The notes below the pieces were generated by a model, which was given only the letters and a program-made list of their open reading frames with translations, did not search any database and was not told the origin of the DNA. From Clostridia bacterium (GTDB lineage Bacteria > Bacillota > Clostridia > Christensenellales > UBA1242), in assembly GCA_028709705.1 (NCBI GenBank), contig JAQVWL010000003.1, positions 1-64,000 of the forward strand: 64,000 bases of DNA, given 5' to 3'. Shown here one piece after another: positions 1-64,000 of this stretch (position 1 is the stretch's first letter; each line of letters begins with the position of its first letter). Position numbers and translations under genes: made by a program.

Positions 1-678
1 ACTTTGCTTGCTCACATAGGTTCGTTTGTTCCAGCAAAATCTGCTGAAATTGCAATAACGGATAGGATTTTTACAAGAGTTGGGGCAAGCGATGACCTTG
101 CTTTTGGGCAAAGCACGTTTATGGTCGAAATGGTGGAAATGGCAAACATTTTGCACAACGCAACCGATAACAGTTTGATTATTTTGGACGAAATTGGAAG
201 GGGAACATCAACATTTGATGGGCTTAGCATTGCTTGGGCAGTGGTTGAATATCTGTCAAAAAATTTGAAAGCGAAAGTGCTTTTTGCAACACACTATCAC
301 GAACTTACTGAACTTGAAGGCATTTTAGAAGGTGTAAAAAATTTTAAAATAAATGTAAAAGAAATAAACAATGCAATAGTTTTTTTAAGAAAAATTGTGC
401 GTGGCGGAGCAAACCGAAGTTTTGGAATTGAAGTTGCATCTCTTGCAGGATTGCCAACAGAAATAATAACACGAGCAAAAGAAATAAGCCACAACATTGA
501 ACAATGTGATTTTGACATAAAACTTGCAAACACACAGATACAAAACAAACCCGAAAATCAAGAAAAATTTTTGAAAGCCAATGAAGTGGTCGGTATTTTG
601 AAAGACATAAACATCAACAAATTGTCGCCACTTGATGCGTTTGAAATTTTGCAAGACCTTATAAAAAAAGTAAAATAA
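1..678 (+). CDS. mutS: DNA mismatch repair protein MutS, C-terminal part (5' end outside window)
   Basis: ABC ATPase motifs: [22 protein letters not shown]; followed by mutL. Confidence 0.96.
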
Positions 679-689
679 AAGGAGCAAAA

Positions 690-2489
690 ATGGCAAAAAT
701 AAAAGTTTTGGACAAATCAATTTCAAACAGAATATCAGCGGGCGAAGTTGTAGAAAAACCCGCATCAGTTGTAAAAGAACTTATTGAAAACAGCATAGAT
801 GCTGGTGCAACTTCTATTTTGATTGAAATTGAAGAAGGTGGCACAAAAAAAATTGCCATAACTGATAATGGAGTGGGGATTGAAAAAGACGATGTAAAAC
901 TTGCTTTTTTGCCACATTCCACAAGCAAAATCAAATCTGTTGAAGACCTAGAAAATATTGCAACGCTTGGATTTAGGGGAGAAGCACTTGCAAGCATATC
1001 TGCTGTTTCTCAAATTGAATTAATAACAAAAACCAAAGAAGAAAAAATAGGAACAAAAATACAAATTGAAGGTGGAGAGGTCAAAAATTTTGAAGAGGTT
1101 GTGGCAAATACAGGCACAAAAATTGTTGTCAACAATTTGTTTTTTAACACTCCAGCAAGGCAAAAATTTTTAAGAAAACCCAAAACAGAAGAAAGCGAAA
1201 TAACCAATATAATAGAAAAATTTTTGCTTGCAAAACCCAATCTAAAAATCAAATATATAATTGATGGAAAGTTGATATATAACACAATGGGTAGTGGTAT
1301 GCAAGACAATATATATACTATATATGGAAATGAAATAGCAAACAATTTGATTAAAGTCAATTTCCAAAACTCGGAATTTTTGCTTCAAGGTTACATAGGA
1401 AAACCAGAGATTTCAAAGCCAAACCGCACTTATCAAACCTTGATGATAAATGACCGTATTGTGATAAATTTTTTGGTTAACAGCAGTATTCAAAACGCAT
1501 TTGAAAACTATTTGATGAAAGGAAAATTTCCATTTTTTGTGTTAAATTTGATTTTGCCATTAAACAGTGTTGATGTAAATGTGCATCCAAGCAAACAAGA
1601 AGTAAAATTTGAAAACACAAGCAAAATTTACACTTTTTTTAACACCGCAATAAATGATGCTTTGGTAAATGCAAATCATATAAAAGAAATTGCAGAAAAA
1701 ACTTTTGAACACAAACCAATTTTGACAAATCTTTCAGAAATAAAAGAAGATGAGGGAATAAGTTTCAAACCAAGCGAATCTATGTTGAAATTTAACTCAA
1801 ATGAAAGTAAATTGTCAGAAATATATTTGGAAAAAATATGCCCGAGCATAAAATCAGAAAATACTGAACCAATAAAAAAAGAGAAGTATATTGAACAAGA
1901 AAAAATAGCAGATTTTAAAACTCAACCCCAAATTATTGGCACAGTTTTTAACACATATATTTTAGTGCAAAAAGCAAATAACCTATATTTTGTTGACCAA
2001 CACGCTTGCCACGAAAGAAAAATTTTTGATAATTTTATAAAAGAAATAAACAATAAAAATATTGCAATTCAAGATTTGTTGTTGCCATATACTTTTAGTT
2101 GCAACGCTTTGGAATTTGATTTTTTTATTCAAAACAAAAAATTGTTTGAAAATTTGGGCTTTTTTCTTGAACCTTTTGGCAACAGAATTATCAAAATAAC
2201 AAAAGTGCCTTTTTTGCTTATCAATATTGATTTGCAAAAATTTGTCGACGACATAAAAGCAGATATTAGCATTTTCAATCAAAAAACAACAGACATATTG
2301 AAAGATTATGTGGCAAAAAAATCTTGCAAAAGTGCGGTTAAGGCAGGAGATATTTTAACCCCAAACGAAATTGGCTTGTTGATTGAAAATATAGAAAAAG
2401 ATATGGTCTTGCTTTGCCCGCATGGCAGACCGATTGTGATAAAAATAACCAAAAACCAGTTAGAAAAATGGTTTAAAAGGATTGTTTGA
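690..2489 (+). CDS. mutL: DNA mismatch repair protein MutL
   Basis: GHKL motifs ELIENSIDAGATSI, DNGVGI, LGFRGEALASI; C-terminal QACHERxxxD-like VDQHACHERKIFD. Confidence 0.97.
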   Translation: MAKIKVLDKSISNRISAGEVVEKPASVVKELIENSIDAGATSILIEIEEGGTKKIAITDNGVGIEKDDVKLAFLPHSTSKIKSVEDLENIATLGFRGEALASISAVSQIELITKTKEEKIGTKIQIEGGEVKNFEEVVANTGTKIVVNNLFFNTPARQKFLRKPKTEESEITNIIEKFLLAKPNLKIKYIIDGKLIYNTMGSGMQDNIYTIYGNEIANNLIKVNFQNSEFLLQGYIGKPEISKPNRTYQTLMINDRIVINFLVNSSIQNAFENYLMKGKFPFFVLNLILPLNSVDVNVHPSKQEVKFENTSKIYTFFNTAINDALVNANHIKEIAEKTFEHKPILTNLSEIKEDEGISFKPSESMLKFNSNESKLSEIYLEKICPSIKSENTEPIKKEKYIEQEKIADFKTQPQIIGTVFNTYILVQKANNLYFVDQHACHERKIFDNFIKEINNKNIAIQDLLLPYTFSCNALEFDFFIQNKKLFENLGFFLEPFGNRIIKITKVPFLLINIDLQKFVDDIKADISIFNQKTTDILKDYVAKKSCKSAVKAGDILTPNEIGLLIENIEKDMVLLCPHGRPIVIKITKNQLEKWFKRIV

Positions 2490-3238
2490 TGAAAAAAGTT
2501 ATGATAATTCTTGGACCCACAGCGGTTGGAAAAAGCGAAGTTGCACTTGCGTGTGCCAAAGCACTAAATGGCGAAATTATTTCCGCCGATTCAATGCAAA
2601 TTTACAAAAAACTTAACATTGGAACAGCAAAAACTTTGAAAACCGAAATGCAAGAAATCCCACATCATTTGATTGACATAAAAAATTTTAAACAATCTTA
2701 CAATGTTTGGGAATTTGTCAACGATTGCAAAAAACTTGTTGACAAAATAATAAAAAACAACAAAGTTCCTATTTTGGTTGGGGGAACAAATTTGTATATC
2801 AATGCCTTGATAAAAAACTATGATTTTGCAAATGAAACCAACAAAAAAGAAGATATGTATCAAAGCGAATTTCCAATAACCTATTCATTGTATGCACTAA
2901 ATATGCCAAGGGATTTGCTTTATGAAAAAATCAACAAAAGAGTAGATATTATGCTTGAAAACGGTTTGCTAGAAGAAATAAAAAATTTAAAAAAACAAGG
3001 ACTTTCTGTTGACCTTCAAGCAGGAAAAAGTATAGGATATAGGGAACTTTTGCAATTTCTTGATGGAAAAATCAGTTACGAAAATGCAATAGATAAAATA
3101 AAACAGCATAGCAGAAACTATGCCAAAAGACAATTAACTTGGCTCAGAAGTATGGAAAATTTGGTTTGGCTTGATGCCTTAAACAAGCAAAAATCTATCA
3201 ATCAAATTATTGAAAATGAAAAGTTAAACAATTTTTAA
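2486..3238 (+). CDS. miaA: tRNA dimethylallyltransferase MiaA, compact form
   Basis: GPTAVGKSEVA, ISADSMQIYKKLNIGTAK, LVGGTNLYINAL, KRQLTWLR; follows mutL. Confidence 0.92.
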   Translation: MMKKVMIILGPTAVGKSEVALACAKALNGEIISADSMQIYKKLNIGTAKTLKTEMQEIPHHLIDIKNFKQSYNVWEFVNDCKKLVDKIIKNNKVPILVGGTNLYINALIKNYDFANETNKKEDMYQSEFPITYSLYALNMPRDLLYEKINKRVDIMLENGLLEEIKNLKKQGLSVDLQAGKSIGYRELLQFLDGKISYENAIDKIKQHSRNYAKRQLTWLRSMENLVWLDALNKQKSINQIIENEKLNNF

Positions 3239-3852
3239 AAGCGTTTTATAACCGCTATAACTTTTCCAAAAATTTCTACTTCGTTAACATAAATAGGCAA
3301 ATGTGAATTGTTTTGCGGTTGCAACCTAAAACAATTTGCTTCTTTATAAAATTTTTTAACTGTTGTGCCATTATGCGTTTTTGCAACAACAATATCGCCA
3401 TTTTCGGCGGTATTTTGTATTTTTGCAATAATTGTATCACCGTTGTCAATTCCAATATCAAACATACTATCGCCGACAACTGTCAACATAAACAAGTCTT
3501 GATTTGTTCCAAACAAATTTTGAGAAACCGAGTAAATTTCTGTCAAATTTTCTTCTGCCAAAAGGGGAGTGCCTCCAGCAATTTTGCCAACGTGTGGCAA
3601 TTTTACCATTGTGTATTGATTTTTCAATTCTTGCGAATCATCGCCCATATATTCAATAGCGCGATTTTTGTTTGCATCTCTTTTTATAAAACCCCGTTCT
3701 TCCAATTTTTTTAAATAGTATACAACAGTGCTAGTTGATGAAACGTTCAAAAACTGACCCATTTCTCTAATATTTGGAGCGTAGCCTTTTGTCAAAAAAT
3801 AATCTTTTATAAATGCTAACAATTTTTTTAAATTGGTTTCAGATTTTTTCAT
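3235..3852 (-). CDS. lexA: LexA repressor
   Basis: N-terminal wHTH (GYAPNIREMGQFLNVSSTSTV), Ala-Gly cleavage site KIAGGTP, GDSM Ser and conserved Lys. Confidence 0.95.
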   Translation of the reverse strand: MKKSETNLKKLLAFIKDYFLTKGYAPNIREMGQFLNVSSTSTVVYYLKKLEERGFIKRDANKNRAIEYMGDDSQELKNQYTMVKLPHVGKIAGGTPLLAEENLTEIYSVSQNLFGTNQDLFMLTVVGDSMFDIGIDNGDTIIAKIQNTAENGDIVVAKTHNGTTVKKFYKEANCFRLQPQNNSHLPIYVNEVEIFGKVIAVIKRF

Positions 3853-3879
3853 TTTCTCTCCCTATTCAAAAAAAATATT

Positions 3880-3893
3880 AGCACAAATGTTTG
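3880..3893. promoter_or_regulatory. Candidate LexA operator upstream of lexA (AGCACAAATGTTTG)
   Basis: 11 of 13 specified positions match the Bacillus LexA consensus CGAACRNRYGTTYG; 28-41 bp upstream of lexA start. Confidence 0.4.
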
Positions 3894-3903
3894 AATTTGT
3901 CAA

Positions 3904-4935
3904 CTATTTTCGCAATTTTACAACATTTGCAACATTTCTTTTCAAGTCTTCACTTATTGCAGCATAATGTTTTTTTGTTGTGTTTACGTCTTTATGACCC
4001 AAAACATCAGCAACAATATATATATCACCCGTTTCGCGATAAAGGTTTGTTCCGTATGTACTTCGCAGTTTGTGCGGAGAAATATTTTTTAAAGGGGATA
4101 CTGCCTTGGCGTATTTTTTTACAAGATTTTCAACCGACCGAACCACCATTCGCTTTTTTTGCAAAGACAAAAACATAGCATTTTCGTTGTCCTGTATTTT
4201 TGCCAAATTTCTGATTTCAAGCCATTCTGCAAGTGCCTCTTTTACTTCATCAGAAAAATATAAAACTGTTTGATTTCCGCCTTTTCTTGTAACTTTGAAA
4301 GCGTTATTTTTAAAATCAAAGTCTTCTAAATTAAGACCAACACACTCGCTAACCCTAATTCCCGTTGCCAAAAACAAACTCAAAATGGCAACATCTCTTT
4401 GTTTTGTCAACTTGTTATAACCTTGCTGTTTTTTGGTCAAAAAATCAGCAGTTTCCGCTTGATTAATAAGTTTTGCGACCTCATCAACTTCAAGTCTTGT
4501 AATGTTTTTTTGGTGGATTTTTGGTGTTGTAACCTTGCTTGCAACATCGTATTTTATTTTGTCTTGGTTATACAAAAATTTAAAAAAACCTCTTATGCTT
4601 GCCAATTTTCGCGCCTTGCCTTTTTCGTTGTTTTTATAATTTTTGCCATTGTTTGAATAATAAGAAAGATAACTTAAAAAAGAGTGAATATCAGTTGTTG
4701 TTATTTTTTCTATATGATTGTAAGTCAAATTTTGTGAGTCAATTCCGAACTTGTTTTTTGATATAAATTTAAAAAAAATTTTCAAGTCCATTGCATAATT
4801 TAAACGGGTAAGGGAAGAAGAGTTGTTTTCAATAAACAAAAAATAATCGCCAAAAAAACTAGGAAAATCTTTCAAAATTTCTGATACTTTTTCAGTATTT
4901 TTTTTATCTCTTTCAACAAAATAATTATTTGTCAT
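3904..4935 (-). CDS. Tyrosine recombinase/integrase (Xer-like)
   Basis: LATGIRVSECVGL, SPHKLRSTYGTNLY, LGHKDVNTTKKHY catalytic motifs; N-terminal SAM-like core-binding domain. Confidence 0.92.
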   Translation of the reverse strand: MTNNYFVERDKKNTEKVSEILKDFPSFFGDYFLFIENNSSSLTRLNYAMDLKIFFKFISKNKFGIDSQNLTYNHIEKITTTDIHSFLSYLSYYSNNGKNYKNNEKGKARKLASIRGFFKFLYNQDKIKYDVASKVTTPKIHQKNITRLEVDEVAKLINQAETADFLTKKQQGYNKLTKQRDVAILSLFLATGIRVSECVGLNLEDFDFKNNAFKVTRKGGNQTVLYFSDEVKEALAEWLEIRNLAKIQDNENAMFLSLQKKRMVVRSVENLVKKYAKAVSPLKNISPHKLRSTYGTNLYRETGDIYIVADVLGHKDVNTTKKHYAAISEDLKRNVANVVKLRK

Positions 4936-4984
4936 ATTTCTATTTTATCATATTATATTTTTGCTGGCAAATGATTTGATATTG

Positions 4985-5013
4985 TTGATTTTTATTTTTT
5001 AAACTGATATAAT
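4985..5013 (+). promoter_or_regulatory. Sigma-A type promoter for serS
   Basis: TTGATT-N17-TATAAT. Confidence 0.6.
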
Positions 5014-5031
5014 ATTTGCGAGAGGAAAAAA

Positions 5032-6312
5032 ATGTTAGACATAAATTTAATTAAAGAAAATCCTGAAAAAATAAAAATTGCATTGAAAAAAAAGGGTTGG
5101 GAAACCGACTTTGTTAGTGTTTTAAAGCAATTAGAAGAAAAGAACGAAATTTCCAACAAAAATGATATACTAAAAAGCAAAAGAAATCAACTTTCTGCAC
5201 AAGTTCCAATGCTAAAAAAGCAAGGAAAAGATGTTGAAATTATATTCAAAGAAGTAAAAGAAATCAACAAACAAATTGAAGAATTTGATGAAAAATTGAG
5301 AGTATTATCTTCAAAAATTTTTGACTTTTTAAGTGCATTGCCAAATATTCCGGACGAAGATTTATTGGCGGGCGGAAAAGAAAACAACAAGGCGATTAGA
5401 ACTTTCGGCAAAAAACCAGAGTTCGATTTTAAACCCCAAAATCATATTGATCTTTGTGAAAGTTTGGGGCTTATTGATTATGCAAGGGCGGGCAAAATCA
5501 GTGGAAAAGGCACTTGGATTTATACCGGTGATGGTGCAAGGCTTGAATGGGCGTTGTTAAATTTTTTTGTTAGCGAGCATCTAAAAGATGGTTACGAGTT
5601 TATTTTGCCACCACATATTTTGAACTATGAAAGCGGGTTGGTTGCAGGGCAGTTTCCAAAATTTGTGGAAGATGTTTTCTGGCTTGAAGGAACAGAACCC
5701 AAAAAATTTATTTTGCCAACCGCTGAAACCGCTCTTGTAAATTTTCACAGAGATGAAGTTTTAAGCGAAGCAGATTTGCCAAAAAAATATTTTGCTTACA
5801 CACCTTGTTACAGGTGCGAGGCGGGAAGTTATCGAACAGAAGAAAGGGGAATGATTAGAGGTTTTCAATTCAACAAGGTTGAAATGTTCCAATACACAAC
5901 CCCGCAAACATCAGACAACGCTTTTGAAGAATTGGTTGGAAAGGCGGAAAGTTTGGTCAAACAATTGGGCTTGCATTTTCAAACAAGCAAACTTGCAGCG
6001 GGCGACTGCTCTCACAGTATGGCAAGAACTTATGACATTGAAGTTTGGATACCAAGTATGAATATTTACAAAGAAGTTTCTTCGGCAAGCAATGCAAGAG
6101 ATTATCAAGCAAGAAGAGGGAACATTCGTTTCAAGGAAAAAGCGACCGGCAAAAACAAATTTTGCCACATTTTGAACGCGTCAGGCCTTGCAACTGCAAG
6201 AATCATACCCGCAATAGTTGAACAATTCCAAAATGCAGATGGCAGTGTAAATATTCCTGCTGTTCTTGTTCCTTTTATGAATGGACAAACGGTTTTAAAA
6301 CCAAAAAAATAA
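5032..6312 (+). CDS. serS: Seryl-tRNA synthetase
   Basis: MLDINLIKENPEKIK N-term coiled coil; class II motifs YRCEAGSYRTEERGMIRGFQFNKVE, NASGLATAR. Confidence 0.98.
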   Translation: MLDINLIKENPEKIKIALKKKGWETDFVSVLKQLEEKNEISNKNDILKSKRNQLSAQVPMLKKQGKDVEIIFKEVKEINKQIEEFDEKLRVLSSKIFDFLSALPNIPDEDLLAGGKENNKAIRTFGKKPEFDFKPQNHIDLCESLGLIDYARAGKISGKGTWIYTGDGARLEWALLNFFVSEHLKDGYEFILPPHILNYESGLVAGQFPKFVEDVFWLEGTEPKKFILPTAETALVNFHRDEVLSEADLPKKYFAYTPCYRCEAGSYRTEERGMIRGFQFNKVEMFQYTTPQTSDNAFEELVGKAESLVKQLGLHFQTSKLAAGDCSHSMARTYDIEVWIPSMNIYKEVSSASNARDYQARRGNIRFKEKATGKNKFCHILNASGLATARIIPAIVEQFQNADGSVNIPAVLVPFMNGQTVLKPKK

Positions 6313-6317
6313 AAATT

Positions 6318-7253
6318 ATGATAGTATTTGATAAAAACACAATAGAAAGTTTTGCACAAAAAGTTGATGATGAAGTGATTGAAAACTCTTTGTCAAGTTT
6401 GTCAATCATTTTAAACAGTGCAATGTCAGATATAAGAAAAAGAAACCCTTATATCAGTGAAAATTTTGAAATTTTTCCGGTAAACGAATTTTATGCCGGT
6501 GCAGTTTTGCCTAATTCTAACATTGATGTTTTTTTGGTGCTTAACAGTCCTCAACTTGAATTTAACACCGTTAAACTTATCAAAAATAAAGTTGGAACTT
6601 TTTTAAGTCGCCTAAAAATAAGTTGGAATAATAGCAAAAAGAAAAAAAAGAAAGACAAATATATAAAAACTTTTGAACCCAATCAAGAACAAACCAAAAA
6701 CATTTACAACATTCCAACTTTTGAAAAAGATTTGGTAAACGCAATAGCAAATTACATCACACCATTGTCTGTTGTTAGCATTTTAAATGGAATTATTCAA
6801 ATAAAAGGGGAGGATTTGGCGTTCAACGTTAACATTTTTCCGGTTATTAACAAATATGGGTCTTACAATTTTTATCAATACAACAAAAACAAATTTTTGA
6901 ATATTGACTACAAATACCGCTTTAAACATCTTGATGAAATGGAAGAAGCCTACGGCGAAAAATTTACTGATTTGTTAAGGATTTTTAACGCGCTGTATTT
7001 TAATCTTTATGAACACAATGCAAATTCAGTTTTGGTTGAAAGTTTGATTTTTAACTTGCCAGAAGAAACATTTAACAAAAAAACCAACTATGAAATGTTT
7101 GTGTTTGCAATAAATTTTATTGCAAACTCAAAAGTTAGCAAATTTTTGTCTATAAGTAACCCCGAAAAAAATATGCTTCAAGACAATTTGATATCTACAC
7201 CTGTTTTGGATATTTTAAATTTTGTCAAAGATATAAAAAAATATAGTATGTAA
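6318..7253 (+). CDS. Uncharacterised protein, possible degenerate nucleotidyltransferase fold
   Basis: FYAGAVLPNSNIDVFLVL and AFNVNIFPV resemble the G-x-S...D-x-D and third-Asp motifs with catalytic positions altered; 6 bp after serS. Confidence 0.45.
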   Translation: MIVFDKNTIESFAQKVDDEVIENSLSSLSIILNSAMSDIRKRNPYISENFEIFPVNEFYAGAVLPNSNIDVFLVLNSPQLEFNTVKLIKNKVGTFLSRLKISWNNSKKKKKKDKYIKTFEPNQEQTKNIYNIPTFEKDLVNAIANYITPLSVVSILNGIIQIKGEDLAFNVNIFPVINKYGSYNFYQYNKNKFLNIDYKYRFKHLDEMEEAYGEKFTDLLRIFNALYFNLYEHNANSVLVESLIFNLPEETFNKKTNYEMFVFAINFIANSKVSKFLSISNPEKNMLQDNLISTPVLDILNFVKDIKKYSM

Positions 7254-7348
7254 ATTAAAATAGTAAAGCGAATAACTGAAATGGATAGGGGAATACAGCG
7301 ATTAATTTTTAAAAAATTAACGAAATTTTTTAGAAGAAGAATTTGTAA

Positions 7349-7380
7349 ACTATTCGCAAAAGACTGATTTTGCGAATAGT
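7349..7380. repeat. 13-bp perfect inverted repeat ACTATTCGCAAAA-gactga-TTTTGCGAATAGT
   Basis: Direct reading; no U-run follows. Confidence 0.9.
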
Positions 7381-7512
7381 AAGTCCTCAAAACGCCATAA
7401 ACAAGCAACCACCAAATTATTTTTACTTATTATCTCTTTGTTTAATTGTGGTTATTAAACAAATCAAAATATTTTTTGCCTTTATGTTTGCTTGCATAGC
7501 ACTTGTCTTTTG

Positions 7513-7541
7513 TTGACAAAAATTCATAAAATTGATATAAT
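7513..7541 (+). promoter_or_regulatory. Consensus sigma-A promoter upstream of padR-like gene
   Basis: TTGACA-N17-TATAAT. Confidence 0.8.
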
Positions 7542-7592
7542 CTTAATATATTTATTAATAACAAAATAATTTTTTTTATATTGTTTTTTTAA

Positions 7593-7640
7593 AATATAAA
7601 GTATGATTTCCCAAACAAAAATTATAAATTACTTTATATT
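7593..7640. promoter_or_regulatory. 11-bp inverted repeat AATATAAAGTA...TACTTTATATT in padR-like gene leader
   Basis: Perfect arms at 7593-7603 and 7630-7640, between the promoter and the start codon. Confidence 0.5.
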
Positions 7641-7661
7641 CAGTTATGTGAGAGGTATTTT

Positions 7662-9137
7662 ATGAATCAAAACAACATACCCAAAGGACAACTTTCTACC
7701 ATAATTTTATCTACCCTATTTTCTGGGGATAAATATGGATATGAAATAATAAATGAAATAAAAAACAAAACTGATGGTCAACTTGTTATCAAACAACCAA
7801 GTCTTTACAGTTCCCTTTCCAGAATGGAAAAGCAAAATTTGATTTCTTCTTATTGGACCAAAAGCGACATTGGCGGAAAACGACATTATTACAGCATTAC
7901 TGATTTTGGCAAAAAACAATTTGAACAAATGGAAAACTCTTTTTATTCTTCGCAAGAAAAGATAACAAATTATTTAGAAAACAATAACGATAGCGAAAAC
8001 AGTCCTAAAAAATATGACGATATAGGCGGTTTTCAAAAATCAGATGAACAAATACTCATACAAAAAAATGAAAATGCTTTTAAAAATCAATTGGAACTAG
8101 AAAAAGAAATAAATTTGCAAGCAACAAGCACAAGTTTTGCAGAAAATTTGAGAACAACAAAACCGCAACTTCAATCTCCTGCCAAATTTATTTTAAAAGA
8201 ACTTGAAGAAGAAACTATTAACATTCCAACCGAAACTCAAAATATTCAAAAAGTTGAAATTTCTGACATTTTGGCACAAGAGTTTAAAACAAATAAAACT
8301 GAAAATTTTGAAGAATATGATAAACTTACTGACATTGATTTTACAGAAAAAAATGAAAATGATAGTCGAGCCAACTATTCGCAAAATATTAATTTAGAGA
8401 ATAGTGAAGTTGAAAAACCCATTAATGATGATGGAGTTTTTATTGAAGAAAAATATGAACCAGAAAACATTCCAAAGGTAAAAAAGTTAAATGTTGTTAG
8501 TTTGTCAAACAATGACAATGCCGAAGTTTCCAAAAAATTGAACCCCAATAATATGGAATGTGGTTACACCGAAAAAATAAATGCTTTGTATAACAAAACA
8601 AAAAATATCAACGAAAAAAAATTTGTTAATAATGACAAAACGTCAACTTACAATGAATTGCAAGAATATTACAAAAATATGAACATAAAACTTTCAATAC
8701 ATAATCAAAAATTTGACAAAAAACCCGAACAAAATGTGGCAAGCAATAAATTGTTGTTTAAAAAATATTTGTTTATTTTGATTGTTGTTTCCATTGAAAC
8801 TTTGTTATCTTTTTTAACATTTTCTTTGTTTAATTTGCCAATTTCATATTCGTTTTTGTATTTTATAACTCCCCTATTGTTCTGCGTGTTGCCAATATAT
8901 TATTTTGTTAACAACAAAAAAAATCTTGCAATATTTGACTCAAAGAAAAATAATTTTGTTTATAATTTATTGATTTTTGTTGTAGGATTAGTTCTGCTAT
9001 ACTCACTAAATATGCTTATTGGAATGAATTATTTGACTATTTTAAATTATGCAACAACTTATATTTATCCTAGCATTTTGATGACAAATATTTTGCTGGG
9101 CGGGCTAATAGATATAAAATATTTAAACAAAAAATAA
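7662..9137 (+). CDS. PadR-family winged-helix regulator with long linker and C-terminal transmembrane domain
   Basis: N-term GQLSTIILSTLFSGDKYGYEIINEI...SLYSSLSRMEKQNLISSYW...YYSITDFGKKQ; several hydrophobic helices from about residue 365. Confidence 0.85.
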   Translation: MNQNNIPKGQLSTIILSTLFSGDKYGYEIINEIKNKTDGQLVIKQPSLYSSLSRMEKQNLISSYWTKSDIGGKRHYYSITDFGKKQFEQMENSFYSSQEKITNYLENNNDSENSPKKYDDIGGFQKSDEQILIQKNENAFKNQLELEKEINLQATSTSFAENLRTTKPQLQSPAKFILKELEEETINIPTETQNIQKVEISDILAQEFKTNKTENFEEYDKLTDIDFTEKNENDSRANYSQNINLENSEVEKPINDDGVFIEEKYEPENIPKVKKLNVVSLSNNDNAEVSKKLNPNNMECGYTEKINALYNKTKNINEKKFVNNDKTSTYNELQEYYKNMNIKLSIHNQKFDKKPEQNVASNKLLFKKYLFILIVVSIETLLSFLTFSLFNLPISYSFLYFITPLLFCVLPIYYFVNNKKNLAIFDSKKNNFVYNLLIFVVGLVLLYSLNMLIGMNYLTILNYATTYIYPSILMTNILLGGLIDIKYLNKK

Positions 9138-9140
9138 AAA

Positions 9141-9172
9141 AAAATTTGGTCAAATTTGTGACCAAATTTTTT
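9141..9172. terminator. Bidirectional intrinsic terminator between padR-like gene and rny
   Basis: AAATTTGGTC-aaatttgt-GACCAAATTTTTT. Confidence 0.75.
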
Positions 9173-10757
9173 ATTTTGCTGTTGCAGAAAATCTTGATTC
9201 TCTTATAACATTAACCTTTATTTGTCCCGGATATTCCATTTCATCTTCAATTTTCTTTGCAATATCTTTTGCCAAAAAGTGTGCAGTTTCATCGTTTATT
9301 TCATTTGGTTTTACCAAAATTCTAACTTCCCTGCCTGCTTGAATAGCAAAAGATTTTTCCACACCTTTAAAAGAGTTTGAAATTTGTTCCAACTTTTCAA
9401 GTCTTTTAACATAATTTTCCAAGGTTTCTCGCCTTGCACCAGGTCTTGAACTTGAAATTGCATCTGCAACTTGAACCAAAACTGCTTCAACCGAACCAAA
9501 TTCAACTGCAAAATGATGCGCTTCAATGCAATGAATAACTGCTTGTGATTCTTTGTATCTTTTTGCATAGTCAACACCTATAGAAACGTGTGTTCCTTCA
9601 ACTTCGTGGTCAAGTGCTTTGCCAATATCGTGTAGCAAGCCACCTCTTTTTGCAATTTTGATATCAGCACCAATTTCTGCCGCCAACAATCCAGCCAAAA
9701 ATGAAGTTTCTAGCGAGTGTTTCAAGCAATTTTGCCCATAACTTGTTCTGTATTTCAATCTTCCAAGAATTTTTACAAGTTCGGGATGTATTCCAAAAAC
9801 GCTTGCTTCTTCAATCGCATTTTCGCCCGCTTGTTTAATGGTTTGGTCAACATCTTTGGTCACTTTTTCTACAATTTCTTCAATTCTTGTTGGATGAATT
9901 CTTCCATCTAAAATCAATTTTTCAAGCGACAATCTCGCAATTTCTCTTCTTACAGGGTCAAAGCAAGAAACAGTGATTGCCTCGGGCGTGTCGTCAACTA
10001 TCAAGTCAACACCCATTGCACTTTCAATTGCTCGAATGTTTCTTCCTTCTCTTCCAATAATTCTGCCTTTCATATCATCGTTTGGAATTGAAACAACTGA
10101 AACTGTGGTTTCTGATGTAACATCTGTTGCACATTTTTGAATTGCTAATGACACAATATTTTGTGCTTTTTTTACTGCTTCGTTCTTTGCTTTTTCTTCA
10201 ATTTCATTTACAAATTTAACTGAATCTCGCCTTGCATCTTCTGTTATTTCTTGTATCAATAATTGTTTTGCATCTTCTTGTTTCAAATTAGAAACTTTTT
10301 CCAATTCGTCAATTATTTTTAATTTTACTTCTTTTTCTTCTTCAATTTCTTTTTCTAGTTTTAGTTTCAAATTTTCTATATCAAGTTTTTGATTTTCAAT
10401 TTGTTCTGTTTTTTTGTCTAAATTTAATTCCTTTTTGTCAATAAACTCTTCTCTTTGAACTAATCTGTCTTCTGCTTTTTGAATTTCAATTCTACGGTCT
10501 TTTACTTCCTTGTCTATATCGCTTCTTAGTTGTTGAATTTCTTCTTTTGCCTCTAAAATTGCTTCTTTTTTTACAGTTTTTGCCTCGCTATATGCTTCTT
10601 CCAAAACTTTGGTAGCAGTTAATTTGTTTTTGTTAAAATTTTTTTTGTCAATAAATTTGTTTACAAAAAAACCTAAAATTCCACCGAAAATCAGAGCACC
10701 AGCAAGGAGAAAAATCGTATCAACAGTAGCAAAAGCCAATAAACTATTGATTTGCAT
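9171..10757 (-). CDS. rny: Ribonuclease Y
   Basis: N-term TM, long coiled coil, KH ([15 protein letters not shown]), HD ([18 protein letters not shown]). Confidence 0.98.
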
Positions 10758-10880
10758 AAGATTTTTACCTACTTTTATAATTATTTAACTTATCAAACAA
10801 GGTTCTAGCGAACTTCATATATATTTTTTAAGATTAAAGCGGGTTTCCGCCAAATCCTTATATTTAATAAATCTATTTTT

Positions 10881-10909
10881 AGTTTAGTTTATGTTGGTTG
10901 CAATGTCAA
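10881..10909 (-). promoter_or_regulatory. Promoter for rny
   Basis: TTGACA-N17-TAAACT on minus strand. Confidence 0.6.
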
Positions 10910-10914
10910 TTATT

Positions 10915-10948
10915 TATAAAAAAAACAACTCTACCGTTAGTAGAGTTA
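10915..10948 (-). terminator. Intrinsic terminator at recO 3' end
   Basis: AACTCTAC/GTAGAGTT stem followed by GTTTTTTTTAT on minus strand; starts at the stop codon. Confidence 0.8.
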
Positions 10949-11644
10949 GATTTCTTTGCCAAATCTGTATTTAAAGTTTGTTTTTAAAAAAGACAAACAT
11001 TCTTCAATAGTATTAAGTTTTAGGGTATGCAATTTTTCATATTCTGTGTTGCTCAAAAGTCTTAAATTTGTGTGCAAAAGGTTTGAAAGTTCAAAACTAT
11101 TGATAGTTTTGCAAACATTGCAAACAATTTCGCCTGTGTTCAAAATCAAAAACTTTTTTCCTGTTAGTCTTTCTCCGCAGTTAGCACACTTTTCCACCGA
11201 TAGTTTATAACCGCTTGTTTCAAAAATTTTGACCAAGAACTTGCAAAACACAATGTTATTTTGTGTATTATCATAATTTAGTGTTTTCAAAGCATTTGCA
11301 AAATCAAAAAACAATTTTATATCTTGTTGGTAAAATTGTGAAATTGCTTTTATCACTCCAATTATGTAGCACGCTTCCAAATATTTTTCTGCATTTTGTG
11401 AAAGATTGTAAAAATTGTCTATCACTTCACAACCTTTAACAACAAAAAAATTGTTTTTTTCAATAGTTTCATATTCGCCAAAAGTAAAGAGTTCCTTTGC
11501 ATATTTTAGTTTCGCATTTGGGTTTTTAACACCCTTCAAGTTTAAATTTATAAGACCATTTTCAACACTAAATAGCGTGATTTGCTTGTCCTTTTCTTTT
11601 AAATCTTTTGAAGAAACAACAATACCTTTAAAGTTTTTTTCCAT
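10946..11644 (-). CDS. recO: DNA repair protein RecO
   Basis: GIVVSSKDLKEKDKQITLFSVENG; zinc-finger CxxC...CxxC. Confidence 0.92.
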   Translation of the reverse strand: MEKNFKGIVVSSKDLKEKDKQITLFSVENGLINLNLKGVKNPNAKLKYAKELFTFGEYETIEKNNFFVVKGCEVIDNFYNLSQNAEKYLEACYIIGVIKAISQFYQQDIKLFFDFANALKTLNYDNTQNNIVFCKFLVKIFETSGYKLSVEKCANCGERLTGKKFLILNTGEIVCNVCKTINSFELSNLLHTNLRLLSNTEYEKLHTLKLNTIEECLSFLKTNFKYRFGKEI

Positions 11645-11645
11645 A

Positions 11646-11837
11646 TCACTTTTCCAAATTTGAATTTTTTTCCAATTTTCTATGATTTATTATTTTTTCA
11701 TCTATTGTTTCGGGGGAAAAGCCCATCAAACTAAACATAAAAGCAATATAAGAAAAGTTTTTTGTTTTTTCCGCCAAATTTGCTACCAAATTAACAGTAT
11801 TCAAAGGTCGGTTTTCATTATTGTTTATTATTTCCAT
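11646..11837 (-). CDS. Small uncharacterised protein (63 aa) between era and recO
   Basis: Compact same-strand ORF ending 1 bp before recO start. Confidence 0.55.
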   Translation of the reverse strand: MEIINNNENRPLNTVNLVANLAEKTKNFSYIAFMFSLMGFSPETIDEKIINHRKLEKNSNLEK

Positions 11838-11880
11838 AACAATCTCCCCTTATATTATATGTTAATACTTAACAAAATTA

Positions 11881-12747
11881 TTATACCACAAAATTTTTGT
11901 TTTGTCGCCAATTAAGATTTACTTTTACCCAAATTTTGAGCATAACTTTTTTTTGAACCAAATTTTCAATATCTAACCGCGCTTGCGAGCCAATTTGTTT
12001 GAGCATAAGTCCGCCTTTTCCAATAATTATCGCTTTGTGACGCTCTTTTTCGCAAATAAAATCGGCATCTATTTCAAGCAAGTCATTTTTTTCGGTATAT
12101 TTTGTAATTTCAATTGCAGCACCATAAGGCAGTTCTTCGTTTAAAAGTAGCAATGCTTTTTCTCTTATAATTTCGGCAACCATAAACTTGGTGGATTGGT
12201 CTGTGTACATTTCTTCTTCAAAAAAAAGATTTTTTTCGCTTTCTTCGGGCAAAATTTTTAAAATTTCTTCCAAAATTATGTCAAGATTGGTATTTTTTAT
12301 TGAAGAAAACGGCACTATTGCAGAAATTTCTTTTATACTTGAAAGTTTTGCAATAATTTTAAAAACTTTTTCTTGATTTGAAATGTCGACCTTGCTAATA
12401 CCCACAACCAACGGCAAGTCAGTCAGTTTTTTGATATAATCAAATTCTTCACTGCCCAAATCTTTGTTGGCATCAAGAATATATAAAACAGCATCAACTG
12501 ATGAAATTGCAGACCTTACATTTTTCATCATTGATTTGTCAAGGTTGTTTTTTGTTTTGTGTATTCCCGGTGTGTCAACAAAAACAAGTTGAAAGTTTTC
12601 TTTTGTTAAAATGCCCAAAATGTTGTTTCTTGTAGTTTGTTTTTTGGGTGAAACAATAGAAACTTTTTGCCCAACAAGAGCATTGACCAGAGTGCTTTTG
12701 CCTGCATTTGTGTTTCCAATAACACCAATATATCCGCTTTTGAACAT
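11881..12747 (-). CDS. era: GTPase Era
   Basis: GNTNAGKSTLVNALVG, DTPGIHKTKNNLDKSM, KH domain at C-term. Confidence 0.97.
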   Translation of the reverse strand: MFKSGYIGVIGNTNAGKSTLVNALVGQKVSIVSPKKQTTRNNILGILTKENFQLVFVDTPGIHKTKNNLDKSMMKNVRSAISSVDAVLYILDANKDLGSEEFDYIKKLTDLPLVVGISKVDISNQEKVFKIIAKLSSIKEISAIVPFSSIKNTNLDIILEEILKILPEESEKNLFFEEEMYTDQSTKFMVAEIIREKALLLLNEELPYGAAIEITKYTEKNDLLEIDADFICEKERHKAIIIGKGGLMLKQIGSQARLDIENLVQKKVMLKIWVKVNLNWRQNKNFVV

Positions 12748-12748
12748 A

Positions 12749-13234
12749 TTAACTTCTTCTTATTTTGTTTTTGTTTAAAATATTTTCAACAAAAAAATTC
12801 ATTTCGGCTTCTTCTTCATCGCTATTGTGGTCATACCCTAGCAAATGCAAAAAACCGTGCAAACACAAAAAGCAAAGTTCCCTTTTGTAAGAATGTCCCA
12901 AATTTTTGGCCTGTTCTTTTGCCACTTGCTTGCAAACAATAATATCGCCCAAGCAAATCAAACCATCTTTGGGGTTGATTTCCTTGACAAGTGATTTATA
13001 GTCAAAATTTTGTCCTTTTTTTAGATCTAAAAAAGGAAAAGATAAAACATCTGTGGGCTTGTCAATTTTTCTGTGAGTTTTGTTAAGGTCTTGAATTTCG
13101 CTTTCAGACACAAGGGCAACATTGACTGAAAAGCCCGAAAATTTTAAGGGAGTTTCGTTTAAGGCATTGTTTAATATTTTTTTTATTTTGCTTTTATATA
13201 AACAACAATTCATATTTTGGAAATATACTTTCAT
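12749..13234 (-). CDS. ybeY: Endoribonuclease YbeY
   Basis: HGFLHLLGYDHNSDEEEAEM motif. Confidence 0.96.
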   Translation of the reverse strand: MKVYFQNMNCCLYKSKIKKILNNALNETPLKFSGFSVNVALVSESEIQDLNKTHRKIDKPTDVLSFPFLDLKKGQNFDYKSLVKEINPKDGLICLGDIIVCKQVAKEQAKNLGHSYKRELCFLCLHGFLHLLGYDHNSDEEEAEMNFFVENILNKNKIRRS

Positions 13235-13246
13235 TGTTTTCTCCTA

Positions 13247-14374
13247 TTATAATATTTTGTTTACAGTTACCAAATAGCAGATTTTTGCAGAGCCAAACTC
13301 TTCGGTAATCGTACAATTTTCATTAGTTATTATATCATTTTCTGCTACTTGTTGTAAAGCATTTTGTCGACAATTATCTATCAATGTGTTTTTGACCTTT
13401 TGAAAATCCGTTACTATTTCAATGGTTGCCAATTCGATATAAGTATAATATTTTATCCTTAATGGCAAAATTGAGTTAGAAAATTGCTTCTCTGTAATAG
13501 TTTCTTCAAAATATTGATATTTTATGTTTTCTTTGTTAGAAAAGATTGTCAAACCCATCAAACTTATTTCATAAAATTGAGTTTTTTCGCCGGTCGGCTG
13601 TGTTTTTATAACGCTATCATAGTGAATAATTCGACTTTCATACCAAACTTCCGCGGTTATAATTGCATCTGCTTTTATGTTTTGAGTGTTGCCAGAAGAG
13701 TCAACATAACTTGCCAAAACCAAAATATCGCCAATTTTTATTAAATCGCCCACTTTTTTTAATGCAGTTCCGCTTACTAACTGCAATTTTGTTATACGCC
13801 CATTAAAATTTGAAACAATATTTTCATAATTGCCAGAGAGATACTCATCATTTTCTGACTTTTCTTTTATGTTTATAATCAGCGAACTGCCCTTTTGAAT
13901 AACGCTAACCATACTGATTTTGTCAAAATTTTCTAACAATTCCAATTTCATTGTTTCGGTGTTTAATGCAGATTTTGCACAAAAAAGTTTTATATCGTTT
14001 GTGGCAAGATATTCAATTATTTGCTCTGTTTTTATTAACTCATTGCCTAAAACTTCTATTTTAAAAACAAAAAAATTTGCTACAAAACATAAAATTAGGC
14101 AAGCAAAAAAACCAATTAAAATACCAACTCTTAACAAAGTATTTTTATAAAAATTGAAAAGTCCAAGCGTTTTTGTTTTTGTTATTTTTACTTGATTTTT
14201 TTCCAAAATTTTTTGCGTTTTGTCAAAATTTTTTGGCGAAATTTTAAAAGAAGTTTGAGAATGTGAAACTCTTTTTATGTCGAAGGTATCAACTTTTTCT
14301 TTTACAAAATTGTTGAATATTTTTTCTTGGTTAAGTCCTTGTATTTCTAGTTTTATCAAAGGTTTAATTTTCAT
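13247..14374 (-). CDS. yqfD: Sporulation protein YqfD
   Basis: Single TM plus YqfD/SpoIVFA-like architecture; next to yqfC. Confidence 0.88.
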   Translation of the reverse strand: MKIKPLIKLEIQGLNQEKIFNNFVKEKVDTFDIKRVSHSQTSFKISPKNFDKTQKILEKNQVKITKTKTLGLFNFYKNTLLRVGILIGFFACLILCFVANFFVFKIEVLGNELIKTEQIIEYLATNDIKLFCAKSALNTETMKLELLENFDKISMVSVIQKGSSLIINIKEKSENDEYLSGNYENIVSNFNGRITKLQLVSGTALKKVGDLIKIGDILVLASYVDSSGNTQNIKADAIITAEVWYESRIIHYDSVIKTQPTGEKTQFYEISLMGLTIFSNKENIKYQYFEETITEKQFSNSILPLRIKYYTYIELATIEIVTDFQKVKNTLIDNCRQNALQQVAENDIITNENCTITEEFGSAKICYLVTVNKIL

Positions 14375-14640
14375 TAAAACACCTCAATTTTGTAAACTTT
14401 GCCTTGAACAATAATGGTATTTGGTGTCAATTCTTTCAAAAACATATCTTTTCCTTTGACTTCAACAATGCCCTTTTTTATTTTAAAAGAAATTTTTTCT
14501 GTTGACAAAGTCAAAAGCCCCAAATGCCCTTCAATATAAACAAAATGCCCGCTAATGTTTACAATATTATACGAATTTAAAACACTTTCCGGCAAGTTAA
14601 ATTGCTTTTTCAACTCGCCAAAATAATTGAAAATATTCAT
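14374..14640 (-). CDS. yqfC: Sporulation protein YqfC
   Basis: Length and neighbour to yqfD; beta-rich sequence HFVYIEGHLGLLTLSTEKISFKIKKG. Confidence 0.82.
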   Translation of the reverse strand: MNIFNYFGELKKQFNLPESVLNSYNIVNISGHFVYIEGHLGLLTLSTEKISFKIKKGIVEVKGKDMFLKELTPNTIIVQGKVYKIEVF

Positions 14641-14673
14641 ATATTATTTTATGCAAAAATCAACACCAATAGA

Positions 14674-14700
14674 ATAAAAAACGCCACTAAAAATAGTGGC
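14674..14700 (-). terminator. Intrinsic terminator
   Basis: GCCACTA-tttt-TAGTGGCGTTTTTTATT on minus strand. Confidence 0.75.
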
Positions 14701-14706
14701 AGGTTC

Positions 14707-15600
14707 TTATTGTTGTTTTTCTTTAACTTGATTATTATTAATTTTTTCTAACTTCTCATTTTTTAGCATTTCAAAAGTTTTTTCAACTTGTTCCAAAGTT
14801 GATTTATTATTAAATTGACCATTATCTTCCATTGAATACATTTCCAAATTGGGATTATTATACTTTACTTGATAACCTACCTTATATAACGGATTAGGTT
14901 GATTGCCGTAATCAGCACAGGTATTAAACTTTAAAAAGTATAATCTGCCATTGTCAATATAGTTATCTTCCCCAACTGGCAATTGGTTGACTACCATAAA
15001 TTCGTACTCGTGATATTGAAATCGCCCTGACTTAATTGATTCTTTATGGAAACATTTTCCAAGCCATTTTGTTCCCACATAAAAATTATATGTTGTGTTA
15101 AATGAATATCTTGGCCAAATAACATAGGTTATGTAATTTTGAGTTGATTTTATTTTTTTGTTATCTTTTTTGTCAATAAATTTCGATTCGGCACCCATAA
15201 CATTAAAATTTATTCCATTAGCATAACCGTTAAGTGCAAAGTCCATGCTAACATACAAGTGTTGCGATTCAGAAGAAGCATAATAATTTCTTTCTTTGTT
15301 GAATCCACTTGCCACTTCAATTTTTCTGCCATCAGTAAGCGTTAATGATGATTCTCTTCCAAAAAAATTTGTTTTAACACAAGGTCTAGTTCCATATATT
15401 TTGCCGAGTTTAAACTCTTCAATTTGATTAATAATTTCATCATATTCTGGAATACCAATAAACGCCTTATTTGCATCTATGTTGCAATCCAAAAATTTTT
15501 CTCTGTTTCTTGCAAACATTTTTTCTTGAATAGTTTCAACTTTTTCTTCTTTAATTTTTGTGTTATTTCTGCCAAATAGTTTTTTGATTGAAAATTTCAT
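14707..15600 (-). CDS. Uncharacterised protein (297 aa)
   Basis: Long ORF with own terminator; no family recognised. Confidence 0.7.
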   Translation of the reverse strand: MKFSIKKLFGRNNTKIKEEKVETIQEKMFARNREKFLDCNIDANKAFIGIPEYDEIINQIEEFKLGKIYGTRPCVKTNFFGRESSLTLTDGRKIEVASGFNKERNYYASSESQHLYVSMDFALNGYANGINFNVMGAESKFIDKKDNKKIKSTQNYITYVIWPRYSFNTTYNFYVGTKWLGKCFHKESIKSGRFQYHEYEFMVVNQLPVGEDNYIDNGRLYFLKFNTCADYGNQPNPLYKVGYQVKYNNPNLEMYSMEDNGQFNNKSTLEQVEKTFEMLKNEKLEKINNNQVKEKQQ

Positions 15601-15696
15601 ATTTACCTCTTGTTGTTTTGATTATAACACAAACAAAAAAATTGTCAATATGCAACTTGATTATTGACAATTTTTATTGGATAGATATCGGAAAGT

Positions 15697-16047
15697 TTAT
15701 TTTCCTTCTTTTTCTTCGGCTTCGTCCAAAAGTTTGTAGTATTCATCAAAAACACGCATTGCTGTTGGTTCGTCTATTTCCACAACTAATTGCGCTTCGC
15801 CATTGTCTTCTTCAATCACAAAAACTATTGCTTCATCATCTGCAACGCCTTCCATTTGGTCAATTGGTTTTAAGATTGCATAAAGTTTTTCTTCAAGCGG
15901 AATAATTGCAACTTGGTCAAATTTTATGCCTTTGTCGTGTTCATCGAACAATGTTATTGGCGAATCGTTTTCTTCATCAAGTAAAATATCCAAAACATCA
16001 ACGTTTTCTTCCTTAATTTCCTTTTTTATTTTTTTATCTTTTTCCAT
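15697..16047 (-). CDS. DUF1292 family protein (YrzB-like)
   Basis: Acidic; ITLFDEHDKGIKFDQVAIIPLEEKLYAIL, VFVIEEDN; adjacent to ruvX. Confidence 0.85.
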   Translation of the reverse strand: MEKDKKIKKEIKEENVDVLDILLDEENDSPITLFDEHDKGIKFDQVAIIPLEEKLYAILKPIDQMEGVADDEAIVFVIEEDNGEAQLVVEIDEPTAMRVFDEYYKLLDEAEEKEGK

Positions 16048-16050
16048 TTT

Positions 16051-16476
16051 CTACTCCTTTCTATTTAAGTAACTTTCAAGTATTATACTTGCTGACAATT
16101 TGTCAATAAGTTTTTTTCGGTCTTCTCTGCGAACATTTGCTTGAATTAAGATATCTTCCGCTTCAACAGAACTTAATCTTTCATCTTGAAAAACAACCCT
16201 AACACCAGATTGATTTGCAATTTTGGAAGCAAACAAACGAGTGATTTTTGCCCTTTCGCCTTCTGTGCCGTCCATATTAAGTGGCAGTCCAAACACAACA
16301 GTTTCGACTTGATTTTGCTTGATAAGGTTGCACAAATAATTGACATCATCAATCGTGTTTTTTGTTTTGTAAACTTCAAGTGGGCTGGCAATAATTTGCA
16401 TTAAATCAGACAAGGCAATACCAATTCGCACATCGCCATAATCTATTCCCATAATTCTTTTATATTGCATAATCAA
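16051..16476 (-). CDS. ruvX: Pre-16S rRNA nuclease / RuvX (YqgF)
   Basis: MGIDYGDVRIGIALSD, VFGLPLNMDGTEG, FQDERLSSVEAE. Confidence 0.95.
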   Translation of the reverse strand: MIMQYKRIMGIDYGDVRIGIALSDLMQIIASPLEVYKTKNTIDDVNYLCNLIKQNQVETVVFGLPLNMDGTEGERAKITRLFASKIANQSGVRVVFQDERLSSVEAEDILIQANVRREDRKKLIDKLSASIILESYLNRKE

Positions 16477-16511
16477 TATTATAATATAAAAAACTGAAAG
16501 TCAACTAAAAC

Positions 16512-16543
16512 AAAAGAACAAACCAACAAGTTTGCTCTTTTTT
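16512..16543 (-). terminator. Intrinsic terminator downstream of rpsI
   Basis: AAAGAGCAAAC...GTTTGTTCTTT imperfect stem. Confidence 0.6.
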
Positions 16544-16556
16544 GAAAATAATAAAT

Positions 16557-16982
16557 TTATCTTTTGCTGAATTGAGGTGCTTTTCTTGCTTTTTTCAAAC
16601 CGTATTTTTTTCTTTCTTTCATTCTTGCATCTCTGGTCAAAAGTCCTGCACTTTTCAACGGTGCTTTAAAAGTTTCATCAGCGTGAACCAATGCTCTTGC
16701 AATACCGTGGCAAATTGCACCCGCTTGACCTGTAAGTCCGCCACCATAAACGTTGACTTTTATGTCATATTTGTCTAATGTGTTTGTCAAAACAAGTGGT
16801 TGGCGAAGAACCAATTTAAGTGTTTCAAGTGGAAAATATTCATTGATATCAGTTTTGTTGATTTCAATTTTTCCCTTTCCGTTTGGAATTAAGAACACAC
16901 GAGCAATTGCTTTTTTTCTTCTTCCCGTCCCCAAAAATCTAATAGGTGCGGATTTTTTAACTGTTTTCTTTTCTTCTGCCAT
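16557..16982 (-). CDS. rpsI: 30S ribosomal protein S9
   Basis: [15 protein letters not shown]-term RKAPQFSKR. Confidence 0.98.
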
Positions 16983-16983
16983 T

Positions 16984-17427
16984 TTATTCTCTTGCTCCTT
17001 TTACGGTGATTGGTTGTGGTTTTTGTGCTTGTTGGTTGTGATTTTCATCTTTGTAAGCGAACAATCTTGTGATTGCTTTTCTGCCCAAAGTGTTTTTTGG
17101 AAGCATACCTTTTACTGAAAGATTGAGTGCTTTTGGCGAATCGGTTAACATAAGTGTTTTGTAATCTACTGATTTTATTCCACCTGGGTAACCTGTGTGC
17201 CAATAATATTTTTTGTCTGTCAATTTGTTTCCTGTTAAAACCATTTTGTCTGAATTTATAACAACGACAAAATCTCCGCAATCAACATGTGGAGTGTATA
17301 TAACTTTGTTTTTTCCGCTAAGTAAATCTGCAACTGCGGTTGAAAGTCTACCAAGAGGCAAATTGCTAGCATCAATAACAAACCATTTTCTTTCCATTTC
17401 TTCTGGTTTTGCCATATAAGTTTTCAT
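16984..17427 (-). CDS. rplM: 50S ribosomal protein L13 (start corrected to 17427)
   Basis: [39 protein letters not shown]; the longer ORF start lies upstream of the SD GGAG. Confidence 0.97.
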
Positions 17428-17510
17428 TTTTTCTCCTTGAATTTTTTGTTGTTTCAAAACATTCTTTTTGTAAGGGGCTAAACTCACAAAAAAAGCCCTT
17501 TTGAAAGACT
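17428..17510 (-). ncRNA. Candidate L13 leader (5' UTR structure)
   Basis: AAGGGCU...AGCCCCUU stem enclosed by UCUUU/AAAGA between promoter and rplM SD. Confidence 0.4.
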
Positions 17511-17515
17511 TTTTT

Positions 17516-17544
17516 AGTATAATCACTTTGTATATATTTGTCAA
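17516..17544 (-). promoter_or_regulatory. Promoter for rplM-rpsI
   Basis: TTGACA-N17-TATACT on minus strand. Confidence 0.75.
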
Positions 17545-17556
17545 GTACTTTTTGCG

Positions 17557-19236
17557 TTAAAATGTTTTTTTAAACTTTTCTGCCCAATTTTTGAGTTCTT
17601 TTGCGTGAGCAAGTGAAACATCAGTGTTAAATTCTCCGCCTGAAAGTTTTGCAATCGAAATCAAAATATTTTGACCTTCCAATTTTTCCACTTTGGTTGA
17701 AGTTGTGTTATTTTCAGTTTGCTTTGAAACATAAAAATAATTGTCTGCCATTGCACTTACTTGTGGCAAATGCGTTATGCAAAGCACCTGATAAGTTTTT
17801 GCAAGTTTTGCAATTCGTTCTGCAATCGCCGAACCAATTTCCCCACTTATGCCAGAATCTATTTCATCAAAAACCAAAGTTCCAATGCCATAATTTTCTG
17901 TCAAAATACTTTTAAGCGCAAGCATAAATCTGCTCATTTCGCCACCAGAAATTGTTTTGATAAGCGCTTTTAAATCTTGCCCCACATTTGCAGAAAACAA
18001 AAACTCCACATTGTCAAAACCATTGTTAGAAAAAGTTGTTTGGTCTTTAAAATTTACTTTAAGTTTTGCATTTTTCATTCCCAAAAATGCAAATTCTTTG
18101 GCAATTTTGTTTTCAATTTCCAATGCTATTGATTTTCTTTTGTTTGACAATTCAAAACATTCTTTGTTCAGTTTTTGGGTCAATTCTTCAAGTTTTTTGT
18201 TTGATATTTCTATTTGTTTTTCTGCGTTAAAAAGTTTTTCTCTTTCGGCTTTTGCGTTTTCCAAAAATGTTAAAACTAGGGCAATATCGTTGCCATACTT
18301 TTTTTTCAAAATTTTGATTTTGTCAAGTCTTTCATCAAGTTTTTCAAGTTCATATTCGCTAAAATCGTTGTTGTTTTTAATATCGTTTAGCAATTCACTT
18401 ATGTCTTGCAATTCATACAAACTGCTGTTCAATCTTTCAATTATGCTTTCAAATTGGTTGTCGTATTTGGAAACGGAAGTCAAAGTTTTTATTGCATTTT
18501 TTATGTTTTCATTTGCACAATTATTGCCTGCCAAATTTGAATATGTGGTTTGCAATGCAGTGTTTATTTTTTCAAAATTTCTTATTTGATTAAGTTTGTT
18601 TTCAATCTCTTCATCTTCATTTGGCAAAAGTTTTGCGTTTTCAATCTCTTTTATTTGATAGTCTAGCAAATCAAGCATTCTTTCTCTGTTTTCAAAACTG
18701 CCACCAAGTTTGGTTAAGTTTGCTTGCACTTGCTTGTATTCTTGCAACAAAACTACAATATTTTGCTTGTTTGTTTGCAAAATTTCCGGCTTGCAACTAT
18801 CCAAAATATTGATATGATTTGCAGTTTTTAAAAGCAGTTGATTTTCGTGTTGACCATAAGTGTCTACAAGCGTTTCGGCAACTTGTTTTAGCATTGACAA
18901 AGCAACAATACTTCCATTTATGCGATATTCGTTTTTCCCGTTTGCGTCAAATATGCGAGAAAGCAACAAAATGCTGTCATTTTCAATGCCTAAATCTTTC
19001 AAAACAAGCAAAGTATTGTTCGAACAGTTATCAAAAACGCCTTCAACTTTTATAACATTTTCGCCTGTTCTTATGCTATCCTTGTTTGCTTTTTCGCCCA
19101 ACAAAAACATAATAGATTTTAAAATAATACTTTTGCCCGCACCTGTTTCACCAATCAAAACATTGAAACCACTTGAAAAGTTGATTTCCAAATTTTTGAC
19201 CAAAGCAAAGTTTTTTATTTTTAATTGTTTTATCAT
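17557..19236 (-). CDS. recN: DNA repair protein RecN
   Basis: GETGAGKSIIL, KTISGGEMSRFMLALK, VFDEIDSGISGE. Confidence 0.97.
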   Translation of the reverse strand: MIKQLKIKNFALVKNLEINFSSGFNVLIGETGAGKSIILKSIMFLLGEKANKDSIRTGENVIKVEGVFDNCSNNTLLVLKDLGIENDSILLLSRIFDANGKNEYRINGSIVALSMLKQVAETLVDTYGQHENQLLLKTANHINILDSCKPEILQTNKQNIVVLLQEYKQVQANLTKLGGSFENRERMLDLLDYQIKEIENAKLLPNEDEEIENKLNQIRNFEKINTALQTTYSNLAGNNCANENIKNAIKTLTSVSKYDNQFESIIERLNSSLYELQDISELLNDIKNNNDFSEYELEKLDERLDKIKILKKKYGNDIALVLTFLENAKAEREKLFNAEKQIEISNKKLEELTQKLNKECFELSNKRKSIALEIENKIAKEFAFLGMKNAKLKVNFKDQTTFSNNGFDNVEFLFSANVGQDLKALIKTISGGEMSRFMLALKSILTENYGIGTLVFDEIDSGISGEIGSAIAERIAKLAKTYQVLCITHLPQVSAMADNYFYVSKQTENNTTSTKVEKLEGQNILISIAKLSGGEFNTDVSLAHAKELKNWAEKFKKTF

Positions 19237-19250
19237 TTACCCACCACTTT

Positions 19251-19706
19251 TTATAGAGCAATTTTGGTTAATGTGTTTGAAATTTCTTCCGCTTGGTTGT
19301 TGTTTGGCAAAATAATCATAACGGTATCATCGCCACAAACAGCACCCAAAACATTTTCAAGATTGAGTTTGTCAATAACTCCACAAATTGCCGAAGCCAT
19401 ACCCTTCATTGTTTTTATAACGCACAAATTTTGTGCTTGTTTGATAGAAATAACTGCTTCTTTGAAAACAGATATGTATTTGCTTGAAACTGCTTGGTCG
19501 CCATTTTCGACTATTGCATATTTATATTTTCCGCTTTCATTGCTTAAAATTTTGATAAGCCCTAACTCTTTTATGTCCCTAGAAATTGTTGCTTGCGTTA
19601 TGTCATAATTTGCATTTTTTAGTTGAGTTACCAATTCATCTTGCGTTTCAATTTCTTTAGTTGAGATTAATTCCAAGATTTTTGATTGCCTTGACGAGCG
19701 AGCCAT
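19251..19706 (-). CDS. argR: Arginine repressor ArgR
   Basis: wHTH QDELVTQLKNANYDITQATISRDIKELGLIK; C-term GDDTVMIILPN. Confidence 0.96.
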   Translation of the reverse strand: MARSSRQSKILELISTKEIETQDELVTQLKNANYDITQATISRDIKELGLIKILSNESGKYKYAIVENGDQAVSSKYISVFKEAVISIKQAQNLCVIKTMKGMASAICGVIDKLNLENVLGAVCGDDTVMIILPNNNQAEEISNTLTKIAL

Positions 19707-19824
19707 TGCACACCTCCAATACGGTTAAATACCCTTTGTTTATCAGGTTTTAAAGCAGTTTTGCATAATTATAAAATCATAAATATACACAAAAATTTTT
19801 GCTATTTTCATTATTATACAAAAC

Positions 19825-19842
19825 TATTTATAATTATGCAAG
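19825..19842. promoter_or_regulatory. Candidate ARG box 1 (TATTTATAATTATGCAAG)
   Basis: 16 of 18 positions fit TNTGNATWWWWATNCANA. Confidence 0.5.
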
Positions 19843-19847
19843 TGATT

Positions 19848-19865
19848 TTTGTATAAATATTCAAC
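19848..19865. promoter_or_regulatory. Candidate ARG box 2 (TTTGTATAAATATTCAAC)
   Basis: 17 of 18 positions fit TNTGNATWWWWATNCANA; 5 bp from box 1. Confidence 0.6.
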
Positions 19866-19939
19866 GCATTTTTTATAAAAATAAATTGCATAAATTTTAA
19901 TACAATTTTTTTTTATAATTATAAAGAGATATGCAAGGA

Positions 19940-20134
19940 CTATTTCAAATTTTTTTCTATACCGTCTTTTATCACAGTTATCATTCCTTGTGCTTTTTCA
20001 AATTCAGTGCTACAAATTTTTATCAGTTCCTGCGCCTTTTCATAAAGTTTTACGCTTTCATCTAATGACAAATTTCCCATTTCCAATTTGCCTATTATAA
20101 TATCCAACTCTTTTGATGCTTCTTCAAATTTCAT
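19940..20134 (-). CDS. xseB: Exodeoxyribonuclease VII small subunit
   Basis: KFEEASKELDIIIGKLEMGNLSLDESVKLYEKAQEL. Confidence 0.95.
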   Translation of the reverse strand: MKFEEASKELDIIIGKLEMGNLSLDESVKLYEKAQELIKICSTEFEKAQGMITVIKDGIEKNLK

Positions 20135-21234
20135 TCTACCCTACCCCCTACTTCGCCATCGCTAAATACAATTTTTATTTTGTCATCAATTTTTAATTGA
20201 TTTTTTGAAATAACAACACTATTTTCTTTGCTTACTTTTGCATAACCCATTTTCAAAATTGTGTTTGGGTTTAGTTTTTCCAAACCAGAAGTTTTTAGAG
20301 CCAACCAATATTTGTATTCTCCGTTTTGTTTTTCAATATTGTTTAGGATTTTTGTTTTGTATCTGTCTATCAAATTTTTGTAAACCAATCCAAAATTTTC
20401 AAAAGAAGATTTTAGCCTTGCAAATTGTTTCAAAAAAATATTTTTTTTGTCTTGAACATTTTCCACAATAAGTTCAGCACTTGCACTTGGCGTTGGTGCG
20501 CGCAAGTCTGCCACAAAATCCAAAATTGTAAAATCTGTTTCGTGTCCAACCGCCGAAACAACAAATTTTTTGCATTCAAAAACTCTTCTTGCAAGCAGTT
20601 CGCTATTAAAAATATTCAAGTCTTCCATCGAGCCACCGCCACGGGCAATAATAATCACATCGACATTATAGTTTTCAAAAAAGTCTATACCTTTTACAAT
20701 TTCAATATCCGCTCCACTGCCCTGCACTTTTGCGGGGAACAAAACAATATCCACTGCGGGATTTCGCCTTGTTGCAACATTGATAATATCTTCAATCACC
20801 GCTCCAGTTTGAGAAGTTATAACGCCAATGCGTTTTACACTTTGTGGAACAGGTTTTTTGTGCTTGTTGTCAAACAAACCTTCTTTTTCTAATGTTTCTT
20901 TTAGTTGCAAAAATTTTAAAAACAAATCACCTTTTCCATAAGGCATAATTTTGTTAACATTAAAATTCAAACGCCCACCTTTTGCATAAAAGTTTGGAGT
21001 TCCTTTTGCCACAACACTGTCGCCATTTTGAGTTTGCTTGTATTTTTCGCCATCAAAACACACGCAAGAAATAAGAGCATTGTCATCTTTTAAATCAAAA
21101 TAGGCAATACCTCTTACAATTTTAAAACCAGAAACTTCGCCAATCACAGAAATATTAAAAAGCAGTTCTTCGGCTTCGAAAATCTGCTTTATATATGATG
21201 TTAATTGTGTAACTGTAATTGTTTTTTCTTGCAT
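20131..21234 (-). CDS. xseA: Exodeoxyribonuclease VII large subunit
   Basis: OB domain; RIGVITSQTGAVIEDIINV, IIARGGGSMEDLNIFN, SAVGHETDFTILDFVADLRAPTPSASAE. Confidence 0.97.
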   Translation of the reverse strand: MQEKTITVTQLTSYIKQIFEAEELLFNISVIGEVSGFKIVRGIAYFDLKDDNALISCVCFDGEKYKQTQNGDSVVAKGTPNFYAKGGRLNFNVNKIMPYGKGDLFLKFLQLKETLEKEGLFDNKHKKPVPQSVKRIGVITSQTGAVIEDIINVATRRNPAVDIVLFPAKVQGSGADIEIVKGIDFFENYNVDVIIIARGGGSMEDLNIFNSELLARRVFECKKFVVSAVGHETDFTILDFVADLRAPTPSASAELIVENVQDKKNIFLKQFARLKSSFENFGLVYKNLIDRYKTKILNNIEKQNGEYKYWLALKTSGLEKLNPNTILKMGYAKVSKENSVVISKNQLKIDDKIKIVFSDGEVGGRVE

Positions 21235-21243
21235 TTTTTTCCT

Positions 21244-21627
21244 TTAATCAAGTTTCGCCAAAACTCCGTTTATAAACGAAACACTTTTTTCTGCTGAAAA
21301 TATTTTTGCAATTTCCAAAATTTCATTTATAACCACCGCCTTGGGCGTGCCAACAAATTTTATTTCTGTTATTGCCAAATATATAAGTGCCAAGTCAACT
21401 TTGTAAACTCTATCCAATTCATAACCAGCAATTTTGCCGTCTAATTCTTTCAAAATAGCAGTTTTGTTTTGAGTGTATGCAGTCAAAATTTGTTTAACAA
21501 AATCACTTATTTTTTGATTTGGGTCTTCTTCTGCCAACAATTCATTTAAAGTTTTTTGACAATCACTGTTTTCAAACAAATCTGCAAAAATAATTTGAAA
21601 GGCAATTTTTCTAGCCTGCGTTCTCAT
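21244..21627 (-). CDS. nusB: Transcription antitermination protein NusB
   Basis: RTQARKIAFQIIFADLF; FINGVLAKL. Confidence 0.92.
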   Translation of the reverse strand: MRTQARKIAFQIIFADLFENSDCQKTLNELLAEEDPNQKISDFVKQILTAYTQNKTAILKELDGKIAGYELDRVYKVDLALIYLAITEIKFVGTPKAVVINEILEIAKIFSAEKSVSFINGVLAKLD

Positions 21628-21997
21628 CTTCTTCGTCCTTTTTTATTACAACATCAACAATATGCACGTTGACTTTTGCAGTTTTTACATCAACCATTGA
21701 AAGTATATTGTTTTTTATATTTTCTTGAACCTTAAAGCAAATATCCGGTGCTTTTGTGTTGCTGTAAACATCAATATAAACATCAATAACCAAATAACCA
21801 TTGGTGTTGTATTTTATTTTTATTCCATTAAAGTTTTTGTTTTGAACAAGTCTTGCAAAAATATTGCCTGTTTTTGAACTTAACCCAACAATGCCACTGA
21901 TTTCTTTTGTTGCCAAGTTGACAATAGAAAAAAGTATATTTTTGTTGCAAGTCAATTTTCCTTGATTTGCGATTGGTTTTTCAATATCTTTCATCAT
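21611..21997 (-). CDS. Asp23/Gls24 family envelope stress protein
   Basis: NLATKEISGIVGLSS...VYIDVYSNTKAPDICFKVQENIKNNI. Confidence 0.85.
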   Translation of the reverse strand: MMKDIEKPIANQGKLTCNKNILFSIVNLATKEISGIVGLSSKTGNIFARLVQNKNFNGIKIKYNTNGYLVIDVYIDVYSNTKAPDICFKVQENIKNNILSMVDVKTAKVNVHIVDVVIKKDEEDENAG

Positions 21998-22060
21998 TTC
22001 CCCTTAAAAATCTTTTATATTATACCACAAAAATTGAAAAAGTAAAATAAATATTAGCAT

Positions 22061-22107
22061 AAAAAAAAGCCAAATATACTTGAAGGTGAATATATTGGGC
22101 TTTTTTA
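22061..22107. terminator. Terminator downstream of spoIIIA operon
   Basis: AAAAAAGCCCAATATAT...AGTATATTTGGCTTTTTTTT. Confidence 0.75.
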
Positions 22108-22123
22108 ATATCTTGTGCCACAA

Positions 22124-22600
22124 TTATGCAACAGGGATTATCTTTATACTTGGCAAACCATAGTTTGTTTGCTCTGTCACGACCGCAACTATTTGTGCCA
22201 CTTCGTTAGAAACCAAAGCATCTGATTTTACTATCACATTGATATAATTTTCTGATGTTGTAATGATTGCATCATCAAACCCCAAACCTTTTATCAAATA
22301 CTCCAAAGCAAGTTCCTTTTCCATTTGAGCAATAAGCGACAATTTGTTGTTTTGGGCATTTGTTTTTGCTTCATCTGTTGCATTTGTATCTCCAATTATT
22401 GCATTATAATAAAGAATTTCGGTATCTCGTGTTGCATTTCTGTCTGTTCTATAATAATCAAAATAACTGTAAGCGCTTTTGTTTGTGTTGATAGAAGTAT
22501 CAATAACTTGATTGTTTAGTGATATATTCAAATAACCCGTTATACCCAAAAGCAAAACCATTGCTGAAAGTATAATTATTTTTGTTTTTTTCTTTAACAT
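22124..22600 (-). CDS. spoIIIAH: Stage III sporulation protein AH
   Basis: N-term TM; YYRTDRNATRDTEILYYNAII...ALEYLIKGLGFDDAIITTSENYINVIV; last gene of cluster. Confidence 0.9.
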   Translation of the reverse strand: MLKKKTKIIILSAMVLLLGITGYLNISLNNQVIDTSINTNKSAYSYFDYYRTDRNATRDTEILYYNAIIGDTNATDEAKTNAQNNKLSLIAQMEKELALEYLIKGLGFDDAIITTSENYINVIVKSDALVSNEVAQIVAVVTEQTNYGLPSIKIIPVA

Positions 22601-22666
22601 AATATTAACTCCTTTATAAATAACTTATTAAACCAAACCTAAAAATATTCCAAAATCACAAAATTT

Positions 22667-23101
22667 TTATCCGCTATCACCCGCCAAAACTTCAATATTG
22701 GCAGTGTTTATTTTCAGCAAAGTTTCCACCGCTTTGATAATGTCAAGTTTTACCCAAACATTACTTGCACCTTGTGCAACCACAACAACCGAAACAATAC
22801 TTGGCAAAACATCTGTGTTAAAATTGGTGCTTTGTTCGACCATTATCATAACATCAACATTGCCAACACCATTTATTTTGGAAAGTATTTTGGAAAGTTT
22901 TTGCTCAACTTCTAGCGTATAAGCCGAGATGGTTGTGCTTGTTGATTTGGTGTCATCTGTGGTGTTTGACGTGTTGGAAAATCCCGAAAAATACACAAGC
23001 AAAATTATCAAAGCAAAAAGAACTGCAAGTATTATTTCAATATGCTTAATGCTTTTAAGTTTTTTAAACAAATTAGAAAATGTACTATTCATAAAAAACA
23101 A
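22667..23101 (-). CDS. spoIIIAG: Stage III sporulation protein AG
   Basis: TM; YTLEVEQKLSKILSKINGVGNVDVMIMVE; position. Confidence 0.9.
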   Translation of the reverse strand: MFFMNSTFSNLFKKLKSIKHIEIILAVLFALIILLVYFSGFSNTSNTTDDTKSTSTTISAYTLEVEQKLSKILSKINGVGNVDVMIMVEQSTNFNTDVLPSIVSVVVVAQGASNVWVKLDIIKAVETLLKINTANIEVLAGDSG

Positions 23102-23576
23102 TAAACTCCTTTTCTATTTCTACATATTTTTGTATTGATTGTATAATGCTTGTCTTTATATTTATATGTTCAAAATTGTCTTGTATTACCATTTTTTTCA
23201 AATCAACTGAAACCTTTGTTATTTTCAATTTTTTTTCAAAAATATCGGCAGTCAACCCTACTTCAACGCCCAGCAAACCATTGTTTTGGGTGTCAACTTC
23301 TATCTTTGATTTCAAAGAATTTACAAGTTGTTTGTTAACTGTTGACAAAAAATCTTCTTGCAAAATAATTTCGTTTTTGCTAAACAAGTCTTCAAAGTTA
23401 AAAGATTTGTTGCTCAAAAAACTAAAAATTGGAGAAATAATTACAATAATTATCACATAAGCAAAAATGTTTTTGATAAAATCTGCCGTGGAACTTTTTG
23501 GCAAAATCAAGTCCACAACAATAGACAAAACTATTATTCCAACAATGCTCAAAACCCAAGCAGAAACGCCAGACAT
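23085..23576 (-). CDS. spoIIIAF: Stage III sporulation protein AF
   Basis: Two TMs (WVLSIVGIIVLSIVVDLILP...); position. Confidence 0.88.
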   Translation of the reverse strand: MSGVSAWVLSIVGIIVLSIVVDLILPKSSTADFIKNIFAYVIIIVIISPIFSFLSNKSFNFEDLFSKNEIILQEDFLSTVNKQLVNSLKSKIEVDTQNNGLLGVEVGLTADIFEKKLKITKVSVDLKKMVIQDNFEHINIKTSIIQSIQKYVEIEKEFIVFYE

Positions 23577-23590
23577 ACTTCCCCCTTTTT

Positions 23591-24781
23591 TTACAAACTC
23601 ACACTAGTGCACATAATCAAACCAACAAAAATCACATACATAAACGAAACCGCAATTATCATAACAATAGGCATCAAAAATGCTTTTGAAACCGAAGATA
23701 TAAAGTTTGAAATTCGGCTGTCGGAAAGCGGTTGTAAAATAGCACCGGTAAATTTTAGAACAAGCATAAACAAAATAAGTTGCAAAAGTGGAACAATTAT
23801 GCTTGCAAACAAAATCAAAATTCCGCACGTACCAATGGCATTTTTAATTAGCAAACAACTTGCCAAAATCACATTCAAGCCTTCGCTTAAATACCCGCCA
23901 ACTATTGGAATATATGTACTTAAAGAATATCTTGCTGTTTTGAAAGAAACACTGTCAATCGAACCTGCGGTTATTCCCTTTACCGCCAAAAAGCCCATAA
24001 AAATTGTAAAAACTATGCCAATTATCCATTTAAAAACACTGCTCAAAAATCCAGAAATTTTGTCTAGTTTTATCGTGTTTGACAAGTTGGAAACTATTGA
24101 AAACACAAGCGTAAAAATAAATATTGGCATCAAAAAATAAGTAAAAATTTTTGCAACGACCGAAGTCAAAAGCACAACCGCGGGCTGATAAACCGCAACC
24201 GAAACCGTACCACCAATAGCAGTCAAAAGTGTTAAAAGTATTGGAAAGACAATTTCCATTTGCCCAATTATCAAGTTTAATACCAGCGAAGCAATACCAA
24301 TCATTTTGACAGCACAACCAATAACAATAATAATAATCACGCCATAACAAACAAAGTGAATAATGTCGCCAATCGACTTTGAATTGCCCTTCAAATCCAT
24401 CAGCAAACTTGAAAGAATTGCAATGGCAATTATGCTAGAAACAAGTGGCAAAAACCCAATAACTTCATCAAAAATCAAATTTCCAACAGCCGAAACAAAA
24501 CTTTCAGAATCGTTTCCAAAATCACCATTGATTATTTTTTGCAATTTTTCTATTATACTTGTTGAACCAAAAATTTTGAGTTGGTCATCACAAAATTTTT
24601 GAAAAAATTCGTTTAAAGAAGATAGGTCTAATTTTGATAACTGCTCGTCCAAAGTTGTTTCCAATTCCTGCTCCAATGTAGGTTCGTTTTCAGTTGTGGC
24701 AAAAACAGAAACCCCACCAAAAGAAAGTGGAACCAAAACCATTACAAGTGCCAAAACAAGAGCATACATTTTTTTAAACAT
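23591..24781 (-). CDS. spoIIIAE: Stage III sporulation protein AE
   Basis: Signal peptide and multi-TM; position and typical sequence. Confidence 0.92.
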   Translation of the reverse strand: MFKKMYALVLALVMVLVPLSFGGVSVFATTENEPTLEQELETTLDEQLSKLDLSSLNEFFQKFCDDQLKIFGSTSIIEKLQKIINGDFGNDSESFVSAVGNLIFDEVIGFLPLVSSIIAIAILSSLLMDLKGNSKSIGDIIHFVCYGVIIIIVIGCAVKMIGIASLVLNLIIGQMEIVFPILLTLLTAIGGTVSVAVYQPAVVLLTSVVAKIFTYFLMPIFIFTLVFSIVSNLSNTIKLDKISGFLSSVFKWIIGIVFTIFMGFLAVKGITAGSIDSVSFKTARYSLSTYIPIVGGYLSEGLNVILASCLLIKNAIGTCGILILFASIIVPLLQLILFMLVLKFTGAILQPLSDSRISNFISSVSKAFLMPIVMIIAVSFMYVIFVGLIMCTSVSL

Positions 24782-25182
24782 TAAGGCAAAATCCCCACAA
24801 TTATATCAATGATATTAGTCAAAATTGGAAGCGACATAAACAAAATAATTATTTTTCCCGCTAGCAAAACTTTGCTAGACAAACTGCTTGAACCACTGTC
24901 AAGGCAAATATTTGAAGTAAATTCTGTCAAATATCCCACGCCAATTATTTTCAAAATTGTTGACAAAATTGAAGGCGAAAGACTTGTTTTGTTAACTATC
25001 AACTGAAAAACACCAACTATTTTTTCCAAATAGTCAATGAGCATTAACAAAATCAAAACACCACCAGCAATGGCAACAATGCTTGCAAAATCAGGCTTTA
25101 CTTGTTTTACAATAATTGTTGCAACGCAAGTCAAAAGTGCTATTGCCAAAATTTTAAAAATATCCAAATTTTTCCCCTTCAA
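24781..25182 (-). CDS. spoIIIAD: Stage III sporulation protein AD
   Basis: Multi-TM; GVGYLTEFTSNICLDSGSSSLSSKVLLAGKIIIL. Confidence 0.93.
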   Translation of the reverse strand: MKGKNLDIFKILAIALLTCVATIIVKQVKPDFASIVAIAGGVLILLMLIDYLEKIVGVFQLIVNKTSLSPSILSTILKIIGVGYLTEFTSNICLDSGSSSLSSKVLLAGKIIILFMSLPILTNIIDIIVGILP

Positions 25183-25188
25183 ACTTAC

Positions 25189-25383
25189 CTAAAAATTGAA
25201 CATAGTTCTAATACTGCTAAACAAATTGCCAATCAAATCAAGCACCATAAGCAAAACAATAATCAAGCCCGCAAGTGTTGTCAAAGTTGCAATTTCATCT
25301 TTGCCACTTTGCTTCAAAACTTGCCCCAATATAGCAGTCAAAATTCCAATTCCTGCAATTTTAAAAATTATTTCCACTCCCAA
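25189..25383 (-). CDS. spoIIIAC: Stage III sporulation protein AC
   Basis: IIFKIAGIGILTAILGQVLKQSGKDEIATLTTLAGLIIVL. Confidence 0.95.
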   Translation of the reverse strand: MGVEIIFKIAGIGILTAILGQVLKQSGKDEIATLTTLAGLIIVLLMVLDLIGNLFSSIRTMFNF

Positions 25384-25400
25384 TTTTTTACTCCTTTTTG

Positions 25401-25440
25401 TCTATATATAGTGTATTATGCAAGCATAGTACACAACAAG
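25401..25440. repeat. Small palindromic repeat copy 1 (TTGTGTACTATGC-TTGCATAATACACTATATATAG, minus orientation)
   Basis: Aligned by eye with copies at 45444 and 56102. Confidence 0.7.
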
Positions 25441-25447
25441 TGGTATG

Positions 25448-25939
25448 TTAAAGCAACAACAGTGCCAAAAGCAGTCCCGCAATAATGCCCATTTTTAGAT
25501 AAAGCGGTGCAAATTTTTTTGCTTCTTGCTCCGCAGTTTTATAAAGCAAATTTAATTGTTCTTTTTGACCTTGTAATTGCTTTGTTTGATTTATTACATC
25601 AAATTTTCCAAGGCTTAAAAAGAAAATATTTATCACATTTTTTTCTTCGTTATTAAGTATTTTTATATCCTTAAAAAGCACATCGGTTTTGATTTCCAAA
25701 TCATATTCCAAACAATTTACAAAGTTGCTTATCAGTTTTTTCACTTCTTTGTTTTGGGTAGAAAAGTTTTGCATAATTTGTATAAGTTTTGATTGCGAAA
25801 AATTTATTTCCAAATTCAACTTTTCAAACAGCAGTTCCAAGTTTTTGAAAAATTTTGTGCGGTTTGTGTAATAAGATGACAGACCATAACCAATGTATCC
25901 GCAAAGAATAACCACAATGACCAAAATCACATATTTCAT
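25448..25939 (-). CDS. spoIIIAB: Stage III sporulation protein AB
   Basis: N- and C-terminal TM; cluster position. Confidence 0.85.
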   Translation of the reverse strand: MKYVILVIVVILCGYIGYGLSSYYTNRTKFFKNLELLFEKLNLEINFSQSKLIQIMQNFSTQNKEVKKLISNFVNCLEYDLEIKTDVLFKDIKILNNEEKNVINIFFLSLGKFDVINQTKQLQGQKEQLNLLYKTAEQEAKKFAPLYLKMGIIAGLLLALLLL

Positions 25940-25948
25940 AAAATCTCC

Positions 25949-26848
25949 TTAAAAAATTTTTGCAAATTCATTGTCGTACACCCCTTCAATTACGCCCGGT
26001 TTTGTGTTGTTTTTTAGCACCACATATCTATCAAAAATGTTTTTTATTTTTTCAAAAAATATTTTGTTTTTTAACTGGTTTATGTTTTCTGCGTGTATTG
26101 TTGCAACAATTTTTACACCACAATTTGAAGCATATTTTATTGCATCAAAATCTTGTTCATCGCCAAGTTCATCTGTTATTATCAAGTTAGGGTTCATTGC
26201 CCTTATGCCCTGCATAAACCCGTTTTGCTTGTTGGTAAAGGAAAGAATATCGCAAAAACAACCAATGTCAAGTTTGTTATTTTTGCCTGCAATTTCTCCC
26301 CGCTCGTCAATGATTAGCACATTATACAAAAAATTTTTTTCTGATAATTGAAAAACAAAATCTCTTAAAAATGTTGTTTTTCCTTGACCTGGCGGAGATA
26401 TAATCAAAATGTTAAAAATATTGTTTGTGGTAATAAGTTTGTCAAAAACTTTTAGGCAACAATTTTTGATTTCGTGCGGAATTCTTATGTTTACGCTAGA
26501 AAAATTGGTTATTGTTTTTATGTTGTTATTTTCCAAAACAACTGACCCGCAAACACCTATTCTTTCGCCACCATCTAAAACAATAAACCCTTGTTTTAGT
26601 TCTTCATTGACAGAATAAATTGAATATTCGCTTGCCTTGAAAATTATATCTTCAATCAAAAATTTTGTTCCCCAAATTGCATCTTTTTTTGTAAGCGTTA
26701 GACCTTTGTCTTCCAAAAAATAAACTTGTCCATTGCTTATAACAACAATGGGTTTTTCATCTCGTATTCTTATTTCGTTAATACAATTAAAGCCAACCTT
26801 TTGGTCCAGTATTTTAAAAATTTTTTCGTTTAATATTTTATTAAGCAT
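25949..26848 (-). CDS. spoIIIAA: Stage III sporulation protein AA (ATPase; start corrected to 26848)
   Basis: Walker A SPPGQGKTTFLRD; LIIDERGEIAG; ITDELGDEQD; SD GGAG 8 nt before ATG at 26848. Confidence 0.93.
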   Translation of the reverse strand: MLNKILNEKIFKILDQKVGFNCINEIRIRDEKPIVVISNGQVYFLEDKGLTLTKKDAIWGTKFLIEDIIFKASEYSIYSVNEELKQGFIVLDGGERIGVCGSVVLENNNIKTITNFSSVNIRIPHEIKNCCLKVFDKLITTNNIFNILIISPPGQGKTTFLRDFVFQLSEKNFLYNVLIIDERGEIAGKNNKLDIGCFCDILSFTNKQNGFMQGIRAMNPNLIITDELGDEQDFDAIKYASNCGVKIVATIHAENINQLKNKIFFEKIKNIFDRYVVLKNNTKPGVIEGVYDNEFAKIF

Positions 26849-26892
26849 TAAAAAAACTCCATCAAAATAAATGTATGATAGAGTTCTTTTTT
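26847..26892 (-). terminator. Intrinsic terminator after topoisomerase A gene, overlapping spoIIIAA SD
   Basis: AACTCTATCA-loop-TGATGGAGTTTTTTT on minus strand. Confidence 0.7.
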
Positions 26893-26920
26893 TTAACACA
26901 ATTTTATATTTGTTTTTTTG

Positions 26921-29353
26921 TTAAACTGTGCTTTTGTCCAAAATAATGTATATATTGTCAAAATTCGCTTTTTCTATTTGCTTGCCTTTTGATGTGCGGT
27001 TATCAAATCTGATTTTGTCGCTAAAAAACAACTTGTATTTGTTGTTACCTACCAAAACAAAATCAAAATTTTGCTGACTATAATTTGCAAACGCAACAAA
27101 ATCTTTTTCGTTTTGCAAGTTTATTGTTTTAAGACCACGCCTATATTTTGTCATTGTTTCATAGTCGCCAATAGGCACTTTTTTTGCAAAACCGCTTTTG
27201 GAAATAATTGTCACACTTCCCGTTTTTTGCACTTGTCCCGCAAAAACAACATTATCGTTGTCTTGCAATTTTATAAGTTTTATGCCAACAGAAGTTCGCT
27301 TTTGAATTGGCAATTCGTTTTTGTTAAATTTTATTGAATAAGCATTTTTTGTTATCAAAACAATTTGCTGTCCATCGTTTTCATATTCCACATTGACAAC
27401 TTCATCATTTTCTTTGATTGACATTGCTTGCAAAAATGACCTATTTATCAAATATTCTTCAAGCAAAGTTCGTTTTGCAAGACCCAATTTTGTGTAAATA
27501 ATAATTGTTTTTTCGCCTTCCAAAATTGGCAAAATTTTTGTTGCTTTTTCATCAAAAGAAATTGTTTTGACAATATCGTGCAAGCAATCGCCTTTTGATT
27601 TCCACTGCCCCATTGCAATATCTTTGACAGGCAGTTTTATGCAATTTCCTTTGTTGGTAAAAACCAAAATATTTTCGTTGTCGTTCGCCTTGATAACATT
27701 TGTGTTTATTTCATAAATATCTTTTGGCGGAACAGTGCTTTTGGCGGAAACATTGTTTTTGATAACCAATCTTTTCAAGCGGTTATCTGCTGAAAGCAAA
27801 ATATGATTTTGTTCGGTATAATTGCAATCAACAATGTCAAAAATTTGTTGTTGTTCTTCTTCTTTTTGAAAAGTCAAAGTGCTTTTTCTTTTTGTTTTAA
27901 AATTGTTTTTTATTTCTTTTAGTTCTTTTATTATCAACTGATTTTGCAAATCTCTTGAATTTAAAACGCTTGTCAATTCCTTGATTTTTATTTGCAATTC
28001 CCTAAATTCTTCTTCAAGTTTTTTGACTTCCAAATTTACAAGACGAGCAATTCGCATATCCAAAATTGCTTGGGCTTGAACATCTGTCAAAGCAAATCTT
28101 TCCATTATTTTTTGCTTTGCTTCGCTAACTGAAAGTGATTTTTTGATAAGTGCAATAATTTCATCAATATTTTTTATTGCAATCAACAAACCTTTTACAA
28201 TATGTTCCCTTGCAACTGCATTGTCAAGTTCAAACTTGGTCCGCTTTACAATCACACTTACTTGATAATCAACATAATATGCAACAATTTCTAGCAGTCC
28301 CAAAAGTTTGGGTTTGCCACCCGCTATTGCGACCATATTAAAGTTAAAATTTGTTTCCAAATTGGTGTTTTTGAAAAGATAATTCAAGATAGCGGTTGCG
28401 TTTCCATCTTTTTTGATTTTTATAACTGCTCGCAAGCCATTGCGATCAGACTCATCTCTAATCTCGCCAATAAAAGAAAGTATTCCTTTTTCTTTTTCCT
28501 TCAATTCGGCAATTTTTTGCAAAAGCATTGCTTTGTTAACTTGATAAGGCATTTCGGTTATCACAATTTCGCTTTTGTCGCCGTCTTTTTCCACGCTTGC
28601 TTTGGCACGCAAGGTTATTTTACCTTTTCCTGTTTTGTATGCTTCTTTAAGACCTTCGCCCGCAATTATTGTTCCACCTGTTGGAAAATCCGGTGCTTTT
28701 ATGTGCTTCATCATTTGTTCAAGGGATATTTTGTTGTTGCCAATATACGCACAAACTCCATCAATCACTTCTGCCAAATTGTGTGGCGGAATGTTTGTTG
28801 CCACACCAACAGCAATACCTGTTGCACCATTGACCAAAAGGTTGGGAAACCTGCCCGGAAGCATATCGGGTTCTTTGATAGTGTCATCAAAATTCAAACT
28901 CCAATGCACAGTGTTTTTGTCCAAATCTCTTAACATTTCAAGTGCAAGGGGTGTTAATTTCGCTTCGGTATATCTCATTGCCGCAGCACTGTCGCCGTCT
29001 ATTGACCCAAAATTTCCATGCCCGTCCACAAGCGGTTCTCTCAAACTGTAATCTTGTGCCATTCTTACCATTGCATCATAAACCGAACTATCGCCGTGTG
29101 GGTGATACTTGCCCATACAATCGCCAACAATTCTTGCAGATTTTCTGTATTGTTTGTCTGGTGTCAAACCAAGTTCCAGCATAGAAAAAAGTATTCTTCT
29201 TTGAACGGGTTTTAGTCCATCTTCAACCCTTGGCAATGCTCTGTCCATTACAACGTGCTCTGTGTAAGGTATCATAGACTCGTGCAAAACATCGTTTAGA
29301 TTTTTTAAAATTATGTTATCATTATTTTCTTTTGGAGTGTTTGTTTTACTCAA
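26921..29353 (-). CDS. Type IIA topoisomerase subunit A (ParC/GyrA-like)
   Basis: [49 protein letters not shown] (catalytic Tyr). Confidence 0.96.
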
Positions 29354-29362
29354 TTTTTTCTC

Positions 29363-31889
<2,527 letters not shown>

Positions 31890-31955
31890 AATGTTGAAAG
31901 TATAGCAAAAAAAAAATAGTTTTTCAACTATTTTGATTTTTTAAAACTATTTGAC

Positions 31956-32117
31956 TTATTTTTTTACATATTTTTTTTCTTGCTGGTCCATTTTTTCTAG
32001 TTCTTTTTTTATCATTTTTTCGCCCTTGTCAAACGCTTCCTTGGTGCAATCATTGTTTTTGTATAACAAAATACCCAAAATTCCACCAACAGCCATACCA
32101 AATAAAATATCTTTCAT
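31956..32117 (-). CDS. Small membrane protein (53 aa), YtxH-like; absent from supplied ORF track
   Basis: MKDILFGMAVGGILGILLYKNNDCTKEAFDKGEKMIKKELEKMDQQEKKYVKK*; strong SD GGAGG upstream. Confidence 0.7.
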   Translation of the reverse strand: MKDILFGMAVGGILGILLYKNNDCTKEAFDKGEKMIKKELEKMDQQEKKYVKK

Positions 32118-32197
32118 TTTATTCCTCCAATAACTATATTTTGTGTAAAAATGTGATAAATATACATTATTTCGACAAATTAAATTATCAATAAAAA

Positions 32198-32228
32198 AAT
32201 AACAAAAATTTAATTTGTTATTTTTTTT
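32198..32228. terminator. Bidirectional terminator overlapping O-methyltransferase stop
   Basis: AATAACAAA-aatttaa-TTTGTTATT flanked by T-runs. Confidence 0.65.
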
Positions 32229-32902
32229 ATTAAAATAAGTCCGTCTTCAATATCAATTATTTTGCTTTCAAGACTTGGGTTGGATTGCACTGTTTCAATA
32301 AATTTTCGCAGTTTTAAAATTATGGTTCTGTGCTTATGTTTTGGATAAATATCAGATAAAACTTCGCCCATAAAAAGCACATTGTCTGCCAAAATCAGTC
32401 CATCTTTTTTTAAAAGTTTCAATAAATATGGCAGTTGTTCAAAATAATGAGATTTTGGACCATCTAAAAAAATAAAGTCAAACTGCTGTGGCTGATACAA
32501 GGTCGCAAATCCCCCGCTCCCGACGCAGTCGGGAGCAAAGCCCCTTTTCTCACAAAAGGGGCTTGATTTTTGCTCCCTCAAAAATCGGGGATTTGCTAGT
32601 TCCTTAACTATCTCGCTAGCATCTCCTTGCAATATTTCAACTCTATTTTCAAGTCCCAATTTTTTAAAGTTGTTTTTTGCAATTTCAACCATTGTTGGCA
32701 AAATTTCAACAGTTGTTAAAGTTGAATTTTTTGAGTTTAAAAGCATTAAACAACCAGAAAATCCTATTGCAGTTCCAATTTCCAAAATGTTTTTTGGGTT
32801 GTTTTGTTTTATCAAATCAATCAAAATTTGCCTTGATTGCGGTCTTAAAATTGGCACATTATTTGTTTTTGCAAATTCTTCAATTTCTTTCATTTTATGC
32901 AC
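32210..32902 (-). CDS. SAM-dependent O-methyltransferase with in-frame palindromic-element insertion
   Basis: ILEIGTAIGFSG, VEILPTMVEIAK, FDFIFLDGPKSHYFEQLPYLLKLLKKDGLILADNVLFMG; 32-aa foreign segment ANPRFLREQKSSPFCEKRGFAPDCVGSGGFAT. Confidence 0.9.
   Translation of the reverse strand: MHKMKEIEEFAKTNNVPILRPQSRQILIDLIKQNNPKNILEIGTAIGFSGCLMLLNSKNSTLTTVEILPTMVEIAKNNFKKLGLENRVEILQGDASEIVKELANPRFLREQKSSPFCEKRGFAPDCVGSGGFATLYQPQQFDFIFLDGPKSHYFEQLPYLLKLLKKDGLILADNVLFMGEVLSDIYPKHKHRTIILKLRKFIETVQSNPSLESKIIDIEDGLILIKKITN
32505..32596. repeat. Cloverleaf-like palindromic element inside O-methyltransferase CDS
   Basis: Outer 10-bp stem GCAAATCCCC/GGGGATTTGC enclosing three perfect hairpins of 8, 11 and 9 bp with 0-1 nt linkers. 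Confidence 0.85.
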
Positions 32903-34301
32903 TTATTCCATTAAAAACAATGTTTCCATAAGTTGAATATAAGTTTAATTTATTTCCCGCCAAAGGGTTTTCGCCAATCGCTTTATTTTCTATTGGATTT
33001 TCGCTTGTAGAATTTTCCCAAACATTTGAAAGTATTCCGCCCGTTTCGGCATTAAGGTAAAAAGAAACTCCAAAAACATATTTTATGTCAATCTTGCCCC
33101 TTGTTGTTGTTATTGTGTTTTCGCCACTAACCTTGCCAAACTTTGCAACAACACTGCCTGTTGTGGTTGCAAATTGCATATTTCCAGTGCAACTTGCGTT
33201 GATTGTTGCGTTTATGTTTCCGCTTGTCATTTCTACCGTTACATTGCCACGAATATCACCCAAAACAATATTTTTTGTTCCGCCAACAATAAAAACATCG
33301 CCCAGCGTTTTTGCTATGTTAACATTAAAGTTTCCATTTTCTTTGACTATTGCGACTCCGCCACCGACTTCATTTACAAGAATGTTGGTAATATTCAAAT
33401 CTTCGCCCGTAGAAAAACTTCCACTTATTATTTTTGCTTGAAAAATACCGCCCGCTGTATCTAACAAAACATTTCCCGCAACATTTCCAATATTTATGTT
33501 GCTATTATAACTTTTTATTGTCAAGTTCATATTTGAAAAAGTAAAATCTTTTGTTGTGATTTTATTTGATTGGGAAGAAAGGTTTGCAGTTTTTGCATCA
33601 ATGTCATTATTCAAAGTAATAGCACCGTTTGTTGTTTTTAAATCTAACAAAGTAGTTTGTGGATACAAAGCACTTTCCAAACTAACACTTTGGTCAAAAA
33701 TAATGTTTCCATTGATAGTTTCAACTTTAAGTTCTGGTGTTTTAAACGCATCTGCTTGATATGTTGGTGCGGTTGTTCCACCAAAAAAAACATTTCCATT
33801 TGTTGTTGTAATGTCAAATTTTACATTGGATATCAAATCAAAATTTGAATTGATTTTCAAATTTAAGGTTGTGTTGTCAAAAAGAGTAATGAACGAATAA
33901 TCAGGTTCGGTTAGTGTTATGTAAAGCGTTAGTCCGTTTTTATAGCAAGTCAAAGTATATTCTTTTTCACTCCCCGATCTAACATAACCCATTGAATTTT
34001 CAACCAAAGCAATTTGGCTGGCACTTGCCCCTTCCGTTCCGCAAAGCACCTTAACATCAGCATTTGTGGCTTGAACAACAACTTTTTCAAGGTTATTAAA
34101 TTGCAAATTTGATAATGTTCCCACATTGTTTGGCACTTCGGTATAAGTTATTGTTTTGTTGTTGCTTGCATAAGAAACGCCAAAAATTTCTATATCTGGC
34201 GAAATCATCAAAATAGCCCCGCAACCCAAAAAGAAAGCAAGGATTAAAGATATTAACAAAAATAAAAATGTTTTAAAACCACTTGAACTATGTTCCGCCA
34301 T
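32895..34301 (-). CDS. Membrane-anchored DUF4097-like beta-helix/adhesin-type protein
   Basis: N-term TM then repetitive beta-strand pattern (VKFDITTTNGNVFFGG, GNVTVEMTSGNINATI, TTTRGKIDIKY). Confidence 0.7.
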   Translation of the reverse strand: MAEHSSSGFKTFLFLLISLILAFFLGCGAILMISPDIEIFGVSYASNNKTITYTEVPNNVGTLSNLQFNNLEKVVVQATNADVKVLCGTEGASASQIALVENSMGYVRSGSEKEYTLTCYKNGLTLYITLTEPDYSFITLFDNTTLNLKINSNFDLISNVKFDITTTNGNVFFGGTTAPTYQADAFKTPELKVETINGNIIFDQSVSLESALYPQTTLLDLKTTNGAITLNNDIDAKTANLSSQSNKITTKDFTFSNMNLTIKSYNSNINIGNVAGNVLLDTAGGIFQAKIISGSFSTGEDLNITNILVNEVGGGVAIVKENGNFNVNIAKTLGDVFIVGGTKNIVLGDIRGNVTVEMTSGNINATINASCTGNMQFATTTGSVVAKFGKVSGENTITTTRGKIDIKYVFGVSFYLNAETGGILSNVWENSTSENPIENKAIGENPLAGNKLNLYSTYGNIVFNGISA

Positions 34302-34350
34302 TTAGCACCTCTTATGGTTATTATAACATTTTCAAACAAATAAATCAATA

Positions 34351-35421
34351 TTAAAGTACAGCATTTTCAAGTTTTCTTTTTTGGTCCTCTCGCAAAAGTT
34401 CATCTATCATTTCTTGAATGTCGCCGTCCAAAAACGCATCAACTCCAAACACAGAAAAATTTATTCGATGGTCCGTAATTCTGCCTTGTGGAAAGTTGTA
34501 TGTTCTTATTCTTTCGCTTCGGTCGCCCGTTCCAACTTGATTTTTTCTATTTGCTTTATATTCGCTGTCTATTTCGTTTTTATAAAAATCGTGAAGTTTT
34601 GATTTTAATATATTCATTGCCTTTTCTCTGTTTTTTATTTGCGACCTTTCATCTTGGCAACAAACAACAATAGCGGTTGGCAAGTGTGTTATACGAATTG
34701 CACTGTCTGTTTTGTTTATGTGCTGTCCGCCCGCTCCGCTTGCTCTATATGTATCAATTTTCAAGTCTTTGTCCAAAATTTCAAAGTCCACTTCTTCAAT
34801 TTCGGGCAAAACTGCAACCGTTGTTGTTGAAGTGTGAACTCTGCCTTGTGATTCGGTTTCTGGCACTCTTTGAACTCTATGCACACCGCTTTCAAATTTC
34901 AAATTTTTGTAAACATTTTTACCCCTAATAACAAAGGTCGCTTCTTTTATTCCGCCCAATTCGGTTTCTGTGATATCAGTAATTTCAGTTTTCCAATTTT
35001 GTCTTTCGGCAAATCTTCTGTACATATTCATCAAAAGATTGCCAAAAAGAGCAGATTCTTCTCCGCCTGCCGCTGCCCTTATTTCAACAATAACATTGCT
35101 ATTGTCATTTTCATCTTTTGGAAGAAGAAGTAGTTTTATATTTTCTTCCAATTCATCAATCTTTTTGTTTAGGTCATAAAGTTCTTCAGAAAAAAACTTT
35201 TTCATTTCGGCATCTTTTTCATCAGATATTGTTTTTTCTATGCTTGATTTTTCATTTGTCAGTTTTTTTAATTGCTCGTGTGATTCGGCAATTTCTTCTA
35301 TTGCGTTTCTTTCTTTTATCAGTGTTTTCCAATGCTTGTTGTCTGCAATTATTTCTGGTTTGGAAATCAGTTCAGTCAACTCGTCAAACCTATCTTTTAT
35401 TTTTTGTGTGGTTTCTATCAT
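34351..35421 (-). CDS. prfA: Peptide chain release factor 1
   Basis: AAAGGEESALFGNLLMNMYRRFAE; RASGAGGQHINKTDSAIRITHLPT. Confidence 0.98.
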   Translation of the reverse strand: MIETTQKIKDRFDELTELISKPEIIADNKHWKTLIKERNAIEEIAESHEQLKKLTNEKSSIEKTISDEKDAEMKKFFSEELYDLNKKIDELEENIKLLLLPKDENDNSNVIVEIRAAAGGEESALFGNLLMNMYRRFAERQNWKTEITDITETELGGIKEATFVIRGKNVYKNLKFESGVHRVQRVPETESQGRVHTSTTTVAVLPEIEEVDFEILDKDLKIDTYRASGAGGQHINKTDSAIRITHLPTAIVVCCQDERSQIKNREKAMNILKSKLHDFYKNEIDSEYKANRKNQVGTGDRSERIRTYNFPQGRITDHRINFSVFGVDAFLDGDIQEMIDELLREDQKRKLENAVL

Positions 35422-35435
35422 TTTTTATCCTTTTG

Positions 35436-37133
35436 CTATTTTTTTTCTGCAATAATCACTCGTTGAATATTGTTATAATCTTTTATTATCTTAATATTTA
35501 TAAATTTTTCTGTCAAGAGTTTTTTAACTTTGCCGGCTTGATTATATCCAACTTCAAGCAACAATTTGCCATTTTTTGTCAAAAAGTTTGGTGCTTCTTG
35601 TGCAATTTTTTTATAAAAATCAAATCCATCAGCACCGCCATCAAGAGAAATTGTTGGGTCAAAATCTTTAACTTCTTTGGCAAGTCCGCTGATTTCTTCG
35701 GTTTTTATATAAGGCGGATTAGAGATAATCATATCAAATTTTGTTTTTCTTTTTATTTTGGAAAACATATCGCTATGCTTGAAAGCAATTTTTGCAGAAT
35801 GTGTTTTTGCATTTTCTTTTGCAACAACAAGAGCGGGTTCGCTTATGTCAATCGCCATAACGTTTGCGTTTGTGTTTTTTGCAACTGCAACTGCTATTGC
35901 ACCGCTTCCCGTGCATAAATCAAGCACATTATATTTGTTGTTTGAAATAATTTTTATTGCATTTTCAACCAATATTTCGGTTTCTTGTCTTGGGGTCAAA
36001 ACACTTTTGTTTACCTTAAATTTTAGACCATAAAATTCAGTAATGCCAAAAATTTTTGCAATCGGCTCGCCTTTTTTCCTTTTTTCAACCGCTTTTTGAA
36101 TGTCTTTGTTTTGTTGTTTTGTAATGCTGGAAACAAATTTAAGGTCAAGAATTGAACATTTCAGAACGCTTGCAATCAACCATTCGGCTTCTTTGGTGTC
36201 GGTTATTTCACTGCTCAAAAGTTTTTCTTTTACATTTGCAAGCACAAAAGAAAAAGTAACGCCATTGTCTTTTATGCTATCAAACACTTCTCTTTCGCTA
36301 TTTTCTATCATCAATATTCCTTCGTTATAACTTGCATTTGCAACTTGCAATTCGGTTTTTGTTGGTTTTGAATTAAACAAAAAACTTATTGGTGTTAACA
36401 ACCCTTTGTGTTTTTTCCATTTTGTGTCTAACAAAAGCAAAAGTTCAAAAACAACAGAAAAGCAGACAGCCAAAATTATCAAATTTACTATAATTTTCCA
36501 GCCCAAATCCAAATTAAATCCAAGCAAGCATATCACAAAATAAGACAATAGTAAAGTCAAAAAAACAACATTAAAATAATTGGTAGCAATTTTGTCGTTG
36601 TGCTTTTCTTCTTTCGGGTTTAAGGCAATATTGCCCGCTGTGTTAAATTTGTAAAGCATTTTGACTGATGGCAAAAGAGAAATAAGCAAAAAAACGCCAT
36701 ACAAAACAACACATTTTGTAATTGCAATGCAAAGTTTTTTTACAAAAAGACTAAAACTTGAACTGAAAATCCAAAACCCCAAATATGTTGGCAAAGCACC
36801 CAAAACAACAACCGCTACAAGCACCGCAAAAATAGTCATAGCACCGCCAAAATAATATTTGTTTGTCAAATATGGCGATTTGTTTTGATAAACCATTTGC
36901 TCATTGGAAGAAATAAATGATTTTCTTAACGCCCAAAAAAAATAGAAAGTGGAAAAAATAATAAATTCCAGCCCTCGCAAAAACAAAATATCTTTGTGTG
37001 GAATAATTGAATTTTTTAGTTTGTGCGTTTGCATTGTTATTGCACCTTTGTTTGAAACTCTACAAATAACAGCATTGTTGTCCGCCACACACAAATTCCC
37101 CGCAAGAACGGGAAAAATAAAAATATTTTTCAT
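35436..37133 (-). CDS. prmC: Release factor glutamine methyltransferase PrmC fused to an N-terminal multi-TM DUF1385/YqhQ-like region
   Basis: C-term LDLCTGSGAIAVAVAK, DMIISNPPYIKTEE; N-term about 270 aa membrane region in the same ORF. Confidence 0.88.
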   Translation of the reverse strand: MKNIFIFPVLAGNLCVADNNAVICRVSNKGAITMQTHKLKNSIIPHKDILFLRGLEFIIFSTFYFFWALRKSFISSNEQMVYQNKSPYLTNKYYFGGAMTIFAVLVAVVVLGALPTYLGFWIFSSSFSLFVKKLCIAITKCVVLYGVFLLISLLPSVKMLYKFNTAGNIALNPKEEKHNDKIATNYFNVVFLTLLLSYFVICLLGFNLDLGWKIIVNLIILAVCFSVVFELLLLLDTKWKKHKGLLTPISFLFNSKPTKTELQVANASYNEGILMIENSEREVFDSIKDNGVTFSFVLANVKEKLLSSEITDTKEAEWLIASVLKCSILDLKFVSSITKQQNKDIQKAVEKRKKGEPIAKIFGITEFYGLKFKVNKSVLTPRQETEILVENAIKIISNNKYNVLDLCTGSGAIAVAVAKNTNANVMAIDISEPALVVAKENAKTHSAKIAFKHSDMFSKIKRKTKFDMIISNPPYIKTEEISGLAKEVKDFDPTISLDGGADGFDFYKKIAQEAPNFLTKNGKLLLEVGYNQAGKVKKLLTEKFINIKIIKDYNNIQRVIIAEKK

Positions 37134-37172
37134 AAAAATATTATTAACATTATCATTTTTTTTATTACTTTA

Positions 37173-37940
37173 TCAAATTCCAAAAACTTTTTGCGTGTTT
37201 TTTGATGTTATTTGGAATATTTCTTCAAGTGTCAAATTTTTTATTTGTGCAATTTTTTGTGCAACAAAAATCAAATTTTTTGGCTCGTTGAGTTCGCCTC
37301 TGTGCGGAACGGGCGAAAGATATGGGCAATCAGTTTCCAAAAGTAGCATATCAAGTGGCATTTTTTCTATCAATTCCAAAGTGCTTTTTGCATTTTTGAA
37401 AGTTATAACACCGCCAACAGAAATTTTTAGACCAAGTTTTTTTATTTCCATAAGCGTTTCAAAACTTCCGCCAAAACAATGCACAATACCGCCATTTTTC
37501 AAATATTGTTTGTTTTGTTTTAAAATATCTATTGTGTCTTTTGTTGCATCTCTTGAATGTACTTGAATTGGCAAACCTACCTTGTCGGCAATTTTTAGTT
37601 GCTCCACAAAAACCCTTTTTTGCAAATCTTTGTCAAACGGTTCGTAGTGAAAATCAAGTCCAATCTCGCCTATTGCAACAACTTTTTTGTTTTTTGCATT
37701 TTCAAGCAAAAATTGCTCTGTTTTTGCATCAAAATTTTTTGCATCGCAAGGATGAACACCAATGCACGCAAAAACATTTGGGCATTTTTCTGCAATTTCG
37801 ACCGCTCTTTGTGAAGATTTTAAGTCAAAGCCAACACAAATAACCTTTTCAACTTGGTTTTGTTTTGCGTTTTCTAGCACTTTTTTTAAATTTTTTTCTA
37901 GTTTTTCATCGTTTAAATGGGCGTGAACATCAATTATCAT
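37173..37940 (-). CDS. tatD: TatD family deoxyribonuclease
   Basis: MIIDVHAHLND, IGEIGLDFHYEPFDKDLQ, PIQVHSRDA, LLETDCPYLSPVPHRGELNEP. Confidence 0.96.
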   Translation of the reverse strand: MIIDVHAHLNDEKLEKNLKKVLENAKQNQVEKVICVGFDLKSSQRAVEIAEKCPNVFACIGVHPCDAKNFDAKTEQFLLENAKNKKVVAIGEIGLDFHYEPFDKDLQKRVFVEQLKIADKVGLPIQVHSRDATKDTIDILKQNKQYLKNGGIVHCFGGSFETLMEIKKLGLKISVGGVITFKNAKSTLELIEKMPLDMLLLETDCPYLSPVPHRGELNEPKNLIFVAQKIAQIKNLTLEEIFQITSKNTQKVFGI

Positions 37941-38018
37941 TTTTTTGCCTTTGTTTTTATTATATAAAATAAATATATATTTGTAAATAACTTAACAAAA
38001 ATTTTCATATATTCTTAT

Positions 38019-38597
38019 ATGAACAAAATTTGGACTTTTTTAATGGTTGTTTCCATAACCGCCTTGATTTTTGTCGACCCTACAATTATTGTAAGCGAGA
38101 TGACAACTGCTTCTATGGGCGTTTTAAAACTTTGCGTGGAACTGCTTGCAATTTATACAATTTGGATGGGGCTTTTGGAAATTGTTAACCAATCTGGTTT
38201 GGGTGCAAAACTTGCAAATTTGCTTTCGCCAATAATAAAATGGCTTTTCAAAATTGAAGACAAAGAAACAATAAAATATATTGCACTTAATATGTCGTCA
38301 AATATGATTGGTCTTGGCAACGCTTCCACTCCTATGGGCATAAAAGCAATGCAAAGAATGGACAATGGAAGTGGAACTGCAACTCCTGCAATGATAATGC
38401 TTTTGATTGTAAATGCAACATCAATACAATTTTTGCCAACAACGGTTGTTGGGCTTAGGGCAACAGCGGGAAGCACAACCCCGACTGACATAATTTTTCC
38501 TACACTTATTGCAACAATTTTGACTTGTATTGTTGGCATATTTCTTGCCAAACTTTGCCAAAAGATTTTCAAAAAGCAAGGTAACAAAAAATGTTAA
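38019..38597 (+). CDS. spmA: Spore maturation protein SpmA
   Basis: MNKIWTFLMVVSI...NMIGLGNASTPMGIKAMQRM. Confidence 0.93.
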   Translation: MNKIWTFLMVVSITALIFVDPTIIVSEMTTASMGVLKLCVELLAIYTIWMGLLEIVNQSGLGAKLANLLSPIIKWLFKIEDKETIKYIALNMSSNMIGLGNASTPMGIKAMQRMDNGSGTATPAMIMLLIVNATSIQFLPTTVVGLRATAGSTTPTDIIFPTLIATILTCIVGIFLAKLCQKIFKKQGNKKC

Positions 38598-39100
38598 GTG
38601 TTTATATAATTCCAATCATTATTGTGTCTTTGCTAGTTTTTGCAAGCATAAAAAAACTAGAAACATATAACATTTTTGTCAAGGGCGCAAGGGGTGCTTT
38701 TGACCTTGTTTTAAGCATTTTTCCTTTTATTGCAACAATTATGATAATGGTTGCTCTTATGCGTGCAAGCGGTTTGACAGACGTTTTGATATCGCTGCTT
38801 GCACCGATTTTTAACATTTTGGGAATACCAACAGAAGTTAGCGAACTTGTTTTGCTCCGCCCTTTTACAGGAAGCGGAAGTTATGCAATTTTAAGTAATA
38901 TTTTCAACACTTATGGAGCGGATACTTACATATCTCGCTGTGCATCTGTCATTATGGGCACAAGCGAAACAATTTTTTATGTTGTGGCGGTTTATTTTTC
39001 ACAAACAAGTGTAAAAAAACTCTCTTATGCAATACCACTTGCACTTTTTTGCAGTCTTTTTGGCACAATAATTGCTTGTTTGATTTGCAAAATAATATAA
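38591..39100 (+). CDS. spmB: Spore maturation protein SpmB
   Basis: LLRPFTGSGSYAILSNIFNTYGADTYISRCASVIMGTSETIFYVVAVYF. Confidence 0.93.
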   Translation: MLSVYIIPIIIVSLLVFASIKKLETYNIFVKGARGAFDLVLSIFPFIATIMIMVALMRASGLTDVLISLLAPIFNILGIPTEVSELVLLRPFTGSGSYAILSNIFNTYGADTYISRCASVIMGTSETIFYVVAVYFSQTSVKKLSYAIPLALFCSLFGTIIACLICKII

Positions 39101-39126
39101 AAAAACGGCATACACCGCTTGTTTTG

Positions 39127-39861
39127 TTAAAATTTATATTTTTTTATTTTTTCTAAATATTTTCCATCTTTGTCATTTGTAATAATTGTTGGCAAAACTT
39201 TTACACTTTCTTTTCCGCCATAAACTGCTTCAACAAAAACCAAAATAGCGTTTTTATTTTCACCAGATTGCGTAAAAAACATTCGTTTGGGTTCAAGTTT
39301 GTTGGTTTTAAGGTCAAAAATCAGTTCGGCAGTTCTTTCGCTATCACACACAATATAAAACTTGCCACCAAACTTCAAAATTGATTTTGCAACTTTTGTT
39401 ATTGTTTCAAGGTTAACGGCAACTTCGTGCCTTGCAATTTTCTGACTTTCGTTTGTGTTCAGTTTTGCACTGCCTTGCTTTTTATAAGGTGGGTTGCAAA
39501 CAACAATGTCAACATCTTCCAACTGATTTTGTTTGTTTTTTAAAAGGTCTTGCATATCAAAGTTCAAAATTTTGATTGTGTTTTGCATTTTGTTATATTC
39601 AACACTTCGCTCTGCCATTTGGGCGAGTTCTTTTTGCAATTCAATGCCAACAACATTTTGCAATTTGTTTTTGTAAGCGGTCAAAATTGCGATAATACCG
39701 CTCCCCGTTCCCAAGTCCACCAATTTGTCAGTTGGTTTGGCTTTTACAAAATTTGCAAGCATAACCGCATCACTTGTAAAGCGATAAAGCGATGGGCTTT
39801 GTATAATTTTTAGTCCATTTAATTGCAAATCTTCCAAGGTTTCTTTTTGGTTTAAATTCAT
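39127..39861 (-). CDS. tRNA1(Val) adenine-N6 methyltransferase-like (YabB/TrmN6)
   Basis: LVDLGTGSGIIAILTAYK, DIVVCNPPYKKQGSAKLN. Confidence 0.9.
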   Translation of the reverse strand: MNLNQKETLEDLQLNGLKIIQSPSLYRFTSDAVMLANFVKAKPTDKLVDLGTGSGIIAILTAYKNKLQNVVGIELQKELAQMAERSVEYNKMQNTIKILNFDMQDLLKNKQNQLEDVDIVVCNPPYKKQGSAKLNTNESQKIARHEVAVNLETITKVAKSILKFGGKFYIVCDSERTAELIFDLKTNKLEPKRMFFTQSGENKNAILVFVEAVYGGKESVKVLPTIITNDKDGKYLEKIKKYKF

Positions 39862-40679
39862 TATTCTTCCACTATTTGATTTGGTTTAAAAACTGTTATG
39901 TCGTCAAGATTATACTCTTTAAATTCATCTCCAACACGAACTTGAACAGTTTTTTTCAAAATATTGTTATAAAGCACTTTCCCAACACCATCTTGCGTTT
40001 TGACTTCGCTATTTATTCTTGGCATTGCCTTAAAAATTTCTGCGTATTGCTCATTTTCGTATCCAAGACAGCACATAAGCCTTCCGCAAAGCCCGCTAAT
40101 GTTTGAAGGATTAAGTGAAAGTCCTTGCATTTTTGCCATTTTGATAGTCACATGTTCAAAATCACCCGTGTTTTTTTGGCAACAGCAAGGTCTGCCACAA
40201 ATACCAATCCCGCCTTTGATTTTCACTTCATCGCGAGAACCTATTTGCCTTAATTCAATTTTCATTTTAAATTCGCTTGCCAAAATTTTTACAAGTTCTC
40301 TAAAATCTACCCTTTTATCTGATGTAAAACTTATTATTATTTTTGTGCAATCAAGTGTAAGTTCGGCATAAACAATTTTCATTTCCAATTTTAAATTGCT
40401 TGCTATTTGTTTTGCTTTGTCAAAAAAAGATTTTACCTTTTTTTTGTTTTCTTCCGCTGTTTTTATATCTTCTGCGGTTGCTTTTTTTATGATGTTTTTC
40501 AACGGTTCATTTGGTTGATTTTTCAATATTTTTATTTGAGTTGCAACCTTGCCAAGTTCAATCCCCCTAACTGTTTCAACAACAACAAAATCCCCAACAT
40601 TCAAGTCAAAATTGAGTGGGTTAAAAGAATAAATTTTTGGTTGATTTTCAAACTTTATTCCTATTTCTTTAAATTCCAT
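39861..40679 (-). CDS. ricT: PSP1 domain protein RicT (YaaT)
   Basis: GGIGICGRPCCC...NISGLCGRLMCCLGYE. Confidence 0.94.
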   Translation of the reverse strand: MEFKEIGIKFENQPKIYSFNPLNFDLNVGDFVVVETVRGIELGKVATQIKILKNQPNEPLKNIIKKATAEDIKTAEENKKKVKSFFDKAKQIASNLKLEMKIVYAELTLDCTKIIISFTSDKRVDFRELVKILASEFKMKIELRQIGSRDEVKIKGGIGICGRPCCCQKNTGDFEHVTIKMAKMQGLSLNPSNISGLCGRLMCCLGYENEQYAEIFKAMPRINSEVKTQDGVGKVLYNNILKKTVQVRVGDEFKEYNLDDITVFKPNQIVEE

Positions 40680-41518
40680 AAATATTTTACCTCCAAAATT
40701 TTTATCAGCAAATTATCTGCTATCAAATTTGTGTTTACATTTGCATCAAACTGTTTTTGTGCAAGTGTAATCAATGCACAAATTTCAGTTATTGCTTCAA
40801 CGGTAAACTCGTTTGCCAAAAGATTTATTTCCATTTCATTGCTTTTGCCAACTTTTGCAAAAAGCAGTTGTTCAAATATGTTTTGCAATGCCAACAAATT
40901 TTTTAAAAACACACTTTTTTGTGCAAATTTGCCAGAAAATTTTATCACATTTTTGCTTGATTTCATATTTTTCATCAAGTCAAAAACAAACTCATATTCG
41001 CTAGTTTTTTTAAAATCAAGATTTTCAAAATTTTCTATTTCCAAAATTTGTGTTCTAGAAATTATTGTTTGCAAAACTTTGTTTTTGTTAACCGCATTAA
41101 ACAAAAAAATAACATTTTTGGGCGAGTCTTCAATAGTTTTTAGTAGTTTGTTTTCTGCTTGAACTGTTGCATTGTCAATGTTATTTACAACAAAAATTTT
41201 GTAGCGACTTTGCATTGGTTTTGTGTCAACATTTTCAATTATGGAATTGCTATCGCCCACCAAAAAAGTAGATTTTTCTTGCGGATAAATAAGCAAATCT
41301 GGGTTAAACCCCGCCAAAACACTTTTGCAGTTTTTGCATTCAAAGCAAGGAGTGTTTGTTTCACACATAAGTTTCAAAGCCATTGCCTTGCAAAACATTT
41401 TGCCCGAAAATTCGTTTTCGCTTAAAATCAAATAAGCGTGAAAAAGTTTGTTGTTTTTGACAAACGTTTCAAAGTTTTTAAAAGACTTACTTTCCAAAAT
41501 TTTTTTCAAAATTTCCAC
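40661..41518 (-). CDS. holB: DNA polymerase III delta' subunit
   Basis: CFECKNCKSVLAGFNPDL; AENKLLKTIEDSPKNVIFLF; precedes ricT. Confidence 0.9.
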   Translation of the reverse strand: MEILKKILESKSFKNFETFVKNNKLFHAYLILSENEFSGKMFCKAMALKLMCETNTPCFECKNCKSVLAGFNPDLLIYPQEKSTFLVGDSNSIIENVDTKPMQSRYKIFVVNNIDNATVQAENKLLKTIEDSPKNVIFLFNAVNKNKVLQTIISRTQILEIENFENLDFKKTSEYEFVFDLMKNMKSSKNVIKFSGKFAQKSVFLKNLLALQNIFEQLLFAKVGKSNEMEINLLANEFTVEAITEICALITLAQKQFDANVNTNLIADNLLIKILEVKYLWNLKK

Positions 41519-41557
41519 AAATCAAGTGTAGCATAAATTAGATTTTATAGCAACTAA

Positions 41558-42985
41558 TCAATCAGAATTCTTGTTTTTGTGTTTTAGTTTATACTTCAAA
41601 ACATCTGCCCTTTTTATATTGTATTTAGAAAAAATTGCATACGCCAAACTGATTGACAACGCACACCCCAAAAACACAATAACGCCAAGCGAATTTTGCA
41701 CACTAATTGCTTGCACAGGTTCGCTTGAATTAAAATTGATAAGGTCCAGCATAATTCCAATAACCAAAAGTGCCAAACAATTTGCAATATTATATGCAAA
41801 AGTCATAAATCCGCTGTAAATACCTGTGTTGTTTTCGCCCGATTTTAAGCGGTCTATTGTAATGACATCTGCATACATTGAAATTGGCAAAGAGTATAAC
41901 GCACCCGTTCCAAACCCGCAAACAAAAATACAAGAAAGCACAACAAAAAACAAAGTATCTGTTGGAATAAAAGGTCTAAAAACAAAAGTCAAACTTGTCA
42001 AAACAATGCCAACAAGCACAACAATCAAAGAGTTTTTTAGTGCCGGTTTTTTGTCAATTCTGTTTGAAAGATATATCCAAAAAGGTTGCGAAAGAATTGC
42101 CGAAACAAACAGACCTGTCATCAAAATGGAAATTTGAGTGCTAGAAAAATGATAGGCATAAGTGAACAAATGCAACCCAATTGAACACAAAAAAGCAGTT
42201 GAAATCAATGCAACAGAATAACCCAAAATAATTGCTCTGTAATTTGGTTTTTTTAAGGTTAAAAAGAAGGTATAAAATATTTTGAAAAACGAATTAAAAA
42301 CATTTTTTATGCCCGTTTTGCTTGTTGTTTTTTTGTTGTCTTTGTAAACATCTTGCACAATTTTAAGTGTTCCAATTATGCAAACAACACCGCAAATCAG
42401 ACCTAGTGCAGAAGTAAAATATGCAATGTTAACATACCCACTTTGCAAAAATTGACCTTGCAAACCATTGCTAGATGGCATAAAAATCATCATCAACAAA
42501 CTTGGCAAAACCATTCCCAAAATAAAAAAAACTGTTTTGTAACCTTGCAATTTTGATTGTTCATTATAGTCTGGTGCAATGTCAATTCCAAGTGCAATAT
42601 ATGGTGTTGCAAAAGAAGTGCAAAAAGTTTCTAGCGACAAAAGGCAAACTAGCAACCACACAAATTTTATGCCATCGGTTGCATCAAACGGAACAGTCCA
42701 AAGCAGTATATTAAAAAGCACCATTCCCATTGTTCCAAAAATCAAAAAACCAAGTCGCTTGCCAAAATATTTGTTGCTGTGATTGTCAGACATATAACCA
42801 ATTATTGGGTCAGAAACTCCGTCCCAAAACACACTGATTGCAACAGCAAGACCAACAAGCGTGCCAGAAATGCCAAGCACGCTTGTTCCAAAAAACATAA
42901 TAAAACTATTTACGGTTTGGGCAATAGTGCCGTATCCAAGATTACCAATTCCATAACTTAATTTTGTGGAAAGTTTTATTTTCAT
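41558..42985 (-). CDS. MFS transporter, GPH (glycoside-pentoside-hexuronide) cation symporter type
   Basis: 12 TM; SYGIGNLGYG, FWDGVSDPIIGYMSD. Confidence 0.88.
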   Translation of the reverse strand: MKIKLSTKLSYGIGNLGYGTIAQTVNSFIMFFGTSVLGISGTLVGLAVAISVFWDGVSDPIIGYMSDNHSNKYFGKRLGFLIFGTMGMVLFNILLWTVPFDATDGIKFVWLLVCLLSLETFCTSFATPYIALGIDIAPDYNEQSKLQGYKTVFFILGMVLPSLLMMIFMPSSNGLQGQFLQSGYVNIAYFTSALGLICGVVCIIGTLKIVQDVYKDNKKTTSKTGIKNVFNSFFKIFYTFFLTLKKPNYRAIILGYSVALISTAFLCSIGLHLFTYAYHFSSTQISILMTGLFVSAILSQPFWIYLSNRIDKKPALKNSLIVVLVGIVLTSLTFVFRPFIPTDTLFFVVLSCIFVCGFGTGALYSLPISMYADVITIDRLKSGENNTGIYSGFMTFAYNIANCLALLVIGIMLDLINFNSSEPVQAISVQNSLGVIVFLGCALSISLAYAIFSKYNIKRADVLKYKLKHKNKNSD

Positions 42986-43041
42986 TACTAATTTATAGTA
43001 TGTATAATAGTAATAATTTAATACAATAAAAAAGGCAGTTT

Positions 43042-44208
43042 TTATACCCTTAAAATCTCGGTGTTTTCAACTGCTTCGTTCACAAGTTCTTCAATATCAA
43101 GGAAACTTTCTTGCTTTTCTGCGTTTTTTATTGTTGGTTTAATAATAGGACTTTTCGGCAAAAACACTGTGCAACAATCCTCATAAGGCAAAATTGATGT
43201 TTCAAAAGTTCCAATTTTTTGTGCTATTTCAATAATATCAGTTTTGTCAAAAGCAATAAGCGGTCTCATCATTGGCACAGTTTTCAAAACACTGTTGGTA
43301 ACCGTTATGCTTTCAATCGTTTGACTTGCAACTTGCCCCAAACTTTCGCCGGTTATAATTGTTTTAAAATTGTTTTTTTCGCAAATTTTTTCGGCAATTC
43401 TTATCATTATTCTTCGCATTATTGAAATCATATAATTTTCGTTGCATTTTATGTGAATTTGTTCCTGTATTTTTGTAAATGGTACAACAAAAAGTTTTAT
43501 ACCCCCTGTAAAATCAGTCAGAATTTCTGCCAATTTTATAACCTTTTCTTTTGCTTGAACACTTGTATATGGGAAACTGTGGAAGTGAATTGCGTTGATT
43601 TTCAAGCCCCTTTTCGCCATCATATAACCAGCAACTGGGCTGTCAATCCCGCCGGAAAGCATCAAAAGACCTTGCCCTGCACTGCCAACCGGCATACCAC
43701 CAACGCATTTGATTTTTTCGCTTAAAATATATGTTTTTTTGTTTTCTCGAATGTCAATAAAAAGTTCAATGTCGGGCTTGTGTAAATCAACTTTTAAACT
43801 TGGAAAATTGTTCAAAACTTTTTCGCCAATAAGTGCAGAAAATTTGTCCGAGTTTATAGGAAAAGTTTTGTCTGCTCTACTTGTTATAACCTTGAAAGTT
43901 TTGTTTAAAATGTTTTGATTTTTTAAGCATAAAATTGCAATTTCTTCAATTTTTTCTTGGTTTGTTTCAATTTCAAACGCAACGCTGAGAGATACCAACC
44001 CAAAAACTTTTGTAAGTTTTTCTATTAGCATTTCAAGTTGATTTTCTTCAAAATTGGTTACCAAATATCTGCCCGCTATTCTAACAATTTTGCAAGAAAA
44101 ATCTTTAACAGATTTTCTTATATTTTCCATTAGCATATTTTCAAAAGTGCCTCTGTTTTTGCCTTTTAAATGTATTTCGCCGTAGCGAAGTAGTATAACC
44201 TTTTTCAT
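43042..44208 (-). CDS. thiI: tRNA 4-thiouridine synthase ThiI
   Basis: RYGEIHLKGKNR, LLMLSGGIDSPVAGYMMAKRG (PP-loop). Confidence 0.96.
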   Translation of the reverse strand: MKKVILLRYGEIHLKGKNRGTFENMLMENIRKSVKDFSCKIVRIAGRYLVTNFEENQLEMLIEKLTKVFGLVSLSVAFEIETNQEKIEEIAILCLKNQNILNKTFKVITSRADKTFPINSDKFSALIGEKVLNNFPSLKVDLHKPDIELFIDIRENKKTYILSEKIKCVGGMPVGSAGQGLLMLSGGIDSPVAGYMMAKRGLKINAIHFHSFPYTSVQAKEKVIKLAEILTDFTGGIKLFVVPFTKIQEQIHIKCNENYMISIMRRIMIRIAEKICEKNNFKTIITGESLGQVASQTIESITVTNSVLKTVPMMRPLIAFDKTDIIEIAQKIGTFETSILPYEDCCTVFLPKSPIIKPTIKNAEKQESFLDIEELVNEAVENTEILRV

Positions 44209-44220
44209 TTTTATCCTTTT

Positions 44221-45360
44221 TTATGTTGTTTTTTCAAACAATTCGTTTATGCAGTTTGCCAAAATTTTGCTACCATTTTCAATGTCTTCAAGTGTGGAAA
44301 AATTTGAAAAACTGACCCGAATGTTTCCTTCAATAAGCGTTTTGTCATAACCCAAATTTTCCAAAATTCTGTTGCCACTTTTTTTTGCTGAACAAGCACT
44401 GCCTGTGCTAACTAAAAGCCCTTTGCTATCGCACATATAAACAAGAGTTTCGCCCTTGATTTTGGGTATTGAAACTGACAAAATATAAGGCGAAAGATTT
44501 TGGTTTTCAACAAATTTTAAAGTTATTTTTGAGTTGGTTTTTGCTATTAAATTTGCTTTAAAAGTTTTGTTTAAAGCACAAATTTTTTCAAAATTTTTTT
44601 GTATGTCAATTTCTTCCAAAGCGGTTTTAAATGCCATAATACTTGCCAAATTTTCTGTTCCCGAACGCAAGTTATATTCTTGCCCGCCACCAAAAATAAT
44701 TGGTTGCAATTTGTTTGGATTTTTTGCATACAACGCACCAAGCCCCTTGGGACCATGCAGTTTGTGAGCGCTGATTGTGTAAAAATCTAAATCAAGTTTT
44801 GCCAAATTTGTTTCAATTTTGCCAAATGCCTGCACGCCATCGCAATGCAAAATCGCATTGGGACAATATTGTTTTTTTAACTGGCAAATTTTTGCAATGT
44901 CGTTGATTGCACCTGTTTCGTTGCTAACCTGCATTATTGAAATAAAATTTACTGAACTGTCAAGCATTTTTTCAAGTTCAACATAGTCAACTTCGCCGTT
45001 TTTTTGCAGATTGACAAATTCAACATTTACACCTTTGCTTTTCAAACTCAATGCAGTATTATAAACAGATGGATGCTCGCCAACAGAAAAAACCATTTTT
45101 TTGAAACTTGGTTTAAAACTGCCCAAAATGGCAAGGTTTGTTGCCTCGGTTGCTGAACCCGTAAAAATAATATTGTTTTTAAACGGAACAAAAAGTTTTT
45201 GGCAAAGCAATTTTTTTGTGCTTTCAATGTCCTTAAAATTTTGATAACCAGCACCATAAATTGCAGATGGATTAAAAAAATTTTCTGTGCTATATTTAAC
45301 CAAATTTTCAATCGCTGATTTACTCATTGGGGTTGTGCTTGCATTGTCTAAAAAAATCAT
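44221..45360 (-). CDS. Cysteine desulfurase (NifS/IscS-like)
   Basis: LDNASTTPMSK, CDGVQAFGKIE, SAHKLHGPKGLGALY, VSTGSACSAKK; upstream of thiI. Confidence 0.95.
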   Translation of the reverse strand: MIFLDNASTTPMSKSAIENLVKYSTENFFNPSAIYGAGYQNFKDIESTKKLLCQKLFVPFKNNIIFTGSATEATNLAILGSFKPSFKKMVFSVGEHPSVYNTALSLKSKGVNVEFVNLQKNGEVDYVELEKMLDSSVNFISIMQVSNETGAINDIAKICQLKKQYCPNAILHCDGVQAFGKIETNLAKLDLDFYTISAHKLHGPKGLGALYAKNPNKLQPIIFGGGQEYNLRSGTENLASIMAFKTALEEIDIQKNFEKICALNKTFKANLIAKTNSKITLKFVENQNLSPYILSVSIPKIKGETLVYMCDSKGLLVSTGSACSAKKSGNRILENLGYDKTLIEGNIRVSFSNFSTLEDIENGSKILANCINELFEKTT

Positions 45361-45443
45361 TTTCGCTTTTCCTTAATAGGTTTATTATAACCAAATTTTG
45401 ACAAAAAGTCAAATCAAAGCAAAAAAAATAAATAAAAAAATAA

Positions 45444-45490
45444 CAATATATATAGTACTATGCAAACGCATAGCACCACAATATATTGTG
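45444..45490. repeat. Small palindromic repeat copy 2 (CAATATATTGTGGTGCTATGCGTTTGCATAGTACTATATATATTG, minus orientation)
   Basis: Aligned by eye with copies at 25401 and 56102. Confidence 0.75.
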
Positions 45491-45493
45491 TTT

Positions 45494-46225
45494 TTATGCT
45501 ATTGTGTTACTAACGGTTGTAATGTTAAGATTTTGGCTTTTAAAAAAATCTATTATACCTGGCAAGGCTTCCAAAGTTTTTGCTGTTGGGTGCATAAGCA
45601 CAAGGTCGCCCCCACTTGCATTTTTTGTTGCTCTGTTAAAAATCAAGTTGGCATCTTTATCTCGCCAATCTATTGTGTCTTTGGTCCACATAATTGTTTT
45701 GTAACCCAAACTTTCGGCAACTGTTAAAGTTGTGTTATTAAAAGCACCACTTGGCGGAGCAAACAAGTTCATTTCCACGCCTGTAAAACTTTTTACAAGT
45801 TGATGTGTAAGATTAATTTCATCAAAATTTTCTTGCTGATTTATTTTGTTTTGGTCTTTGTGCACATAACCGTGATTGCCAAGTTCGCAGTTATATTCCA
45901 AAATCATATTCAAAAAATCACTGTTTTTTGATGCCCAAACTCCGCCCACAAAAAAAGTTGTTGTCACATTTTTTTGTTTCAAAACTTCCAAAATCGGCTC
46001 CAAATATTCATCGCCCCAATAAACATTAAACATCAAAGAAACATTGTTGCCACTTGTGTTTCCTTTGTATATCGCCTCCACACTGCTTTTGCTGTTAAAG
46101 GCATTTAACGCACCGCCGGCGTAAGAAAAAGCAAAAACCGTTAAAAGCAAAACCAAAATGATTAAGTTAGTTGTTATTCTTCTTAATGCACTTGTTTTTT
46201 TTATTTTAAAATATGTTATTTTCAT
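45494..46225 (-). CDS. Polysaccharide deacetylase family protein (YlxY-like)
   Basis: NVYWGDEYLEPILEVLKQKNVTTTFFVGG, ELGNHGYVH, FAPPSGAFNNTT, LMHPTAKT; downstream of pnp. Confidence 0.88.
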   Translation of the reverse strand: MKITYFKIKKTSALRRITTNLIILVLLLTVFAFSYAGGALNAFNSKSSVEAIYKGNTSGNNVSLMFNVYWGDEYLEPILEVLKQKNVTTTFFVGGVWASKNSDFLNMILEYNCELGNHGYVHKDQNKINQQENFDEINLTHQLVKSFTGVEMNLFAPPSGAFNNTTLTVAESLGYKTIMWTKDTIDWRDKDANLIFNRATKNASGGDLVLMHPTAKTLEALPGIIDFFKSQNLNITTVSNTIA

Positions 46226-46266
46226 ACTTAATCGTATGCTAATAAGTTTGTAATAATTACAACACC

Positions 46267-48351
46267 TTAACTTTTTGCAACCAACTTCAAGTCCACACGA
46301 CCTTTGTCGTCAATTTTTAGCACTTCAACTTCAACCGTGTCGCCAATTTTTACAATATCTTCAACTTTTTCCACCCTTTTGGAAGAAAGTTTTGAAATAT
46401 GTATCATTCCATCTTTGCCCGGTGCAAGTTCCACAAACGCACCAAAATTCATTATCCTAACAATTTTGCCCGAATAAATTTTGCCCACTTCCAAATCATC
46501 GGCAATTCTTAAAATAATTTCTTTTGCACGCTGTGCTTTTGCAATATCTAGCGAAGCAATAAACACTTTTCCGCTGTCTTCAATGTCAATTTTTACGCCT
46601 GTTTCTTCAATGATTTTGTTAATAACTTTACCGCCCGAACCAATAACATCTTTGATATCTTCGCTGTCAATATTAAATGTTAAAATTTTTGGTGCATATT
46701 TAGAAACTGTTTTTCTTGGTTTTTCCAAAACATCTAGCATTTGTTTTAAAATATTCAATCTGCCAAGGCGGGCTTGTTCCAAAGCGGTTTTCAAAATATT
46801 TTCATCAATTCCTTTAATTTTTATATCCATTTGAATTGCGGTTATTCCGCTTTCTGTTCCCGTAACTTTAAAGTCCATATCGCCCAAAAAGTCTTCCAAA
46901 CCTTGAATGTCGGAAAGCACAGAACAGTTTTTGTCATCTTTGATAAGTCCCATTGCAATGCCCGCAACTGGTGCTTTGATTGGCACTCCGCCGTCCATAA
47001 GAGCAAGAGTTGAACCGCAAACACTTGCCATTGAAGAAGAACCATTACTGCTCAAAACTTCACTAACAAGTCTTAATGTATAAGGAAATTCTTCTTCGGT
47101 TGGAATAACGGGTTCAAGCGCTCTTTCCGCCAACGCACCGTGTCCAATTTCTCGCCTGCCCGGCCCACGCATATTTTTTGACTCGCCCGTTGCATAAGGT
47201 GGCATATTGTAATGGTGTATGTATCTTTTTGTTTCAATATCATCAAGCCCTTCAAGTTTTTGTGCTTCGCTGATAGAACCCAAAGTCAAGGCAGTCAAAA
47301 CTTGTGTTTGTCCTCTTGTGAAAACTCCCGTTCCGTGAACTCGTGGAAGTACTCCCGCATCGCACCAAATTGGTCTGATTTCGGTAAGTTTTCTGCCATC
47401 GGGTCTTATGCCTTTTTTCAAAATTTTTTCTCGCACTGTTTCTTTTACAATTTTGTAAAGCACATCGCCAATTTGCCTATCCATTTCAACATATTTTTCT
47501 GCAAAATGTGCTTTGGTTTCGGTGTCAACATTTCTTTGATTGTTTTGTCTTTCTTCTCTATCAAAAGTTTCAAGTGCTTTTTGTATTTTGGAAGTTGCAA
47601 ACTCTCTAACATCTTTTTCAAGTTGAGCATCAATTTTATATAATTCAAATGGTCGTTCTTTTATTTTCAAACTTGCTTTGATATCGTTTTGAAACTTGAC
47701 AAGTTTTTTGATTTCTTCGTGTGCAAAGAAAATTGCTTCTAGCATTGTTTTTTCTGTAACTTCTTTTGCACCTGCTTCTACCATTAACACTGCATCTGCC
47801 GTTCCACTAACTGTCAAATTTATCAAACTTTTTTCACGTTCCGCTTCGGTTGCATTTGCAATAAATTTGCCATCAACAAGAGCAACATTGACTGAACCTG
47901 TTGGTCCGCCAAAAGGTATGCCCGACATTGTCAAGGCAAAACTGCTTCCAAGCATTGCAAGCGGTTCCGGCAAAACATCAGGTTCAACCGAAAGCACCGT
48001 CGCTACCACATTGACATCATTGAAAAACCCTTTTGGGAAAAGCGGTCTTAAAGGTCTGTCAATAAGTCTTGAAGTGATAATTGCCTTGTCGCTTGCCCTA
48101 CCTTCTCGCCTTTTAAATCCGCCAGGGATTTCGCCAACCGAATACATTTTTTCTTCAAAGTCAACGCCAAGTGGAAAAAAATCTATGCCCGGTCTTGCAT
48201 TTTCCGACATAGTCACATTGACCATAACAACAGTTTCGCCACAACGAACAACGCAATTTCCGTGTGCTGTTTCACAATATCTGCCTGTTTCAATTTGAAC
48301 TTCTTTCCCACCTATTTGGGTTTTGTAAATTGTTGCATTTTTATTACTCAT
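46267..48351 (-). CDS. pnp: Polyribonucleotide nucleotidyltransferase
   Basis: RNase PH repeats, KH (GSGGKVINKIIEETGVKIDIED), S1 domain. Confidence 0.98.
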   Translation of the reverse strand: MSNKNATIYKTQIGGKEVQIETGRYCETAHGNCVVRCGETVVMVNVTMSENARPGIDFFPLGVDFEEKMYSVGEIPGGFKRREGRASDKAIITSRLIDRPLRPLFPKGFFNDVNVVATVLSVEPDVLPEPLAMLGSSFALTMSGIPFGGPTGSVNVALVDGKFIANATEAEREKSLINLTVSGTADAVLMVEAGAKEVTEKTMLEAIFFAHEEIKKLVKFQNDIKASLKIKERPFELYKIDAQLEKDVREFATSKIQKALETFDREERQNNQRNVDTETKAHFAEKYVEMDRQIGDVLYKIVKETVREKILKKGIRPDGRKLTEIRPIWCDAGVLPRVHGTGVFTRGQTQVLTALTLGSISEAQKLEGLDDIETKRYIHHYNMPPYATGESKNMRGPGRREIGHGALAERALEPVIPTEEEFPYTLRLVSEVLSSNGSSSMASVCGSTLALMDGGVPIKAPVAGIAMGLIKDDKNCSVLSDIQGLEDFLGDMDFKVTGTESGITAIQMDIKIKGIDENILKTALEQARLGRLNILKQMLDVLEKPRKTVSKYAPKILTFNIDSEDIKDVIGSGGKVINKIIEETGVKIDIEDSGKVFIASLDIAKAQRAKEIILRIADDLEVGKIYSGKIVRIMNFGAFVELAPGKDGMIHISKLSSKRVEKVEDIVKIGDTVEVEVLKIDDKGRVDLKLVAKS

Positions 48352-48413
48352 TTTTCCTCCAATAAATATATCAAAAACTTTGCTTTTTTTGCAAAATTAT
48401 TGCTTTGAAAAAA

Positions 48414-48494
48414 TACGGAAGTGTGAGCAACGGCGAGCAAAAATGTTTGAAAAACATTTAAAAAATTTTAAAGAATTTAAAATTTACTTCCGCA
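48414..48494. repeat. Multi-hairpin element in rpsO-pnp intergenic / pnp leader
   Basis: Outer TACGGAAGT/ACTTCCGCA with inner perfect hairpins AAATGTTT-GAA-AAACATTT and AAATTTTAAA-GAA-TTTAAAATTT. Confidence 0.75.
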
Positions 48495-48503
48495 TTATAA
48501 ATA

Positions 48504-48529
48504 GAAAAAACGGCTGGAAAAACCAGCCG
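48504..48529 (-). terminator. Intrinsic terminator downstream of rpsO
   Basis: CGGCTGG-tttttt-CCAGCCG hairpin then TTTTTT on minus strand. Confidence 0.85.
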
Positions 48530-48535
48530 AAAATG

Positions 48536-48790
48536 TTATCTTATATCAAGTTTTGTTTTTAGTTCTCGGTAACTATCAATATTTGTGTTTTTTAAATAGT
48601 TAAGCAAGTTCTTTCTTTGACCCACCATTTTCAAAAGTCCCAATCTTGTGTGATTGTCTTTTTTGTTGACTTTCAAATGTTCTGTCAAATGATTGATTCT
48701 TTCAGTAAGCAATGCAATTTGAACATAGGTTGATCCAGTGTCTTTTTCATTGATTTTGAACTTTTCAATAATTTCTTTTTTTGTTTTCAT
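48536..48790 (-). CDS. rpsO: 30S ribosomal protein S15
   Basis: [47 protein letters not shown]. Confidence 0.98.
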
Positions 48791-48914
48791 TTTAACCTCC
48801 TAAATAAGTCGCTTTGAACAACGAAAATCGTAAAAATTTGAGGTAATACGCGATAATCCTTGTAAAAAGTCATATATAAAATAACACATTTTTTGCAATT
48901 TGTAAAGTGCTTTT

Positions 48915-49499
48915 TTAAAATAATTTTTCCAATTCTGTTTGAATAAATTTTCCCGCTTCTGCCAAAGTTTCGCTGTCAAGTTTTTTGTTATAAAATTCAG
49001 TCAATTCAAAAGGTTTGCCAATTGTAAGCGTGTTTTTGTGAAATATTTTGCCACGTTTTTCTATGTGCATAGGAACAATTGGCAACTTGGATTTTATTGA
49101 AAACATTGCACTGCCATTTTTCAGGGTTTGCAAGTCCTCACCGCCTTTGTTGCGTGTCCCTTCGGGAAAAACAACCAAAAGTCTGCCTTTTTTTAGAACA
49201 GACAGGCAAGTTTTTATAGATTTTAAGTCAATGTTATTTCTATCTATTGGAATAACTCCAATAGATTTAAAAAACCAATTTTTTATTTTTTTGTCAAAAA
49301 GTTCTTTTTTACCCAAAAAGTTTAGCCTGCGGTGTATATACGAACCAACATAAATAACATCAAGACTGCTCAAATGATTGCAAATCAAAATTCCGCCACC
49401 TTTGACAATGTTTTTTTTATTTTTTATTTTGCAAGGATAAAAAAGTCTTATCCACGGCCAAGTTAAAATATAAGTAAGCCAATACATCATTTTAATCAC
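48915..49499 (-). CDS. plsC: 1-acyl-sn-glycerol-3-phosphate acyltransferase (PlsC-like)
   Basis: NHLSSLDVIYVG, FPEGTRNKGG. Confidence 0.93.
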   Translation of the reverse strand: MIKMMYWLTYILTWPWIRLFYPCKIKNKKNIVKGGGILICNHLSSLDVIYVGSYIHRRLNFLGKKELFDKKIKNWFFKSIGVIPIDRNNIDLKSIKTCLSVLKKGRLLVVFPEGTRNKGGEDLQTLKNGSAMFSIKSKLPIVPMHIEKRGKIFHKNTLTIGKPFELTEFYNKKLDSETLAEAGKFIQTELEKLF

Positions 49500-49517
49500 C
49501 CCACTAAAAAGGAAAAA

Positions 49518-50246
49518 TTATTCTCCCAACCCCAAAACTTCCATTTCTTTTTTGCTTAATTTTTTAAACTCGCCCCTTTGCAGTCCGCCAAGTTTTATTT
49601 CTCCAATCGCAACTCTTTTTAGCAAAACAATATCTTTTCCTATTGCTTCAAACATACGGCGAATTTGTCTGTTCTGCCCTTCGTTTATTTTGATAGACAA
49701 GCGTGTTTTTTCAATTTTTCCGCCTGCTTTTTTGGTTGCTTTAATAACAGTTATTTTTGCTTTTGGCATACGCACGCCATTTTCCACAACTCCGGCAGAA
49801 AGCACTGCAAGTTCGCTTTGTTTAATTTCGCCTTCAATGGTGCAATAATATTCTTTTTCAATATCAAAAGAAGGGTGAATAAGACTTTGTGCCATTTGCC
49901 CATCATTTGTGATAAGCAACAAACCTTCGGTATTGTAATCCAATCTTCCAACAGTAAACAATCTAACATTTGGTATTTTTACAATGTCAAAAACTGTTTT
50001 TCGACCCTTGTCATCACTTGCACTGCAAATATAACCTTTGGGCTTGTTTAGTTTCAAATAAAAAAACTCACTAGGCAATTTTAGTGTTTTTTCTTTGTAA
50101 ATAATAATGTCTTTATTTTCATTTATTTGTGTGCCAAGTTCGGTTACTGGTTTTCCGTTTACAGAAACTTCCCCCGCCAAAATAATTTCATCGCACTTTC
50201 TGCGAGAAGCAACGCCAACGCTTGCCAAAAATTTGTTTAATCTCAT
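49518..50246 (-). CDS. rluB: 23S rRNA pseudouridine synthase RluB-like (likely start MRLNKFLAS at 50246)
   Basis: S4 domain RLNKFLASVGVASRRKCDE; VGRLDYNTEGLLLITNDG. Confidence 0.94.
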   Translation of the reverse strand: MRLNKFLASVGVASRRKCDEIILAGEVSVNGKPVTELGTQINENKDIIIYKEKTLKLPSEFFYLKLNKPKGYICSASDDKGRKTVFDIVKIPNVRLFTVGRLDYNTEGLLLITNDGQMAQSLIHPSFDIEKEYYCTIEGEIKQSELAVLSAGVVENGVRMPKAKITVIKATKKAGGKIEKTRLSIKINEGQNRQIRRMFEAIGKDIVLLKRVAIGEIKLGGLQRGEFKKLSKKEMEVLGLGE

Positions 50247-50328
50247 AACAATCATTATGGCACAAATCAAAACAAATTTCAAGTAAAGTTATTGAAAAAA
50301 ATTGTTACACTATTTTTAAATCATAAAA

Positions 50329-51492
50329 TTACTTCCATATTTTTGCAATATCTTTTATGTTTTGCAAAATGCTATCTTTTTTTACCAAATCAGCAGTCAA
50401 AATATCATCTTCAAAAAGCAGTTGGTTGTCAAAATATATTTTCACCGTTCCAACTTTTTGCTCTTTGCTCACGGGTGCAGAAACTTGTTCGGGCAAATCA
50501 TATTGAAAATTTATGTGCAAAAATTCTTCTTCGGTTAAAGGATATTCAAAACATTTTCTTGAAAAAATTTTTACAAACGGTTGCTTGCCATTTTCAACAG
50601 GCAAATTTTCTAGCATATTATAAGCAGGTATCAACTCATAATTTTTGTATTCTTTAAAAGATTTTTCCATAAAACTGGCACACTCTTCAAACATTGGACC
50701 GCAATTTAGAACCGCACAAACAACTGTCATATTGTTCCTTGTCGCAGAAGAAACAAAGCATCGCCCCGCATTGTCAGTGAACCCTGTTTTTATGCCATTG
50801 CAACCTTTAAAAGTGTTCAAAAGTTTGTTTTTGTTCCTTAAATATCTGTTTTTGACTAACTCGTTGCCGGAAATAACTTTGCTTTTTGTTTGAGAAATTT
50901 CTTGAAATGTTTTATTTTCAAGTGCCTTTGCACTAACTTTTGCCAAATCGTAAGCAGTTGTAAAATGCCCGTTTTCGTCAAGCCCATGCGGGTTTTTAAA
51001 ACTGCTGTTTTTTGCTCCCGCATTTTTTGCGGTTGTTTCCATCATTTTGCAAAAAGTAGGAATATCCTTGCCAACATAATATGCAAGTGCAGTGGCAGAA
51101 TCATTACCAGAAGGCAATAACATTCCAAACAACAATTCTTTTACGGTCAATTTTTCGCCTTTTTGCAAATAAATTGAAGTCCCTTCAATGCCCACAGCCC
51201 TGTCATCAATGTTGACAATTTGGTCCAAATTTGTGCAATTTTCCAGCACCGTTAAAGCAGTAAAAATTTTGGTTGTGCTTGCCATTGCAAGCGGTTCATT
51301 TATGTTTTTTCCATACAACACTCTGCCCGTTTTTTGCTCTAACAAACACATTGCTTTTGCACTTGAATTACTTTGTATTTTTAAATTTGTATCTCCATAA
51401 ACAAAATTTACAAAAGAAAAATTTGCTATTAAAAAAAATAGTAGCAGTGCCAAAAACAATTTTAAAATGTTATTTTTTATTGTTTTTTTCAT
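50329..51492 (-). CDS. Serine-type D-Ala-D-Ala carboxypeptidase (DacB-like)
   Basis: ASTTKIFTAL (SxxK), PSGNDSATALA (SxN), KTGFTDNAG. Confidence 0.93.
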   Translation of the reverse strand: MKKTIKNNILKLFLALLLFFLIANFSFVNFVYGDTNLKIQSNSSAKAMCLLEQKTGRVLYGKNINEPLAMASTTKIFTALTVLENCTNLDQIVNIDDRAVGIEGTSIYLQKGEKLTVKELLFGMLLPSGNDSATALAYYVGKDIPTFCKMMETTAKNAGAKNSSFKNPHGLDENGHFTTAYDLAKVSAKALENKTFQEISQTKSKVISGNELVKNRYLRNKNKLLNTFKGCNGIKTGFTDNAGRCFVSSATRNNMTVVCAVLNCGPMFEECASFMEKSFKEYKNYELIPAYNMLENLPVENGKQPFVKIFSRKCFEYPLTEEEFLHINFQYDLPEQVSAPVSKEQKVGTVKIYFDNQLLFEDDILTADLVKKDSILQNIKDIAKIWK

Positions 51493-51877
51493 TGCTTTTT
51501 TCTCCGCATAAATTGTCCACTATTTTGTTAAAAATTTTTAAAACAGATTGATATGCGTTTGTGTTTTCAATGTCAATAAATTCAACTCCGTTTTGATTTT
51601 CGACCAAAAACCCAACCGGCGTTATTGTCATTCCGCCACCGCTTCCGCCTGCCAATGGGAAATTTTCTTGGTTTTTCCGTTTGGGGTTGTTGCAAAACTC
51701 GCCACCGCCAACAACATAGCCCACACTAACTTTTGAAAACGGAATAATGATTGTGCCATCGGGCGAAATTATTGGTTCGCCAATAATTGTATTCGCTTCT
51801 ATCATTCCATTCAAATTTTTCATTGTATTTTCAATCAAGTTTTCAATTGATTTATTATTTTCAAAAATACCTTTCAT
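51470..51877 (-). CDS. ytfJ: Spore protein YtfJ/GerW
   Basis: IEANTIIGEPIISPDGTIIIPFSKVSVGYVVGGGEF...GGSGGGMTITPVGFLV. Confidence 0.94.
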   Translation of the reverse strand: MKGIFENNKSIENLIENTMKNLNGMIEANTIIGEPIISPDGTIIIPFSKVSVGYVVGGGEFCNNPKRKNQENFPLAGGSGGGMTITPVGFLVENQNGVEFIDIENTNAYQSVLKIFNKIVDNLCGEKSNEKNNKK

Positions 51878-51925
51878 AACAACCCCTATTATGCTTATTA
51901 TTTGCGAATATTAGCATATTATGCT

Positions 51926-52474
51926 TTACACTTTTTTCTTTTTGCTTTCAAATATTGTTATAAAAAAACTGACAAAAACATCAAAAATAGAAATAGAAAA
52001 TTTTGAAAAAAAATATACCAAAAAAACATTTTCATTAAACACTGTACTTGTGTTGATTTTTATTTTGCTTGAAGGTTTAATATTTTTTATATATGCTGAC
52101 AAAATATGAAAAAAAATATCAAAAAAACTGCTTAAAATTGCCGATTCAAATGCGTCGTTTGTTCCAATTTTTGAAAAAATAGTTAATTGTTTTAGCATTG
52201 TTTTTTGCCTTAATTTTAGAGTAAAATCTTCATAAAATTTTAGTTTGGGGTCAGTAAATTGATATTCTATCTGCTTTCGTTCTTTTTTTGTGCGAACAAT
52301 AATTCCGCTATGCTTTAATTGAAAAGTAAAATATTCCAATTTTATGAACCACAATTTTATTATCACCAAACCGCTTTTTTTATAAGGGTCAAAAGAAAAA
52401 TATAACCGAAAATATAACGGCAAAATAATAATAGTTAAAAAAAATAAAACTATAACAAGAATTAAACCAAGCAT
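51926..52474 (-). CDS. DUF2953 family protein (YtfI-like)
   Basis: N-term TM, position between scpB and ytfJ. Confidence 0.75.
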   Translation of the reverse strand: MLGLILVIVLFFLTIIILPLYFRLYFSFDPYKKSGLVIIKLWFIKLEYFTFQLKHSGIIVRTKKERKQIEYQFTDPKLKFYEDFTLKLRQKTMLKQLTIFSKIGTNDAFESAILSSFFDIFFHILSAYIKNIKPSSKIKINTSTVFNENVFLVYFFSKFSISIFDVFVSFFITIFESKKKKV

Positions 52475-52512
52475 AGTTTTAGTATTAGTTTTTTTTTGAT
52501 AATTATGATTTT

Positions 52513-53145
52513 TTAACTTATATTTTCTTGGTTGTCATCTTCATTCAACTGAACTTCAAGTTTTTTTTCCAAGTCTTCAAGTTTAAAATCAAAATACAAA
52601 CTGTTTGAACTTTCTTCTTCTCTTATGACTGCAATTCTTTCCAAAAGGTCTTGATATTCTGGCAAATTGTTTAAATCGGTTAGACCAAATCTTTTCAAAA
52701 ACTCGTCCGTTGTGCCATAAAGCAAAGGTTTTCCAACCGCATCTTTTCTGCCAACAACTTCAATCATTTTGTGTTCTTCCAAAATATTTATTGCATAATC
52801 ACTGCTCACTCGCCTTATATCTTCAATGTCAAGTCTTGTAATTGGTTGCTTGTAAGCAATAATTGCAAGAGTTTCAAGTGCCGCTTTTGTAAGTGCTTTT
52901 TCACGAATTGGATTAAGCACTGCGGATATAAAATCGGCATATTTGGGGTTTGAAGCAAGTTGAATTTTGTTTTTGTATTCAATAATTTGAATTCCCGCAT
53001 TTTCGGTTGTTTCGGCTTTTAATTCTTCAACCGCTTTTTTTACTTGTTTGGAACTAACATTCAATTTTTCACAAAAAAAGTCAAGGTCTATGCCTTCGCC
53101 CGCAACAAAAAGTGTTGATTTTATAATTTCTTTTAAATTTTCCAT
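52513..53145 (-). CDS. scpB: Segregation and condensation protein B
   Basis: ALETLAIIAYKQPITRLDIEDIRRV. Confidence 0.96.
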   Translation of the reverse strand: MENLKEIIKSTLFVAGEGIDLDFFCEKLNVSSKQVKKAVEELKAETTENAGIQIIEYKNKIQLASNPKYADFISAVLNPIREKALTKAALETLAIIAYKQPITRLDIEDIRRVSSDYAINILEEHKMIEVVGRKDAVGKPLLYGTTDEFLKRFGLTDLNNLPEYQDLLERIAVIREEESSNSLYFDFKLEDLEKKLEVQLNEDDNQENIS

Positions 53146-53148
53146 TTT

Positions 53149-53919
53149 TTATCCTTCCAAATCTTCGTTCAAAAAAATTATGATTTTTTGAAACAAGCCA
53201 TCTTGTTTTATTTTTGCAATTTGCATTTTCAAGAGTTCCAAAAGTGCAAGAAAAATATTTATAAGTTCACTTTTTGTTTGCCCTTCTTCAAAAAGGTCTT
53301 CAAAATTGACTTGTTTCTTTTCTTTTAAAGCCTTTTTGGTGCTAGAAATTTTTTCGGCAACTGTAAAGCGGTCTTTGGCAATCTCTTTTGGTTTTTCTTC
53401 CAAAACTTTTTTGTCTGACTTTGTCAAAATACCCACAAAAGCATCTAAAAGTTTGTCAAGCACCATATCTTTTAAAACAATTTTGGGATTGCCAACATTT
53501 TCATCGGGGTTTTTATACATACGGTCAATATTTTCAATGCTTTTCAAACTTTCGCCCGCTTCTTTAAAAATTTTGTATTCTTTAAGGCGGTTCAAAAGTA
53601 GCATTTCGCTGTCTTCTTCATCTTCTTGAACTTCATCAAGTCTTGGTAACAAAGACTTTGATTTTATTTCTATAAGCGTTGCCGCCATTGTTATAAAATC
53701 ACTTGCTTTTTCCATATCCAAATTTTTTAGGTTGTTCAAAAATTCCAAGTATTGCCCTGTAAGTTCTGCAAGTTTGACTTCGGCAATATCCATTTTGTTT
53801 TTTTTGATAATTTCTAGCAATAAATCAAGCGGACCTTCAAAATTTTCCAACTTGAATTGATAATCATCTTCAAAATTGTTGATTATTTCTTCATTTTCCA
53901 TTAACCAAACAACCCCCAA
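53149..53919 (-). CDS. scpA: Segregation and condensation protein A
   Basis: FEGPLDLLLEIIKKNKMDI...FITMAATLIEIKSKSLLP. Confidence 0.96.
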   Translation of the reverse strand: MGVVWLMENEEIINNFEDDYQFKLENFEGPLDLLLEIIKKNKMDIAEVKLAELTGQYLEFLNNLKNLDMEKASDFITMAATLIEIKSKSLLPRLDEVQEDEEDSEMLLLNRLKEYKIFKEAGESLKSIENIDRMYKNPDENVGNPKIVLKDMVLDKLLDAFVGILTKSDKKVLEEKPKEIAKDRFTVAEKISSTKKALKEKKQVNFEDLFEEGQTKSELINIFLALLELLKMQIAKIKQDGLFQKIIIFLNEDLEG

Positions 53920-54599
53920 AACAAATTGAAAACGTACAAGATTGCGGGGTTGACATAACTGATAACCAAACTTAAAACTGAGTTGCCGGCAAATATTGGC
54001 AAGATTAGCAAAACAAAAATAAAGAAACTGTATTGAGTCATAAACTGAATAAACCTGTTGTTATATTTGGTAAAAATTGAAATAAAGTTGAACCCATCAA
54101 GCGGATAAATTGGCAACAAATTGAAAATAAAAAGAATAAGATTAAGTGTTAGGCACAAGTAAATGAGTTGGTATAAGAAAAACATTAACACGCTTCCGCT
54201 TGAAATAAATTCGGCAATAATCAAAGGTCCTAAAAAGTGCAACACACCCGCAAAAACAAAGGCAAGAGCAAGATTTGCAAGCACTCCGCTAAGAGATGTC
54301 CAAATCAAACCTTTGCGATAATTTCTAAATTTTAGGGGGTTAATTTTTACAGGTTTTGCCCACCCAAAACCAATCAAAAAAAATGAAAGCAAGCCCGAAG
54401 CGCTAAAATGTGCAAATGGATTTAATGTCAACCTGCCCATCATTTTTGGTGTTTCATCTCCGTTTTTGTAAGCAGCCAAAGAATGTGCGTATTCGTGAAA
54501 AGACATTGCCACACAAATTGCAACAAAATACGCAAGGCAAACCGCCAATATTTCCAAAGGTGCTAAATTGTTTGAACCAAGTATCAATAATATAATCAT
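53901..54599 (-). CDS. Site-2 protease family (M50) membrane metallopeptidase
   Basis: HEYAHSLAAYKNGD (HExxH), LPIYPLDGF. Confidence 0.93.
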   Translation of the reverse strand: MIILLILGSNNLAPLEILAVCLAYFVAICVAMSFHEYAHSLAAYKNGDETPKMMGRLTLNPFAHFSASGLLSFFLIGFGWAKPVKINPLKFRNYRKGLIWTSLSGVLANLALAFVFAGVLHFLGPLIIAEFISSGSVLMFFLYQLIYLCLTLNLILFIFNLLPIYPLDGFNFISIFTKYNNRFIQFMTQYSFFIFVLLILPIFAGNSVLSLVISYVNPAILYVFNLFWGLFG

Positions 54600-54730
54600 A
54601 TAAATAATTATAACTTAAAACAATTTCTTTTGCAACTTATATTAAAAAAAATAAATTTGCGAACAAAATGGGGGATTTGAGTGCCGATAAGCAACGATAT
54701 TTTGGTAGTAGTGCAGTATATTTATTTAGC

Positions 54731-54990
54731 AAGGGTCAACGAGGACGTAGCAATTGACAAGGGTCAACGGGGACGTAGCAATTGACAGGAGCCGAAGGCG
54801 AACGGTCAAGCGTGCTACGTCCCCTTGACCCGTAAACGCGGTATTGCAAACAACAGGTCAAGGGGACGTAGTCAACTGACCCTTCGCTAACGCTTCGTGT
54901 CAGTTACTACCGTCCCCGTTGACCTTCGCTACAGTGCAGTTACTAGCGTCCCCGTTGACCTCCGCTTTGCTCCCGTGTCAGTTACTAGCA
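54731..54990. repeat. GC-rich cluster of alternating-orientation short repeats, core GGTCAA(C)GGGGACGTAGcaacTGAC
   Basis: Six recognisable core copies (three direct, three inverted) plus a partial copy; much higher GC than surroundings. Confidence 0.88.
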
Positions 54991-55005
54991 ACCCATAAAA
55001 ACCAA

Positions 55006-56163
55006 CTACCATTTTTCAACAATTTTTTTGAAACTTTGGTTAAAGGTCAAGGCATCTATATTTTGATTTAAAACTATATCAATTTCTTTTACAATAACAC
55101 CATTTTTTGTTATTGTTGCTGTTCCAACCTTGTCGCCCGCTTTTTGCGGAGCGGTTACACTTTTGTCAATTTCGGTTGAAACCGACCATTCATTATCTTC
55201 ACCCTTTTTGACAAGACCATAAAAATCTTGACTGGCAAAAACTTTTGTTTGGCTTATTTGACTGCGTTTTACCGGCAAAGTTGCAAGTTCGGTTTCGGTT
55301 GAAAGTATTTGTTCGTTCGCAAAATTTGCAAACCCAAAGTTGAACAATTTTACAGATTGATTAAATCTTTCTTTGCTATTTTTTGCACCGATAACAACTC
55401 CCACAAGTCGCATATTTTCTCTATGCACAGAAGATGCCAAGCAAAACCCCGCTTCATCAGTAAAGCCCGTTTTGCCACTGTCGCAACCCTCATAATATCT
55501 TGTTAAGCGGTTTGTGTTAACAATTTCGGTTTTTCTGCCAGAAGGGTGAACAAGTTCGTCCATCCAAACGCTTGAATACAAATGATAAGTTTCGTTTGGA
55601 ATAATTGCAGACAAAATTTTGGCACAATCACGAGCGGTTGAATATTGCATTGGTGCAGGAAGACCGGTCGAATTTGCATAAAGCGTGTTAGTCATACCCA
55701 ACCTTTGAGCGGTGCTATTCATTTTTTTTACAAAATTTTCTTCACTTCCACTGATATGTTCGGCAAGCGCAACGCTTGCATCGTTTGCAGATGCCATTAT
55801 CACGCTTTCTAGCATTTTTTGTATAGAATATTTGCTATTTGCATCCAAAAAAACTTGCGAGCCACCCATACTTGAAGCATTTTGAGTTGCAACCAAATTG
55901 TCTTCAAGTTTTATATTGCCATTGTCTAATTCTTCCAAAACAAGATAAATTGTCATAAGTTTTGCCATACTTGCAATTTGCAATTTTTCGTCTGCTTTTT
56001 GTTCAAAAAGCACTTCGCCAGAAAAATAATCAACCAAAAAACCCGCAGTTGCGTCAACACAAATTTCAGTTTCGGCAAAAACATTACAAACAAAAAAACC
56101 ACTACATATAGGTGCTATGCAAACGCATAGTACACAACATATTGAAATCAACAATTTTTTCAT
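55006..56163 (-). CDS. dacF: D-Ala-D-Ala carboxypeptidase (DacF-like)
   Basis: ASMAKLMTIYL (SxxK), SANDASVALAE (SxN), KTGFTDEAG; next to purine nucleoside phosphorylase and spoIIM. Confidence 0.9.
   Translation of the reverse strand: MKKLLISICCVLCVCIAPICSGFFVCNVFAETEICVDATAGFLVDYFSGEVLFEQKADEKLQIASMAKLMTIYLVLEELDNGNIKLEDNLVATQNASSMGGSQVFLDANSKYSIQKMLESVIMASANDASVALAEHISGSEENFVKKMNSTAQRLGMTNTLYANSTGLPAPMQYSTARDCAKILSAIIPNETYHLYSSVWMDELVHPSGRKTEIVNTNRLTRYYEGCDSGKTGFTDEAGFCLASSVHRENMRLVGVVIGAKNSKERFNQSVKLFNFGFANFANEQILSTETELATLPVKRSQISQTKVFASQDFYGLVKKGEDNEWSVSTEIDKSVTAPQKAGDKVGTATITKNGVIVKEIDIVLNQNIDALTFNQSFKKIVEKW
56102..56146. repeat. Small palindromic repeat copy 3, inside the DacF signal-peptide coding sequence
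   Basis: CAATATGTTGTGTACTATGCGTTTGCATAGCACCTATATGTAG (minus) aligned with copies at 25401 and 45444. Confidence 0.75.
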
Positions 56164-56220
56164 AAAAAAACCACCTTCTATATTTGAAGATAGTTTTTGT
56201 TTTTTTTGATTTTTTATTCA

Positions 56221-57003
56221 TCAAAGCAAAGGCAAAATTGCTTGAATTAATTTGCTCAATTTTTTGCAAATTTTTTTGGATACGTTTAACACTTCTGCGT
56301 GAGTTATTGGTTTGCTGTTTGGGGTCAAACACTTGTTTGTTATGCCAGCAAAAGATGCAAATTTAATGTCAAAATATTTTGCACAAATGCAGTCAAATGC
56401 AGTACTCATAGAAACAGTGTCAGCACCAATTTTTTCAAAAAATTTTACTTCGGCGGGTGTTTCATACGTTGGACCTGTTGCTTGAAGATGAACGCCTTGC
56501 AAAAGTTCTATTTTCAATTTTTCGGCAGTTTTGAGTGCAAGATTTCCAATAGTTTTGTCATAAGCGTTATTCAAATCAACAAATTTTATGGGCTGTTTTG
56601 CAATCAAAGGATTGTTACCTGTCAAATTTATATGGTCTTCAACAAGCATAATATCGCCTTCTTTAAATTTTGCATTTACCGCACCAACTGCGGTGGTTGA
56701 CAAAATTGTTTTTACGCCAATCAAAGACAAAACTTTAAACAAATTAAAAATATTTTCAGTTGAACCGCTTTCATAAAAATGCAAGCGACTTATAAAAACA
56801 ATTTTTTTGCCCTTAAACTTTCCAAAAACAAATTGCCTTGTGTGACCTTGCACTTCACAAAAATCAAGACCCAAACTTTTATAACTTACTGTTTTTGCAT
56901 TTTCAAGTTCTACCAAATTTTCGTACCCCGAACCCAAAATAATACCTATTTCTGCATCAAAATTTTTCAACTTTTTTGCAACTTTTTCTGCACTTATCAT
57001 CAA
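56221..57003 (-). CDS. punA: Purine nucleoside phosphorylase
   Basis: GIILGSGYENL, GHTRQFVFG, TTAVGAVN, LQATGPTYETPAEV, SMSTAFD. Confidence 0.93.
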   Translation of the reverse strand: MMISAEKVAKKLKNFDAEIGIILGSGYENLVELENAKTVSYKSLGLDFCEVQGHTRQFVFGKFKGKKIVFISRLHFYESGSTENIFNLFKVLSLIGVKTILSTTAVGAVNAKFKEGDIMLVEDHINLTGNNPLIAKQPIKFVDLNNAYDKTIGNLALKTAEKLKIELLQGVHLQATGPTYETPAEVKFFEKIGADTVSMSTAFDCICAKYFDIKFASFAGITNKCLTPNSKPITHAEVLNVSKKICKKLSKLIQAILPLL

Positions 57004-57069
57004 AGCACTCCTTAACTTTTATCATAGCACAAAGAGTGCATATTTACAAACAAATTGAAGTGTGTTTTG

Positions 57070-57687
57070 TCAAATTACCAAAATTGTGTTTGCATTAAAC
57101 AAAAGAAGTAAAAAGGTTTCTGTAAGACAAACAAAAAACAAAATACCAAAAAAAATAAAAAACATTTTCCAAAAAGATATGCAAGTTTGCCCAAATCTTT
57201 TTCTTTGTTCCGCCCTATTTATCATCAAAACAAAATACACAACAAACGCAAGCGTTAACAAAAGTTGACAAGGAAAAATAACAAGCACGCTATTTATTGC
57301 CCCGCTTATGCCAAACAAACATATCAAAAGAGTGCAATTAAAACCAATCAAGTATGAACGATAACCAATAATCAAAAACCCTATTGGAATTAGCAGAACA
57401 TACAAAGAAGAAACCGTTAAAATCAACAAAACGCAAAAGCAAGAAAAAAGTCTGGAAACAAACATTGCAAAACTTGCAACATTTTCGCAAGGGTAAATGT
57501 TAAGGTTATAACTGCCCAAAGTTGACAAAGTTACGCCACACTTCAAAGCAACAAAAATGCCGGTTATAAGTCCCAAAACCGCAACAAAAGCCGAAAAAAC
57601 AAACAAAAATTTGTTTTGCTTGAACCCCGCCAAAATACCATATTTAATGTTTGAAGTTTTGCACAGAAAAGTATAAGATTTTGCCAT
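57070..57687 (-). CDS. spoIIM: Stage II sporulation protein M-like membrane protein
   Basis: Multi-TM; position between spoIVB and punA-dacF. Confidence 0.75.
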   Translation of the reverse strand: MAKSYTFLCKTSNIKYGILAGFKQNKFLFVFSAFVAVLGLITGIFVALKCGVTLSTLGSYNLNIYPCENVASFAMFVSRLFSCFCVLLILTVSSLYVLLIPIGFLIIGYRSYLIGFNCTLLICLFGISGAINSVLVIFPCQLLLTLAFVVYFVLMINRAEQRKRFGQTCISFWKMFFIFFGILFFVCLTETFLLLLFNANTILVI

Positions 57688-57732
57688 ATAATAAATTTAT
57701 TCGCCAAAAACTTCAATTATTCGCACAATGCA

Positions 57733-58947
57733 CTACATTTTTGACATCCAATCAGCATAAATTCCATAACCTTTTGTTGGGTCAGAAACAAAAACGTGAG
57801 TTACTGCTCCAATCAATTTCCCGTTTTGAATGATAGGACTTCCGCTCATTCCCTGCAAAATTCCGCCCGTAAGTTTCAACAATCTTTGGTCTGTAACTCT
57901 AAAAACAAAACTTTTGTCATCGCTTTTTGGTTGATATGATGCCTTTATAATCTCTATTTCATATTCTTCTCTAACGCCACTAACAGAACTAACCAACTTT
58001 GCCTTGCCCGTTTTTACACCAAGCCTGCTTCCAATTTCTGCGGTCAAATTAAAATCAACAATGCTTTTCAAGTCAGTCACTTCGCCATAAACACCATATT
58101 TTGTGTTTTTTTCTATGCTACCTTTTGTGTTTACGCCCATCAAAAAAATGCAACGCAGTTCCCCGGGCGTGTTTTTTTCTGCTTTGTTAATACCAATCAA
58201 ACTGCACTTATAGATTTTGCCTTCTTGGATTGGAATTTCAACACCCGTTTCAAAGTCGGTTATTGGATGCCCCAAAGCACCAAAACGGTTGTTGGAAGTT
58301 TTTACAAAAGTCAAAGTTCCAATACCATTTGCATCATCTTTCACCCATAACCCAATTTTGTATTCGCCACTTTGCACATCAAGTTCTGGAACAATACTGC
58401 ACAAAGTTTCTTCGCCATTTCTTAAAAGTGTTAAACAGACCTCTTGCCCGTTATTTTCTGCCAAAATTTGTGGTATCTGTTCAAAATTTTCAATGATTAT
58501 GTCGTTTATTTTCAAAATTATATCGCCATCTTTAACAGTTCCATTTTTTGTTGTTTCCTTGCTACCTTTTTCCGCCAAAACCGAGTTATTGCCCACAACC
58601 AAAAGCCCTTTTGTTTTTATCGCAAACCCCAAAGGTATGCCACCAATATACACTTCTTCGCCTTTGCCAATTTCAACACTTACTTGCTTTATGGGTATCA
58701 CGCCAAAAAGTTTGAGCCACATTTTGCCATAAGTGTTTTTGTCGTTCCCCACTTTTATGTCTGACAATTCTGCGTCAATAAATTTTCCAAAAATGTTGTC
58801 TTTGTTAATATATTCAATGTCGCTAAACGAAACAATCGCTTCATCGGGCAAGGTAATTATGTTAGAAAAATTTATGTTTAAAGTCAAAAATGTTAGCCCA
58901 ATAACAAAACAAATAATGCCAAACCTAACAAAAAATTTTTTGAACAT
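57733..58947 (-). CDS. spoIVB: SpoIVB serine peptidase
   Basis: PDZ region; GILQGMSGSPIIQNGKLIGAVTHVFVSDPTKGYGIY. Confidence 0.95.
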   Translation of the reverse strand: MFKKFFVRFGIICFVIGLTFLTLNINFSNIITLPDEAIVSFSDIEYINKDNIFGKFIDAELSDIKVGNDKNTYGKMWLKLFGVIPIKQVSVEIGKGEEVYIGGIPLGFAIKTKGLLVVGNNSVLAEKGSKETTKNGTVKDGDIILKINDIIIENFEQIPQILAENNGQEVCLTLLRNGEETLCSIVPELDVQSGEYKIGLWVKDDANGIGTLTFVKTSNNRFGALGHPITDFETGVEIPIQEGKIYKCSLIGINKAEKNTPGELRCIFLMGVNTKGSIEKNTKYGVYGEVTDLKSIVDFNLTAEIGSRLGVKTGKAKLVSSVSGVREEYEIEIIKASYQPKSDDKSFVFRVTDQRLLKLTGGILQGMSGSPIIQNGKLIGAVTHVFVSDPTKGYGIYADWMSKM

Positions 58948-59173
58948 ATAACCCCCGCCTGTTTAGTATCTTTATTTTTCAAAAAAATATGTGTATGGTT
59001 GCACATTTTTTAAGGGCGTACATATTATGGTTTATGGGGGATAACCAAAGAAAAAAAATTTTCATAAATTGCCTTTTATGGCAAAAAAATTCCCCCTTAT
59101 AGATAAAAGGATTTTTATCTAAAACGGGTTTGTTGAAAGGTTTAACATTAAAGTGCCTTAAACAGAGTAAAAA

Positions 59174-60256
59174 TTAATACTTGTTATGATTTGCACTATC
59201 GTTATGTAGATTAACAAAAGGATTGCCTTTGTTGCTTGGCTTGAAGCCAATATCAAAAAAAGATTTTGTGCGTAAGATTTTAAAAACCATAATCATACCA
59301 AAAAAACCAATTATTGGATAACAAAAGTTAACAATGTTTTCAAAACCCAACAAACTTATAAGCAAAACGGCCAAACAACTAATGAAGGCCATTTTGCTTT
59401 TATATTTTTCTTTTAAAATTGAATTTAATGTATGCAAGCAACCAAAAAGAGAAGTGATAATTCCCACAAACAGTACTGATGCGAAAATCAGTGGAAAAGG
59501 TTCGCCAAGCCGTAAAGTCAAAACAACGAACGGCATACTCGCGTCCATAACAACCGCCCCGTTTTCCACAAGGCAAAAAATGCAAATCAAAATAATAAAG
59601 CAAAGAATTGCCGAAGTGCAAAAACTTGCTTTTTGAATTTGTTTGGGAGTTAACCCTTCCCCCACTTGCATCAAAATAAAACACGATAGCAAAATGTTTG
59701 AAAAAACATAAAAAATAATAGAAATTGGCAAAATGTAAGCGTTGCTCGAACTTGGAACATAAGCAATGTCGGTTATTGGATTTGCAATGGAATAAATTGA
59801 ATAAATAACAAGCAAAACAATTATTATTGGAATTGCAATAAGGTTGATTTTTTTTAGCATTTTTAATCCATTTTTTGCAACATAATATATTAAAACAAAA
59901 ACAAGAGCATAAAAAATTGCTATTGGAACTTCAATAAAATTGTTACTCAAAACTTCAACAGAGGCAGAAAACATTGCCGAAGAATAAACAAAAAAAATCA
60001 CAATTATTGCAATATTAAAAAAAACTGAACTGTTTGTTCTTCTGTTAAGTGACAAAATATTTGCAAAAGCATTTTTGGACCCGATACTCAAAAAAAGTTT
60101 AAAGCAGTAATAAAACAAGATAAAAACTATTGGCAAAAAAAACAAACTATCATAACCAAACTCAGCAAAAAAAAGCGAAATTTCTCGACCGCTGGCAAAA
60201 CCCGCACCAATAATTGTACCAACCATCAAAAAAATCACAGAAAATAATTTGTACAT
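59174..60256 (-). CDS. YkvI family membrane protein (APC-superfamily-like)
   Basis: FSVIFLMVGTIIGAGFASGREISLFFAEFG; about 10 TM. Confidence 0.85.
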   Translation of the reverse strand: MYKLFSVIFLMVGTIIGAGFASGREISLFFAEFGYDSLFFLPIVFILFYYCFKLFLSIGSKNAFANILSLNRRTNSSVFFNIAIIVIFFVYSSAMFSASVEVLSNNFIEVPIAIFYALVFVLIYYVAKNGLKMLKKINLIAIPIIIVLLVIYSIYSIANPITDIAYVPSSSNAYILPISIIFYVFSNILLSCFILMQVGEGLTPKQIQKASFCTSAILCFIILICIFCLVENGAVVMDASMPFVVLTLRLGEPFPLIFASVLFVGIITSLFGCLHTLNSILKEKYKSKMAFISCLAVLLISLLGFENIVNFCYPIIGFFGMIMVFKILRTKSFFDIGFKPSNKGNPFVNLHNDSANHNKY

Positions 60257-60337
60257 ATTTTAATATATGCTCGCATATTTTTGCTATTACCTTAATTATA
60301 AAAAACAAAAAAATTGCGAACAATTTTGTTGGCAATT

Positions 60338-61246
60338 TTATTTTTCTTGAATATTTGTTTCTGCTTTTTCTGACCCAAAAAATTTGGTCAAATCATTTTC
60401 GTTTTTTATTTGCACATTTCTGTTAAAGTCATTTATAACCTGCCTTAACATAATAGGAAAAGCATTTTGGCGTTCGGTTTCGTCCAAACTTTGCACTGTT
60501 TCAAGCATTTTTTGGTTTATAAGCCTAAGCCCTTTTTCAAAAACTTTTTGACTTTCTGCACTTATTATCAGCGGTGCAAGATTGCTTTTTGCGTTAAAAT
60601 TTATTTGTGCAACATTTGGTCTTTTTGTTTCGCCTGCCATTTCTTGTTCAGCAACTGCCCTAAATTCTTCTGCCAAACTTTCATCAAAGCATTGAATAAA
60701 AGTTTTTTTGTTTTTCAAAATTGTTCCATCATTCAAAACAATTTCTTTTATGTAATCGGGGTCAACTTTTTGCTTGTAAATCGGAGTTTTGGCAGTATGT
60801 TCAAGTTTTTTGTTGATTTTGTTAACTTTTTTTATTATTTTGGGTTTGTTTTGTGTGCTTTCATCTTCCAAAACTTTCAAAAAAGTACCTTGTTTTGCTT
60901 TTAAGGCAGAATATTTTTTGCCTTTTTTGTTTTGATAAATCAAATCATAATTGTCAACTGTGTGAATACAATTTACACCACTTGCAAATTGTTGTCTTGG
61001 CATATCTTTTTTGCCAAAAAACGCTTTCAAATTTTCAAGCCTACTTGGTTTTTCAAGTTTTCTTTCAAATTTTTGTTGTTTGATTGCTTGTTTTTGCTCT
61101 CTTTTTTCTTGTTTTTGCTCTCTTTTTTGTTGTCTTTTTGCAATTCGTTTTTCTTTGTTTTTCAAAAAAGATTTAACACCAAAAAATGTCAAAGTTGCAA
61201 CGCCACTTAACAAAAATAACGGAAACAAAACTTCAAAAATTGCCAT
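60338..61246 (-). CDS. Uncharacterised membrane-anchored basic protein
   Basis: N-term TM then K/R/Q/E-rich stretch. Confidence 0.65.
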   Translation of the reverse strand: MAIFEVLFPLFLLSGVATLTFFGVKSFLKNKEKRIAKRQQKREQKQEKREQKQAIKQQKFERKLEKPSRLENLKAFFGKKDMPRQQFASGVNCIHTVDNYDLIYQNKKGKKYSALKAKQGTFLKVLEDESTQNKPKIIKKVNKINKKLEHTAKTPIYKQKVDPDYIKEIVLNDGTILKNKKTFIQCFDESLAEEFRAVAEQEMAGETKRPNVAQINFNAKSNLAPLIISAESQKVFEKGLRLINQKMLETVQSLDETERQNAFPIMLRQVINDFNRNVQIKNENDLTKFFGSEKAETNIQEK

Positions 61247-61311
61247 AAAAACCTCCTAACTTTCTATTATTATAACACAAAAAAAGAAAAAGTCAATATC
61301 GCCTTGAAAAG

Positions 61312-61656
61312 TTATTTAAACTTGACAGAGTTTTTGCTATCTTTCCACAATTTTTCAAGGTTGTATTTTGTTCTTGAATTTTCAGTAAAAATATGTACAA
61401 TAACTTCGGCAAAGTCGTGGATAATCCACTCGCCTTTGATAAAGCCATCAACACGCAAAAGTTCCAACCCCAAATTTTTGACAAATTCTTGAATTTGCAA
61501 AGAAGTTGCTTTGTTTAAAGTTTCATCTGCCATATTGCAAAAAATCAAAAACTTTGTTTGATTTGTTTTTTTGGAAACATCAAGGAGTTCAATTTTTTTT
61601 GCACCCATTTTTTCAAGTTCGTTTGCTATTTGTTTGCCAATTTCTAAAAAATCCAT
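61312..61656 (-). CDS. rsfS: Ribosomal silencing factor RsfS
   Basis: KKIELLDVSKKTNQTKFLIFCNMADETLNKATSLQIQEFVKN...EWIIHDFAEVIVHIFTENSRTKYNLEKLW. Confidence 0.95.
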   Translation of the reverse strand: MDFLEIGKQIANELEKMGAKKIELLDVSKKTNQTKFLIFCNMADETLNKATSLQIQEFVKNLGLELLRVDGFIKGEWIIHDFAEVIVHIFTENSRTKYNLEKLWKDSKNSVKFK

Positions 61657-61729
61657 AATTGCTCCTAAAAAAATAATTTGTTTTGAATATTTTATCTTAA
61701 AACAAAAAAAAAGTCAAGCAAAGCCGAGA

Positions 61730-61758
61730 TTGACATTTTAAAAAAAATATGTTATCAT
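61730..61758 (+). promoter_or_regulatory. Sigma-A type promoter
   Basis: TTGACA-N17-TATCAT. Confidence 0.6.
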
Positions 61759-61779
61759 TATATCAATTTAGGGGTCAAA

Positions 61780-63900
61780 ATGACAGAAAAAACAGATTTG
61801 ATAACAGATTTGAAAGAATTAAAAGCAGATTTGAAAGGTCTGAAACAAGATTTATCTGCTTCAAAAACAGATTTGAAAAGTTTTAAAGAGAATTTGAAAC
61901 CAAATTTGAAAGACATAAAAATTGACATAGCCACTGTTGACAAATTTTTGGTTGCAAACAAGGCAAAGTTGATAAAACTTCACACCACACAAAACAATGG
62001 AATGTTGATGGGCGATGAAAAAGACCCCGTTCCATACTATTCTATTTATGAAATTGACAACAAATTGTTTATAAAGGTAAAAGACACAGACAATTTTGTT
62101 TCAAGAGTTACCAAAATAAATTTTAAAAAAGAAAATGAATATACCACCCACTTGGAAATGCTAACACCAAATGAAAAAGGTTATTCAAAAAACATTCTAT
62201 CAAACTGCGTTGCAACCGAATTTGACAAACTTAATCATTACATCAAAAAACGCAATTTGATTTCAAACCCAAACCAAGAACAAGCCTTGCTTTTGTCAAA
62301 AAACCCTGTTTTTAAGCACACGCTAGAAAAAGGTCAAACAACACTAGAAGATTTTGAAAACCCCGTTCTTCCACCAAAACCAACACAAAAAAATAACATA
62401 AGACCAAAAGATGAAACCAATTTGGATATGTTTGACCTAAACTCACAAAAAACTTTTGAAACAAACAGAAACCAACTCGCCCGAGAATATTTTGCAAGCA
62501 AAAACCCAAGTGAAATGTTTGCCGGCAATTTGGGGATTGACAGTAAAGGAAACATTGAAGCCAGCAAATTTGCCGAATTTGATTTTGAATCCGAACCCGA
62601 AAATACCACCAAAATTGTTAAAGATACTGCAAAAGTAAGTAGCAAAGATTTGGACGAAAACACAACTGATTTTGTTCCTGATGAAGACATTTTTGAAGAC
62701 AACAATTTTGTTCCAACACCACAAGAAGTAGATGAGTTTTTTGAAGATGATGACTTTAAAATACCACAAAACAATCAACAAGCGCCTGCCCCAACCACTG
62801 AAAATCTAACCCAAGAAAATCCTGCACAAAACCAAACAAATCAAACTCAACAAAATGTTGCACCGCAAAATGCACCAGCAAAAACCCAAGAAAAAACACC
62901 ACAAAAAAATCAAGCAGAAAAGTCTGACAACAAACCAAAAAGTGAACAACCAACACCAAAACCAAAAGAAAAGAAAAAACGCGACCTTTGGAAAAATCTT
63001 TTCAAAGACACACTAGAAACAGGTGTAAAAATTGCCTCAACTGTTACTTTGGTTCTTTGTCTTGCAGGTGTATTTGCACCGGTATTGGCGGGCATTTTGG
63101 CAGTTGTTTCGATTATTGCATTTGCTTATCAAGGCAACATTACCGCAAAAATTGAAGGTTGGATAAAAGACATTGCAAAAATGGCAAAGGCAGACAAAGA
63201 AGCCAGCAAAGAAAAAGCAAAAGTAAAAGCACAACAAAAATCTGAAAAACAACTTAAAAAAGCAACCAAAAATGCAGAAAAAAGCAGAGCAGAAAAGGCA
63301 AGCAAAGCAGAAAAGGCAAGCAAAAAACAAGCAAAAAATATTAGAGGAATTGAAACTGATTACAGCCCTGCCGATGTTGCCGAAGCACCTTATGCAAAAG
63401 AATACCAAGACAAACCTTTTACCCCAATCAAAGACAAAGGTTTTGGCAATGAGTTAAGCGATGAGGAAAAAGCAAGGCAAGAAAAAATTATCAATGCTAA
63501 TATGTCTGAACCATTAATGCCAAAAAATGTTTTACCAAAAGCAACAACAAGAGAAGAAGGCATAGACTATGGCACTCCAAACTTTGATTTGGATAACAAA
63601 AAACCAGTAAAAGACCCAAGAAAATGCTATGAAGTAGCAACAGAAGAAGAAAAAACAGCACAAGAACCAACTGAAAAAGAACAAACTGAAAAACAGGTAG
63701 AACCAGAACAAACAGAGCCAAAAGAACAAGACCGAAAAGAAATAAGAGAAAAAACAAGAGAAATGCACTATGGCGAACAATTACCGTTGAACGAGCAACA
63801 CAAATTGTATGGCGAAAAAATTGCAATAAAAGACAACTTGCTAAACCTTTCAAATCCAAACAATTCTTCAAAACCAAAAGAAACTGAACACAGTATGTAA
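61780..63900 (+). CDS. Large uncharacterised low-complexity protein with central TM hairpin (706 aa)
   Basis: Heptad-like N-term, Q/N/P/E-rich linker, TM (VTLVLCLAGVFAPVLAGILAVVSIIAFAY), K/A-rich C-term; own promoter and terminator. Confidence 0.8.
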   Translation: MTEKTDLITDLKELKADLKGLKQDLSASKTDLKSFKENLKPNLKDIKIDIATVDKFLVANKAKLIKLHTTQNNGMLMGDEKDPVPYYSIYEIDNKLFIKVKDTDNFVSRVTKINFKKENEYTTHLEMLTPNEKGYSKNILSNCVATEFDKLNHYIKKRNLISNPNQEQALLLSKNPVFKHTLEKGQTTLEDFENPVLPPKPTQKNNIRPKDETNLDMFDLNSQKTFETNRNQLAREYFASKNPSEMFAGNLGIDSKGNIEASKFAEFDFESEPENTTKIVKDTAKVSSKDLDENTTDFVPDEDIFEDNNFVPTPQEVDEFFEDDDFKIPQNNQQAPAPTTENLTQENPAQNQTNQTQQNVAPQNAPAKTQEKTPQKNQAEKSDNKPKSEQPTPKPKEKKKRDLWKNLFKDTLETGVKIASTVTLVLCLAGVFAPVLAGILAVVSIIAFAYQGNITAKIEGWIKDIAKMAKADKEASKEKAKVKAQQKSEKQLKKATKNAEKSRAEKASKAEKASKKQAKNIRGIETDYSPADVAEAPYAKEYQDKPFTPIKDKGFGNELSDEEKARQEKIINANMSEPLMPKNVLPKATTREEGIDYGTPNFDLDNKKPVKDPRKCYEVATEEEKTAQEPTEKEQTEKQVEPEQTEPKEQDRKEIREKTREMHYGEQLPLNEQHKLYGEKIAIKDNLLNLSNPNNSSKPKETEHSM

Positions 63901-63949
63901 AAAATTTTTCTTTTGTGTTCTTATTGCCGTTTTCCTTGAGCCTGAAAAA

Positions 63950-63979
63950 AATTCCAACAGCGTGTTGGAATTTTTTTTG
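63950..63979 (+). terminator. Strong intrinsic terminator
   Basis: AATTCCAACA-gcg-TGTTGGAATTTTTTTT. Confidence 0.9.
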
Positions 63980-64000
63980 ACTTATAACCTATTTGTTTTT

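Follow-up and report, generated by a model that had tools for sequence, protein, structure and literature searches.

In a Clostridia genome, we identified a 92-nt cloverleaf-shaped DNA element lying in frame within an O-methyltransferase gene. The element is located in the 64,000-nt stretch of contig JAQVWL010000003.1 (assembly GCA_028709705.1) that was analysed here as the window and to which all coordinates refer (Table 1). This element and at least ten others of the same shape are best read as one family of short palindromes, specific to the lineage, whose high GC content stands out in a reduced and AT-rich Clostridia genome. Stretches fetched for the analysis carry L-number labels and belong to the same genome unless stated otherwise.

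Read on the minus strand, the window element forms 38 Watson-Crick pairs and adopts a near-gapless four-way junction with two gaps of one base each. The coordinates, strand and arms proposed in the first-pass annotation matched the sequence exactly, and the 38 pairs agree with its estimate that about 76 of the 92 nt could pair. By RNAfold, the segment 32500-32600 had a folding energy of -59.6 kcal/mol, whereas its dinucleotide shuffles averaged -30.9 (z -8.39) and none of 200 was as low, and the element was the strongest fold of all 100-base windows scanned along the 64 kb. Its GC content was 54% compared to 32% for the window, which agrees with the GC enrichment originally claimed. The complementarity reported between the loop of the first hairpin and an arm of the third is real and longer than described: GGGAGCAAA, which overlaps loop 1, and TTTGCTCCC at arm 3 are perfectly reverse-complementary. 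This pair would fit internal copying, but it could be due to chance. An Rfam search of the element returned no family above the gathering score.

Table 1. Features of the window element and its host gene (window coordinates; arms in minus-strand reading).
Feature	Position	Strand	Evidence
Cloverleaf element (four-way junction), in frame	32505..32596	-	Sequence, RNAfold, fold-based scan; missing from orthologues
Outer stem, 5' arm GCAAATCCCC	32587..32596	-	Sequence and fold
Hairpin 1, GATTTTTG-AGGGAG-CAAAAATC	32565..32586	-	Sequence and fold
Hairpin 2, AAGCCCCTTTT-GTGAG-AAAAGGGGCTT	32538..32564	-	Sequence and fold
Hairpin 3, GCTCCCGAC-TGC-GTCGGGAGC	32516..32536	-	Sequence and fold
Outer stem, 3' arm GGGGATTTGC	32505..32514	-	Sequence and fold
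Part homologous to dispersed repeat CAAATCCCC.ATTTTT...AAAAATCAAGCCCC...GGCTTTGC	32532..32596	-	Alignment scores against structure-preserving null
230-aa O-methyltransferase, trmR/yrrM type (tRNA 5-hydroxyuridine methyltransferase relative), host of insert	32210..32902	-	ORF; PF01596; PDB matches

The reading frame of the host gene is open throughout the element. The encoded protein matches PF01596 (E 9e-26), and its best PDB matches are 5zw3 (YrrM) and 8k1f (tRNA 5-hydroxyuridine methyltransferase), both of which aligned only on either side of the insert; since these are its best solved relatives, homology suggests that the gene is trmR. Matches to the host protein were found in 65 of the 121 genomes searched, stopping at residue ~102 and restarting at ~139. 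The alignment of orthologues showed a short loop in 28 of 29 sequences where the window protein has ~37 residues, confirming the earlier claim that the insertion occupies a position at which the family normally has only a short loop. Judged by the orthologues, the net insertion is ~93-105 nt; as 92 is not a multiple of three, it takes in a few more bases than the element itself. The encoded peptide occurs once, no other protein of the genome carrying the same segment. The remaining one of the 29 orthologues, from G013, a genome of another genus in the same family, has its own expansion of ~25 residues at the same trmR loop (stretch L012), suggesting that this loop tolerates length change. The G013 expansion was rejected as a second case of insertion, being AT-rich, unstructured and unrelated to the window insert. 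A tRNA-like or autoregulatory role, suggested by the tRNA methyltransferase host, was also dropped: the loops show no tie to tRNA, and the other ten copies adjoin unrelated genes.

We scanned 820 kb of the 924-kb genome (89%, fetched as stretches of a fragmented assembly) for an outer stem and hairpins around a tight junction, allowing Watson-Crick pairs only and 0-3 junction bases. This fold-based scan recovered 11 cloverleafs (8 in 406 kb, 2 more in 213 kb and 1 more in 200 kb), with L045:14440 left out of the count as a tRNA-containing false case picked by the scan's strict rule. All 11 combine a single outer stem with exactly three hairpins within 84-111 nt, and most have mismatch-free arms. 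Their GC content is 0.42-0.69 in this 32% GC genome, and their folds range from about -47 to -78 kcal/mol. The same scan detected no cloverleaf in 394 kb from 7 relatives including two congeners, in 306 kb from 20 relatives, or in 197 kb of a more distant goat-rumen Clostridia genome, a comparison of 897 kb in 28 other genomes in which relatives were sampled unevenly (3.8-80 kb each). Markov sequence likewise yielded none (820 kb, of which 200 kb matched the composition of the elements themselves), and GC-rich perfect hairpins were ~20-fold above Markov expectation in the genome. A chance origin is excluded by these simulations. We also built a covariance model on synthetic sequences with this architecture but abandoned it for the fold-based scan: it recovered only 2 of the 8 elements known at that stage, plus one weak hit, because sequence-based filters discard the others.

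About 89% of the genome is coding. The other ten cloverleafs are all intergenic, each at -12 to +32 nt relative to a stop codon; the window copy is the only one of the 11 inside a gene. Their sites include the position after what we take to be dnaK (dnaK/dnaJ), the gap between the presumed mnmE and mnmG, and a position just before a ribosome-binding site, the gene names being given by sequence recognition. The simplest reading of this placement is that selection removes insertions or formations elsewhere, with the trmR loop as the exception. Alternatively, targeted formation near stop codons may account for it.

Comparison of the cloverleafs revealed that most are unlike one another, with similarity little above a structure-preserving null, and that no two copies in the 820 kb are identical. 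Local alignment against structure-preserving shuffles identified L054/L095 (z 9.1) and L045/L055:16869 (z 7.6) as homologous; L095 and L161 are likewise homologous (81% over 86 nt, in inverted orientation), and single arms are common to L052/L098 and L053/L098. MAFFT misaligned L054, L095 and L161, and the arms were instead compared arm by arm and by local alignment. Differences within homologous arms were two-sided, with both strands of a pair changed. In addition, a pair has been gained or lost symmetrically between the arms of L095 and L161, and between L054 and L095 the middle hairpin has been replaced outright (18 versus 10 pairs). Two-sided differences are partly unavoidable because both partners are almost perfectly paired: across all elements, 437 Watson-Crick pairs stand beside only 4 internal mismatches, two of which are G.T. 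What is informative is that pairing has stayed perfect through changes of sequence. The same two-sided pattern would be expected under selection on structure.

The first ~65 nt of the window element aligned to a dispersed repeat with scores of 36-44, compared to a mean of ~14 and a maximum of 29 in 1000 structure-preserving shuffles. The repeat pattern, which was drawn up after the sequences were seen, has three exact matches in the genome. It was present in 0 of 310 other genomes of the same family, and the 18-base core of the repeat in 0 of 393 other genomes of the class. The pattern was found once in GTDB, in the goat-rumen Clostridia MAG RGIG3617, on a short contig with two copies; transfer between rumen Clostridia or binning contamination is a possible source. 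On this 2.1-kb contig of a 54-58% GC genome, inverted copies of the repeat (L134:66-125 and 1626-1687) lie on either side of a short gene segment. None of the dispersed copies is a cloverleaf; therefore, the closing arm and the perfect hairpins were either acquired by the window copy or lost from the others. The first-pass annotation took the lack of a second copy in this or related genomes as counting against its reading. For the full-length element, blastn indeed returned none in the genome or in 120 relatives, and phage and plasmid collections gave no match, but relatives of the first ~65 nt and further instances of the architecture were found.

Other palindromic sequences were observed alongside the cloverleafs. 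Arrays of differing short GC-rich hairpins with a near-constant TGATGA/TCATCA spacer occur at L053:13970-14110, L053:10360-10490, L052:4211-4328 and L086:19400-19480, and L055:4496-4650 carries a variant hairpin array with the spacer GATGATATGC. The cloverleafs L052:15035 and L098:2792 contain some of the same hairpin words as the arrays (GAGCAC, GTGTGCC). Another family of palindromic repeats, multi-copy and intergenic, is built around GGTCAACGGGGACG.TAG.AACTGAC and occurs at 54665-54989 of the window, L052:18249-18669, L054:7323-7607 and other sites; as many as ~19 overlapping matches were counted in 406 kb. Within the window, positions 48412-48496 (minus strand) hold an AT-rich imperfect relative of cloverleaf L055:16869 (69% over 86 nt; covariance-model match of 24 bits), located ~60 nt upstream of a putative polynucleotide phosphorylase gene. 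L102:17670-17728, between divergent genes, is a two-hairpin partial relative of cloverleaf L055:10087 (84% over 58 nt).

Mobility genes were assessed with four Pfam families, Y1_Tnp, RVT_1, Transposase_20 (IS110) and rve. PF01797 (Y1_Tnp/RAYT) was absent from the genome and present in control genomes and two congeners, so that the associated RAYT which the first-pass annotation proposed to look for was not found. RVT_1, Transposase_20 and rve also gave no match in this genome, which is 99.5% complete, and the element flanks, inspected by eye, showed no consistent target-site duplication. Because these four families yielded no candidate transposase or reverse transcriptase, we take the route to be non-autonomous, by which a copy of the dispersed palindromic repeat would have been introduced into the trmR loop. 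Fold-back template switching, in which one arm serves as the template for the other, would then have extended and perfected its arms as a DNA-level process, and sequence would be exchanged one arm at a time with the four-way shape retained. Template switching that renders inverted-repeat arms identical, also in coding sequence, is published (PMC8604942). The insert would survive through the kept frame and the loop's tolerance of length change, and selection would elsewhere leave cloverleafs only in the short stretches that follow stop codons; we propose no benefit to the enzyme. Fold-back copying accounts for the perfect arms, not by itself for always exactly three hairpins. On balance, we lean towards non-autonomous dispersal and fold-back perfection of the arms of a lineage-specific cloverleaf family, in which mobility and function are putative and each species is represented by one genome.

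A less probable proposal is that of a shape-defined selfish or recombinogenic DNA element, whose Holliday-like junction with three hairpins would be recognised by a putative host or element protein, whose arms would be replaced and perfected by copying with the shape kept, and which could enter reading frames. It is unlikely that the cloverleafs are RNA-level functional elements which, in mRNA between operon genes, protect or process transcript ends as REPs do, the trmR copy being misplaced or regulatory. Such a role would be suited by the position of the ten intergenic copies immediately 3' of stop codons, in several cases between same-strand genes (as at dnaK/dnaJ and mnmE/mnmG) or just before a ribosome-binding site, and by their strong folds. 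RNA families usually show a clear share of G.U pairs, whereas the cloverleafs have only 2 internal G.T beside their 437 pairs; since G.U pairs are almost absent, the structured-RNA role raised by the first-pass annotation appears less likely than a DNA-level cause. In addition, most copies share no sequence with one another, no Rfam family was matched, the flanks contain no consistent T-run for termination, and the sampled congeners have no cloverleaf.

We also doubt that an active non-autonomous transposable element (MITE- or IS200/REP-like) is at work, mobilised by a transposase that recognises the shape of the four-way junction but has been lost or escaped detection. The lack of a match to any of the four mobility-gene families, of a consistent target-site duplication and of two identical copies argues against it, despite the defined boundaries, the recurrent architecture, the insertion within a gene, a burst limited to one genome, the inverted homologous copies at unlinked loci and the repeat shared with the GC-richer goat-rumen genome. 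That the cloverleafs are local mutational products only, each having arisen in place by repeated fold-back copying with no common origin, is quite improbable: the three clear homologous pairs, the homology of the window copy to the dispersed repeat and the constant number of arms weaken this account, which can draw on the low similarity of most element pairs and on the words shared inside the window copy. Chance or an assembly artefact is scarcely credible; the assembly is fragmented, but eleven cases lie on different contigs with none in simulations or relatives, and in trmR the frame is kept with orthologous sequence on both sides.

The first-pass annotation compared the insert to the Rickettsia palindromic elements (RPEs). 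RPEs and Wolbachia protein-coding palindromes are ~100-150 bp long and occur in intergenic regions and in frame in conserved genes, the enzyme tolerating the insert in the tested case; the first survey of RPEs listed 19 frames (PMC2229807). The comparison holds insofar as a GC-rich palindrome lies in frame in the loop of a conserved protein (in one gene only), is missing from orthologues and has relatives in the genome. However, RPE copies share sequence and recur in many genes, whereas here mostly the shape is shared, the full window element is unique by blastn with relatives for its first ~65 nt only, the peptide is found in one protein, and the related elements, 10 of the 11 cloverleafs, are intergenic at gene ends. 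RPEs fold as long stem-loops, in contrast to the four-way junctions of this Clostridia lineage. Because it has no full second copy and its peptide occurs once, the window element is not a repeat that is defined by its sequence and spreads through many genes.

Yeast mitochondrial GC clusters and double-hairpin elements are GC-rich in an AT-rich genome and mostly intergenic, with stems constrained as structure and palindromic modules that merge and shuffle (PMC4478555). The cloverleafs resemble them in GC enrichment and intact stems; however, GC42 and similar clusters have a high-copy consensus whereas the cloverleafs are mostly dissimilar, and no constant form of an outer stem with three hairpins is described for GC clusters. 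REPs are 20-40 bp with a common consensus and GTAG or CGTC tags (PMC3733652). As in REPs and BIMEs, the cloverleafs are short intergenic palindromes at gene 3' ends (10 of 10 intergenic copies near a stop codon), but the genome has no Y1 transposase, and by eye only, no tag at the palindrome foot is common to the flanks. Yersinia YPAL/RU-2 and other small bacterial repeats are structured, dispersed, 100-200 bp long and contain internal inverted repeats (PMC2229807); they differ in being sequence-conserved with target-site duplications, and are not variable-sequence four-way junctions. In the open-access literature, no bacterial repeats with a cloverleaf or four-way-junction form comparable to these were found. 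Our best reading is that the window element behaves like RPEs or mitochondrial GC clusters and belongs to neither.

Known dispersed palindromes are recognised by their common sequence; ordinary repeat finders would overlook a family whose sequence turns over while it holds to a precise four-way-junction shape. The homologous cloverleaf pairs offer natural material for telling selection on structure from copy-correction of inverted repeats. The trmR copy represents a palindromic element adding a protein segment, outside the Rickettsiales.
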